DNA from: an uncultured Pirellulaceae bacterium
Lineage (GTDB): Bacteria; Planctomycetota; Planctomycetia; Pirellulales; Pirellulaceae
NCBI GenBank assembly: GCA_937967505.1
Contig: CALCJM010000107.1
Span: 1 to 46,495 of the forward strand
Length of the DNA: 46,495 nt
Reading direction: 5' to 3'
Positions 1 through 46,495 of the stretch are shown here, in pieces (the first letter of the stretch is position 1; each line of letters starts with the position of its first letter). A model generated the notes under the pieces. The model searched no databases, had not been told where the DNA came from, and was given only the letters and a program-made list of their open reading frames with translations. The position numbers and the translations under genes were made by a program.

Positions 1-1732
1 AATCGGACAGCGCCAGCCCTTTATTGGAAACTACCAACTCGCTCTTGCGGATCTCGTTGCGGAACAGGTACTTTTGTCGGATCAAGCCCTCGATGGTTGC
101 GGCGCGCGTGGCCGGCGTTCCCAGTCCACGTTCGCTCATCGCCTCCCGCAGTTCTTCATCATCGACGCGTTTCCCGGCGGTTTCCATGGCGGACAGCAAC
201 GTGGAATCCGTATATCGGGCCGGCGGACGGGTTTCTTTTTCAATCGTTTCGACTTCAGTAGCCGTCGCATTTTCTCCGTCGGTGGCCTGCACTAATTCAT
301 CCTTTTCTGCCGCCACGCCAACCTTGCGACCATAGACCTCCAGGTAACCGGGTACGACAAGCACCTTACCGTCGGTTTTAAATGCGTCATCGCCGATGCG
401 TGTGATCCGCCGCGTAATTTCAAATTCGGCGCCGGGATAGAAAATGGCCAAAAATCGTTTTAGAACCAGCTGATAGATCTTGGCAGCACCGTCATCCAGC
501 TTGGGGGGGAGTTTACCGGTCGGAATGATCGCGAAGTGATCGCTGACCTTTTTTGTATTGAATACGCGTTTAGTTGGTCCCACGCGATCGTTTTTGATCA
601 CCCACTGGGCACACGCTTTGAGTTCTGCCCCCAGCCCGTCGGAAGGCTTGCCTGCGGCCAGATTGGCAATGGTTTCTTTGACCGTATCGACATAGTCTTC
701 CGGCAGGTATTTCGAATCGGTACGCGGGTAGGTCAGAATTTTATAGCGGTCGTAACAGGCCTGAGCCAGTTGCAAGGTCCGTCCGGCAGGAAAACCGTGT
801 TTGCTGTTGGCCTCGCGTTGCAGCGACGTCAGATCGAACAACAATGGCGGTGCCTGCTTGGATGGTTTTTTGGTTTCTTCGACAACCCCCGTTTTCCCTT
901 CGCAGCGGTCCTTAATGGTCTGGGCCTCTTCGAGCGTCCAAATCCGTTCGGCTTTCTTGTGTTCGTCCTCCGGATCCTTTTTGAAATCCTCATGAAACCA
1001 GCGACCGGGATACTGTCCTTTGGCAATCTCAAACTGCCCATGTACTTCCCAGTAGGGTCTTGGTACGAACGCGCGGATAATGCGTTCGCGTTCGGCCAAA
1101 ATCATCAGTGTTGGGGTTTGAACGCGGCCAGCGGTGGTCACATTAAAGCCACCGTTTCGTGAATTGAACGCGGTCAGGGCACGGGTCCCATTAAGCCCGA
1201 TTAACCAGTCGGATTCGGACCGACAGATTGCGGCGTCAGTCAGATTCCCCATCTCCTCGTTGGATCGCAGATTATTCCACGCCTCGATGATTGAACCATC
1301 GGTCATCGACTGCATCCACATGCGTTTGATGGTGAAGTCCTTCTTGACATTGGCGTGTTTGAGCAGGTATTGAAAAATCAGCTCTCCCTCGCGCCCGGCA
1401 TCGCAAGCGTTGACGACGGTATCAATGTCGTTTTTTTTCAGGAATTTGACCAGCATTTTGAAGCGCGATTCGCTGCGTTCGATGGGCTGTAGTTGAAATT
1501 CGTCGGGGATCACAGGCAAATGCTTGATGCCCCATGGCAGCTTTTTCCCCTCCGGGGTGGTCGGCATTCTTAATTCGACAAGATGGCCGATCGCCGAGGA
1601 CACGATGGCATTTTCATTTTCGAAATAGTCCTTCTTTTTTTCCAGTTTGCCGATTTCGGGCAGTTTCCCCAACACCCTGGCCAGGTCGGTCGCGACGCTT
1701 GGTTTTTCCGCAATGATGAGGACTCTGGACAT
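1..1732 (-). CDS. topB: DNA topoisomerase III, N-terminal part (partial, runs off window)
   Basis: Type IA topoisomerase that relaxes and decatenates DNA by single-strand passage. About 577 codons are visible from the ATG at 1730-1732 ([20 protein letters not shown]); the C-terminus lies beyond the left edge. The TOPRIM domain starts at the N-terminus (IIAEKPS) and carries the metal-binding acidic segment [11 protein letters not shown] near position 1400. The catalytic tyrosine lies in [12 protein letters not shown] near 700-735. The TopB-type sequence after the TOPRIM ([17 protein letters not shown]) supports topoisomerase III over TopA. No frameshift is seen. The gene is divergent from greA with 375 bp between them. 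Whether zinc-finger or other C-terminal domains follow cannot be seen here. TopB is a confident call from motif order; a TopA-like paralogue is the only alternative. Confidence 0.93.
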
Positions 1733-2107
1733 ACATTCTCCGCCCCGGGAAGGGCATTTTTGCGTTCTTTTGAGTGAAATTGGTGGTCGGTTGGACGCCC
1801 TGAAGTTTGTCTGGTTCGTCAAATCGATATGCAAAGGATTAATCGTTGGGTCCAAACCCTGTCAACCCCTCATCGTCGCAAAATCTGCCGGATCGGCCTG
1901 TGGGAGTTTCACCGGAGCCCTCGTTGTCACCGTGTTTAGTGAGCTTGCTTTCGGGTGGGTTGTGTTAAATAATGGGGCCGCGTCAGTGTGCGGTACGTCT
2001 GATCCGATCACCATTAAATTACAATTTGAACAACACAAATTTTCGACCCTGGCGGTATCGTACAGGGTCGAGATTTTTTATTGCAGCAGAATACGAGGAG
2101 AAGAATC
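1733..2107. promoter_or_regulatory. Divergent intergenic region topB/greA
   Basis: This 375-bp gap has no convincing gene; ORFs crossing it have no family features and run antisense into topB or into greA. It must hold the promoters of both divergent genes. A weak sigma70-like pair for greA is TTGCTT (1945-1950) and AATAAT (1968-1973) with 17 nt between, which is a guess. The clearest element is the hairpin at 2043-2079, listed separately. Confidence 0.5.
2043..2079 (+). terminator. Terminator-like hairpin in the greA leader (possible attenuator)
   Basis: A perfect 9-bp inverted repeat TCGACCCTG (2043-2051) / CAGGGTCGA (2063-2071) with an 11-nt loop is followed by GATTTTTT (2072-2079). This is the form of an intrinsic terminator, but it points into greA and lies only 28 nt before its start codon, with no complete gene before it on this strand. 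The likely role is premature termination (attenuation) in the greA leader, comparable in position to the GraL leader RNAs known upstream of E. coli greA. That role is inference. Confidence 0.6.
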
Positions 2108-2590
2108 ATGGTCGAGCGCGTGCCGATGACCCAGGAAGCTTACAACAAAAAAATGGAAGAGGTTGAACAGCTTGAGAACGTGACGATGCCGCAAATTGCG
2201 GAGGATATCGCGTTGGCGCGAGCCGAGGGGGACCTGAAGGAAAATGCCGAATACCATGCACAACGTGAGAAGCAAGGTATGCTGCAAGCCAAGATCAATG
2301 AGATCAAGAGTCGGCTTTCTCGAGCCCAGATTGTTGATCCATCACAGATCCCCACCGATATCATCGCTTTCGGAGCTCAGGTGACGGTACTGGATACGGA
2401 TATGGACGATGAGGAAGTCATTACACTGGTCGGCGACGGTGACGAGGACTACGACAGCGGAAAATATTTGATCACCAGCCCCATCGGTCGTGGACTGTTG
2501 GGTAAAAAAGTCGGCGAGATCGCCGATATTGATGTCCCCAAAGGCACGCTACAGTTCAAAGTGCTGAAGATCGAATATCCGCACCTTTAA
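2108..2590 (+). CDS. greA: Transcription elongation factor GreA
   Basis: GreA binds in the RNA polymerase secondary channel and stimulates cleavage of backtracked transcripts. The 160-aa product has the normal family length. The N-terminal antiparallel coiled coil (about residues 10-75) carries the tip motif [14 protein letters not shown], with the acidic residues that coordinate catalytic magnesium in GreA. The C-terminal FKBP-like domain ends in [18 protein letters not shown]. The ATG at 2108 is chosen because GAGGAG (2095-2100) sits 7 nt upstream and the protein then begins at the usual point ([12 protein letters not shown]); a longer in-frame start at 2081 would include the leader. A terminator-like hairpin precedes the gene. 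The next gene starts 22 bp downstream on the same strand. Confidence 0.96.
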
Positions 2591-2612
2591 TTGTCACCGG
2601 AAAGTTATCATC

Positions 2613-3473
2613 ATGTGTGTTTTTGTACGAATTGCAGTGGCCTGTATGCTCCTCACGGGAGCTTGCCAAAACGGATTTTCCCAGGAACCTGTTGCTGCTG
2701 CCGGTGAGACAGTGGCTCGAAAAGAGATGGCCGCCAACAACAAATCACGCCAACCTATTGTCATCGTTCACGGCGCTTGGGGTGGGCGGCATCACTGGAA
2801 AGAAACCGCAACCGAGCTGGCAAAACACTGGCGGGGGCCAATTTATCGTGCCGCCTTGACCGGCCAGGGGGAGCGCTCGCATCTGGCGTCACCGACGGTG
2901 AACCTGCAAACGCATATTGGTGACGTGAAGAACCTGATCGAATTCGAGGATCTCCAAAACGTGATTCTCATTGGACACAGCTATGGCGGAATCGTAATTT
3001 CAGGTGTCGCCGACCAAATGCCCGATCGGTTAAGTCAATTGTTGTATTTGGATGCGAGTTTGCTGGACAGCGGCGAGAATTTTTTCTCGCACGATGCTGA
3101 CCAGGAGAAAGCACTGACAAAACGCGCACAAGAGGCTGGAGAAGGGTGGGCAATTCCCGTTGACTGGCCCAATCCCATGCGTGACGTGCCGCATCCTCTG
3201 GCGACAATGACGGACAAATTGATGCTGAAAAACGACGCCCGCAACAAGATTCCGGCAGAGTATTGGGCGTTTACAGACGGTGGGCCGCTGGAGAAAGACA
3301 GTCGCTATTTTTACTACAGCCGTGCCAAAAAACGGGGCTATACAGTAAAGGATTTTAAATGGGGGCATAACCCTCATCGACAATCGCCCCAAGAAGTGGC
3401 CGGCGCGTTGCTCAAAGCGGTCGCAACGACCAACACACCAAAAACAGACAAACAGCCTGATGCAGGCAATTAG
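2613..3473 (+). CDS. Exported alpha/beta hydrolase (EstC/methylesterase-like)
   Basis: This 286-aa serine hydrolase belongs to the alpha/beta-hydrolase fold, in the small-esterase subgroup that includes EstC-like and plant methylesterase-like enzymes. Residues 1-24 form a signal peptide (hydrophobic VRIAVACMLLTGA followed by CQNGFSQ; a lipoprotein box is not convincing because a Thr sits at -3). The oxyanion-hole motif HGAWGG is at 53-58, the nucleophile elbow GHSYGG puts the catalytic Ser at 123, and the C-terminal GHNPHR (H252 or H255) supplies the histidine. The acid residue is not certain. Substrate is unknown; export suggests a periplasmic or surface ester. It lies 22 bp after greA, so read-through from greA is possible. 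Function beyond fold and catalytic chemistry is not supported. Confidence 0.82.
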   Translation: MCVFVRIAVACMLLTGACQNGFSQEPVAAAGETVARKEMAANNKSRQPIVIVHGAWGGRHHWKETATELAKHWRGPIYRAALTGQGERSHLASPTVNLQTHIGDVKNLIEFEDLQNVILIGHSYGGIVISGVADQMPDRLSQLLYLDASLLDSGENFFSHDADQEKALTKRAQEAGEGWAIPVDWPNPMRDVPHPLATMTDKLMLKNDARNKIPAEYWAFTDGGPLEKDSRYFYYSRAKKRGYTVKDFKWGHNPHRQSPQEVAGALLKAVATTNTPKTDKQPDAGN

Positions 3474-3586
3474 TTGGTGCAGCAAGTTGCTGCGTTACTA
3501 CACTCGTTGCACTGGTAACGGCCTGTATGGAGATGGCATGCCGGAGACCTTGAGCGGAAAACTTTAACTGCCGCGCCGGTAATCAA

Positions 3587-5020
3587 TCACCGTGAGTAAG
3601 CCGCATCGCCAAACCGAATGGGACTACCGCTTTTGTCCATTGTCACCATGTAAGGAACGCGGTCGATCCCCAACTGCTGCATCATTTTTTGTGAGGTTGC
3701 GTAGTCCAGGAAGGTAAACTTTCGCATCGCAATTGAGTATTTTTTTAGTTCCTCGTCGGTCAATTCAGTCACTGAAGCAAGCAGGATATTGGTGGCCCAA
3801 GGGTCAAACCTGTCGGACCTTGCCAATTCTTTGATGTAGTTTGTCGATTTCGTATTGTCAGAACTCCAGAACACCAGAACCGTCGGGTTTTCGTTGGGCA
3901 ACACGAGTGCGGTGCCGTCCCACTTGGCACCGGCCAGATCCATCGGTTTGCCAATCGTGGCAACACGTCGGCCGATGTTTGAGATCGCTCGTTCGACGTA
4001 AGCCTTAATTTTGGGACTGACCATGGAAGCGGCCTTCGTCAACCGCAGCGAGAGAACACCTGCGTATTTGGCGTCGGATTGATTCAGCAGGTCGTCAAAG
4101 AATCGCAGTGTGGTTTCGTACGTACGTGGTGATTGCGGAGGATTTTTTTCGATGGTGGCGAACAGATTGCGGAAGAGCTCAAATTTGGATTCGCGGGTAG
4201 TGAACGCCCGTTTGTCGATGGCGGCATAGAACCGGCTGTAGACAGGGTAGTCCTTCAGGTTCAGGCCCAAATTCGAGATTGGCGTGACGGCTGATTCGAT
4301 CAGCTTGTCAGCCAACAGCGATAGAAAAATAGTGGAGTTGTCCTTCTCACTGGCCTCGTCATGCAGCAAGGTCGCGACGCTGTACAGTTTGTTAAGTTCT
4401 TTGACGTTGACTAAGTTTTTACTTTCCAGATTGAGTACGGCGTCTGCAGCAAACCGGAAGTCAGACTTCTCATCGTATTTTCTCAATCGTGCCGTGGCTG
4501 CATAGGCCCGCAGGAAATCAGCTTTGGCCACGCGCTGCTCATTGCCCACCTCAGCCGCCTGCTGGCGCAATTGTGATAGCCGGGAGTAGCTTTTTTCGGC
4601 ATCCAGCCCCGCGCTGTCTTGCAGCTCGCAGTAGATACCGTACAGGTTGACCAGTTGGTCCGTCGCGCGGTCGGCATACTGGCCGCCACCCCGGACTAAT
4701 TCTTCGCAACTTTTAATTTTTGCGAGGACGATCTCTATTCTTTCAACAGGTCGTTTCTTGTTGAAGTCCGCAGGCATCAACGAAACTTCCATATACTTTT
4801 GCTCGCTGGTCTTCCTTTTGGGGTCCACCATGGTGACGGGCCGGTCATCGGGACTGCTCTTTTGCGCCCCCTCCTCGAGCACGATAAAAGCGATCCCGCC
4901 AGCAGCAATTGCAAGGACAATCACCAGTTTGACCAGGCCACCAACAGACATTCCGGTCGTGTGGAAAATTTTGTCCTTGAATGTGGATCTTGGACGTTGG
5001 TAAGGCATGCGCCGAGGCAT
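3587..5020 (-). CDS. Membrane-anchored thioredoxin-like protein without redox cysteines
   Basis: A 477-aa protein with a short basic cytoplasmic N-terminus and one membrane segment (about residues 28-47, VKLVIVLAIAAGGIAFIVLE). A long helical middle follows (about 75-340, charged, no recognised motif). The C-terminal part has the outline of a TlpA/thioredoxin fold: DLAGAKWDGTAL, then VLVFWSSDNTKS where an active thioredoxin would have a WCxxC motif, and the cis-proline loop RVPYMVTMDKSG. Both redox cysteines are missing, so a disulfide role is unlikely; a binding or scaffold role is inferred. It is transcribed in the same direction as the OleA-like gene 220 bp upstream. That 220-bp gap (5021-5240) has no gene I can support. 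Confidence 0.75.
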   Translation of the reverse strand: MPRRMPYQRPRSTFKDKIFHTTGMSVGGLVKLVIVLAIAAGGIAFIVLEEGAQKSSPDDRPVTMVDPKRKTSEQKYMEVSLMPADFNKKRPVERIEIVLAKIKSCEELVRGGGQYADRATDQLVNLYGIYCELQDSAGLDAEKSYSRLSQLRQQAAEVGNEQRVAKADFLRAYAATARLRKYDEKSDFRFAADAVLNLESKNLVNVKELNKLYSVATLLHDEASEKDNSTIFLSLLADKLIESAVTPISNLGLNLKDYPVYSRFYAAIDKRAFTTRESKFELFRNLFATIEKNPPQSPRTYETTLRFFDDLLNQSDAKYAGVLSLRLTKAASMVSPKIKAYVERAISNIGRRVATIGKPMDLAGAKWDGTALVLPNENPTVLVFWSSDNTKSTNYIKELARSDRFDPWATNILLASVTELTDEELKKYSIAMRKFTFLDYATSQKMMQQLGIDRVPYMVTMDKSGSPIRFGDAAYSR

Positions 5021-5240
5021 AAATGGCTCTTAAACGATTCGTTTTTTTGGTGGAAGTGGTACCGTTTCAATTCGGCCGGGCCGAACTGTCACCCGTGTAT
5101 TAGATCGAGTTGGCCGCATTTTTACAATTCGCGTTGTCGTTTGAAGTTGCTAGGATCCACCGAAATTGCTGTGTTTCGCCTGAGCAACTCAATTGAGCTA
5201 CCGCGCTGGGGCGGATCTGCCCAACACAGCCCCGACTTGG

Positions 5241-6317
5241 TCAGCGCCACAAATCCCCTGCCACGCGGCTTTCATTCCACTCAATCGCCATCATCGTGGA
5301 ATTGATTCCGGAACCAATTCCCAGCCACGCCACACGCTGACCTGATTCGATAAAGTTCTCCTTACAACCGATCGCGAAGGCCGACGGCAAAGCGGCCGCC
5401 CCCGTATTTCCCAGAAAGCCAAAGGTGGCGAAATCATTTTCGGCGACCAGGCCCAGTGACTCCAGCATTAATTTTCTATGGGCGACGCCGACCTGGTGAC
5501 AGACTGTACGATCGATAGTTTCACGCTGCCATTGAGATTCCTCCAGAAAGCGGCCAAACGTATCAACGCCGGTCTGGATCCCCTGTTTAAGCAACACTTC
5601 CGAATCGGTGTGCATCAGCGGCTGCATTCCCGCCCCTGCCTGGTCCTGGTCGCTCTGGCACAGGTTGTGCCATGCAGTGTTGGCCAAGGTTGTGGCAGTG
5701 GTCAAGTAATTTTTGGTTTTGCTGATCGATTCGTGGGTTAACACAACTGCGGCACTGGCCGATCCAATGGTCAGGCTGGCGACGGCCGATTTGATCGATT
5801 TTCGGGTCAGTGTATGGTCCTGATTCAGCGCGGCGATCGTCCCTTCGACCAGCTGTCGCCCACCCTCGCTGCCGACGATCATGGCGGATTTGATTTGCCC
5901 CGATTCGATCATGCAGGCGGCTTGAATCATCCCCGAAAGAATTCCGAGGCAGGCATTGGACACGTCATAGATCAGGCAATCCGCCGGCAGGCGGGTTTGG
6001 TGGTGAACGGTGCAGGCGGTCGCCGGTTCCAGAAAATCTCGGCAGACCGAACCGTGAATCAAACAGCCGATCGAATCCGGAGCGATATCGGCGGCCTCCA
6101 GCGCCGCCTGGCAACTGCGCACGCTGACTTGGCTGGGGGGCACATCGGCGGGCCAAAAACCGCGTTCGGCAATTCCCGTCATCAACTCTAGGCGGCCTTC
6201 AGGAAGTTTCAGACGCCGGTACAGCGGCGCGAGCTTTTGTTCGACATCGGCCGAACTCCACACCTCCGAAGGGAGGGTGTAGCCAAGCGATTCGATACAG
6301 ACCTGTTGGAATTTCAT
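5241..6317 (-). CDS. OleA-like thiolase / 3-oxoacyl-ACP synthase III family protein
   Basis: This 358-aa thiolase-fold enzyme condenses acyl-thioesters. The active-site Cys is C123 (YDVSNACLGI), His is H274 (VCHQVGVAH) and Asn is N304 (FLGNTGAAALPSA). Features favour OleA, the head-to-head acyl-CoA condensing enzyme of long-chain olefin/ketone synthesis, over FabH: VCRDFLEPATA carries the conserved glutamate (E97) that OleA uses as base, the His motif reads HQV rather than HQAN, and the end reads WLGIGSGINSTMMAIEW as in OleA. Ole genes are known in several planctomycetes. The usual partners OleB, OleC and OleD are not adjacent, so a different product (for example a ketone or polyketide starter) is possible. 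Start ATG at 6315-6317. Confidence 0.85.
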   Translation of the reverse strand: MKFQQVCIESLGYTLPSEVWSSADVEQKLAPLYRRLKLPEGRLELMTGIAERGFWPADVPPSQVSVRSCQAALEAADIAPDSIGCLIHGSVCRDFLEPATACTVHHQTRLPADCLIYDVSNACLGILSGMIQAACMIESGQIKSAMIVGSEGGRQLVEGTIAALNQDHTLTRKSIKSAVASLTIGSASAAVVLTHESISKTKNYLTTATTLANTAWHNLCQSDQDQAGAGMQPLMHTDSEVLLKQGIQTGVDTFGRFLEESQWQRETIDRTVCHQVGVAHRKLMLESLGLVAENDFATFGFLGNTGAAALPSAFAIGCKENFIESGQRVAWLGIGSGINSTMMAIEWNESRVAGDLWR

Positions 6318-6421
6318 TCAGTCAATTTGATGGGATAGACGTTAGATTCTGATGGCTGGAATCTTAGCGGACGTGGTCGTGGTTTTGTATCCCTGATTAC
6401 TCTGCCGGCGGTCAGACGGCG

Positions 6422-6877
6422 TTACGAGTGCGGATCGATGTCAGGTTCCTCCGACACCGGAGCATGGAGATCCGCAATCCGGTAGGCTTCGATTTCGAAG
6501 GGATTATCCCTGTAGCCGTCACGACCTCGCAACCACAGCACCAGAGAACTCCCCAAGTAAGCGGGTAAGAAAAACGGCCCCCAACGCTCATATTGTCTGA
6601 CGTGTACGTGTTCGTGATCACGCGCGTCGCGCAACATGGAGGGGGTCTGACCAAGAATCGTATGCCCTAGGGTCATTGCCGCAGCACCACGCCCACCCAG
6701 CATTCGACACAAGGCCCAGCTGGCAAATCCACCATGGAATTCAATACACCCGCGGCAGACCTGCGCACCACCCCCTGTTAAAAGTGCCAGCACTCCCACC
6801 AGCATCCCCAGTAGCGAATTTGGTGATGTCCACAACACCAGCAGCCAGCGAATCAAAATTTTCGGGTTGCGCGTCAT
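6422..6877 (-). CDS. Small membrane protein with HExxH motif (possible minimal metallopeptidase)
   Basis: A 151-aa protein I cannot assign to a named family. It has hydrophobic stretches at about 9-34 and 101-116, with a Gly/Ala/Cys-rich middle (GGAQVCRGC). Residues 86-100 read RDHEHVHVRQYERWG, which contains HEHVH, a match to the zinc-binding HExxH consensus, and NPFEIEAYRIAD (125-136) resembles the third-ligand helix of gluzincins such as M48 (ExxA). Such a small core would be unusual for an active peptidase, so it could instead be a structural zinc or non-catalytic fold. It is co-directional with the OleA-like gene 104 bp downstream and divergent from the protease pair at 7053. Confidence 0.65.
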   Translation of the reverse strand: MTRNPKILIRWLLVLWTSPNSLLGMLVGVLALLTGGGAQVCRGCIEFHGGFASWALCRMLGGRGAAAMTLGHTILGQTPSMLRDARDHEHVHVRQYERWGPFFLPAYLGSSLVLWLRGRDGYRDNPFEIEAYRIADLHAPVSEEPDIDPHS

Positions 6878-7052
6878 GGCAAGATTAATTTTTTCCAGAT
6901 CGGGTTTGCAAAAAAACGGTCTGCTAACGTAAAATCCACCGCACGGTAGATTAACTCGGGCAACTCCATTCTAACCTAACCGGAACACAACCAATACATC
7001 GCTTCGAAACGGATGAAAGCGGCAGGTTTTCTTTTAACTTACAGGGATGATC

Positions 7053-8138
7053 ATGCGACACAGGCACCCGGTAAACATGATTCACGCATCGGATCAGCAA
7101 AAACGCCGCACGTTCCTGCTGGTGTTTATGGGGGCGGCCATTTTGGCGTTGCTCATCGCCATGACCACTTCCGCTGCGGCGCAAACCGTTCACAAAATCG
7201 TCTCGCAAACCTCATCGCCCCCGTCTACCCAAACCGTCGCCGTCGGTGACACGACCTGGTCCATCGAAAAGCTACAGGAGGTCCAGTCTGCCGTTCGTGC
7301 CGTGGTCGATAATCACACCGGTGCCTGTGTCGGAATTGATGACGGTAGCGGTGTCGGTAGCGGAGTGATCGTCAGTCCGGACGGGTTGGTTCTGACGGCG
7401 GCTCATGTGATGAGCACCGATAATCCGGTGTACACTGTTTTTTTCGCCGACGGAACCACTGCCAACGCCAGAAGGTTGGGGCGCAATCTGGATGCTGATG
7501 CGGGAATGATGCAACTGGAAGGAAACCGACAGGACTGGCCGTTTGTTGAATTGGGCAGTTCTGAATCGTTGCAACGGGGTGACTGGGTGGTCTCTCTGGG
7601 ACACTCCGGAGGCTTTGAACTGGGACGCAAACCACCGGTTCGATCGGGACGACTCCTCAGCCGACACGCACATCAGATTATCACTGACGCGGTGCTGATT
7701 GGTGGCGATTCGGGGGGCCCCCTGTTTGATCTCAAGGGAAAACTGATCGCAATTCACTCGTCAATCGGCGACGCAGTGTCTATCAACCGCCACGCAAAAA
7801 TTGAACAATTCAAACAGGACTGGGATCGTCTGCGGTCCGGACAAACCTGGGGAAACCTCTCCGACCTAACCGTTGAACCGCCTATTGGCAAGGCAAAAAT
7901 GGGCGTGAAACTTGATTTGACGTTCCCCAAGGCAAAAATCAAACAGATTAAACCGCACACTGCGGCAGCCAGAATCGGTCTGACCGTCGGTGATATTGTG
8001 ATTGGTTTCGACGGAGAAATGATCACCGATGGTCAACATCTGATTCGCGCGGTTAAAAATCATATTCCGGGCGACACCTGCTACATGACGGTGCTGCGCA
8101 ACGAGCAGCCATTGCAATTCGAAATCAGACTGGATTAA
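7053..8138 (+). CDS. Secreted trypsin-like serine protease with C-terminal PDZ domain
   Basis: An HtrA/DegP-type (S1C-like) protease of 361 aa. A membrane anchor or signal segment spans about residues 20-44 (RRTFLLVFMGAAILALLIAM, then AAAQ). The complete catalytic triad is visible: H118 in LVLTAAHVMS, D147 or D149 in NLDADAGMMQL, and S220 in GGDSGGPLFD. A single PDZ domain fills 281-361. The start at 7053 is preferred because AGGGA (7043-7047) lies at good spacing; ATG 7047 and 7077 are in-frame alternatives, and 7077 would give a tighter signal peptide. It is followed 95 bp later by a degenerate relative, so the two are probably co-transcribed. Expected role: periplasmic protein quality control or signalling cleavage. 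Confidence 0.88.
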   Translation: MRHRHPVNMIHASDQQKRRTFLLVFMGAAILALLIAMTTSAAAQTVHKIVSQTSSPPSTQTVAVGDTTWSIEKLQEVQSAVRAVVDNHTGACVGIDDGSGVGSGVIVSPDGLVLTAAHVMSTDNPVYTVFFADGTTANARRLGRNLDADAGMMQLEGNRQDWPFVELGSSESLQRGDWVVSLGHSGGFELGRKPPVRSGRLLSRHAHQIITDAVLIGGDSGGPLFDLKGKLIAIHSSIGDAVSINRHAKIEQFKQDWDRLRSGQTWGNLSDLTVEPPIGKAKMGVKLDLTFPKAKIKQIKPHTAAARIGLTVGDIVIGFDGEMITDGQHLIRAVKNHIPGDTCYMTVLRNEQPLQFEIRLD

Positions 8139-8233
8139 TTCGACCAGAAATGACAACACTGAAATGGCAGGCGATGAAGGTGTGGCGACCTGCCGATTTC
8201 CCACCAAGACGGATCTTGTAACGGACAGAGACA

Positions 8234-9544
8234 ATGGGCTATCAATTTAAAGTTTTACAAAATACGTTCCGCTGTCGCGCCGCCGGTTTGGGCAGTTTGG
8301 TCGGTGCGGTCATTGGTTTGCTGTTCGTGATCGCTTGGTCACCGGTAGCTGCCCAGGCCCAGATGCCGCGCGATCTGCGCGACCAGTTTGAGCAACTGAT
8401 TCTGGATCTGGAACCCGATGTGGCCAAGTGTTTTCAAGATGCAATCGATCAGGATATCTGTTCTGTTGAGTTTACAACCGGACAGTTTCGCCGCTTTCGT
8501 GACAATCCGGTGAATCCCTTTGAAGATACCTACCGGATCGAACCCGACGATGCGCTGGGTAGTATCTCTCTGAATTTCGAAATTCCCAGTTTGCGCAACA
8601 GGCGGATCGAGCCTTTTGAGCGACAGAATGAAGATCTGTTGGAAACTCTGGCACCGGTTGTTACCGATGCGCGGCGGGCATTGGTGGGTATCTGGAAAGA
8701 TGACCGGATGGTGGCGTTGGGGACCGTCGTTGATAGCGACGGCTACGTAATTACCAAAGCATCCGAGGTGCAAAAACGTGCACCGGTGGAATGCTTGATT
8801 GACGGAAAAAGAATAAGTGCCCGCATTGAACGCGTCGATGACCATAATGATATTGCGTTGCTGAAGGTTAACGCAGTCGATCTGCCAGTTGTGCAATGGG
8901 CTGATGGCCCTACCCCGTGTGGCAGTTTTCTGATCACTCCCGGCAGTGAAAAGGAAGTGGTTGCGTTGGGAACGTATGCGGCCAAACCACGTTCCACAGT
9001 TTCAGGCGAACAGGCATTCTTGGGTGTCAATCCGGACCAGACCTCGGCCGGCGTTATGGTGACCGAAATCAACGAGGGCGAAGCATCCTATGATGCGGGA
9101 CTGCGCGATGGAGACGTGATCGTTGAAATGGCCGGCAAGCCCATCATTGAGGTGGGAGATCTGGTTAATGCGGTGCGCTGTCAACGGCCGGGCGATCAGG
9201 TTCAAATCAAATTTTTGCGGCGTGGTCGAACGCTGACCACTCAGGCAACGTTAGCCGGCAGAAGTCTCTCCGGCGAACAGGCGGCGCGCTTCAAGATGAT
9301 GAACTGCATGGGAACCATTGTTTCGCGTCGCGGCGACGGTTTTCCGTATGTCTTTCAGCATGACACGCCACTGTTTCCCGAGCACTGCGGCGGACCGGTC
9401 GTGGACCTCCAGGGCAAGGTCATCGGCATCAATATTGCCCGGCAGGGGCGCGCCTCGACGCTGGCGATCCCCGCCAGCCGTATGAAAGAAATCGTCAAAG
9501 ATCTGACGCGCTCCAATGTCGCAGCACGGCCTCCGGTTGATTGA
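8234..9544 (+). CDS. Pseudoprotease: trypsin-like fold interrupted by an inserted PDZ domain
   Basis: A 436-aa exported protein (signal segment about 19-43). Residues 145-253 match the first half of an HtrA-type trypsin domain, with the catalytic His position changed (YVITKASEV, S177 where HtrA has TAAHV) and the Asp kept (NDIALLKV, D206). A complete PDZ domain follows at about 261-343 (AFLGVNPD to LTTQATLAG). Only then does the second protease lobe continue (about 356-425): GTIVSRRGDG, then FPEHCGGPVVDLQGKVIGIN, with Cys385 in place of the nucleophile Ser, then TLAIPASRM. So the PDZ is nested inside the protease fold and the triad is broken. Proteolysis is unlikely; a sensor, inhibitor or adaptor for the active neighbour is inferred. 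Start ATG 8234 follows GGACAGAGACA. Confidence 0.85.
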   Translation: MGYQFKVLQNTFRCRAAGLGSLVGAVIGLLFVIAWSPVAAQAQMPRDLRDQFEQLILDLEPDVAKCFQDAIDQDICSVEFTTGQFRRFRDNPVNPFEDTYRIEPDDALGSISLNFEIPSLRNRRIEPFERQNEDLLETLAPVVTDARRALVGIWKDDRMVALGTVVDSDGYVITKASEVQKRAPVECLIDGKRISARIERVDDHNDIALLKVNAVDLPVVQWADGPTPCGSFLITPGSEKEVVALGTYAAKPRSTVSGEQAFLGVNPDQTSAGVMVTEINEGEASYDAGLRDGDVIVEMAGKPIIEVGDLVNAVRCQRPGDQVQIKFLRRGRTLTTQATLAGRSLSGEQAARFKMMNCMGTIVSRRGDGFPYVFQHDTPLFPEHCGGPVVDLQGKVIGINIARQGRASTLAIPASRMKEIVKDLTRSNVAARPPVD

Positions 9545-9669
9545 CACCGGTAGTGTTGCTGGTGTAGGCTGTCGCGCGAACAGTAAGTATGACCCTCTCT
9601 CCCGATGACGGAGCGGATTGGCTGGCTCACCGGCGAGGAGAGCGAAACCGGTTCTTCCAGACGTGCAGC

Positions 9670-11256
9670 ATGGCAAAAAAAAAATCAAAAGCTGCGACTG
9701 GAAAAACAACTGGAAAAACCTCGAAAAAAACAGCGAAGAAGCAAGTAAAGCGATCCGCAGTCAAAGGGGCCAGAACCTCTGCCAACGCTAAATCTGGCGA
9801 AGCTAAATCTGCCAAATCGGCATCCACTTCAAAGGTCAAGGAAGCTGCTGCGGATTATGATCTGGCGGGGGCAAACGTCGGCGATGAGGACTTTCCGGTG
9901 AATGATACGCCTCAGGTAGCGGCAGTTGATTTCCAGCCCGACCCGAATTTGACGCCGTTTGAGAATACCGCAGCCAAAGTGCGCACGTTTCCTCAGTCGC
10001 CGGGGGTTTATTTAATGAAGGACGCCGCAGGCGTGGTGATCTATGTCGGCAAGGCGACCAATCTGCGCTCCCGTGCGGGCAGTTACTTCCTGAAGGCGGC
10101 AGGCATCGATCAGCGTACCGGCGATTGGGTGGGAAAAATTGCGGACGCGGATTTCATTCCCTGTGAAAGCGAGGTGGATGCGCTGCTGGTCGAATCACGA
10201 TTGATCAAAGATATCCAACCGGCATATAACAAGATCCTCAAAGACGACAAGACGTTCCCCTATCTTCAGATCACCACGCACGAGGATTTTCCACGTGTGG
10301 AGGTGACGCGCGAACCGGCCAATAAGGGCGTAAAACTATACGGACCTTTTGCCAGTGCCGGAGCGTTACGCGGTGCCGTTCAGGTGCTGCAGCGCATCTT
10401 CAAATTCCGCACATGCTCGCTTGACATCAACGAAGGTGACGACCAGTGGAAGTGGTTCCGGCCGTGCCTATTGGCCAGTATCAAGCAATGCACCGCGCCC
10501 TGTAACATGCGGATCGGCAAGGAAGAGTACAGGAAAGACATCAAACGGCTGCACCTGTTTTTACAGGGCAACAAAAAGCGTTTGCTCAAGCAGATGAAAG
10601 GCGAAATGCTGACGGCGTCCCAAGATCTCGATTTTGAAAAGGCCGCCAAATTGCGGGACGAGATTGAAATGCTGGAGTCGCTGGATCGGCGGGGTGAACT
10701 GGACACTCACGCCCAGCCAGAAGTGTTTTATGTGGATCCCAAAAAAGGGTTGACTGGTTTGCGGCAGGTGTTGAAACTGAAAGAGACACCACGTTCGATC
10801 GAGGGCGTCGATATTGCACATCTGGGCGGCGGCGAAACGGTTGCCAGCCTGGTCAAGTTCATTGACGGTTTGCCATTTAAACCCGGCTATCGGCGCTTCA
10901 AGATCAACACGGTAAAAGGCATCGATGATTTTCGTTCGATCCACGAAGTCGTCGCGCGACGGTTCCAACGTCTGTCCGACGAGAACGATGCATTTCCCGA
11001 CATCCTGTTGATTGACGGTGGCAAGGGGCAATTAAGTAGTGCAGTGGCCGCATTCGAATCGTTGGGAATTGATCCACCGGTGTTAATTTCGCTGGCCAAG
11101 AAGAACGAAGAGATTTACCGCCCCGGCGAAAGCACCCCACTGGTGCTCAGTCGACACTCGTTTTCATTACGTCTGTTACAGTACGTGCGCGATGAGGCTC
11201 ACCGATTCGCGCAACACTACCACCATATCCTCCGCAGTAAATCGCAATTCAAATAA
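9670..11256 (+). CDS. uvrC: Excinuclease ABC subunit C, lacking the C-terminal (HhH)2 domain
   Basis: UvrC makes the two incisions flanking a lesion in nucleotide excision repair. The protein is 528 aa from the ATG at 9670 (MAKKKSKAATGK); an upstream in-frame ATG at 9589 is less likely. Residues 1-85 are a Lys/Ala/Ser/Thr-rich basic extension. The GIY-YIG nuclease (about 106-190) has GVYLMKD, VIYVGKATNLRSR and the catalytic Glu in LLVESRLIKD. A four-Cys cluster (FRTC, RPCL, KQC, APC) matches the UvrC iron-sulfur site. The UVR helix pair that contacts UvrB is at about 308-340. The RNase H-like 5' nuclease has GVDIAHLGG, LIDGGKGQL and RDEAHRFAQ. The protein ends right after this, so the tandem helix-hairpin-helix DNA-binding domain is absent. 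Its 3' end overlaps the convergent sulfotransferase gene by 8 bp. Confidence 0.93.
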   Translation: MAKKKSKAATGKTTGKTSKKTAKKQVKRSAVKGARTSANAKSGEAKSAKSASTSKVKEAAADYDLAGANVGDEDFPVNDTPQVAAVDFQPDPNLTPFENTAAKVRTFPQSPGVYLMKDAAGVVIYVGKATNLRSRAGSYFLKAAGIDQRTGDWVGKIADADFIPCESEVDALLVESRLIKDIQPAYNKILKDDKTFPYLQITTHEDFPRVEVTREPANKGVKLYGPFASAGALRGAVQVLQRIFKFRTCSLDINEGDDQWKWFRPCLLASIKQCTAPCNMRIGKEEYRKDIKRLHLFLQGNKKRLLKQMKGEMLTASQDLDFEKAAKLRDEIEMLESLDRRGELDTHAQPEVFYVDPKKGLTGLRQVLKLKETPRSIEGVDIAHLGGGETVASLVKFIDGLPFKPGYRRFKINTVKGIDDFRSIHEVVARRFQRLSDENDAFPDILLIDGGKGQLSSAVAAFESLGIDPPVLISLAKKNEEIYRPGESTPLVLSRHSFSLRLLQYVRDEAHRFAQHYHHILRSKSQFK

Positions 11257-12112
11257 GCCGCCCGCCGGGGTCCGGCTGGTCACTATAGCCCAGGTGCTGT
11301 AGTGCTTCGCCGGCAGCGTCATCGTACCATTTTTTTGTATCGTCGGTAAAATAAATTCGCCAGTCACCGACTGCGCCTTTGCGAAAAAATTCATCGGGAC
11401 GTTCGACGGCAAAACCGGGTTGCAGATGATCAGGAATGGGATCGCAATAATCCGGATCGATGTTCAGAAATTCAAACACTCGTCGGCGCTCGCCCGCGCA
11501 GTCCGCGTGAAGAGCTTCGTACCTGACAAATTTGACCGGTAAATCGGGATGGCGCTCATTCACCGTTTGGTCCGCCATCACTTGCTTGCTCCAACCAATA
11601 CCGCTCTCGCGCACCATCACTTCGTAACACAACAGCCGATCCGGATTCTTTTTGAAAAACCATGGGTCAGCCTTGAAGTGCTCCCATGTTTTTGCCATCT
11701 CCGGAATGCGTGTGAACAAACGGTGTGCCTGCGGATTATTGAACAAATGAAACGCCCGGCTGACCAGGACATCACGACCATCTCGAATAATCGAAACGTG
11801 CGGAGCATTGGGCAGAGTAACCGGTTCGATGGAGTGTGGCGTCCGATCGCCCAGCAGCAATGTATCGGGATGGGTCGCGTCACAAATGGTGGCTTTGATC
11901 AGGCTCTCCAACCGGGCACGTACCTGCGATGCCAATTCAGGCTGGCTCTGGTACAGATAGTGGTTTCCTAGCATCTGATCAAGGCCGGCAATCACGTTCT
12001 CGAAATGGAACTCGCCGGCGACAGAAATATTCCGATGGGTGTTGAGCAATCCACCAAGCCAATTGGTACCGGATTTCATGAACCCTCGCAGGCAAAAAAA
12101 ACGTTGTTCCAT
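11249..12112 (-). CDS. Sulfotransferase family protein
   Basis: A 287-aa PAPS-dependent sulfotransferase. The 5'-phosphosulfate loop is at the N-terminus (GFMKSGTNWLGGLL, residues about 11-24), the 3'-phosphate-binding segment is SIIRDGRDVLVSRAFHLF (about 108-125), and the C-terminal FFRKGAVGDWRIYF carries the RKGxxGDW signature of cytosolic-type sulfotransferases. The acceptor cannot be told from sequence. Planctomycetes often carry many sulfotransferases and sulfatases, consistent with sulfated-glycan metabolism. The gene converges with uvrC (8-bp overlap) and is divergent from the S4 gene at 12241. Confidence 0.88.
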   Translation of the reverse strand: MEQRFFCLRGFMKSGTNWLGGLLNTHRNISVAGEFHFENVIAGLDQMLGNHYLYQSQPELASQVRARLESLIKATICDATHPDTLLLGDRTPHSIEPVTLPNAPHVSIIRDGRDVLVSRAFHLFNNPQAHRLFTRIPEMAKTWEHFKADPWFFKKNPDRLLCYEVMVRESGIGWSKQVMADQTVNERHPDLPVKFVRYEALHADCAGERRRVFEFLNIDPDYCDPIPDHLQPGFAVERPDEFFRKGAVGDWRIYFTDDTKKWYDDAAGEALQHLGYSDQPDPGGRLI

Positions 12113-12171
12113 CTTCGTTCCGGGCTTAATTTATCTGAAAAGCAGGTTAGATTGTGAGCGCACAGTTTAAC

Positions 12172-12232
12172 GTTGGTTAAGGTTGCCTGCCACCAACCCC
12201 TGAATCCCGGCGGGAATCGCCATTTAACCAAC
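12172..12232 (+). promoter_or_regulatory. Predicted three-way-junction leader before the S4 gene
   Basis: A 9-bp perfect inverted repeat GTTGGTTAA (12172-12180) / TTAACCAAC (12224-12232) encloses two internal hairpins: GGTTG (12181-12185) / CAACC (12194-12198), and GAATCCC (12202-12208) / GGGAATC (12212-12218, one A-A mismatch). Folded as RNA this is a three-way junction ending 8 nt before the ATG of an S4-type RNA-binding protein. An autoregulatory leader is a possible reading; chance cannot be excluded, and the region also serves the divergent sulfotransferase gene. Confidence 0.4.
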
Positions 12233-12240
12233 CGTGATCG

Positions 12241-12558
12241 ATGTCCATGACACAAGACAAACCATCCACTTCATCGTCTGAGCCGGGATCTGAATCGCGA
12301 TCTGAATCGGGACCTGAACCACTGGACCGGCCTGCTGCTGAAGTGAGTATTCGGCTGGACCAGTTTTTGCAGGGGTGTGGCGTCGCGACCGGTGGACAGG
12401 CCAAACGAATGATCCAGGCCGGTGAAGTGTTGGTTAACAACCTGGTGGAGACACGGCGGAAGAAAAAACTGTTTGTGGGCGATGAAGTTACCCTGGACGA
12501 TGAGATCTATGTCGTCGCCATGGATGACGGTTCAGACGACCTTGATACCCGGGAGTAA
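12241..12558 (+). CDS. S4-domain RNA-binding protein (YbcJ/YaaA/RqcP-like)
   Basis: A 105-aa protein with an acidic, Ser-rich N-terminal tail (about 1-30, SSSEPGSESRSES) and one S4 RNA-binding domain (about 35-92): IRLDQFLQGCGVATGGQAKR, then GEVLVNNLVETRRKKKLFVG. This is the small stand-alone S4 family that includes E. coli YbcJ and Bacillus YaaA/RqcP, which bind structured RNA or ribosomes. Which of these roles applies cannot be decided. ATG codons at 12241 and 12247 are both possible and no strong ribosome site is visible, which fits a leader buried in structure. A LarA-like gene follows after 75 bp. Confidence 0.8.
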   Translation: MSMTQDKPSTSSSEPGSESRSESGPEPLDRPAAEVSIRLDQFLQGCGVATGGQAKRMIQAGEVLVNNLVETRRKKKLFVGDEVTLDDEIYVVAMDDGSDDLDTRE

Positions 12559-12633
12559 ACCTCCGGAATGTTTCCGGCAGACTCACCACCGGTAGAAACG
12601 AACAGGGCTCACCACTGAAGGGACCAGAATCGC

Positions 12634-13839
12634 ATGTTTAACAATCTCCCTCCACACATTGCTGAACCTCAGACACGCGCACGCACTGGAGCAAACCGTG
12701 TCGGTGAATTTTCGCAAACTATCGTATCGGCACTGGAGCAACCACTGGGCTATCCACCGGTGAAGGAGTGGATGTTCCCGGGCGACAAAGTGGCGATTGT
12801 GCTTCAGGCCAGCCTGTTGCGCCCCGTGGAAGTGGCCGGCGTTGCGCTGGAGTATTGTCAGGCCAACGGAATCGAAATGGATGATGTCTTGCTGGTAGTC
12901 CTACCGGCGACCGCAGCGCGGTTTGGTATTGGTGCGGACCAGCTTGTGCAAACCGAAGCTCAGGTCGCCAATGGGGAACCACCCGCAACGTTGCCGGTAA
13001 CGGTCACTGGCAAAACGGTCCACTGCCACGTGCACGACCAGCGCAATCCATTTGGTCTGGCGTACCTTGCGGCCAATGAAGCGGGTGATCCGGTGCACGT
13101 CAACCGGGAATTGGTCGATGCAGACGTGGTGTTGCCAATCGGTTGTCCCACCTCCGGTTGCGGCACGGAAATTCGGGACTGTATTTATCCAGACTATGGA
13201 TCGATCGATCGCGCCGAACCCTTTCGGGCGTTGACCGGCACTGCGGTACAACGCGCCGATGAAGTACAGTTGGCCAACGATAATCTTGGCAGTTTCTTCA
13301 CGCTGCAGATTGTGTATTCACCCGGCGGTGATGTCGCCAGTGCGGTTGCAGGACAACGTAACCAGGCGGTTGCCGCTGCCACCGAACTGGCCAATGAGCA
13401 ATGGACGATCGACCCTGTCTTCGAAACGGACTTGGTGATTGCGACCATTGAGGAACCGGGACGCGCGCAGACGTGGGGCGATTTTGCCAGCGCCCTAATC
13501 GCATCGGCCACGGCAGCTCCGGGAACCGGGCCGATCGTCATCTGGTCCGCGATCAAACAGCAACCCGACCGGGGGACGCGTAAATCACTCCAGCGGCAGT
13601 TCGACGACAGCGGCAAAGGCAAGCTCTCGCGCGCCCACCGCAGGGTTGCGTCGATCACGGCGGAACGCCCCGTTTTTCTACATTCGGAGCTGCCACAATC
13701 GTCGATCGAGGAACTGGGGATCGGTTTTATTGCTGACCAGGAAGACATCCTGCGAATCGCCGCCAAGGCTTCCAACGGCGTTCTGTTGCGTGATGCTCAC
13801 CGGGTCAATTTGGTGTCCTCGGAGGCATCTGAGCTGTAG
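12634..13839 (+). CDS. LarA-like (lactate racemase N-terminal domain, DUF2088) protein
   Basis: A 401-aa protein whose N-terminal half matches the LarA fold: FPGDKVAIVLQ (about 48-58), an Arg/Pro segment LLRPVEV, and HVHDQRNPFG followed by GDPVHVNRELVDADVVLPIG. In true nickel-pincer lactate racemase the next segment carries the catalytic Lys and His (GGRKSI region); here it reads GCPTSGCGTEIRDCIYPDYG, so the racemase site is not conserved. The C-terminal half is not recognisable. Pincer-cofactor use and substrate are therefore unknown. No larB, larC or larE is adjacent. The ATG at 12634 has AAGGGA 10 nt upstream. Confidence 0.72.
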   Translation: MFNNLPPHIAEPQTRARTGANRVGEFSQTIVSALEQPLGYPPVKEWMFPGDKVAIVLQASLLRPVEVAGVALEYCQANGIEMDDVLLVVLPATAARFGIGADQLVQTEAQVANGEPPATLPVTVTGKTVHCHVHDQRNPFGLAYLAANEAGDPVHVNRELVDADVVLPIGCPTSGCGTEIRDCIYPDYGSIDRAEPFRALTGTAVQRADEVQLANDNLGSFFTLQIVYSPGGDVASAVAGQRNQAVAAATELANEQWTIDPVFETDLVIATIEEPGRAQTWGDFASALIASATAAPGTGPIVIWSAIKQQPDRGTRKSLQRQFDDSGKGKLSRAHRRVASITAERPVFLHSELPQSSIEELGIGFIADQEDILRIAAKASNGVLLRDAHRVNLVSSEASEL

Positions 13840-14216
13840 CCGGTCATGGTTCGGCAATGCGGTCGGCCGACCGATCCTTTCATTTCCGGCGATTTTGCTT
13901 GAGAAAACCGCGTGGTTGAGCCCATTTTTCTGACGGTTCATCATCGAAATATCCTGAAAAACCGGGTTTACGGCCGTCCTGCCACAGGTGCTTTCTCGTG
14001 ATAAAGGGAAGATCGAGCGTCAGGTGTCCCGGGCAAGAGACCAGCAGAAGAACGAGTACGCCCGTGGCAATGACGCAATTTCTTCTGATGCTTCACGCAG
14101 AAGTGTGGAAGTGGTTAGAACAGCGTATTTGTTTTTGGAGGTAAACCGTGGCTTTTGCCAAACCTTCGCAAATGCCAGTTGACATTCCCTGTCAGTTTTT
14201 GAGGCGAGGATACAAA
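13840..14216. other. Intergenic region with a 14-bp perfect palindrome
   Basis: No gene with family features is visible. A perfect palindrome CGGTCGGCCGACCG at 13860-13873 lies 20 bp after the LarA-like stop and could be a weak terminator stem (T-rich CCTTTCATTTCC follows) or a dimeric operator site. Near the right end GGAGG (14137-14141) precedes a GTG at 14148 that is in frame with the following gene, so that gene may start upstream of the coordinate given. Confidence 0.35.
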
Positions 14217-15014
14217 ATGATTTCCAAACACCTTTTGGCGACCGTGGCTGTCGCCTTGTTTGCATTGACGATGGTCAATGCTGATTGTTCCCGCGCTGTA
14301 GCTCAATGGCGCGGAGGGCCCAGTGGTATTACAGGTAATTCCTCCATGGCATTGCTTGGCGATTCTCATGTGGCCGAAGAGCTGGAATTGGACAAGGAAC
14401 AGGTCGAAGCACTGGATAACTTGCAAGGAGAGATGCGCAACGTGTTCCGCGAAACCTTTGGTGGCATGCGGGAGCGCTTTCGTGATCCGGAGGTCGATCG
14501 TAATGCACTGATGGGTGAAATTCGCGATACGATTCGATCCAAAATGAAAGTCGTCGATCAGCAGTTGGAGGAGGTACTGTTGCCTCATCAAATGTCACGC
14601 CTGTCCGAACTGACATTTCAAATGGAAGCCAAACGTGGCGGGACCGAGGGGTTGCTGAACAATCAAAAAGTCAAAGATCAACTCGGATTGACCGACGAAC
14701 AAATTGAAGAAGTGAAGGCCAAGGCCACCGAAGTGAAGATCGAACTTGAGGAAAAGATCAAGCAAGCGCGGAAGGATGCTCAACAGGAAATTCTGTCAGT
14801 GCTCAGTGCCGATCAGCAAACCCGGATCAAAGAGATGCTGGGGGAATCCTTCAAATTCGAGGAGCGACGCGGCTGGGGCGGACGCGCGCGACCCGGAGGA
14901 CAAGATTCGGGCGGGGCGGGTGGCCCCAAAGGGCAGCGCGGTCCTAAAGGACAGCGCGGTCCAAAGGGGCAGCGCGGTCCAAGAAAACCGGGCGGTCCAC
15001 CGAAAGGGGAGTAG
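14217..15014 (+). CDS. Exported Spy/LTXXQ-like helical protein with collagen-like C-terminus
   Basis: A 265-aa secreted protein. The ATG at 14217 is preferred (GAGGCGAGGA 6 nt upstream, then a clean signal peptide MISKHLLATVAVALFALTMV); a GTG at 14148 with GGAGG would add 23 residues. The mature part is charged and helical with LTxxQ-like repeats (ELDKEQVEAL, GLTDEQIEEVKAK, LSADQQTRIKEML) as in CpxP/Spy-type periplasmic chaperone-like proteins. The last 30 residues are a collagen-like Gly-X-Y tract (GPKGQR three times, then GPRKPGGPPKG). Pro and Lys/Arg in X/Y positions favour a triple helix or electrostatic binding. It precedes the secretion operon by 352 bp. Function unknown. Confidence 0.75.
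   Translation: MISKHLLATVAVALFALTMVNADCSRAVAQWRGGPSGITGNSSMALLGDSHVAEELELDKEQVEALDNLQGEMRNVFRETFGGMRERFRDPEVDRNALMGEIRDTIRSKMKVVDQQLEEVLLPHQMSRLSELTFQMEAKRGGTEGLLNNQKVKDQLGLTDEQIEEVKAKATEVKIELEEKIKQARKDAQQEILSVLSADQQTRIKEMLGESFKFEERRGWGGRARPGGQDSGGAGGPKGQRGPKGQRGPKGQRGPRKPGGPPKGE
14922..14975 (+). repeat. Three in-frame 18-bp repeats coding GPKGQR
   Basis: Three direct copies of an 18-nt unit (14922-14939, 14940-14957, 14958-14975; consensus GGTCCNAARGGRCAGCGC) encode GPKGQR-GPKGQR-GPKGQR. Copies differ only at third codon positions, so the protein sequence is conserved while the DNA has drifted. Copy number may vary between strains by slippage. Confidence 0.9.
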
Positions 15015-15366
15015 TTTATTCGTTCGCGTGATAAATCGCCCCTGAAGGGGGTTGGCAGACAGTCATGGGGTGCCTCGACAGGTGCCCCAAAATTGAACGC
15101 CACCACCAAATCGACCATCACCCAAACCGCGGCAAACGATAGCGAGCCGCCAATCGACGGTGTCATTTGCCCAGTAAAATGTAAGTGCCATGACCTTTCG
15201 AACCGGCGGGATCCCTACAAACCGTATCGCGCATACCTGTCAAAATCGAAATTTAGCGCCCAAAGCATCTGGTTGTTAGTGGCGCTGTACATTTACACTG
15301 ATACTACTGGATGCCGTAATCTCGGCTCAACTTCGGCACATCACTGACCTCTCCCAATGCTCTCTC
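15015..15366. other. Intergenic region upstream of the secretion operon, with two hairpins
   Basis: No gene I can support; an 84-codon ORF here has no family features. Two hairpins follow the collagen-tailed gene: CCCCTGAAGGGG (15039-15050) and GGGGTGCC-TCGACA-GGTGCCCC (15067-15088, with two G-T wobble pairs). Neither has a T-run, so they may be 3'-end or processing structures. The rest should carry the promoter of the gsp operon; no clear box could be chosen. Confidence 0.4.
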
Positions 15367-17061
15367 ATGGAAATCGGCTCAATCTTATTGGAACAAGGCT
15401 TGATCAACACCGATCAGCTTGCCTCCGCCCAGACGCCCCATCCGCTTTCCGACGATGAACTGTTGGCGCATCTGGTTGCCAATGGGACCGTGGACAAATT
15501 CAAGGCCATGGAAACTTTAGCGCGCGAAGCGGGCGTTGAATTCATTGACCTCAATGAGGCGTCGGTCGATCTGGACCTGTTAAAGGACTTCCCGCAAAAA
15601 ATCATCTATCGCCAGATCTTGTTTCCCATCCGCAAGCAGGGAAACACCGTGTTTGTGGCGACCAGCGAACCGTTGAATTTTTACCCGCTGGACGAGATTG
15701 GCGCGGCGACGGGAATGATGGTGGAACCCGTCCTGGCCGAAAAAGCGGAGATCGCAAAACTGATCAAGACGCATTTGGGGGTTGGTGGCGAAACTATTGA
15801 AGGGCTGATCAAGCAGAAGATTGAGGAAAGCGGCATCGAGCTGTTGGAGGAACTGGAACTTGACGGCAGCGAACTGTCCGAATTGGCCCAGGAGGCCAGC
15901 GTTGTTCGGCTGGTGAACGAAATTCTTCTTGAGGCAATCGAAACGCGCACCAGTGATGTTCATATTGAATCGCAAAAAGACGCGATCGTAATTCGCTATC
16001 GAATCGACGGCATCTTGCACACTCAGCCTGTCCCGCCCGAAATCAATCATTTTCGATCGGCAATCGTCAGCCGGTTGAAGATCATGGCTAAACTGAATAT
16101 CGCCGAAAAACGGCTGCCTCAGGACGGGCGCATCAAGCTGCGTTTTAAAGGGCGCGATGTTGATGTGCGTGTTTCCGTTATCCCCATGATCCATGGCGAA
16201 AGTCTTGTGATGAGGATTCTGGATAAGGGTTCGATGGTCTTTGACCTGGAAAATCTGGGCATGGCCGCAGAGACGCGCCGCCAGTTTAGTGAACTGATCC
16301 GGATGCCACATGGAATCATCCTGGTAACCGGACCGACGGGTTCAGGAAAAACGACCACGTTGTACAGCTCGCTGATCGAGATCAATGAACCCTCCACGAA
16401 AATCATCACAACCGAGGACCCGGTTGAGTATCAGCTGGAGGGAATCAACCAGATTCAAGTTCATCACAAAATTGGCCTGACGTTTGGTCATTCATTGCGC
16501 AGTATCCTGCGGCACGACCCCGATGTGGTACTGGTGGGTGAAATCCGCGATCTGGAAACGGCCGAAAATGCGATTCAGGCGTCACTGACCGGGCACCTCG
16601 TGTTCAGCACGCTGCATACCAACGACGCTGCGGGCGCGTTTACGCGTATGAGCGATATGGGGGTTGAACCATTTTTGGTTGCCAGTACGGTCGAAGCGGT
16701 CATGGCACAGCGACTGGTGCGACGACTGTGCGATTGTAAAAAAGCGGTCAAACTTTCTGAGGCGGATGTGCCGACCGACTTCCCTGCCGACAACCTCGCA
16801 TCGGCGACCATCTACGAACCGGTTGGTTGTCGCGAGTGCCGCAACGTCGGCTATCGCGGCCGCTTGGGTGTGTATGAATTGTTAGTCGTCGATGACACGT
16901 TGCGTCAACTGGCGCATGATCGCGTCAGCACGTGGGAAATTAAGAAAGCCGCGATCAATGGTGGCATGAAAACACTTCGAGACGACGGCTGGGCCAAGGT
17001 TTTGATGGGACATACATCGATCGACGAAATATTGCGTATTACCAAAGGTGACCGGGTCTGA
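15367..17061 (+). CDS. gspE: Type II secretion / type IV pilus assembly ATPase GspE (PilB-like)
   Basis: A 564-aa hexameric ATPase that drives pseudopilus assembly. It has an N-terminal MshEN/GspE-N domain (IGSILLEQGLINTDQL, then AREAGVEFIDLNEASVDLDLLKDFP), an arginine-rich linker domain (TRTSDVHIES, AEKRLPQDGRI), Walker A GPTGSGKTTTLYSSL (about 322-336), an Asp box and Walker B (RHDPDVVLVGEIRD) and the His box (STLHTNDAAGA). The C-terminal zinc site is complete: RLCDCK and CRECRNVGYRGR. The ATG at 15367 starts the family-typical MEIG; no clear ribosome site is seen. It is the first gene of a nine-gene operon and its stop lies 25 bp before gspF. Confidence 0.95.
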   Translation: MEIGSILLEQGLINTDQLASAQTPHPLSDDELLAHLVANGTVDKFKAMETLAREAGVEFIDLNEASVDLDLLKDFPQKIIYRQILFPIRKQGNTVFVATSEPLNFYPLDEIGAATGMMVEPVLAEKAEIAKLIKTHLGVGGETIEGLIKQKIEESGIELLEELELDGSELSELAQEASVVRLVNEILLEAIETRTSDVHIESQKDAIVIRYRIDGILHTQPVPPEINHFRSAIVSRLKIMAKLNIAEKRLPQDGRIKLRFKGRDVDVRVSVIPMIHGESLVMRILDKGSMVFDLENLGMAAETRRQFSELIRMPHGIILVTGPTGSGKTTTLYSSLIEINEPSTKIITTEDPVEYQLEGINQIQVHHKIGLTFGHSLRSILRHDPDVVLVGEIRDLETAENAIQASLTGHLVFSTLHTNDAAGAFTRMSDMGVEPFLVASTVEAVMAQRLVRRLCDCKKAVKLSEADVPTDFPADNLASATIYEPVGCRECRNVGYRGRLGVYELLVVDDTLRQLAHDRVSTWEIKKAAINGGMKTLRDDGWAKVLMGHTSIDEILRITKGDRV

Positions 17062-17086
17062 GCGATCAGGGTCAAAACGAATATCT

Positions 17087-18301
17087 ATGCCAGAATTCAC
17101 TTACATCGCGCGCGGCCTGGACGGAAACAAGGTTTCCGGTACCATCACCGCAAATTCTGAAGTCGAGGTAACCACTGCGCTGTCGAACCAGTCGTTGTTT
17201 CCGATTGAGGTTCAATCTCCCCAGAAGGCCAAGTCGTTCTCATTGGGCGGGTTTGGTGGCGGCATAAGTGATCAGAAGATCGCCCTGTTTTATGAGCAAT
17301 TGGCATCGCTGCTGACCAACGGTGTGCCGCTATTAAAGTCGTTGATGATTCTGTCCCGGCAAACGAGGATCCCCGTTTTAAAAACGGCGCTTGAAGATGT
17401 GATCCGTCGCGTCGAAGATGGTGAAAATCTATCGGAGGCGTTTGCTCGCCATCCAAAAATTTTCAGTGACATGGCCGTCAATATGTCGCGGGCCGGCTCA
17501 GAAGGCGGGTTTCTTGAGGACGCACTTTCGCGTGTCGCCAAATTTACCGAACAGCAATCCGAATTGCGTTCGCGCACCATCGGAGCGATGATCTATCCGG
17601 CGGTTCTGATGGCCATGGGCAGCGTGATCGTGACGGTGCTGATCGTGTATTTCGTCCCTCAATTCGAAACCATGTTTGCCACCTTGCGCGCCAAGGGGAA
17701 TTTGCCGTGGATTACCGAATTTCTGTTGGCGTTCAGCCAATGGATTCAGGTCTGGGGAATCCCGGTTCTGATCTTGGCATTGGTGGCAGGGGTGACCGCG
17801 AAAGTTCAACTGAATACCGATGCCGGCAAACGCTGGCTGGATTATGTAAAAATCAAAATCCCGATGCTGGGTGGAATTTTTCTTTCCCTTGCGGTGGCCA
17901 GATTTTGTCGCGTGCTGGGCACGCTGCTTAAGAACGGTGTTTCGATTCTTAAAGCATTGGAAATCAGTCGCGATGCGGCCGGTAATCGCGTACTCTCGGA
18001 CGCGATTGCCAAAGCATCGGAGAATATTACCGCCGGAGAATCGCTATCGGTTCCACTGAAAAATTCTGGCCACTTCCCCTACAACGTGACCGAGATGATC
18101 AGTGTCGCCGAAGAATCCAACTCGCTAGATTCGGTGTTGGTGAATATTTCCGACGGCCTTGAAAAGCAGACCATCCGGCGACTGGACTTGATGGTAAAAT
18201 TGATCGAACCACTGATGCTGATGGTCATGGCTGGCGTTGTGCTGGTCGTCGTGGTGGCGTTATTGCTGCCAATTATGAAAATGGGCAGCGCACTGGAGTA
18301 A
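17087..18301 (+). CDS. gspF: Type II secretion inner-membrane platform protein GspF
   Basis: A 404-aa polytopic protein that forms the inner-membrane platform for pseudopilus assembly. It begins with the GspF-typical PEFTYIARGLDGNKVSGTI, has two T2SF domains (about 70-195 and 270-395) each starting with an FYEQLASLLTNGVPLL- or FCRVLGTLLKNGVSIL-type segment, and three membrane segments (about 170-190, 218-238 and 375-397). The ATG at 17087 is chosen over an in-frame start at 17048 that overlaps gspE, because the protein then starts at the family norm. A stable hairpin follows the stop. Confidence 0.94.
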   Translation: MPEFTYIARGLDGNKVSGTITANSEVEVTTALSNQSLFPIEVQSPQKAKSFSLGGFGGGISDQKIALFYEQLASLLTNGVPLLKSLMILSRQTRIPVLKTALEDVIRRVEDGENLSEAFARHPKIFSDMAVNMSRAGSEGGFLEDALSRVAKFTEQQSELRSRTIGAMIYPAVLMAMGSVIVTVLIVYFVPQFETMFATLRAKGNLPWITEFLLAFSQWIQVWGIPVLILALVAGVTAKVQLNTDAGKRWLDYVKIKIPMLGGIFLSLAVARFCRVLGTLLKNGVSILKALEISRDAAGNRVLSDAIAKASENITAGESLSVPLKNSGHFPYNVTEMISVAEESNSLDSVLVNISDGLEKQTIRRLDLMVKLIEPLMLMVMAGVVLVVVVALLLPIMKMGSALE

Positions 18302-18328
18302 GGTCACACCGGAACAAAATGTCAGATG

Positions 18329-18350
18329 CCGGACATGTGTGGATGTCCGG
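18329..18350 (+). promoter_or_regulatory. Perfect 8-bp hairpin between gspF and gspG
   Basis: CCGGACAT (18329-18336) / ATGTCCGG (18343-18350) with a GTGTGG loop. No T-run follows, so this is not a standard terminator. It lies in a 150-bp gap before the gene for the major pseudopilin and could be an mRNA processing or stabilising element that raises gspG expression over the rest of the operon. That role is inference. Confidence 0.5.
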
Positions 18351-18451
18351 AGATAATTCAGGCAAAATTCAACCGAATGATGCCAATGAACACAGACCGA
18401 AAACGAAAACGGGTTCTTGGTGATTCGTTAACCATAATTGGAGAAGAAGAG

Positions 18452-18904
18452 ATGCAATTCACAGAAGCCAAATTTACATCAAGCCATCGCAGGTTGAAAA
18501 ATCGACATCGACAAGGGTTCACTCTGCTGGAACTGCTGTTGGTCATGGCGATTCTGGTCATCCTTGCGTCACTGTCCACCGTTGCTGTACTCAGCATGCA
18601 AGCCAACGCTCAAAACAAAGCGGCGTTTACCCAAATCAGCATGCTCAAAACCCAGTGCCGCAGCTTTAAACTATCGACGTTGGCATTTCCAAAGAAACTG
18701 GACGATCTGGTGGCACTGCCCGCAGGCATGTCTCCAACGACTTGGGGTGGCCCGTACCTGCAAGACAAAAACATTCCTAAAGATCCATGGCAGAACCCGT
18801 ACAAGTATTCTGCGAAGGATGCCACCAATGAGGTGTTCATCACATCGGCTGGCAAAGACGGCCAACATGGAACGTCCGACGATGTCCCGGGCACTGAGGG
18901 ATAG
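18452..18904 (+). CDS. gspG: Major pseudopilin GspG
   Basis: A 150-aa prepilin-like protein, the main subunit of the pseudopilus. The prepilin peptidase site is RHRQG-FTLLELLLVMAI, cutting after G22 with Glu at +5, followed by the usual hydrophobic helix. The C-terminal half is GspG-specific: WGGPYLQDKNIPKDPWQNPY and the calcium loop GKDGQHGTSDDV. The ATG at 18452 is chosen for its strong ribosome site (GGAGAAGAAGA directly upstream, 18440-18450); a longer frame back to 18326 would cross the hairpin and is unlikely. Confidence 0.93.
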   Translation: MQFTEAKFTSSHRRLKNRHRQGFTLLELLLVMAILVILASLSTVAVLSMQANAQNKAAFTQISMLKTQCRSFKLSTLAFPKKLDDLVALPAGMSPTTWGGPYLQDKNIPKDPWQNPYKYSAKDATNEVFITSAGKDGQHGTSDDVPGTEG

Positions 18905-19034
18905 TTGCCATTTCACTGCGCTACCCGTCGGTTCACCACCCATCGTCCTGCCATTTCGGTAGCAATCCAGCCGACGGGACGATTCGCGGGAATTTACAGT
19001 CCAACCTTTGCTCGCAACCTTCGTGGATCAATCG

Positions 19035-19625
19035 ATGTTACCTTGTGCCAAAATCTTGACGCCTCGAATCACAACGCGCCGCGCGTTCACGATGATCGAG
19101 CTGATTTTGGTGCTGGGCATTGTGGTCATGATCGCGTCACTGGCGTTGCCAATGGTGACCCGCACGTTGGGACGACAGTCACTTAAGCAGGGAGCCAACC
19201 GTTTTCGGGTGGCGATGGGGCAGGCGCGGGTGGAGGCCATCCGAACAGGTGAAGTTCAAGCGGTCTTTTTTCTGCCCAACGGCAACTGGTTCAACGTCGG
19301 AAAGTTTTCTCAATTAGAGTTACAGTCAGGTATCGCGGCGCGTGAGCAATCGCTGTTGAACAACCGCATTTACACCGGTTTTGAAGAGAATGTGTTGCCC
19401 AAAGGAATTCGATTTGTCGCCGGCACGCTAAGCACAGATTCCCGGTCGCAGTTTACCCTTGGCGATGCCAACATCGATCAGGACTCAATTCAACCCGTTC
19501 TGTTCTACCCCGATGGCACGGCCCAGGATGCCACGATCTATCTGGAAGACGATCGACAAAATCGCGTGGCCGTCATCCTGCGTGGACTTTCCGGGTCCGC
19601 CCGCACCGTAAGAGTCGAACGATAG
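19035..19625 (+). CDS. gspH: Minor pseudopilin GspH-like
   Basis: A 196-aa pseudopilin. The N-terminus reads TTRRA-FTMIELILVLGIVVMIASLALP, with Ala instead of the usual Gly before the cleavage site and Glu at +5. The following 160 residues have the GspH-type beta-rich domain outline (QGANRFRVAMGQARVEAIRT, VFFLPNGNWF). ATG 19008 is an in-frame alternative start. Role: minor pilin in the pseudopilus tip or initiation complex. GspH is preferred to other minor pilins on gene order and on the RVAMGQARVEA segment; moderate certainty. Confidence 0.82.
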   Translation: MLPCAKILTPRITTRRAFTMIELILVLGIVVMIASLALPMVTRTLGRQSLKQGANRFRVAMGQARVEAIRTGEVQAVFFLPNGNWFNVGKFSQLELQSGIAAREQSLLNNRIYTGFEENVLPKGIRFVAGTLSTDSRSQFTLGDANIDQDSIQPVLFYPDGTAQDATIYLEDDRQNRVAVILRGLSGSARTVRVER

Positions 19626-19631
19626 AGCAAA

Positions 19632-20150
19632 ATGAACTCATCTAATTTTAAACCAGCAGTCTCACGCCTCCCCGGCGTTACCGGGGTCGTCAGACTGCGA
19701 AGCGATTCGTTTTCTAACGCTTCACGGTCGGGAATTTCACCATCGGGCAGTCGTCATTCCGTTAAGTGCAAATCCCGCCGCCAAGGCTTAAGCTTGCTGG
19801 AGGTGATTTTGGCGATCGCAATTCTGGGCACATCAATGGCGGTTATCGGCCAGGTCTTTTTCAGCGGTTACCGCAGTGCGGTGCTGGCCCGTGACCTGAG
19901 TGATGCGACGCTGCTATGCGATTCGGTGATGGCAGAATTAGCTGCCGGATCAATCGAGTTTGAATCAACCTCCGGTGCCACCATTCCAAACGTTCCCGGT
20001 TGGGAGTACTCGGTGGAGACGGTCCAGTCCGACGTGCCGGGACTATTGTTAACCACCGTGGCGATCAGCCGTCAAAGCTCGAACACGATCGCGATGTCCA
20101 TCGTGCGAATGCTGCCCGATCCAGATTACTCGGCCGAGGAGCAGCAATGA
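19632..20150 (+). CDS. gspI: Minor pseudopilin GspI-like
   Basis: A 172-aa pseudopilin with a long basic leader (about 50 residues) and the cleavage motif SRRQG-LSLLEVILAIAILGTSMAV with Glu at +5. The short C-terminal domain ends ISRQSSNTIAMSIVRML. The long leader suggests that the true start may lie inside it, but no better ATG is visible. The stop overlaps the next start as ATGA (20147-20150), so translation of GspI and GspJ is coupled. Confidence 0.8.
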   Translation: MNSSNFKPAVSRLPGVTGVVRLRSDSFSNASRSGISPSGSRHSVKCKSRRQGLSLLEVILAIAILGTSMAVIGQVFFSGYRSAVLARDLSDATLLCDSVMAELAAGSIEFESTSGATIPNVPGWEYSVETVQSDVPGLLLTTVAISRQSSNTIAMSIVRMLPDPDYSAEEQQ

Positions 20151-21112
20151 GCACCAGTCAACCAGAGAGATTGCGCCCCCGAACCGGTTCCAGTTTGCTG
20201 GAATTGTTGCTGGCGCTTGGTTTGACCGTCGTCGTTGTCAGTCTAATCGCGACCGCAATTCAGATCAACGGTGTGACGCTGACGCGCGTGCAGGCCAGCA
20301 TTGAACGGAAGCAGACCGCGCGCGGGATTCTGGGGATGATTCAGAATGATCTGCGTGCCGGAATTCAATACAAAGCCAACGAGTATGCACCGTTGCAAGA
20401 GTTGTTTCAGTCAATTCGATTGGCCAATGGACAATCGGCGTTGGCTGACGCACTGACCGAAGGAGACGGCGAAGTCATCGCCGAAAACGACAGCACTGCG
20501 GCAGACACCGATTTTGAGGATGAAGAACCCCAAGAGCCGGACACTGATGGCGAACCGGTATTTGTTGGAGAAAGAAATTTCGTCAGTATTGATATCAGTC
20601 GGCTGCCGCGCATTGACCAGTACCACCCTTCCATTCGCACTTCAGAGGAAAGCCGTTCCACGTTGGCCGATGTCAAAACGGTGGCTTACTTTGTCTCCCA
20701 GGGTAACGGACAATCCAGAACAGCGCTAGCCGGTATCAACCAAGCTTCTGGAGGGCAACCGGCGGTTACCGGCGGCCTGTTTCGTCGACAAATTGATCGG
20801 TCGGTTGCCTCTTTCGAAGGGCTTGAAGTCAGTTCGGAACCGGACGAGTATTCGGAACTGGTCGCCACAGAGGTGGTTGAACTCACGTTTCGGTATTTTG
20901 ATGGATCAAATTGGGCAACCAGTTGGGACTCCGAAGAGCGGGGCGGTTTTCCGTTGGCAGTCGAAGTATATGTGTTGATCGATCCGGCGCGTGCCAGTCC
21001 GGGCGGTAGTGCTCAATCGGGGGCAACCGATCGGGAGGCGCTTGAGACCTACCGCGCGGTGGTGCATATTCCCGCCGCCGAAATCATCGAGGAGGAGTCT
21101 GATGATGAGTAA
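20147..21112 (+). CDS. gspJ: Minor pseudopilin GspJ-like
   Basis: A 321-aa pseudopilin. The prepilin motif is RPRTG-SSLLELLLALGLTVVVVS, with Ser instead of Phe at +1 and Glu at +5. GspJ features follow: SIERKQTARGILGMIQNDLRAGIQ, and near the end VELTFRYFDGSNW and GFPLAVEVYVLIDPA. An acidic insert (about 100-130, EGDGEVIAENDSTAADTDFEDEEPQEPD) is unusual. The ATG at 20147 overlaps the gspI stop by 4 bp; the last codons overlap gspK. Confidence 0.85.
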   Translation: MSTSQPERLRPRTGSSLLELLLALGLTVVVVSLIATAIQINGVTLTRVQASIERKQTARGILGMIQNDLRAGIQYKANEYAPLQELFQSIRLANGQSALADALTEGDGEVIAENDSTAADTDFEDEEPQEPDTDGEPVFVGERNFVSIDISRLPRIDQYHPSIRTSEESRSTLADVKTVAYFVSQGNGQSRTALAGINQASGGQPAVTGGLFRRQIDRSVASFEGLEVSSEPDEYSELVATEVVELTFRYFDGSNWATSWDSEERGGFPLAVEVYVLIDPARASPGGSAQSGATDREALETYRAVVHIPAAEIIEEESDDE

Positions 21113-22808
21113 AGACAGTTTGGAACGCCACCGCAGGAAGGACATCCACGTTCATTCAAACGTCTTTTCACTGCCCCGTTTCCTGAATGGGCAGCGGTGC
21201 ACAAAACTTTGCGGACAAAGATTTCCGAAATTTCCTCGCAATGGGCAAACGCTCATCATCCCCGGGCCACGCCAAAGTGGTGTAGTGCTGTTGATTGTAT
21301 TGGTGACTGTTGTGGTGATGACCCTTGCTGCGCTGACGTTTATGTCATTGATGCAAGTCGAAGAGCGCGCCGCGCGTGTGTTGGCGCGTCGCGTGCAGTC
21401 AAAATATCTGGCCGATTCCGGCGTTGATTACACCCGCCTGTTCCTTTCTGCTCCACGGCAGGATGTCCAGGCTAGGGGCGGCATTTGGGATAACCCAAAC
21501 CAGTTTCAAGCCATCCCCGCTGCGATCGATTTGAATAATCTTGAATTGACGGGGCGATTTACGGTCATTGCACCGGCGCTCAACGATGACGGGATCCCGG
21601 AAGGGTACCGCTTCGGGCTGGTTGACGAATCCACCAAAATCAACATCAACGCGCTGCCTTGGTTCGACAGCTGGACCCCTGGAAGCGCCCGTCTGATTCT
21701 GCTGTCGCTGCCCAACATGACGGAGGACATTGCCGACGCGATTCTGGACTGGGTTGACGAAGATGAAGAAGAACGGGAATTTGGCACCGAGAGTTCGTAC
21801 TACCGGGGACTGTCACCGGCTTACGCGCCCAAGAACGGACCGCTAGACAGTATTGATGAATTGCTGCTGGTGAGGGGGGTTACGCCGGAACTGTTATTCT
21901 CATTGGACACCAACCGGAATGGCGTGCTGGATAACGCCGAAACCATTGGCACCAACGCCTCGGCATTGGACGCGGACCAGTATTTGGGATGGGCAAACTA
22001 CATCACGCTGTTCAGTAAAGAGTCCAATCGTAACGACGAAGGACTGAAACGCGTCAATATTAATGGCGAGGACCTAGACCAATTGAACGATGATCTGAAG
22101 AGTGCGTTCAATGATCGGTGGACTAATTTTATTATGCAGTATCGCATTCATGGTCCGTCCTCCGCCCCGACCGAACAAGACCAGGAAGACGGATTGGTTC
22201 AGGACGCCAGTCAATTTCCACCGGATCTCACGACGGCGGCCGAAGAGGACTTCCGGTTTGCCAGTGTGGTTGATCTGGTCGATCAGTGGGTCAGCTTCGA
22301 AGACGGCGATGGACAGACGGTGTTTCTGCGATCTCCGATCACACTGGAGACAATTGGATTGACACTGCTGACCGGAATGAAACAATTGACGGTCTACGAA
22401 GGTGCATCAATTCCCGGTCGTATCAACATCATGCAGGCACCGCGGCGCGTGCTGGAAGGTATCCCCGGGATGGACAGTGAATTGATTGATCAGATCCTTC
22501 AGGTGCGCGAGTTTGAGCTGGACGACCCTGATTTTTTGGACCTCAATCGTAACTACGAGACCTGGCTGCTGACGGAATTTTTGGTGACAGTCGACAGGAT
22601 GAAAAGGCTGATGCCGTATATTTGTGTCGGTGGTGACGTTTACCGGGCCGAGGTCATCGGCTATTTTGGGGACGGTGTCGGTACCTCCCGTGCTGAAGCC
22701 GTTATGGATACAACTACCGAGATACCGCGCATTCTATTTTGGCGGGATAAAACCCGGCTGGAAGGTTCGTTTTCTATTGAAATTCTTGGGGGCGCGCTCT
22801 CAAACTAA
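21102..22808 (+). CDS. gspK: Minor pseudopilin GspK with an EF-hand-like loop
   Basis: A 568-aa GspK, longer than typical (about 320 aa). The prepilin site is RQSG-VVLLIVLVTVVVMTLAALT; GspK-type pilins lack Glu at +5 and so does this one. GspK hallmarks follow: KYLADSGVDYTRLFL, YRFGLVDESTKININAL, ADAILDWVDEDEEER, GPLDSIDELLLVRGVT, and GRINIMQAPRRVLEGIPGM. Residues 269-280 read DTNRNGVLDNAE, a perfect EF-hand calcium loop not usual for GspK. ATG 21102 or 21105; GGAGGAG (21091-21097) fits both. It overlaps the gspJ end by 11 bp. The 170-bp gap before the next gene holds nothing I can name. Confidence 0.9.
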   Translation: MMSKDSLERHRRKDIHVHSNVFSLPRFLNGQRCTKLCGQRFPKFPRNGQTLIIPGPRQSGVVLLIVLVTVVVMTLAALTFMSLMQVEERAARVLARRVQSKYLADSGVDYTRLFLSAPRQDVQARGGIWDNPNQFQAIPAAIDLNNLELTGRFTVIAPALNDDGIPEGYRFGLVDESTKININALPWFDSWTPGSARLILLSLPNMTEDIADAILDWVDEDEEEREFGTESSYYRGLSPAYAPKNGPLDSIDELLLVRGVTPELLFSLDTNRNGVLDNAETIGTNASALDADQYLGWANYITLFSKESNRNDEGLKRVNINGEDLDQLNDDLKSAFNDRWTNFIMQYRIHGPSSAPTEQDQEDGLVQDASQFPPDLTTAAEEDFRFASVVDLVDQWVSFEDGDGQTVFLRSPITLETIGLTLLTGMKQLTVYEGASIPGRINIMQAPRRVLEGIPGMDSELIDQILQVREFELDDPDFLDLNRNYETWLLTEFLVTVDRMKRLMPYICVGGDVYRAEVIGYFGDGVGTSRAEAVMDTTTEIPRILFWRDKTRLEGSFSIEILGGALSN

Positions 22809-22978
22809 TCTATCTTTCCCGGTAACACTTTTGCATCAACGCAATTACACTTGCCGATACGTAGACGACCTCACGTTGAATATTCCATCTTCCGGCAAAG
22901 ACAGCTACAGAAAAATTTTCTGCCTGATATTAAGACCAACTTTCGAACTCACCCTTTTACACTTTCAGATTTTCCTCC

Positions 22979-24517
22979 ATGGCATTGATTGCAATCGAAT
23001 TCGATAACCAGAATCTCCTGGTGACCGCTGCGCGATCCCATGTTGGCCAGCTTCGTATCAGTCACGCACTGCAACTGTCGATGGAAGGGAAGACAGACGA
23101 AGAGATTGGCCAGGCGCTGAAAGAACAACTTCAGTCCATCAATGCCAATAAGTGTGAGGGCATCGCGATTGTCAGTCGGTCGGCAGCCGAGATCCGCGAA
23201 CTGTCGGTCCCGCCGGCTCCCGAGAGCGAACTGCCGGACATGATTCGCTTTCAGGCACGGAACGAATTCGCTTCGCTGGGCGATGACTGGGCGCTGGACT
23301 TTGTTCCGCTTTCGGTGACTCCCAACGCACCGACTCAGGTACTGGCAGCGGCACTGACGCCACAGTTGGACACCACGATTAAAACGATCTGCCGCGTTGC
23401 CAATGTGAAACTGAAGCGCATTCTGCTGCGACCATTTGCTGCGGTAGATTTGCTGAAGGTCAACTTTGTCGAAGGCCAGCTGAGACTGTTGGTGGATCAA
23501 AATACCGACACAACTGATCTGTCGCTGATGGATGGACAGAAACTGATCAGTACCCGCACCGTGCGACTGCCAGCAGACCTGACTGCCGACCAGCATTCTA
23601 AGCAACTGATTGCGGAAGTTCGCCGTACTCTGGCTGCCGCCCGGACAGCTACCGGTGGCAGAAAGGTCGAACATGTCGTTATCTCGGGGGAACAGAAGAA
23701 CAATCGGTTGCTGAGCGGTGATTTAGCCGGGCCCTTGGGGATGAAAGTCGAATTTGTCGATCCGTTTTCGCAGGTTGCTGTCGAACGGAGTGCGTCAACC
23801 GGGACGCTCGAACTGCCAGGACGCTATATGTCATCGCTGGGTGGATTGCGGATGGAATTGGCCGGTGAGCGGCCGGATCTGGATTTCCTCAATCCGCGCC
23901 GCCCCGTCGTCAAAAAAACCGACTATCGAAAGTACCAATACTACACTGCGTTGGCAGCCATGATCGCATTTGTGACGATGGTGTTTGGCTGGAGAACGCT
24001 TGGGTCGCAGCAGCAGGAAATTGAAGACCTGCGGGTCCTGTTGGTTGACAAAATGCAACTGAACGAAGGCAATGGCAACTCGCCGTCGGTTGACCAACGG
24101 TTGGCCGAGATCGGTAAAATCGATGCCTGGAAAATGGACGGAGTGAATTGGTTGGTTGAATTGTCTGAATTCAGTAATCGGTATCTGCTGCCTGATGATG
24201 TGGTGGCCGATTCGTTTACCGCATCCTTTCGCCCCGGAGTGGCCGGCACCATTAACCTCAGCGGACGCATTGTCGATGACCTGTCAAAAACCGACCAACT
24301 GATCAAATCGCTCCGCCAGCGTCCTTACGGCGTTGAACCGACAGATACGGGGGTTGATACCAGTGATCGCGACAGCAAGCTGACATCAACGTTTGAGTAT
24401 TTAATCAGATTGATCGACGCACCAGCGGGAGAAACGGAATCCGATCCAATGATGGAACTGGATCGCGCGGCACTGACGTTTCTTCAAAAGCAGAGAGGAG
24501 AATCGGCAGCAGAGTAA
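22979..24517 (+). CDS. GspL / PilM-PilN fusion-type assembly protein
   Basis: A 512-aa protein that links the assembly ATPase to the periplasmic side. Residues 1-300 form a PilM/GspL actin-like cytoplasmic domain (MALIAIEFDNQNLLVTAARS, ISGEQKNNRLLSGDLAGPLG). LDFLNPRRPVVKK (301-313) is the typical GspL/PilN start, one membrane helix is at 321-338 (YYTALAAMIAFVTMVFGW), then a periplasmic coiled coil and a ferredoxin-like PilN domain (about 375-490). GspL is the closest single name; PilM plus PilN fused is an equivalent description. ATG 22979; the next gene is 31 bp on. Confidence 0.85.
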   Translation: MALIAIEFDNQNLLVTAARSHVGQLRISHALQLSMEGKTDEEIGQALKEQLQSINANKCEGIAIVSRSAAEIRELSVPPAPESELPDMIRFQARNEFASLGDDWALDFVPLSVTPNAPTQVLAAALTPQLDTTIKTICRVANVKLKRILLRPFAAVDLLKVNFVEGQLRLLVDQNTDTTDLSLMDGQKLISTRTVRLPADLTADQHSKQLIAEVRRTLAAARTATGGRKVEHVVISGEQKNNRLLSGDLAGPLGMKVEFVDPFSQVAVERSASTGTLELPGRYMSSLGGLRMELAGERPDLDFLNPRRPVVKKTDYRKYQYYTALAAMIAFVTMVFGWRTLGSQQQEIEDLRVLLVDKMQLNEGNGNSPSVDQRLAEIGKIDAWKMDGVNWLVELSEFSNRYLLPDDVVADSFTASFRPGVAGTINLSGRIVDDLSKTDQLIKSLRQRPYGVEPTDTGVDTSDRDSKLTSTFEYLIRLIDAPAGETESDPMMELDRAALTFLQKQRGESAAE

Positions 24518-24548
24518 CCATTCTGCATCAGCGCCCGGTTAACTGACC

Positions 24549-25805
24549 ATGTTTCAGAATCTGACACAACGCGAAAAAATTCTTGCCCTGGCAACCTTTG
24601 GGACACTGGGCATCGCCATACTGTTTGGCGGGTTTTTCTGGTTCATGGGCCACTATAACGCGAACGAAGCGACGCTACGAAGTATCCACGGACAGATCGA
24701 ACGCGAGGATGCCAGAACTCGCCAGGCGATGGCCGCCACACGGCGCAAAGCTTGGTATACGGCGACCAGTATGAATCGCGATACTGCTCAGGCAAAAAAT
24801 GAATACATTGCGTGGTTGAAGAAGACGCTTCGTGATGATATCGGCGTGGATCTGAAGGGCGTTGACCCTGAACGCACCACCGCGCTTTCCCACGAAGGCG
24901 TCAAAGTCGCAGATCAGATCTCATTTTCCATCCGCCCGGTCATGACGCTCGATCAGCTGACCCGGTTCCTAGAGAAATTCTATTCCTTGGATGCTCTACA
25001 CAGAATCAGTTCCTTCAAACTGACGCCTCAAACAGAGTCGGTTGGTCGAAAAAAAGTGCGAACCGGGAAATTGAAGACCGGCTTCCAGCTGCAAGTTCTC
25101 TGTTTGACAGCTGCGGGGCAGGAATCGCAGTTTGGCTTTCATTTTCGCCCGCCGGGGGTCAGCCTCGAACAGGCGCGCGAAACAATCGTTCGACGTGATA
25201 TTTTTGGGCCGGCCAATAATTCTCCAGTCGTCAAAGCCAAAACCCGTTCGTCCTACGAAACGGGTAAAGACATTTCATTACGGCTGACCGCGACAGATGC
25301 GGACAAGGACGACCGGTTGACCTTGGAGATGTTGTCCGGAGATGTCGAAAACGCTGAATTTGTACCCGCCGCTGATGGTCGAAGTGGCAGTTTGAAAATT
25401 CCCGGGCAGGAGTCCGGACAGTACAAGTTCATTTTTAAAGTCACTGACAACGGGCTGCCAAAACGATCGACTCAGGAGACCGTCACGATTAGGTTCAAAG
25501 ACAAACCTGTCAAAATTGTGAAAAAAGAACCGGAGCCCGAACTGGTTGATTTTGCGCAAGAGACACGAATCACCGGCAATCTGAAAGACCGTAAGGGGAA
25601 CTGGCTGGTGCTGATTAAGTCCCAACTCGATGGCAGGAGCTGGCGTTTGGGGATTGGCGAATCATTTCAACTGGATGACAAGACTTGGAAGGTGCAAACC
25701 ATCAACAAGGCGTCGGCTACTTTTAGCGTAAACGGCGAAGCGCTGACCTTTGCCCGGGGCAAACCCTTCGACAAACCGCAAGCGCGCGTGCCGATGCCGG
25801 AGTAG
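24549..25805 (+). CDS. PilO/GspM-like protein with cadherin-like insert and PilP-like C-terminus
   Basis: A 418-aa inner-membrane protein, last gene of the operon. MFQNLTQREKILALATFGTLG leads into one membrane helix (about 10-33), a coiled coil (40-95) and a PilO-like ferredoxin fold (about 110-200). Residues about 222-318 then look like a cadherin-type Ig domain: NNSPVVKAK at its start, ATDADKDDRLTLEML and FKVTDNGLPKRSTQETVTI, with calcium-ligand spacing. The end (335-405: ITGNLKDRKGNWLVLI, GESFQLDDKTWKVQTI, FSVNGEALTF) resembles PilP or the GspC homology region that contacts the secretin. So one polypeptide may replace PilO plus PilP. A terminator-like hairpin follows. Confidence 0.72.
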   Translation: MFQNLTQREKILALATFGTLGIAILFGGFFWFMGHYNANEATLRSIHGQIEREDARTRQAMAATRRKAWYTATSMNRDTAQAKNEYIAWLKKTLRDDIGVDLKGVDPERTTALSHEGVKVADQISFSIRPVMTLDQLTRFLEKFYSLDALHRISSFKLTPQTESVGRKKVRTGKLKTGFQLQVLCLTAAGQESQFGFHFRPPGVSLEQARETIVRRDIFGPANNSPVVKAKTRSSYETGKDISLRLTATDADKDDRLTLEMLSGDVENAEFVPAADGRSGSLKIPGQESGQYKFIFKVTDNGLPKRSTQETVTIRFKDKPVKIVKKEPEPELVDFAQETRITGNLKDRKGNWLVLIKSQLDGRSWRLGIGESFQLDDKTWKVQTINKASATFSVNGEALTFARGKPFDKPQARVPMPE

Positions 25806-26152
25806 CAATCGGCATGGAGAATTCCCCGAAAAGGAGAAAATTTTTATACGTGTTGGTTCGGTTAGTCCACCCGTTGTCAAACTGTAGCGAATCCCCGACT
25901 TCCAAAAGTAACTGTTCTGTCAATGCACCCGGTCATATCTTTTAGGTGTCAATTCAAGCCAGCCTAAAATGGCGATAAACTCAACATCGCGACGTTGCTA
26001 GCTATCACTGGCCCGGCAATGTTGAAAATACGTCGATTGCTGCTTTCCGAGGACTTCGTTAGACTGGTGTCTAACGGGGGAAGGCTTCAATGACGAAATG
26101 GATTTTGTCAATTTTGCCCGTCGAATTTAACGGGCAGTTCATGGAGGACTGG
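25806..26152 (+). promoter_or_regulatory. Intergenic region and double-hairpin leader of the DUF1571-like gene
   Basis: A 347-bp gap with no supported gene. After the operon terminator it carries two perfect 7-bp hairpins: GTTAGAC-TGGT-GTCTAAC (26058-26075) and TGCCCGT / ACGGGCA (26115-26121 / 26130-26136). The second ends 6 nt before the ribosome site GGAGG (26143-26147) of the next gene and could mask or expose it. A second possible start (ATG 26090 with GGGGGAAGG upstream) would place the second hairpin in coding sequence, so which start is used decides how to read this region. Confidence 0.4.
25822..25845 (+). terminator. Probable intrinsic terminator of the gsp operon
   Basis: TTCCCC (25822-25827) / GGAGAA (25833-25838) with a GAAAA loop and one C-A mismatch, followed by AATTTTT (25839-25845). 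It lies 17 bp after the last operon stop. The stem is short, so moderate confidence only. Confidence 0.4.
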
Positions 26153-27190
26153 ATGCTAAAACACGCCAAACTCGACGCACTCGCCCCTTTCTGGTCCCTC
26201 ACGACCCTTTTGGCGCTAATGATTACCAGCGTCGGATCAATCTCATTGGCGCAAGAGGCACCCGGGACAGTCGAAGAATCAGTAGTTCCGTCTGCCGACA
26301 AACCCACCAAGGAACCTGTGTTTCGGGTTTCAAAGCTAAATCGCGAAAAGACCAAAGCTTCGCTGGCAAGCAGTGTGGCGGTCGTTGAGGCGACTCCACT
26401 GGCGGATCGTATTGGAGCGGACCGCATCGGAACCGCGCGATCTTCTGTTCCTTCCACCGCCGTCGCCCCTCATCCGCTTGACAAAGCGATTGAACTTGCG
26501 ACCAATGGGTTGTCTGAGATGCGGTCCAACGTGTTTGACTACAGCGCGATTCTGGTCAAGCGTGAACGTGTCAATGGTGTTTTGTCGGCACCGTCGTATA
26601 TGCGGGTCAAAGTGCGTTGCCCGCGCACCACCAAAAACGGGGATGCCCCGTTCAGCGTCTATATGAAGTTTCTCAAGCCGCGTAAGGTCTCGGGGCGCGA
26701 GGTCATTTGGGTCGATGGCAAAAATGAGAACAAACTTTGTGCACACGAAACAGGCATCATGGGTATGAAACGCTTTTACCTAGACCCGGATGGTTGGTTG
26801 GCGATGCAAAACAACCGGTATCCTGTTTATGATGTGGGCATCGAAAATCTGATGATTAAGCTGATCGAAAAAGCGGAGCGCGACAAATCTGCCGGCATGT
26901 GCAAGGTTTCTTATCGAGATGGTGTGGAACTGATGAAGCGGCCATGTTCGATGATCGAACTGGTTCACAACGAAAAGAAAGCGCCCTACGATTTCCACAA
27001 GGCTCAGGTCTTTATCGACAAAGAGTTGAACTTGCCTGTGCGTTTCATTTCATACGATTGGCCGGCCGGCCCCGCCGCCAAGCTTGAGGTGATTGAAGAG
27101 TACACTTATGCGAAGGTGGCTGTAAATCAGGGATTCACCGACCTTGATTTCAGCCCTGAAAATCCCGCGTACAAATACCCCTCGCGCTAA
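26153..27190 (+). CDS. Exported DUF1571-like protein
   Basis: A 345-aa protein resembling the planctomycete DUF1571 family, function unknown. The ATG at 26153 is preferred because GGAGG lies 5 nt before it and a signal peptide follows at once (FWSLTTLLALMITSVGSISLAQ); an in-frame ATG at 26090 would add 21 residues. Residues about 35-125 are a low-complexity linker. The conserved domain (about 130-345) includes FDYSAILVKRERVNG, PFSVYMKFLKPRKVSGREV, KLIEKAERDKSAGM and DLDFSPENPAYKYP at the end. The outline, outer-membrane-lipoprotein-carrier-like beta strands, suggests an envelope role, which is inference. A tandem repeat array begins at its stop codon. Confidence 0.75.
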   Translation: MLKHAKLDALAPFWSLTTLLALMITSVGSISLAQEAPGTVEESVVPSADKPTKEPVFRVSKLNREKTKASLASSVAVVEATPLADRIGADRIGTARSSVPSTAVAPHPLDKAIELATNGLSEMRSNVFDYSAILVKRERVNGVLSAPSYMRVKVRCPRTTKNGDAPFSVYMKFLKPRKVSGREVIWVDGKNENKLCAHETGIMGMKRFYLDPDGWLAMQNNRYPVYDVGIENLMIKLIEKAERDKSAGMCKVSYRDGVELMKRPCSMIELVHNEKKAPYDFHKAQVFIDKELNLPVRFISYDWPAGPAAKLEVIEEYTYAKVAVNQGFTDLDFSPENPAYKYPSR

Positions 27191-27716
27191 ACGTAACGTG
27201 GATGGGTAACGGACAAGGCCTGCCTTACCCCAAGGGCTTCCACCGTCTGGCGACGGTAGCTACGTTTTTGGGGCACACCACACGCAACGTGGCTACGCTC
27301 GCCAGAGCGTGGCTGAGCACCAGACAAGGCCCGCCTTAACTCAAAAGCTTCCACCGTCTGGCGACGGTAGCTACGTTTTTTTGGGCACACCATACGCAAC
27401 GTGGCTACGCTCGCCAGAGCGTGGATGAGCAACGGACAAGGCCTGCCTTAACTCAAAAGCTTCCACCGTCTGGCGACGGTAGCTACGTTTTTTTGGGCGC
27501 ACCACACGCAACGTGGCTACGCTCGCCAGAGCGTGGATGAGCACCAGACAAGGCCTGCCTTAACTCAAATGCTTCCACCGTCTGGCGACGGTAGCTACGT
27601 TTTTTTGGCGCACCACACGCAACGTGGCTACGCTCGCCAGAGCGTGGCTGAGCACAAGACAAGGCCCGCCTGTACCCCAAATGCTTCCGCCGTCTGTCGG
27701 TGAAAGCCACGTTTTC
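27191..27716. repeat. Tandem array (period about 112 bp) of paired hairpin repeats
   Basis: About four and a half units; the marker GCTTCCACCG starts at 27236, 27347, 27459 and 27571, with a degenerate copy at 27683. Each unit holds two inverted hairpins: CCACCGTC-TGGC-GACGGTAG followed by CTACGTT, and CGTGG followed by CTACGCTC-GCCA-GAGCGTGG, with a spacer containing AAGG-CCTG-CCTT. The same hairpins recur at 39339-39472, 41664-41736 and 46181-46495. The array starts directly at the stop of the DUF1571-like gene. The remaining bases up to 27833 hold no supported gene; open frames through the array are artefacts of the repeat. A REP/BIME-like or MITE-like element is inferred. Confidence 0.93.
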
Positions 27717-27833
27717 GTCTACCGCATAAACGCCTGTGGTCATTACCCGGCACCGGCTTTCTTGAAAACCGTAGATCGGCTATCATCAGCCGAACACCTT
27801 GGACTACTTACACCGGCTCCAACAGCCTTCTTT

Positions 27834-30719
<2,886 letters not shown>

Positions 30720-30847
30720 GCCTGTCAGGAAGCGCTGTTTCGACGCCTGCCGCGCTTCGAACAAAATTGCTACAATCGACGTAGACCACGCATTCTTCCC
30801 GGTATAGCGCGTTTAAATCCGGGAATCAGTATTTAAATACGACATGG

Positions 30848-33835
30848 ATGGCTGTTGTGAGCGACAAAATCGAACGCATCTTTCTGGGGCTCAACCGACC
30901 GCCGCTGCACTTGGCAGCTGATCTGATTATTCAAAAATACTCTCAAGGCGAAGGGGCAGACAAACGCTTGGACTTGGCCAATTTTCTGTTGGTATTGCCC
31001 GGGATTCGTTCATCGAACCGCCTGCTTCAATTGCTGGTTCAACGAACGAGCGCGGAAAAAATTCGATTCTTCCCGCCACAGTTGATCACCGTCGGCGAAC
31101 TGCCCGAGCATTTGTACGCGGCCGAGAAGACATTGGCCACCGATTTGGCTCAACAGATCGCGTGGAGTAAAGCACTCCGTCAGGCTGCACCGGAAACAAT
31201 TGAAGCGCTGCTGGGACGACCGGTCGAAGATGCCTCCGATGGCAATCCGTCCGATATGCTGACGCAGTGGCAGCCGCTGGCCAAACTTCTGTCCCGCCTC
31301 CACACGCGGTTGGCCAGTGACATCTGGAGCTTTCGTTCGGTCGCGCGCGAGGTGCGCGGCGTGAAGAATTTCCTTTCCGAAGAACAGGCGCGATGGGACG
31401 CCCTAGAACTGATTCAAAAAGACTATTACGCGATCCTGGATAGCGCCAATCTGTGGGACCGTCAAGCCGCTCGCAGCTACGTCGCTGCCGGTGCGAAAAT
31501 CGGTCAGAACCGATGTACAACCCAAAAACAGATTGTCATGATCGCCGTTGCCGATCTGAACCGAAGTATTTCCGGCATGCTGCAACAGATTGCCCCGATG
31601 GTCACATGCATGGTGGTCGCGGACCCGTCAATGGCAGACCGTTTCAACGAGTACGGCAGCCTGATTACCAAGGCGTGGTTGGATGTTGATATTTGCATCG
31701 ACGACGAAAAAATTATGATCGTCGATACACCTGCCGACCAGGCACTGGCCGTATCTCATCACCTGACACATCTGAAATCGGGGGTGCAGTGCGCCACTGA
31801 TCAGGTCACCATCGGTGTCCCCGACGCAAATGTCATCCCGCAGATTGAACGCGCTCTCAATGCCGGTCGGTTGCCGTACCGAAACCTGTCCGGTCGATCA
31901 CTGGGAGAGACAGCGCCGGTACGCCTGCTGATCGCCTGTCGAGACTACCTACAGGCGCAGACCTACGACTCGTTTGCATCGCTGGTGCGACATCCAGACC
32001 TGTTCCGTTGGGTCAGCAATTCGATCGGCGAAGACGAATGGCTGGGGAATCTCGACAGCTACCAGAATGCCCACCTGCCAGACAAAATTTTGATCTCCCA
32101 GAAACTGCCCTTCGGCGATCCCAAACTGATTGACGGTCATCACGATGCCAAAGACCCGGGTTCCAAACTCAGGGCCCGAGCGTCCGCCGAAACCAGTGCA
32201 TTACTGAATCGGGTTCACACATTGGTGCAGGATCTGCTCAAGCCTCTGGTCGAGGGTACACGTGCGATCGTTGAGTGGAGTTCGCCGTGGACGGAGGTGC
32301 TGGTGCGGATCTATGGAAATCAACGTTTGAGCAAATCTGACGATGCCGATCGTGCCACGATCAAAGCTTGCGAGGCGATTTGTGGTGCTTTGGCCAACCA
32401 GAAACAGGTTCCGGCCGAATTTGGCACCGTCGTCACCGCTGCTCAAGCGCTCCAATGGGCGCTGGAAGCTGCGTCGGAACAGCGCGTGCTGCCCACGTCC
32501 CTACCCGAGGCCGTGGATTTGGCCGGCTGGCTGGACCTGCCACTGGATGATGCGGAGGTCATGATCGTCACCGGTATGAACGATGACGCGGTGCCAACGT
32601 CCGAGGTCGGGCATCAGTTTCTGCCAAATGCGCTTTGTGAGCAATTGGAGATTCTGGACAACAACCGCAGGTACGCGCGCGACTGTTATGCCCTGACGGT
32701 AATTACGTCTGTGCGCGAGGACTACCTGTTAGTTGTCGGTCGGCACGATGATAAAGAGGAACCCAAAAAGCCCAGCCGTCTGCTGTTCGCTGATTCAGCC
32801 GACGTGGCGGCATTGCGGGCCAAGGCGTTTTTTACCTTCCGTGGCCAAAACGAATCCCAGTTCTGGTTGGGAGACTGTTCCAGTCCACCGGATGAACAGC
32901 AGTTCGAGATTCCGTTTCCGATTTGTCATCATCCGCTGGAACAAATGAGTGTAACGAAATTCCGGGAGTTTCTTAAATGTCCCTACCGCTTCTATCTGGG
33001 CATTATTCTGAAACTGCGAACCGCCACCGATGACTGGCGTGAATTAAGCGGCGGGACCTTTGGCGACCTAGCCCACAATGTTTTAGAAGCCTTTGCCGAA
33101 AGCGCGTTACGTGATTCCGCCAATGACCGGCTGATCTTCGAATTCCTTGCTGGCGAACTGGATGAACAGGCGCGGCAATTGTTCTCCAAATCCCGTCTGC
33201 CTGCGGTCAGGATTCAGATGCAGCAACTTCGCCACCGGTTGGAACGATTCTCGGTCGCTCAGGCCAACCACCGCCGGCAAGGCTGGCGAATTGTCAGCAC
33301 CGAAGAACTGCTGGAGCATGCACTGGATGTTGACGGGCAGATTTTTACAATCACGGGGAAGATTGATCGGGTTGATCAACACGAGGCAACCGGCCAGGTG
33401 GCGATTTGGGACTATAAGACTTCCGACAAGGGCGAAGGGCCATACAAATCTCACAAGACCCGCAAGAAGTGGAAAGACCTTCAGTTGCCCTTGTATCGAC
33501 ATCTGGTCAAGGAGGTGGCGGCGGTCAGGAACGCCAATCTACAGAATATTACGCTTGGCTATGTGCTGTTGTCCAAAAGCCTAGACGACATCAAATTCGA
33601 GCGGGCCGAGTTCAAGCCGGAAGAGTTGAAGGAGGCGGACGAATTGGCGTTTGATTGTATTCGAAAGATTCGTAAAGGGCTGTATTGGCCGCCAGAAGAA
33701 CTGCCGCCCCAGTTTTCCGAAGACTTTGCCGGCATCTGTCAGGACCACGTTTTCGAAAAATTTGACGTGACTGGCAACACGCCCGAGACGCATGCCGTCC
33801 TCGAAAAGGATACAGTGGTGGAACTGCCATGGTAG
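30848..33835 (+). CDS. addB: AddB-like helicase-nuclease subunit
   Basis: A 995-aa protein pairing with AddA in RecBCD-type double-strand-break resection. The N-terminal two thirds have the helicase-like outline of AddB (FLLVLPGIRSSNRLLQLL, VMIVTGMNDDAVP) but no Walker A, so this half should not hydrolyse ATP. The C-terminal PD-(D/E)XK nuclease is clear: MSVTKFREFLKCPYRFYLG (about 700-718), TFGDLAHNVLEAF, ITGKIDRVDQHE and AIWDYKTSDKG (about 852). Classical AddB binds a 4Fe-4S cluster with one Cys in the CPYRFYL motif and three near the end; only the first is in place (a lone GICQDH near the end), so the cluster is probably absent. Its stop overlaps the addA start by 7 bp. Confidence 0.82.
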   Translation: MAVVSDKIERIFLGLNRPPLHLAADLIIQKYSQGEGADKRLDLANFLLVLPGIRSSNRLLQLLVQRTSAEKIRFFPPQLITVGELPEHLYAAEKTLATDLAQQIAWSKALRQAAPETIEALLGRPVEDASDGNPSDMLTQWQPLAKLLSRLHTRLASDIWSFRSVAREVRGVKNFLSEEQARWDALELIQKDYYAILDSANLWDRQAARSYVAAGAKIGQNRCTTQKQIVMIAVADLNRSISGMLQQIAPMVTCMVVADPSMADRFNEYGSLITKAWLDVDICIDDEKIMIVDTPADQALAVSHHLTHLKSGVQCATDQVTIGVPDANVIPQIERALNAGRLPYRNLSGRSLGETAPVRLLIACRDYLQAQTYDSFASLVRHPDLFRWVSNSIGEDEWLGNLDSYQNAHLPDKILISQKLPFGDPKLIDGHHDAKDPGSKLRARASAETSALLNRVHTLVQDLLKPLVEGTRAIVEWSSPWTEVLVRIYGNQRLSKSDDADRATIKACEAICGALANQKQVPAEFGTVVTAAQALQWALEAASEQRVLPTSLPEAVDLAGWLDLPLDDAEVMIVTGMNDDAVPTSEVGHQFLPNALCEQLEILDNNRRYARDCYALTVITSVREDYLLVVGRHDDKEEPKKPSRLLFADSADVAALRAKAFFTFRGQNESQFWLGDCSSPPDEQQFEIPFPICHHPLEQMSVTKFREFLKCPYRFYLGIILKLRTATDDWRELSGGTFGDLAHNVLEAFAESALRDSANDRLIFEFLAGELDEQARQLFSKSRLPAVRIQMQQLRHRLERFSVAQANHRRQGWRIVSTEELLEHALDVDGQIFTITGKIDRVDQHEATGQVAIWDYKTSDKGEGPYKSHKTRKKWKDLQLPLYRHLVKEVAAVRNANLQNITLGYVLLSKSLDDIKFERAEFKPEELKEADELAFDCIRKIRKGLYWPPEELPPQFSEDFAGICQDHVFEKFDVTGNTPETHAVLEKDTVVELPW

Positions 33836-36800
33836 ACCCCAAAACGATTGACGCCGAAATGCGTGAGTACACGCGGAACGAGGTCATCCGCGCCTCGGCA
33901 GGAACGGGCAAGACGTTTGCACTTTCCAACCGCTACCTGGTGCTGTTGGCGTCGGGCGTCGAGTGCCAGTCGATCCTCGCGACGACCTTCACCAAAAAGG
34001 GCGCCGGCGAAATCCTTGACCGGATTGTGCAACGACTTTCCAATGCCGCACTGTCTGATCAAGATGCAGCAGAACTTTCACAGCAGCTTGATTTTACCAT
34101 CTCCCGCGCGCACGCTGCCGATGTGCTGTTGGGGCTTTTAAAGAACCTTCATCGACTGGAGATCAGCACGCTGGACAGTTTCTTTAATCGCGTGGCCAAA
34201 GTGTTCAGCCTGGAGCTGGGGCTGCCACCTACGTGGGACGTTGTTGAGGAACAACAAATTGAAGTCTTGCGTGATGCCGCAGTACAACATGTGCTGTTGA
34301 ATGATCAAATCGAAACGTTGTTGAACCTGATGGCGCAGGGCGAGTCTGATCGACGCGTGGCGACGATGATCCTGCAGACGGTCAAGGACGTTTACGAGAC
34401 CTATCGGGAATCTACCGAAGCAGCCTGGAGGAAACTCAAGGAGCCGCGACAACGATTAAGCGTCGATCAAATGGAGACCTTCAAGCAGGAAGTCGTACAT
34501 CGGGAGTTTGAAGTTAAACCGACAATGATCAAGCACTGGCGCGTCGTGCAGGAGCTGGTGGCCAACGATCAATGGGACAAAGTCGCCGAACTTAAATCCA
34601 TCCAAAATATTCTTGATGGCAATCCAACCTACCGCCGTATGAAATTCCCCGCAGACATGCAGCGCTTGTTTGACACATTGATTGTGCAGTGCCGCTGGTG
34701 GATTATTCACCGTCTGGCACAGCGGAACCAGTCCACATGGGCGCTGTTGAAGCAGTTTGGTGAGGTGTTTGAGGAATCGAAAGATCAGCTTGGCCAACTG
34801 CGATTCGCCGACGTGACCGATCGACTGCGACACATTGCCAATCAATGGACGACGGACCGGTTTTCTTTCCGGCTGGATAACCAGATCCGGCATTTGCTGC
34901 TGGACGAGTTCCAAGATACGTCGCCGATACAATGGTCGATTATTCGCCCGTTTGCCAAATCAGTTACCGAAAACGAGGCGGGGGGACGATCGTTTTTCTG
35001 CGTAGGCGACATGAAACAGGCGATCTACGGTTGGCGCGGGGGGGTGGCCGAGATTTTTGATCTGGTGGAAGACCATCTGGATAACCTACAGCCTACCGAA
35101 CCGCTGCTGAAAAGCTTCCGCAGTAGCCCGGTGGTAATCGGATTTGTGAACGAAGTCTTCTCCAAAATAAAACAGTACAACAGCGGTGACCCGATCACCA
35201 ATGAATCGGTCTGGCATTGGGGCAGGTGGTTTCAGCAACACACCACCGAACGTACGTCCTATAAAGGTTGTGCCACGATTGAGTACGCTGCGGACCACGA
35301 CAAAAAGGACGCAAACGGCAAAAGTCAGATCGATCAACACACCGCTGCCCGCATCCGCAATCAGAATGTCGATACCGCCACCGTTAATCGGGTCCGACAA
35401 CTGATCAGAGACTTGCCACCGCACGGAACAATTGGCGTGCTGCTGCGGACCAATAAAGACGTGGGACAGTTGATTTTCGAACTGCAACAGGCGGGCATTG
35501 AAGCGTCCGAAGAGGGCGGTAACCCACTGACCGATTCGGCGGCCGTGGAAATGGTCCTGGCCGCGATGCATCTGTGCGATCATCCGGGAGACGATGTGGC
35601 CCGGTTCCATGTTTCCAACGGCCCACTGAAGGAATTGTTTGATGTGGTGCCCGAGGGTGACCTTAACCGGGCCGAAAATAAGAAGGCGGTCGCCGGAGGG
35701 GCCGCGAAGGTACGACGATTGCTGATGGAGAAGGGCTACGGCCCAACCGTTGAACTGATGGCCGGTTTGTTGGCCCCCCAATGTACGCAGCGTGAGTTAC
35801 TACGTCTGCAACATCTTGTACGTCTGGCGTTTGGCAGCCCTGAACAGACACAGCAATGGGCGTTGCGCCCGTCGCGATTCGCACAATACGTTCGCGCAAT
35901 CAAGATCAGCGACCAGAGTTCCGCTCAAGTCCGTGTGATGACGATCCATAAATCAAAGGGGCTGGAATTCGATTCCGTAGTGCTGCCACTAAAGGGCAGC
36001 GACCGAAGTTGGTCCGGTTTTCCACCAGCGGTGGTGGAGGGACGCGATTCGCCTACCGAACCCGCGAAAATCGTTACGCGTTACGCCGCCGATGCCCACC
36101 AGAAACTGCTCCCGGAAGAGTTTCAACAGGTGTTCACCGACGAAAAACGCCGAACCGTGCGGGAGGCGATGTGCGTGTTATATGTGGCCCTTACTCGTGC
36201 CGCACGTTCGATTCACGTCGTGATGTCGATGGGGATCAAACCAGATCCGAAAAAACAGCCGAAATCCATGGGCGGCGTGTTGCTGTCCACCATTGCCCAG
36301 GATGCAGAACGTGCCGAAGGAATCATTTATCAGTCTCCGCTGGGAGATGAAAAGTGGTACGAGGACCTGCCAGAACCGGAACAGAAAACAGAGCAGCAAA
36401 GCCGGCTGAAGCGTTTTTACTTCGACGCGGTTGCCGATCGGCCCAAAAACACTGTGGTGACGACGATCACTTCCGGGCGTGGCATGGCCCGAGTTAAACC
36501 TTCGATGTTGGAAGGCGGTGACCAGATAAAGTTAAGCCAGATCTTCGGCCAACAGGATCAACAGGTTGCGTTGGAGCGCGGGCAATTGATGCACGGCTGT
36601 TTTGAGTTGGTACAATGGATTGAAAAAGGGCTGCCGGAAACCGGTCAGTTACGCACACATCTCGAGCGTATCTGCCCCGCATCGACGCTGGTGGGAAAAG
36701 TGATCAGCGAATTTTTTGCGTCGATCAAGAAAGATCCGCTGGGCAAGTTATTCAGTTTTCGTGCGTTTGCGGAATTACATCCTGTTCACTTTGACGGCGG

Positions 36801-37380
36801 CGACAACAGGATGGAAGTACTGAATGAACACCGGTTTGCGGTTAACGTCCCCGGCGATAACGGTATGGAATTGATGGAAGGTGTGGTGGATCGCCTGGTT
36901 CTAGTTTACAAGGACGCGCGGCTGATCGCGGCGGACATCATCGATTTTAAAACCGATCACTTGGCCAAGGGTGAGTTGGCGGCGAAAGTGTCCTTCTACA
37001 AACCGCAAATGCAGGCCTATCGCCGGGCCGTATCGGTCCAGTTTGACATCGCGCTAAACCAGATCGCCACGCGACTGGCCTTTGTTGGAACGGGGGAAGT
37101 CGTGAATCTTGATTTTGCCGAAACTACGGTTGATGCGCTTTCGACGTTATCGCTTCCGCGCACCGCACCGCCGCAAACGGCGGCTGTGCCCAAGACCAAA
37201 CATGTGGTTTCCAGTACCGTTTCCGCAGAGGGCCTCGAGCAGTCACATGCCGATCGAAAAAAACGCGTGATTAATCAGGGCACGGGTGAAGAAACAGGGC
37301 CGCCTAAAAAAGCGGTGCCAAAGAAACGAAAGAAAAAAACAGACTATTCACCAGGGCAGAAGACCCTGTGGGATGATTAA
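33829..37380 (+). CDS. addA: AddA-like UvrD/Rep-family helicase-nuclease
   Basis: An 1183-aa SF1A helicase with C-terminal nuclease, the motor of the AddAB complex. Walker A ASAGTGKTFALS is at 22-33; Walker B/motif II LLLDEFQDTSPIQW at about 356; GDMKQAIYGWRGG follows (motif III); motif V IHKSKGLEFDSVVLPL at about 704; motif VI VLYVALTRAAR at about 783. The nuclease motif ADIIDFKTDHLAKGE (about 1041) with FYKPQMQAYRRA downstream is that of RecB/AddA. The tail is Lys-rich (PKKRKKKTDYSPGQKTLWDD). The ATG overlaps the addB stop, so the two subunits are translationally coupled. Together with the UvrA-like gene they form a DNA-repair block. Confidence 0.93.
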   Translation: MVDPKTIDAEMREYTRNEVIRASAGTGKTFALSNRYLVLLASGVECQSILATTFTKKGAGEILDRIVQRLSNAALSDQDAAELSQQLDFTISRAHAADVLLGLLKNLHRLEISTLDSFFNRVAKVFSLELGLPPTWDVVEEQQIEVLRDAAVQHVLLNDQIETLLNLMAQGESDRRVATMILQTVKDVYETYRESTEAAWRKLKEPRQRLSVDQMETFKQEVVHREFEVKPTMIKHWRVVQELVANDQWDKVAELKSIQNILDGNPTYRRMKFPADMQRLFDTLIVQCRWWIIHRLAQRNQSTWALLKQFGEVFEESKDQLGQLRFADVTDRLRHIANQWTTDRFSFRLDNQIRHLLLDEFQDTSPIQWSIIRPFAKSVTENEAGGRSFFCVGDMKQAIYGWRGGVAEIFDLVEDHLDNLQPTEPLLKSFRSSPVVIGFVNEVFSKIKQYNSGDPITNESVWHWGRWFQQHTTERTSYKGCATIEYAADHDKKDANGKSQIDQHTAARIRNQNVDTATVNRVRQLIRDLPPHGTIGVLLRTNKDVGQLIFELQQAGIEASEEGGNPLTDSAAVEMVLAAMHLCDHPGDDVARFHVSNGPLKELFDVVPEGDLNRAENKKAVAGGAAKVRRLLMEKGYGPTVELMAGLLAPQCTQRELLRLQHLVRLAFGSPEQTQQWALRPSRFAQYVRAIKISDQSSAQVRVMTIHKSKGLEFDSVVLPLKGSDRSWSGFPPAVVEGRDSPTEPAKIVTRYAADAHQKLLPEEFQQVFTDEKRRTVREAMCVLYVALTRAARSIHVVMSMGIKPDPKKQPKSMGGVLLSTIAQDAERAEGIIYQSPLGDEKWYEDLPEPEQKTEQQSRLKRFYFDAVADRPKNTVVTTITSGRGMARVKPSMLEGGDQIKLSQIFGQQDQQVALERGQLMHGCFELVQWIEKGLPETGQLRTHLERICPASTLVGKVISEFFASIKKDPLGKLFSFRAFAELHPVHFDGGDNRMEVLNEHRFAVNVPGDNGMELMEGVVDRLVLVYKDARLIAADIIDFKTDHLAKGELAAKVSFYKPQMQAYRRAVSVQFDIALNQIATRLAFVGTGEVVNLDFAETTVDALSTLSLPRTAPPQTAAVPKTKHVVSSTVSAEGLEQSHADRKKRVINQGTGEETGPPKKAVPKKRKKKTDYSPGQKTLWDD

Positions 37381-37439
37381 TTGTATTGACTCTGCAAACG
37401 ATAGGGGTAGGGAAGAGTGATTAGCTCTCCCCTCCCTCC

Positions 37440-37472
37440 GAACCGGACTGGCGGTTCTCCCGCATCCGGCTC
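37440..37472 (-). ncRNA. Group II intron domain V
   Basis: Read on the minus strand, the 33-nt hairpin has outer strands GAGCCGGA and TCCGGTTC (8 pairs, one G-U), an asymmetric bulge, an inner stem GCGG/CCGC and a GAGAA loop. This is the catalytic-core form of domain V. It is 39 nt before the 3' splice site. Confidence 0.9.
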
Positions 37473-37486
37473 TCCAGTTGATAGTC

Positions 37487-38840
37487 TTACCTCAGAGAGG
37501 ATTGGCATTCACGAACATGTGCTGCCTTCAAGCTAAACAGCCCCTGTTCCGCGAAGAAGTCATTGCAATAACGTTGATGGTCCGCGCCACGACCTCGACC
37601 CTTGCGACCGGCGCGTTTACGAAGAATGCTTCGCAGACGCATCCGGATCCAACTGTCGAGATCCGCAAACGTGGTTCGCCAACAGTGTTTGAAGTATTCA
37701 AACCAACCACGCAGTGTGCGGTTGATGTCGGCGATGATCGCCTGCAGGCTGTGCCCATTGGCACGTTTGGTCTTACCGCGAATCGTGTCCTTGAACTTCG
37801 CCAAGCTTTTCTTCCGCGGAAAGCGGCGGTGCTTGATGAAACGATAACCAAGGAACTCGAAACCTTCTTCGTCCGCGTGGACGGTTTTGGTTTTGACCGG
37901 ATGCAGCCTCAGACCGCGGTCGGCGGTCCACGCTTTAACCATGGCCAAAGCCGCTTCGGCTTCTTCGCGGGTAGAGCATTGAATCACTAGGTCATCCGCA
38001 TAGCGGGTCATCTTGTATCCGGCGTCGGCCATAAGATGGTCCAGATCGTTCAGATACAGATTGCTCAACAGTGGCGAGATAATCGCGCCCTGGGGAGCAC
38101 CGCAGGATGGGAGTCCAGTGTTCGACACCATCCATAATGTCAGCTTGCAGAAACTTTTCCACCAGACCAATCACCGAGTTGTCCGCCACGTATTTGCGTA
38201 GCTCGACAAGCAGACGGTTGTGAGGAATCGTGTCAAAGTAAGACTTCAGGTCCACGTCGACCGTGTATTTGAGGCCCGATTTGAGCAGCCCGTCCACACG
38301 ACGTAGCGCGTCTTTACAACCCCGGGCGGGGCGAAAGCCGTAGCTGTGCGTAGCAAACTGACGTTCCAGAATCGGTTCAAGCACGTGGCGAAGTGCCGCC
38401 TGTACAACGCGATCACGAACTGTAGGAATTCCTAACGGACGCGTTTCGTTGGTGCCCGGTTTGGGAATGTTGACCCGCCGAATCGACTGCGGACGATAGC
38501 TTCCGTCCCGCAGTTGCGCCTCAAGCTTGGTCAGATTCCCCACTAGGTTGGCGGTAAAGTCTTCGATCGAAATGTGGTCCACTCCCGCAGCGCCCTTGTT
38601 CGAAGCGACCTCGCGGTACGCCGAGTACAGGTTCTGCTGGTGGAAAACCTTATCCATCAGGCTATGCCATTTTCCTCCTCGAACTTCGTTCTTTTCAAGA
38701 GTTGCCAACATCGTCGGTTTCCAGACACTTGGTTCTGTCCAAGCCCAGTGGGCGAGGTCTTCTCCTGAGAATCTAGACGACACCCGTTTCCGACCGCTGG
38801 CCTGATACGGTGCCGACATTCTTTCGGGTTGTTCTTCCAA
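37487..38840 (-). pseudogene. ltrA: Group II intron reverse transcriptase/maturase, single-base frameshift
   Basis: An LtrA-type protein of about 451 codons split over two frames. The first part (38840 to about 38110) holds the N-terminus and RT motifs 0-3 (VFHQQNLYSAYREVASNKGA, IPKPGTNETRPLGIPTVRDR, YGFRPARGCKDALRRV, VDVDLKSYFDTIPH). The second part (about 38110 to 37487) holds GAPQGAIISPLLSNLYL, the YADD catalytic box (TRYADDLVIQC), and the maturase domain X (IIADINRTLRGWFEYFKHCW). No HNH endonuclease follows. The frames join at HWTP / SCGAPQG if one base is removed from the GGG at 38109-38111. The start is TTG 38840 or ATG 38819. The frameshift either inactivates the protein or is a homopolymer sequencing error. 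Confidence 0.9.
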
Positions 38841-39338
38841 GTTATCTTTCTCCTTCGATCTATCTTCCTGCGTCCCTTTGCTCCACCGGCATTACCCGGC
38901 TTCAACGCTCATACGGACGCTCTGTCCGCCGCTGGTAGAGACCTCGCAGGCTCGTGGCCCTATGGGAGAGGCTGATCTCCTGCGAACGTCCCGCTGTCGT
39001 ACCAGACGGGGATCCCTGCTTAATCCGTTTGACCTTCCATTCATTCCACCTCCAACCACCCCTCGATGTCCGTGGTTCGATCTGTTTTACCCACGGCTGA
39101 CCATCACTGCCTTGATAAACCGGAGTGCCGGTAGATGGCATCTTGAGCTTCGCCTTTAACTAGCAGGCTCGCTAAAATCGACAGGCCGAAACGAGTTCGT
39201 CATCCTGCGGACTAAATGTTCACTTCCAGTTGCTCTCCACCCATCCTCTCCAATACGCAGTTACTTTCAGTTAATTTACTCAGATCAAGTAAATGAAGGG
39301 ACTTACACCCTTCCGATCAAACAAACTCACAGGCGCAC

Positions 39339-39472
39339 TAGCTACCGTCGCCAGACGGTGGAGCGTAAAGGATTGGCTCAGCCTTTCTTTAGCCGTTTGG
39401 CTGGGTTACCACCTAGCCGTCGGTGACGCTTGTTTCAAATTCCGTCCACGCTCTGGCGAGCGTAGCCACGTT
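39339..39472. repeat. Inverted pair of hairpin repeats flanking the intron 5' side
   Basis: The first element is 39339-39361 (CTACCGTC-GCCA-GACGGTGG); its distal CGTT end was displaced by the intron to 37397-37400. The second is 39446-39472 (CCACGCTC-TGGC-GAGCGTAG then CCACGTT) in the opposite orientation. The 84-bp spacer differs from those of the arrays. The pair lies 43 bp past the stop of the minus-strand epimerase gene. Confidence 0.9.
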
Positions 39473-39514
39473 TGGTGGCAGGGGTGGGTGAATAGTCTGC
39501 AAAACGGGTTAAGG

Positions 39515-40486
39515 TTAAACGTACCCGTAGGTTTGAAACCATTTCCAGGCGTCCTCCAGCGCGGTGTCGATGGATTGAGTTTGATAGCCCAGTTCCTTTT
39601 TGGCGCGCGACGAATCCACCCAATGCCGTAACTGTCCCATGCTTGTGGCCCCCGAATTGACTTGCGGCTCCTCTTTCAGGAATCTGGCGGCGAGGTCTCC
39701 CAACCGTCCCGCTGTTGCCGCCAGCCAATCAGGCAACACGCCTCTGGGGGCGCGGCGCCCCATCACCCGCGCCATCCGGGTCCATAGATCCAGATAGGTC
39801 AGGTTGTCCCCACCCAAAATGTACCTTTGACCGGCGCGTCCGTGTTCGGCGGCGGCAACAACGCCGGCGGCCACATCGCGCACGTCTACCACACTACAGC
39901 CGCCCGCTGGCGCGAGCGGAATCCAGTTCTGGTGAATCGCCAACATCATTTCTCCTGACGAAGGCCGCCAGTCCCACGGCCCGACCATAAATCCCGGCAG
40001 CACCGTGATGCCATCGAGTCCCTGTTCAACCTCGGCGGCGAAAGCCTCGGAAGCCGCGCGTTTGGAAACGACATAGGAGCAGGCCGGCTTGGAAGGTTCC
40101 GTCTGCGTTTCGTTCACCGGTGTGTCGGTGCAGGCCGCCAGCGTATCGACCGTACTGATGTGAATCATGCGAATCCCCTGACGCCGGGCGGCTTGGGCCA
40201 GCGTGCGGGTGCCTTCGACATTGATTTTGCGGCTGGCGGCCAGCTTCGACCAGCCCAACTGGATCATGGCGGCCGAGTGAATCAACAGATCGGCATCTCT
40301 GATCAACGGGCTGATCCGGGTCGAATCATTCAAATCCACATCCACCGCATCAACGTCTAGGCCGTCCAGCGGTCTGAGGTCGGAAGTCAGACGTTTGGTG
40401 GCAGTGATCTGATGCCCTTGATCCAGAAGCGTCCGGACAAGGTTATTACCCAGAAAGCCGGTGGCCCCCGTTACCAAAATTCGCAT
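39515..40486 (-). CDS. NAD(P)-dependent epimerase/reductase (DFR/HpnA-like)
   Basis: A 323-aa extended short-chain dehydrogenase/reductase. The Rossmann motif MRILVTGATGFLGNNL is at the N-terminus, a DLNDSTRI cofactor segment follows, and the catalytic Tyr-Lys is YVVSK (about residue 149). VVDVRDVAAGVVAAAEHGRAGQRYILGGDN near 210-240 is typical of the dihydroflavonol reductase / hopanoid-associated HpnA group. Substrate is unknown. OleD, also an SDR, was considered because an OleA-like gene is in the window, but that gene is 33 kb away and the match to HpnA-type is better. The ATG at 40484-40486 is chosen since the frame upstream lacks SDR features. It is divergent from dus (112 bp). Confidence 0.83.
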   Translation of the reverse strand: MRILVTGATGFLGNNLVRTLLDQGHQITATKRLTSDLRPLDGLDVDAVDVDLNDSTRISPLIRDADLLIHSAAMIQLGWSKLAASRKINVEGTRTLAQAARRQGIRMIHISTVDTLAACTDTPVNETQTEPSKPACSYVVSKRAASEAFAAEVEQGLDGITVLPGFMVGPWDWRPSSGEMMLAIHQNWIPLAPAGGCSVVDVRDVAAGVVAAAEHGRAGQRYILGGDNLTYLDLWTRMARVMGRRAPRGVLPDWLAATAGRLGDLAARFLKEEPQVNSGATSMGQLRHWVDSSRAKKELGYQTQSIDTALEDAWKWFQTYGYV

Positions 40487-40598
40487 GGATGATTCCGAAA
40501 GTGAGACAATACCGTCGCAATGAGCCGAAGAATGGTGGATTCGGAAAGCGACTTTAACCGATTCACCATTGTGCCCGTTTCGTCTAAAATTCTCAACC

Positions 40599-41654
40599 AT
40601 GAGCGCCCACCCCAAAACATCAGAAGCTGCCCAGTACATCCTGCCGAAGATTAAGCCTTTGCAGATCGGGGATGTGGTTGTGGACCCACCAATCCTCCAG
40701 GCTCCGATGGCCGGGTTTACGAATTACGCGTTCCGTCAAATCGTACGCGAATACGGTGGAACAGGTCTGATTGCGACCGAAATGGTCAACGCGCGCGGGT
40801 TCGTCTGGCTGGATGAGAACGAGGCCGAACATCCGGACCGGTTGTGGGGCGTTCGTGAGGAGGCGCGTCCCTTGGCCGTGCAAATCTGGGACAACCAGCC
40901 GGAAACGATGGCCAAAGTTGGTCGCCGACTGGTGGAGGATTATGCGGTCAGCGTGGTTGATATTAATTTCGGCTGTCCGGTCAAACAAGTCACAGAGAAA
41001 GCCAAAAGCGGCTCCTATCTGCTTCGCACGCCCGACAAAATGGGTGAGATCATCAGCGCGATCGTCAAAGCCTGTCATCCGACACCGGTGACCGCAAAAA
41101 TCCGTCTGGGCTGTACGCGCGACAACATCAATGCCATTGACGTGGCCCAGGTGGTCGAAGGTGCCGGAGCCAAAGCGCTAACCGTTCACGGCCGCACGGC
41201 TCAGGACATGTTTCGCGGCCATTCGGACTGGGACCGAATCTCGGAAATCAAACCGCATCTGAAAAAAATACCGTTGATCGGCAACGGTGATCTGGACAGC
41301 GCCGAAAAGGTTGTCGATGCGTTCCGTCGCTACGATGTCGATGGGGTGATGATCGCCCGCGCGTGCCTAGGACGGCCGTGGCTATTTGCACAAGCCTCTG
41401 CCGCGATCAAGGGTGACCCGGTCCCGCCGGACCCCACGCTGGCCCAGCAAAAGCAATGTCTGCTGCATCATTTTGACCTGATCGTTTCGCGCTTTGGAGA
41501 GGACAAGGGATCGCAGCTGATGCGTCGTTACGCGTGCTGCTATGCTCAGGGCCGTCGTGGGGCCCGCAAGTTTCGGACTCACGCCGCCAAAGTGCAAAAC
41601 GCGAAAGAGTTTTATCAGGTGGTTGAGACGTGGTTCCCGACCGACGACGACTGA
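40599..41654 (+). CDS. dus: tRNA-dihydrouridine synthase (DusB-like)
   Basis: A 351-aa flavoenzyme that reduces uridine to dihydrouridine in the tRNA D-loop. FMN-barrel motifs in order: LQAPMAGFTNYAFRQIVREY, GLIATEMVNARG, INFGCPVKQVTEKAKSGSYL with the catalytic Cys at residue 126, PVTAKIRLG, TVHGRTAQDMFRGHSDW, LIGNGDLDSA and VMIARACLGRPWLF. The C-terminal helical RNA-binding domain follows (LMRRYACCYAQGRRGARKF). The ATG at 40599 gives the family length; the frame upstream to 40569 is not needed. Which of DusA/B/C is not certain; DusB-type is favoured on GCPVK and barrel motifs. A hairpin repeat pair begins 9 bp after the stop. Confidence 0.92.
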   Translation: MSAHPKTSEAAQYILPKIKPLQIGDVVVDPPILQAPMAGFTNYAFRQIVREYGGTGLIATEMVNARGFVWLDENEAEHPDRLWGVREEARPLAVQIWDNQPETMAKVGRRLVEDYAVSVVDINFGCPVKQVTEKAKSGSYLLRTPDKMGEIISAIVKACHPTPVTAKIRLGCTRDNINAIDVAQVVEGAGAKALTVHGRTAQDMFRGHSDWDRISEIKPHLKKIPLIGNGDLDSAEKVVDAFRRYDVDGVMIARACLGRPWLFAQASAAIKGDPVPPDPTLAQQKQCLLHHFDLIVSRFGEDKGSQLMRRYACCYAQGRRGARKFRTHAAKVQNAKEFYQVVETWFPTDDD

Positions 41655-41663
41655 CCCAAACAA

Positions 41664-41736
41664 AACGTGGCTGCGCTCGCCAGCGTGTGGATGGATTGCT
41701 TCTTACTCGATTCACCCTCTGGCGACGGTAGCTACG
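41664..41736. repeat. Inverted hairpin-repeat pair after dus
   Basis: Two elements in inverted orientation: 41664-41690 (AACGTGG, then CTGCGCTC-GCCA-GCGTGTGG) and 41713-41736 (CACCCTC-TGGC-GACGGTAG then CTACG), with a 22-bp spacer, much shorter than in the arrays. Each stem has a mismatch, so this looks like an older, decayed copy. Confidence 0.85.
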
Positions 41737-41773
41737 AAACAGCACTTACCCTACCCCCAAAGATCACCGATAC

Positions 41774-42772
41774 ATGCTTTCCCCAGATGCATTGAAAACG
41801 TCTCTCAATCAGCGCTCACTCAACCTGATCCATTTGGCTCTCCAGGACCCGCGCAGCAACATTGTCTGGGTGTCACATTCTGGTCCGGCGCAGATATTGG
41901 ATTTCTCGATTGAGCGTCCCGGCACGATGGCTGACGGAATCACGCTGGCGAAAATTTGTCTGGCGGATTTGGCGGACGTAGCGATCTCGGCATCCACTTC
42001 GGCCGATCTGCCGCTCCCGCGCGTGAATGTGGCGACTGATTTTCCGGTGTTGGCCTGCATGGCATCGCAGTATGCGGGCTGGCCGCTGGCTGCCGGGAAG
42101 TTTTTCGCGATGTGCAGCGGGCCGGCGCGATCCCTGCGTGGCCAGGAAGATGTTTTGAAGGAACTTGATCTGGTCCACCGCTCGGAAGTCGCGGTGGGGG
42201 TGCTAGAGACCAGTTCGGTGCCGACGGCCGATTCGATTGCCGCATTCGCCAGCGACTGTAGCGTCGCTGAATCAAACGTCACCCTTTGCGTGGCGCGTAC
42301 CGCCAGCCTACCGGGGACGATTCAGGTGGTCGCACGCAGCCTTGAAACGGCAATGCATAAACTGCACGAGGTGGACTTTGACCTGACAACGATAATCAGT
42401 GGATTCGGATCAGCGCCGCTGCCTCCGATCGCCGGCGACGATTTGACTTCCCTAGGCTGGACCAACGACGCGATCCTGTATGGGGGATGCGTCAATTTGT
42501 TTGTGGATACTGATGATGAAAAAATCGCCAATGTGATCCAGCGCGTGCCCAGTTCCAGTTCGAGCGATTTTGGGACGCCGTTTTTGGACATCTTTAATGC
42601 CTACGACAGGGATTTCTACAAAATCGACAAACTCCTCTTTAGTCCCGCTCAGGTGGTGATCAACAACCTGCGCAGCGGACGGACGTATACTGCCGGTGAG
42701 ATTCGTCACGACATTTTACAAGCGTCTTTTGGCTTGGCGTGCCTGCCGCAAACGGGGGGAAGTGCTGAATGA
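41774..42772 (+). CDS. mch: Methenyltetrahydromethanopterin cyclohydrolase
   Basis: Mch interconverts methenyl- and formyl-tetrahydromethanopterin in archaeal-type C1 transfer, used by methylotrophs and some planctomycetes for formaldehyde oxidation or detoxification. The 332-aa protein has the family length. Recognisable blocks: LPRVNVATDFPVLACMASQY with AGW, FAMCSGPARSL, IISGFGSAPLPPIAGDD, GWTNDAILYGG and the end DILQASFGLA. It overlaps the following ATP-grasp gene by 4 bp (ATGA). Other pathway genes (fae, mtdB, fhc, mptG) are not in the window. Confidence 0.92.
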   Translation: MLSPDALKTSLNQRSLNLIHLALQDPRSNIVWVSHSGPAQILDFSIERPGTMADGITLAKICLADLADVAISASTSADLPLPRVNVATDFPVLACMASQYAGWPLAAGKFFAMCSGPARSLRGQEDVLKELDLVHRSEVAVGVLETSSVPTADSIAAFASDCSVAESNVTLCVARTASLPGTIQVVARSLETAMHKLHEVDFDLTTIISGFGSAPLPPIAGDDLTSLGWTNDAILYGGCVNLFVDTDDEKIANVIQRVPSSSSSDFGTPFLDIFNAYDRDFYKIDKLLFSPAQVVINNLRSGRTYTAGEIRHDILQASFGLACLPQTGGSAE

Positions 42773-43704
42773 GAATTGGCGTCCTGGCGGCGGAGGATGG
42801 CTGGCACTACCGGGACCTGATCCGCGCCGCTGGAGAGAATTCCAATGCCGGTTATGAACTGACCAGTTTGTCGTTTGGGGATTTGTCGGCCGGGATTGGC
42901 GTTCCTCCCACCATGCACACGGCGGGGGGCACGAACATCAACGAGGGGCCGGTTTTTCGCTGTCGGACAAAAAATTTGTTGGCGCTGGACCGGTTGATCG
43001 TGCGGATCATGCCCGCTGGCACCCTGCAGCAGATCATCTTCCGGATGGATTTGCTCAACCGCCTGCAGGCCGCGGGCGTGCGGATCATCAATCCACCCCG
43101 TGCCGTCGAAATCGCGGTGGACAAATACCTGTCGCTGGCCATGTTGGCCGATGCGGGGATTGCCGTCCCGGAAACCCACGTCGCCCAGACGGTCGATCAG
43201 GGGTTGGCATGTTTTGATGGCCTTGATGGGAAAGCGCTATTCAAACCGATCTTCGGTAGCATGGGAAACGGAATCCAGTTGATTCGGGACCGTACCGCAG
43301 CGCAATTGTTCTTTAGTGAACAGGTGCGCGCCGGCGAGGTACTGTACTTGCAACGATTTATTGATCACGGTGACAGCGACGTGCGAATCCTCGTGATTGG
43401 CGACCACGCCGTCGGAATGCTGCGGCGGCGGCCGGGACAGTGGCTGACAAACGTTGCTCAAGGAGCCACCGGGCACTGCTTTGAGCCCTCGGTTGAGCAA
43501 CGATCCACGGCGATAGCGGCATGCAGGGCTGTCGGCTGCCGAATTGCGGGAGTGGATTTGCTGACCGATGTCCAAACCGGGGAAGAATATGTGGTAGATA
43601 TCAACGCGGCACCGGGCTGGCAGGAGATTTCAGCCGTCACAGGAATTGATATTGCGGCGTTGATCCTCGCGGAAGTCTCCCATAACGGTGATGTGTCGGG
43701 TTAG
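42769..43704 (+). CDS. RimK-like ATP-grasp ligase, coupled to mch
   Basis: A 311-aa ATP-grasp enzyme of the RimK / MptN / CofF type, which adds amino acids (often glutamate) to a carboxyl group. ATP-grasp features: VDKYLSLAMLADAGIAVPET, ALFKPIFGSMGNGIQLI, YLQRFIDHGDSDVRILVIG and the metal site GEEYVVDINAAPGWQEIS. The 4-bp overlap with mch, and the presence of such a gene beside mch in known methylotroph C1 clusters, suggest a role in maturing the tetrahydromethanopterin side chain; MptN-like glutamylation is the best guess. The 247-bp gap after it holds no supported gene. Confidence 0.82.
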   Translation: MRIGVLAAEDGWHYRDLIRAAGENSNAGYELTSLSFGDLSAGIGVPPTMHTAGGTNINEGPVFRCRTKNLLALDRLIVRIMPAGTLQQIIFRMDLLNRLQAAGVRIINPPRAVEIAVDKYLSLAMLADAGIAVPETHVAQTVDQGLACFDGLDGKALFKPIFGSMGNGIQLIRDRTAAQLFFSEQVRAGEVLYLQRFIDHGDSDVRILVIGDHAVGMLRRRPGQWLTNVAQGATGHCFEPSVEQRSTAIAACRAVGCRIAGVDLLTDVQTGEEYVVDINAAPGWQEISAVTGIDIAALILAEVSHNGDVSG

Positions 43705-43951
43705 TCCGATGGTCCGGGGCGGTGAGTTTGCTCATTCTGCGGAGATGCGTCTGGAGTCATTGAAAGGCCCCGATTATGTTGGCAGTTGGAAATCCTCTAT
43801 TTCCAAAGCCCAAAAAATGCTCACAATGTTGCTTTTTCATCCAGAGCCTGCCGGGCAGTATCTGGAATGGGAAAGATTGCCGTTTTAATGTTCCGGCAGG
43901 CTGGCGAAATGACGTCTGAACCTGCTTCCGAAAAGTTGTGTCGATTTATTT

Positions 43952-45349
43952 ATGTCCAATTCAACGCTTTCCAACTGGACCCCTGCTTCCTGGCGTAAAA
44001 AACAGGTGCTCCAACAACCGACCTATCCTGACCAGGAGCAATTGCAGGATGCCGTCAGCCGACTGGCCAAACTGCCACCCTTGGTGACCAGCTGGGAGAT
44101 CGAAAGTCTTAAACAGCAGCTGGCGATGGCTTCGCGCGGCGAGGCATTTTTGCTTCAGGGGGGAGATTGTTCCGAAAGTCTGGAGGATTGCGAACCGGAT
44201 TCGCTGGTGCGGAACCTCAAAGTGCTGATGCAGATGGGGTTTGTGTTGATCTACGGGTCAATGAAAAAAGTGGTGCGTGTAGGACGCATCGCCGGCCAGT
44301 ACGCCAAACCACGCTCCAGTGACAAAGAGACACGCGACGGAGAAACGCTGGATGTGTACCGGGGCGATCTGGTCAACCGTCCGCCGTTCACCGCAAACGA
44401 TCGCGTGCCGGATCCGGAGCTGTTACTGCGTGGTTACGAACGGGCGGCGTTGACACTGAATTTTATTCGCGGATTGACGGCCGGTGGTTTTGCGGACATG
44501 CATCACCCCGAAAACTGGGATTTGGACTTTGCGTCTGAATCTCCCCGCGCTGCCCAGTACCACGAAATGGTTGAATCGATTACGAACTCGTTACGCTTCA
44601 TGGAAGCGGTGATGGGATCGTCGATCAAACAGGGCCAAGCGGTGGAGGTATTTACATCGCACGAGGCACTGCATCTGGAGTATGAACAGGCACAGACGCG
44701 TCGCGTGCCCCGTCGTGACGGCTGGTACAACATGAGCACGCATTTTCCGTGGCTGGGATACCGAACGCGCGATGTAAACGGGGCTCATGTCGAATATCTC
44801 AAAGGCATCTGCAACCCGGTCGGAATCAAGGTCGGCCCAAAATTCGATCCTGATGAGTTGATCAATCTGATCCGCGTGCTGAACCCGGAGGAGGAAGAGG
44901 GACGCATTACCCTAATCCACCGCTACGGTGCAGAAGACGTGGCGGAAAAGCTTCCGGTAATTATTGATGCGATCCAAGAGGCGGGAGTCAGTGTGTTGCA
45001 TACTTGCGACCCGATGCATGGCAACACGTTTTCGACCAATTCGGGGATCAAAACTCGCAGCTTTGATAAAATCTTCTCCGAACTGGAATCGCAGTTCCGC
45101 ATTCACGAAGAGAAGGGCACAATTTTGGGAGGCGTTCACCTAGAGCTGACAGGGGACAACGTGACCGAGTGCATCGGTGGCGTGAGTAACCTGGCAGAAC
45201 CCGATCTGGAACGCGCCTACAAGAGTGCGGTCGATCCGCGACTAAATTATGATCAAGCGATGGAGATGGCGTTTTCGATCGCGGAACATATGAAAACTAA
45301 ACGCGGCAATGGTAACGGCAATGGTGGCAACGACCCAAGCGGGCGGTAG
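43952..45349 (+). CDS. 3-deoxy-7-phosphoheptulonate synthase, class II
   Basis: Class II (plant/Mycobacterium-type) DAHP synthase, the first step of the shikimate pathway, condensing phosphoenolpyruvate and erythrose 4-phosphate. The 465-aa protein has the full family length. Motifs: NWTPASWR at the N-terminus, FLLQGGDCSESLEDCEPDS, RVGRIAGQYAKPRSSDKE, THFPWLGYRTRDVNGAHVEY, GIKVGPKFDPDEL, VLHTCDPMHGNTF and GGVHLELTGDNVTECIGG. The metal-binding Cys (GGDCSE), His, Glu and Asp positions are all present. A short Gly/Asn tail (GNGNGNGGN) ends the protein. ATG 43952; no strong ribosome site is visible. Confidence 0.95.
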   Translation: MSNSTLSNWTPASWRKKQVLQQPTYPDQEQLQDAVSRLAKLPPLVTSWEIESLKQQLAMASRGEAFLLQGGDCSESLEDCEPDSLVRNLKVLMQMGFVLIYGSMKKVVRVGRIAGQYAKPRSSDKETRDGETLDVYRGDLVNRPPFTANDRVPDPELLLRGYERAALTLNFIRGLTAGGFADMHHPENWDLDFASESPRAAQYHEMVESITNSLRFMEAVMGSSIKQGQAVEVFTSHEALHLEYEQAQTRRVPRRDGWYNMSTHFPWLGYRTRDVNGAHVEYLKGICNPVGIKVGPKFDPDELINLIRVLNPEEEEGRITLIHRYGAEDVAEKLPVIIDAIQEAGVSVLHTCDPMHGNTFSTNSGIKTRSFDKIFSELESQFRIHEEKGTILGGVHLELTGDNVTECIGGVSNLAEPDLERAYKSAVDPRLNYDQAMEMAFSIAEHMKTKRGNGNGNGGNDPSGR

Positions 45350-45413
45350 CGGCGGACAGGGATTGTCGCATCGCTAACCTTTCACATTTGTCGCAAAGGG
45401 ACTCCGGGAAATC

Positions 45414-46157
45414 ATGGCAACATCTGGCTCCATCTCGAAAACGCAACGATCAGCGCTCATTCGCTGTGAGAAGCGTATAGGATACCAGTTCCGTGACCCG
45501 ACGTTGTTGCTCGAAGCGATTACGCACTCATCGATTGCCAACTGCCGACGAGATTCAAACGAGCGTCTGGAATTCCTTGGCGATTCGATTTTGGGGTTTG
45601 TGGTTTGCGAGTATTTGTTTCACCGGTTTCCCGATTTGCTCGAAGGTGATCTGACGAAGATCAAATCGTATGTGGTCAGTCGTCGGACGTGCGGCCAGAT
45701 TGGCAAGGAGATGGATTTTGCCAGCCTGTTGGTGGTCGGCAAAGGCATCGGCAGTCCCGGGCAGGTCCCCGCATCGCTGTTGGCCAACGCGTTTGAATCG
45801 ATCGTTGGGGCGATCTATATTGACGGTGGCATTGATCCAGCCAAGGCATTTTTGATGCCTCATCTGGAGCGCTTTGTTGCCGAGGCGATTGATGGCGGTT
45901 TGGATATTAATTTTAAATCTGAACTCCAGCAGTACGCTCAAAAACGTTTTGGACTGCCGCCTTATTATCATCTGCTTTCCGATTCAGGGCCTGACCATTC
46001 CAAGTGGTTCAATGTTGCAGCTCAGGTGGACAAGAAAGTTTTCCGGGCCGCATGGGGGAAGAATAAAAAGCAGGCCGAGCAGCGTGCTGCGGCCAATGCT
46101 CTGGCGGAGTTGGCAAACAAAGAAATCCCCTATGCCGATGAAGTCCCCCAAACGTAG
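45414..46157 (+). CDS. rnc: Ribonuclease III
   Basis: A double-stranded-RNA endonuclease of 247 aa for rRNA and mRNA processing. The signature NERLEFLGDSILGF (residues 49-62) carries the catalytic acidic residues, and the second acidic cluster is ANAFESIVGAIYIDGG (about 124-139). A C-terminal double-stranded-RNA-binding domain follows (about 165-235: FKSELQQYAQKRFGLPPYY, KKQAEQRAAANALAELA). GGGA lies upstream of the ATG at 45414. A hairpin repeat array starts 23 bp after the stop; RNase III itself could act on such stems, which is inference. Confidence 0.96.
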   Translation: MATSGSISKTQRSALIRCEKRIGYQFRDPTLLLEAITHSSIANCRRDSNERLEFLGDSILGFVVCEYLFHRFPDLLEGDLTKIKSYVVSRRTCGQIGKEMDFASLLVVGKGIGSPGQVPASLLANAFESIVGAIYIDGGIDPAKAFLMPHLERFVAEAIDGGLDINFKSELQQYAQKRFGLPPYYHLLSDSGPDHSKWFNVAAQVDKKVFRAAWGKNKKQAEQRAAANALAELANKEIPYADEVPQT

Positions 46158-46180
46158 AGCTTGGTCTTCACACTGCCGGC

Positions 46181-46495
46181 AAGACGTGGCTACGCTCGCC
46201 AGAGTGTGGATGACCTGGAGTTGACATCGACGGCAACGATTTTCTCCAGTGCTCCACCGTCTGGCGACGGTAGCCACGTTGGTGGGCCCGAACGCTGGCA
46301 AGACGTGGCTACGCTCGCCAGAGTGTGGATGACCTGGAGTTGACATCGCCGGCAACGATTTTCTCCAATGCTCCACCGTCTGGCGACGGTAGCTACGTTG
46401 GTAGGCCCGAATGCTGACAAGACGTGGCTACGCTCGCCAGAGCGTGGATGACCTGGAGTTGACATCGACGGCAGCGATTTTCTCCAATGCTCCAC
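46181..46495. repeat. Tandem array (period 119 bp) of paired hairpin repeats, continues past window
   Basis: Units start at 46181, 46300 and 46419 (marker AAGACGTGG), giving 2.6 copies before the window ends. Each unit holds CTACGCTC-GCCA-GAGTGTGG, a spacer with its own inverted repeat CTGGAG/CTCCAG, and CCACCGTC-TGGC-GACGGTAG. The hairpins are those of the 27191 array but the spacer sequence and period differ, so the arrays amplified independently. It begins 23 bp after the rnc stop; 46158-46180 holds nothing else. Confidence 0.93.

Follow-up and report, generated by a model that had tools for sequence, protein, structure and literature searches.

It is already known that group IIC introns read DNA hairpins, namely terminators and attC sites. 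B.h.I1 is a further group IIC intron at intrinsic terminators. In the accessible parts of two publications IIC introns are described as known for terminators (PMC8919778, PMC4424553), and the second of these, a 2015 review, distinguishes three target specificities among group II introns of bacteria. When the solved IIC particle sits on DNA, it grips the stem by shape; next come a spacer of 4 nt, an IBS1 of 4 nt and the IBS3 base (PMC10190682). For REP elements, the table of a 2006 survey lists two of the nine group II introns of P. putida KT2440 as REP-associated (PMC1525189), which by that entry makes them comparable to the intron described here. Beyond that row, we found no REP targeting by IIC introns in the open-access literature searched.

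We analyzed a stretch of 46,495 nt from an uncultured Pirellulaceae bacterium, called the window throughout, which carries a group II intron. Its lineage shares with the terminator IIC introns (E. rectale, GsI-IIC) the RT class, the lack of an endonuclease, an upstream DNA stem-loop and, putatively, a short EBS1-IBS1 pairing and an IBS3 base (accessible parts of PMC10190682 and PMC7923331). However, the exon tail in the window lineage is mostly CTA or CCA and not a T-tract, and whereas the E. rectale target has a 4-nt spacer and a 4-nt IBS1, the stem here most often ends 3 nt before the junction. Group IIC-attC introns use attC with TTGT↓T (the arrow marks the insertion point), in contrast to the REP-type hairpin-CTA↓C found here; the window tail is CTA↓C, and 0 of the 63 tails counted end in TGT.

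An intron within a hairpin repeat

The intron, 1,938 nt in length, is on the minus strand (Table 1). It is flanked by a UvrD-like helicase gene and an epimerase gene, which are convergent, so that both turn their 3' ends to it. Its 3' end was set by the RF00029 match (37474-37401, minus), which stops exactly at 37401, and its 5' end, GTGCGCC at 39338, agrees with the other 33 rows of the relatives' alignment. Domain V/VI and both ends follow the group II pattern (5' GUGYG ... AY 3'). The junctions are thus those of the sequence-only reading. Its span of 37401-39344 does contain the intron but takes in six exon bases as well, the intron proper being 37401-39338. The D1-D4 Rfam families gave no match to the window at E ≤ 1, and RF02003 scored below its threshold in two relatives. 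A search of the whole window genome (88.9% complete), which had been proposed along with that reading, found the intron once; a further group II RT, distant from it, is at C9.

Table 1. Positions of the features discussed, in the window unless a locus is named
Feature	Position	Strand	Remarks
Group II intron	37401..39338	-	GTGCGCC...CCTAT; 5' end from relatives' alignment, 3' end from Rfam
Domains V and VI	37401..37474	-	RF00029 full model 1-77, 53.8 bits, E 6.8e-08
RT/maturase, N-terminal piece (RVT_1)	38131..38840	-	
RT/maturase, C-terminal piece, other frame (RVT_1 end with YADD, GIIM)	37487..38110	-	
EBS1 UAGUUA, intron nt 177-182	39157..39162	-	Covaries with IBS1 across relatives
IBS1 TAGCTA, last six 5'-exon bases	39339..39344	-	
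5'-exon hairpin CCACCGTC-TGGC-GACGGTAG of interrupted repeat	39342..39361	-	6-bp core, then one mismatch and one pair
3' exon CGTTTGC	37394..37400	-	Remainder of interrupted repeat; first base C, presumed IBS3
Second repeat copy, opposite strand, adjoining insertion (CCACGCTCTGGCGAGCGTAGCCACGTTT)	39446..39473	+	
Intact-repeat array	27240..27690		~112-nt units, each with forward and inverted hairpin
Inverted pair of repeat copies	41663..41739		
Second intact-repeat array, contig end	46182..46495		
RF01687 matches by RAYT genes	L163:1241-1287, 1987-2033, 2098-2144; L166:2060-2105, 2260-2305; L161		Both sides in L163 and L161

The intron encodes an RT/maturase (RVT_1 and GIIM), though in two frames, and group_II_RT_mat was matched by the N-terminal as well as by the C-terminal piece. 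The two frames meet approximately at 38095-38131, where a frameshift splits the maturase. This frameshift may be decay or an assembly error. Because the RT is split, the window copy is probably immobile unless aided in trans, and it may be dead. There was no Pfam match to an endonuclease domain in the window RT at E 0.001. We ran the class comparison on the relative in genome G035, not on the split RT of the window, whose pieces are 47-49% identical to it. The best PDB matches of that relative's RT were 7uim (2.7e-63) and the GsI-IIC RT 6ar1 (9.5e-61), compared with 6e-41 for 6me0 and 5e-32 for LtrA. We take 7uim to be the E. rectale IIC particle. The class C identity implied in the sequence-only reading agrees with the RT of the G035 relative, which is nearest to the IIC enzymes, with the lack of an endonuclease and with the DNA stem-loop upstream. 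The EBS1-IBS1 pairing in the window lineage is 4-6 pairs long; IIC introns typically pair over 3-4 bp and have no EBS2.

When the intron is removed, the flanks GCTCCACCGTCTGGCGACGGTAGCTA and CGTTTG rejoin to GCTCCACCGTCTGGCGACGGTAGCTACGTTTG, which is identical at 32/32 nt to an intact repeat at G000:C61:145-176. The expectation that removal restores the repeat exactly was therefore correct for this copy but not for the array at 27250-27600, to which it had been tied: the best match there has 3 mismatches of 32, with agreement over GGTAGCTACGTTT. Because of these mismatches the array is, judged by its sequence, a slightly different sub-type of the interrupted repeat. The 5' exon had been described as a stem-loop ending 3 nt before the intron. 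This is the case for an 8-bp stem with one C·A mismatch, but the stable stem, ACCGTC/GACGGT (6 bp, -5.7 kcal/mol as DNA, z -2.9), ends 5 nt before it.

We found 16 matches to the repeat in the window (≤3 mismatches; 0.01 expected) and 176 copies genome-wide (≤2 mismatches; 2 with a reversed-pattern control). A longer pattern (≤3 mismatches) gave 192 copies, 94 forward and 98 reverse, and none in the control. The target is thus an abundant repeat, as had been proposed, and the insertion lies exactly after its hairpin. The copies stand in tandem arrays and in both orientations, and the consensus continues with CGTTTTT. The window repeat is nearly private to its species: of the other 27 genomes in its genus, 22 lack it, four carry 1-3 copies and G013 carries 20. 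Contigs C3, C32, C61, C121, C138 and C151 of the window genome (G000) start within ~150 bases of a repeat copy. Since several contigs begin in this way, the assembly may be broken at repeats, and the true number of copies may be higher.

Hairpins and EBS1-IBS1 pairing across relatives

We searched 241 genomes of the family for the RT, of which 75 had a match at E ≤ 1e-40, and retrieved 40 further stretches. This gave a family set of 34 distinct 5' junctions from 22 genomes, window included; L088:1306, L091:1888 and L093:620, where motif matches were misplaced, and L090, at a contig end, were left out. Scanning GTDB with the RT piece of the window itself retrieved no relative. A scan with the clade alignment, of which we used the best 80 of 325 matches, gave a GTDB set of 29 junctions. 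Six of these are further copies from ACE_PLA12 (G081), and the rest come from Planctomycetota and from records labelled Thermoanaerobaculia, Verrucomicrobiia, Lentisphaerae, Rhodospirillales, Hydrogenedentota, Binatia and others; these phylum and class names are record labels, mostly of MAGs. Ten of the 29 junctions were chosen by eye among candidates, loci with no recognizable GTGCG start are uncounted, and L234:3129 and L244:527 were left out, as were L230, L239, L246, L249 and L251, whose exons were too short. Relatives with an unresolved 5' end (three regions of Cupriavidus and Paraburkholderia plasmids; 10 loci of Singulisphaera GP187) were also left out. The 5' ends in G033 were set by comparing copies.

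A hairpin lies directly upstream of most junctions. The stem score was ≥5 in 30/34 and ≥7 in 23/34 junctions of the family set and in 24/29 and 20/29 of the GTDB set, compared with 14.2% and 1.75% of 3,998 random draws. Stem sequences differ among genomes and the position of the hairpin hardly varies; the stem most often ends 3 nt before the junction (13/30 and 8/24 scored stems in the family and GTDB sets, respectively). The last three exon bases are CTA at 15/34 and 14/29 junctions, and CTA or CCA at 22/34 and 18/29. The first 3'-exon base is C in 29 of 35 printed 3' ends, counted by hand. Copies with no hairpin, named beforehand as what would speak against hairpin targeting, are absent for the most part but do occur by our stem score, with values below the threshold at 4/34 family junctions (L080, which is also L210; L082; L091; the tandem copy L084) and at 5/29 GTDB junctions (L256, L257, L187, L209, L245). 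By eye, L256 and L257 have an interrupted stem. L080/L210, from Neorhodopirellula pilleata Pla100, combines the missing hairpin with poor EBS1-IBS1 pairing, and its junction is possibly rearranged.

Two genomes with several copies fit this pattern. The 14 ACE_PLA12 copies retrieved all stand after hairpins; their sites are distinct, their flanks differ, and at least three different stems are represented. All three copies in G194 do so as well; compared with the intact repeat, one of the joined sites differs at 1 of 45 bases and two at 9 of 45, all past the insertion point. In G116, which is among the window's nearest relatives, the target hairpin occurs once in the genome. Insertion therefore does not require a repeat, and the factor in common is the hairpin, not the repeat. 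Two intron copies stand head to tail with zero bases between them in two distant lineages, at L105 (G085) and at L125/L126 (G136). Singulisphaera sp. GP187 carries at least 10 related intron copies (L215-L232), and in eight of ten compared by hand a complete hairpin repeat of the CATTCCCACG..CGTGGGAACGA type makes up the 3' flank. The sequence-only reading had proposed that the repeats may offer safe intergenic landing sites. Open frames of ≥100 aa span 24 of 36 rejoined sites, compared with 92.6% of 774 random positions. The 36 exclude 16 sites that lacked a 3' end or had a short flank, and the test is weak because such frames are mostly noise in GC-rich genomes.

The sequence-only reading had also named UAGUUA as a candidate EBS1. 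It pairs with the terminal exon bases UAGCUA at six positions, one of them G-U, and its covariation with IBS1 across relatives bears the proposal out. We compared 23 introns, one per genome except G153, which entered twice, and G081 entered with the copy that pairs worst. Runs of four or more pairs formed in 20/23, while shuffled exons gave a mean of 6.7 and a maximum of 13 in 2,000 trials. At one alignment position, with G-U allowed, EBS1 and exon tail read TAGC and GCTA, TAGT and ACTA, GTGC and GCAC, TGGC and GCCA, or TGGA and TCCA, and further TCGT and GCGA, CTTCC and GGAAG, GTGGCA and TGCCAC, TGCTGT and ACAGTA, or GTAGGG and CCTTAC. The misses are L080, L091 and L074. L074 is the least well paired G081 copy, and the other seven aligned G081 copies pair over 4-5 positions.

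Probable REP character of the target

The target is a dispersed repeat in five genomes: the window genome, G194, G081, G035 and G159. G194 has 15 copies, including its three occupied sites, and G081 has 135, again with occupied sites included. A generic pattern including the G035 target found 259 copies in G035 and 16 in G159. The controls for all four gave 0. In the window genome the short palindrome is thus dispersed in both orientations, as in REPs. GTAG marks REPs, and the reverse complement of the window repeat, CGTAG-CTACCGTC-GCCA-GACGGTGG, has a GTAG-type head adjoining the hairpin; a sister repeat has the head CGTGG. We interpret the target as a REP element of the form hairpin-CTA↓C.

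Genes for PF01797 Y1-type transposases, which we take to be RAYT genes, were present in 20/20 lineage genomes searched and in 19/28 genomes of the window's genus. As in REP/RAYT systems and RF01687, a dispersed hairpin with a GTAG-type head occurs together with repeats bracketing RAYT-type genes: target-type repeats lie on both sides of such genes in G035 (L163), G190 (L161) and G159:C3. Beside another RAYT gene of G159 (L166) the exact intron target hairpin occurs twice, on one side only. In contrast to those systems, the full window repeat was found beside none of the RAYT-type genes at 32 of 84 places examined in the window's genus, and RF01687 nowhere reached its gathering score in the window. 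The RAYT link thus rests on the relatives. At L065, a 14-base core with one mismatch lies beside a RAYT-type gene.

Acido-Lenti-1 (RF01687) is an orphan family described as occurring near group II introns for unknown reasons. In the accessible main text of its original paper, the family is mentioned once, in a table, and group II introns are not mentioned. We found that RF01687 matches elements beside RAYT genes in L163, L161 and L166, with up to 51.3 bits (gathering score, 37), and that the array by the G035 intron matches it with 37.7 bits. In L243, from a Thermoanaerobaculia MAG, the intron splits an RF01687-type element and an uninterrupted one lies next to it (28.1 and 32.8 bits, both below the gathering score). 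Because the repeats that match RF01687 stand next to RAYT-type genes, and in L163 and L161 flank them on both sides, the orphan 'sRNA' looks like a REP element.

Competing accounts and target choice

One alternative is that a transcription terminator, in the form of the hairpin repeat, was the target of an ordinary IIC intron. Such targets are what IIC introns are known for, terminators are expected between convergent genes, as here, and the CGTTTTT of the consensus would suit one. Other lineages in the same family do use terminators: introns of G136, G033, G063, G014 and G008, inferred to be IIC because of their targets, insert after terminator-like hairpins, with the stem most often ending 5-6 nt before the junction. 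However, a T-tract between stem and intron (≥5 T in the last seven bases) is present at 18/18 junctions of those lineages, one G136 tandem junction being left out, and at 0/34 and 0/29 junctions of the family and GTDB sets. (In G136 the first base of the intron is placed only to within 2 nt, as the tandem copy starts with GTGCG, not GTGTGCG.) The tandem arrays and double orientation of the repeats also argue against terminators, as does EBS1, which is UAGC- or UGGC-like in most introns of the window lineage and not A-rich. An RT tree of 37 rows groups the window into a clade of 24 (support 98/99), where its closest neighbors are G140 (74% identity), G143, G116 and G141. In a second tree with 23 GTDB loci added, all 23 and the window share one 37-row clade (98/99); L215 is in this tree and absent from the 29 junctions. 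Both trees are midpoint-rooted, and the four terminator lineages placed in them fall outside the window's clade (G008 is absent from the trees). We consider the terminator account unlikely.

The chances are somewhat below even that any strong DNA hairpin with a matching 4- to 6-nt tail will serve, so that REPs are merely common and their biology is irrelevant. The differing stems, also among the copies of G081, and the unrepeated target in G116 fit this account, whereas the tails, which mostly match the repeats in being CTA or CCA, speak against it. As regards how insertion works, it is compatible with REP targeting. It is also conceivable that no targeted insertion took place, and that the repeat spread with the intron inside or recombination between repeats carried it. 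The single copy in the window genome would fit, and recombination could make the head-to-tail copies of G085 and G136. However, the 14 ACE_PLA12 copies with their differing flanks and stems, the covariation of EBS1 with the tail across genomes and the 176-192 window-genome repeats free of thousands of intron bases make this very improbable.

Our preferred reading, in which we have considerable confidence, is that this is a group IIC retroelement with a REP-type hairpin as its target. Comparison of relatives places the hairpin directly upstream and pairs EBS1 with the 4-6 bases just before the insertion point. The RT/maturase and intron RNA would clamp the folded stem by its shape, as in the solved IIC particle, and EBS1 would read the tail, most often CTA. 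The intron would then reverse-splice after the tail, usually before a C and with no target duplication. The hairpin may form when the strand is single, for example at a replication fork. In these genomes such sites are plentiful in REP elements, which offer hairpin-CTAC on the intron-target strand and GTAG-hairpin on the other. Because the stem usually ends ~3 nt before the junction, the window lineage seems to have kept the stem and IBS1 and lost the spacer, so that the outermost stem pairs overlap IBS1. As far as we searched the literature, it would be new for a lineage to target REP hairpins and to have the stem directly adjoin IBS1.

It is likely that REP elements form a fourth class of target for mobile group II introns in bacteria, besides homing sites, terminators and attC. 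One IIC lineage, which occurs in several phyla according to record labels, would have altered EBS1 and brought the stem up against IBS1, so that it reads hairpin-CTA↓C; this is the complement of GTAG, the mark that RAYT transposases read. The Acido-Lenti-1 'RNA' would be one such REP. If this is true, the REP-hairpin lineage adds a fourth specificity to the three given in the accessible part of the 2015 review (PMC4424553), and ties together two mobile systems, both of which work on one and the same folded strand. It would also provide natural IIC particles that read a short tail and leave the choice of stem free. These data further suggest that the orphan family Acido-Lenti-1 of Rfam is simply a REP.
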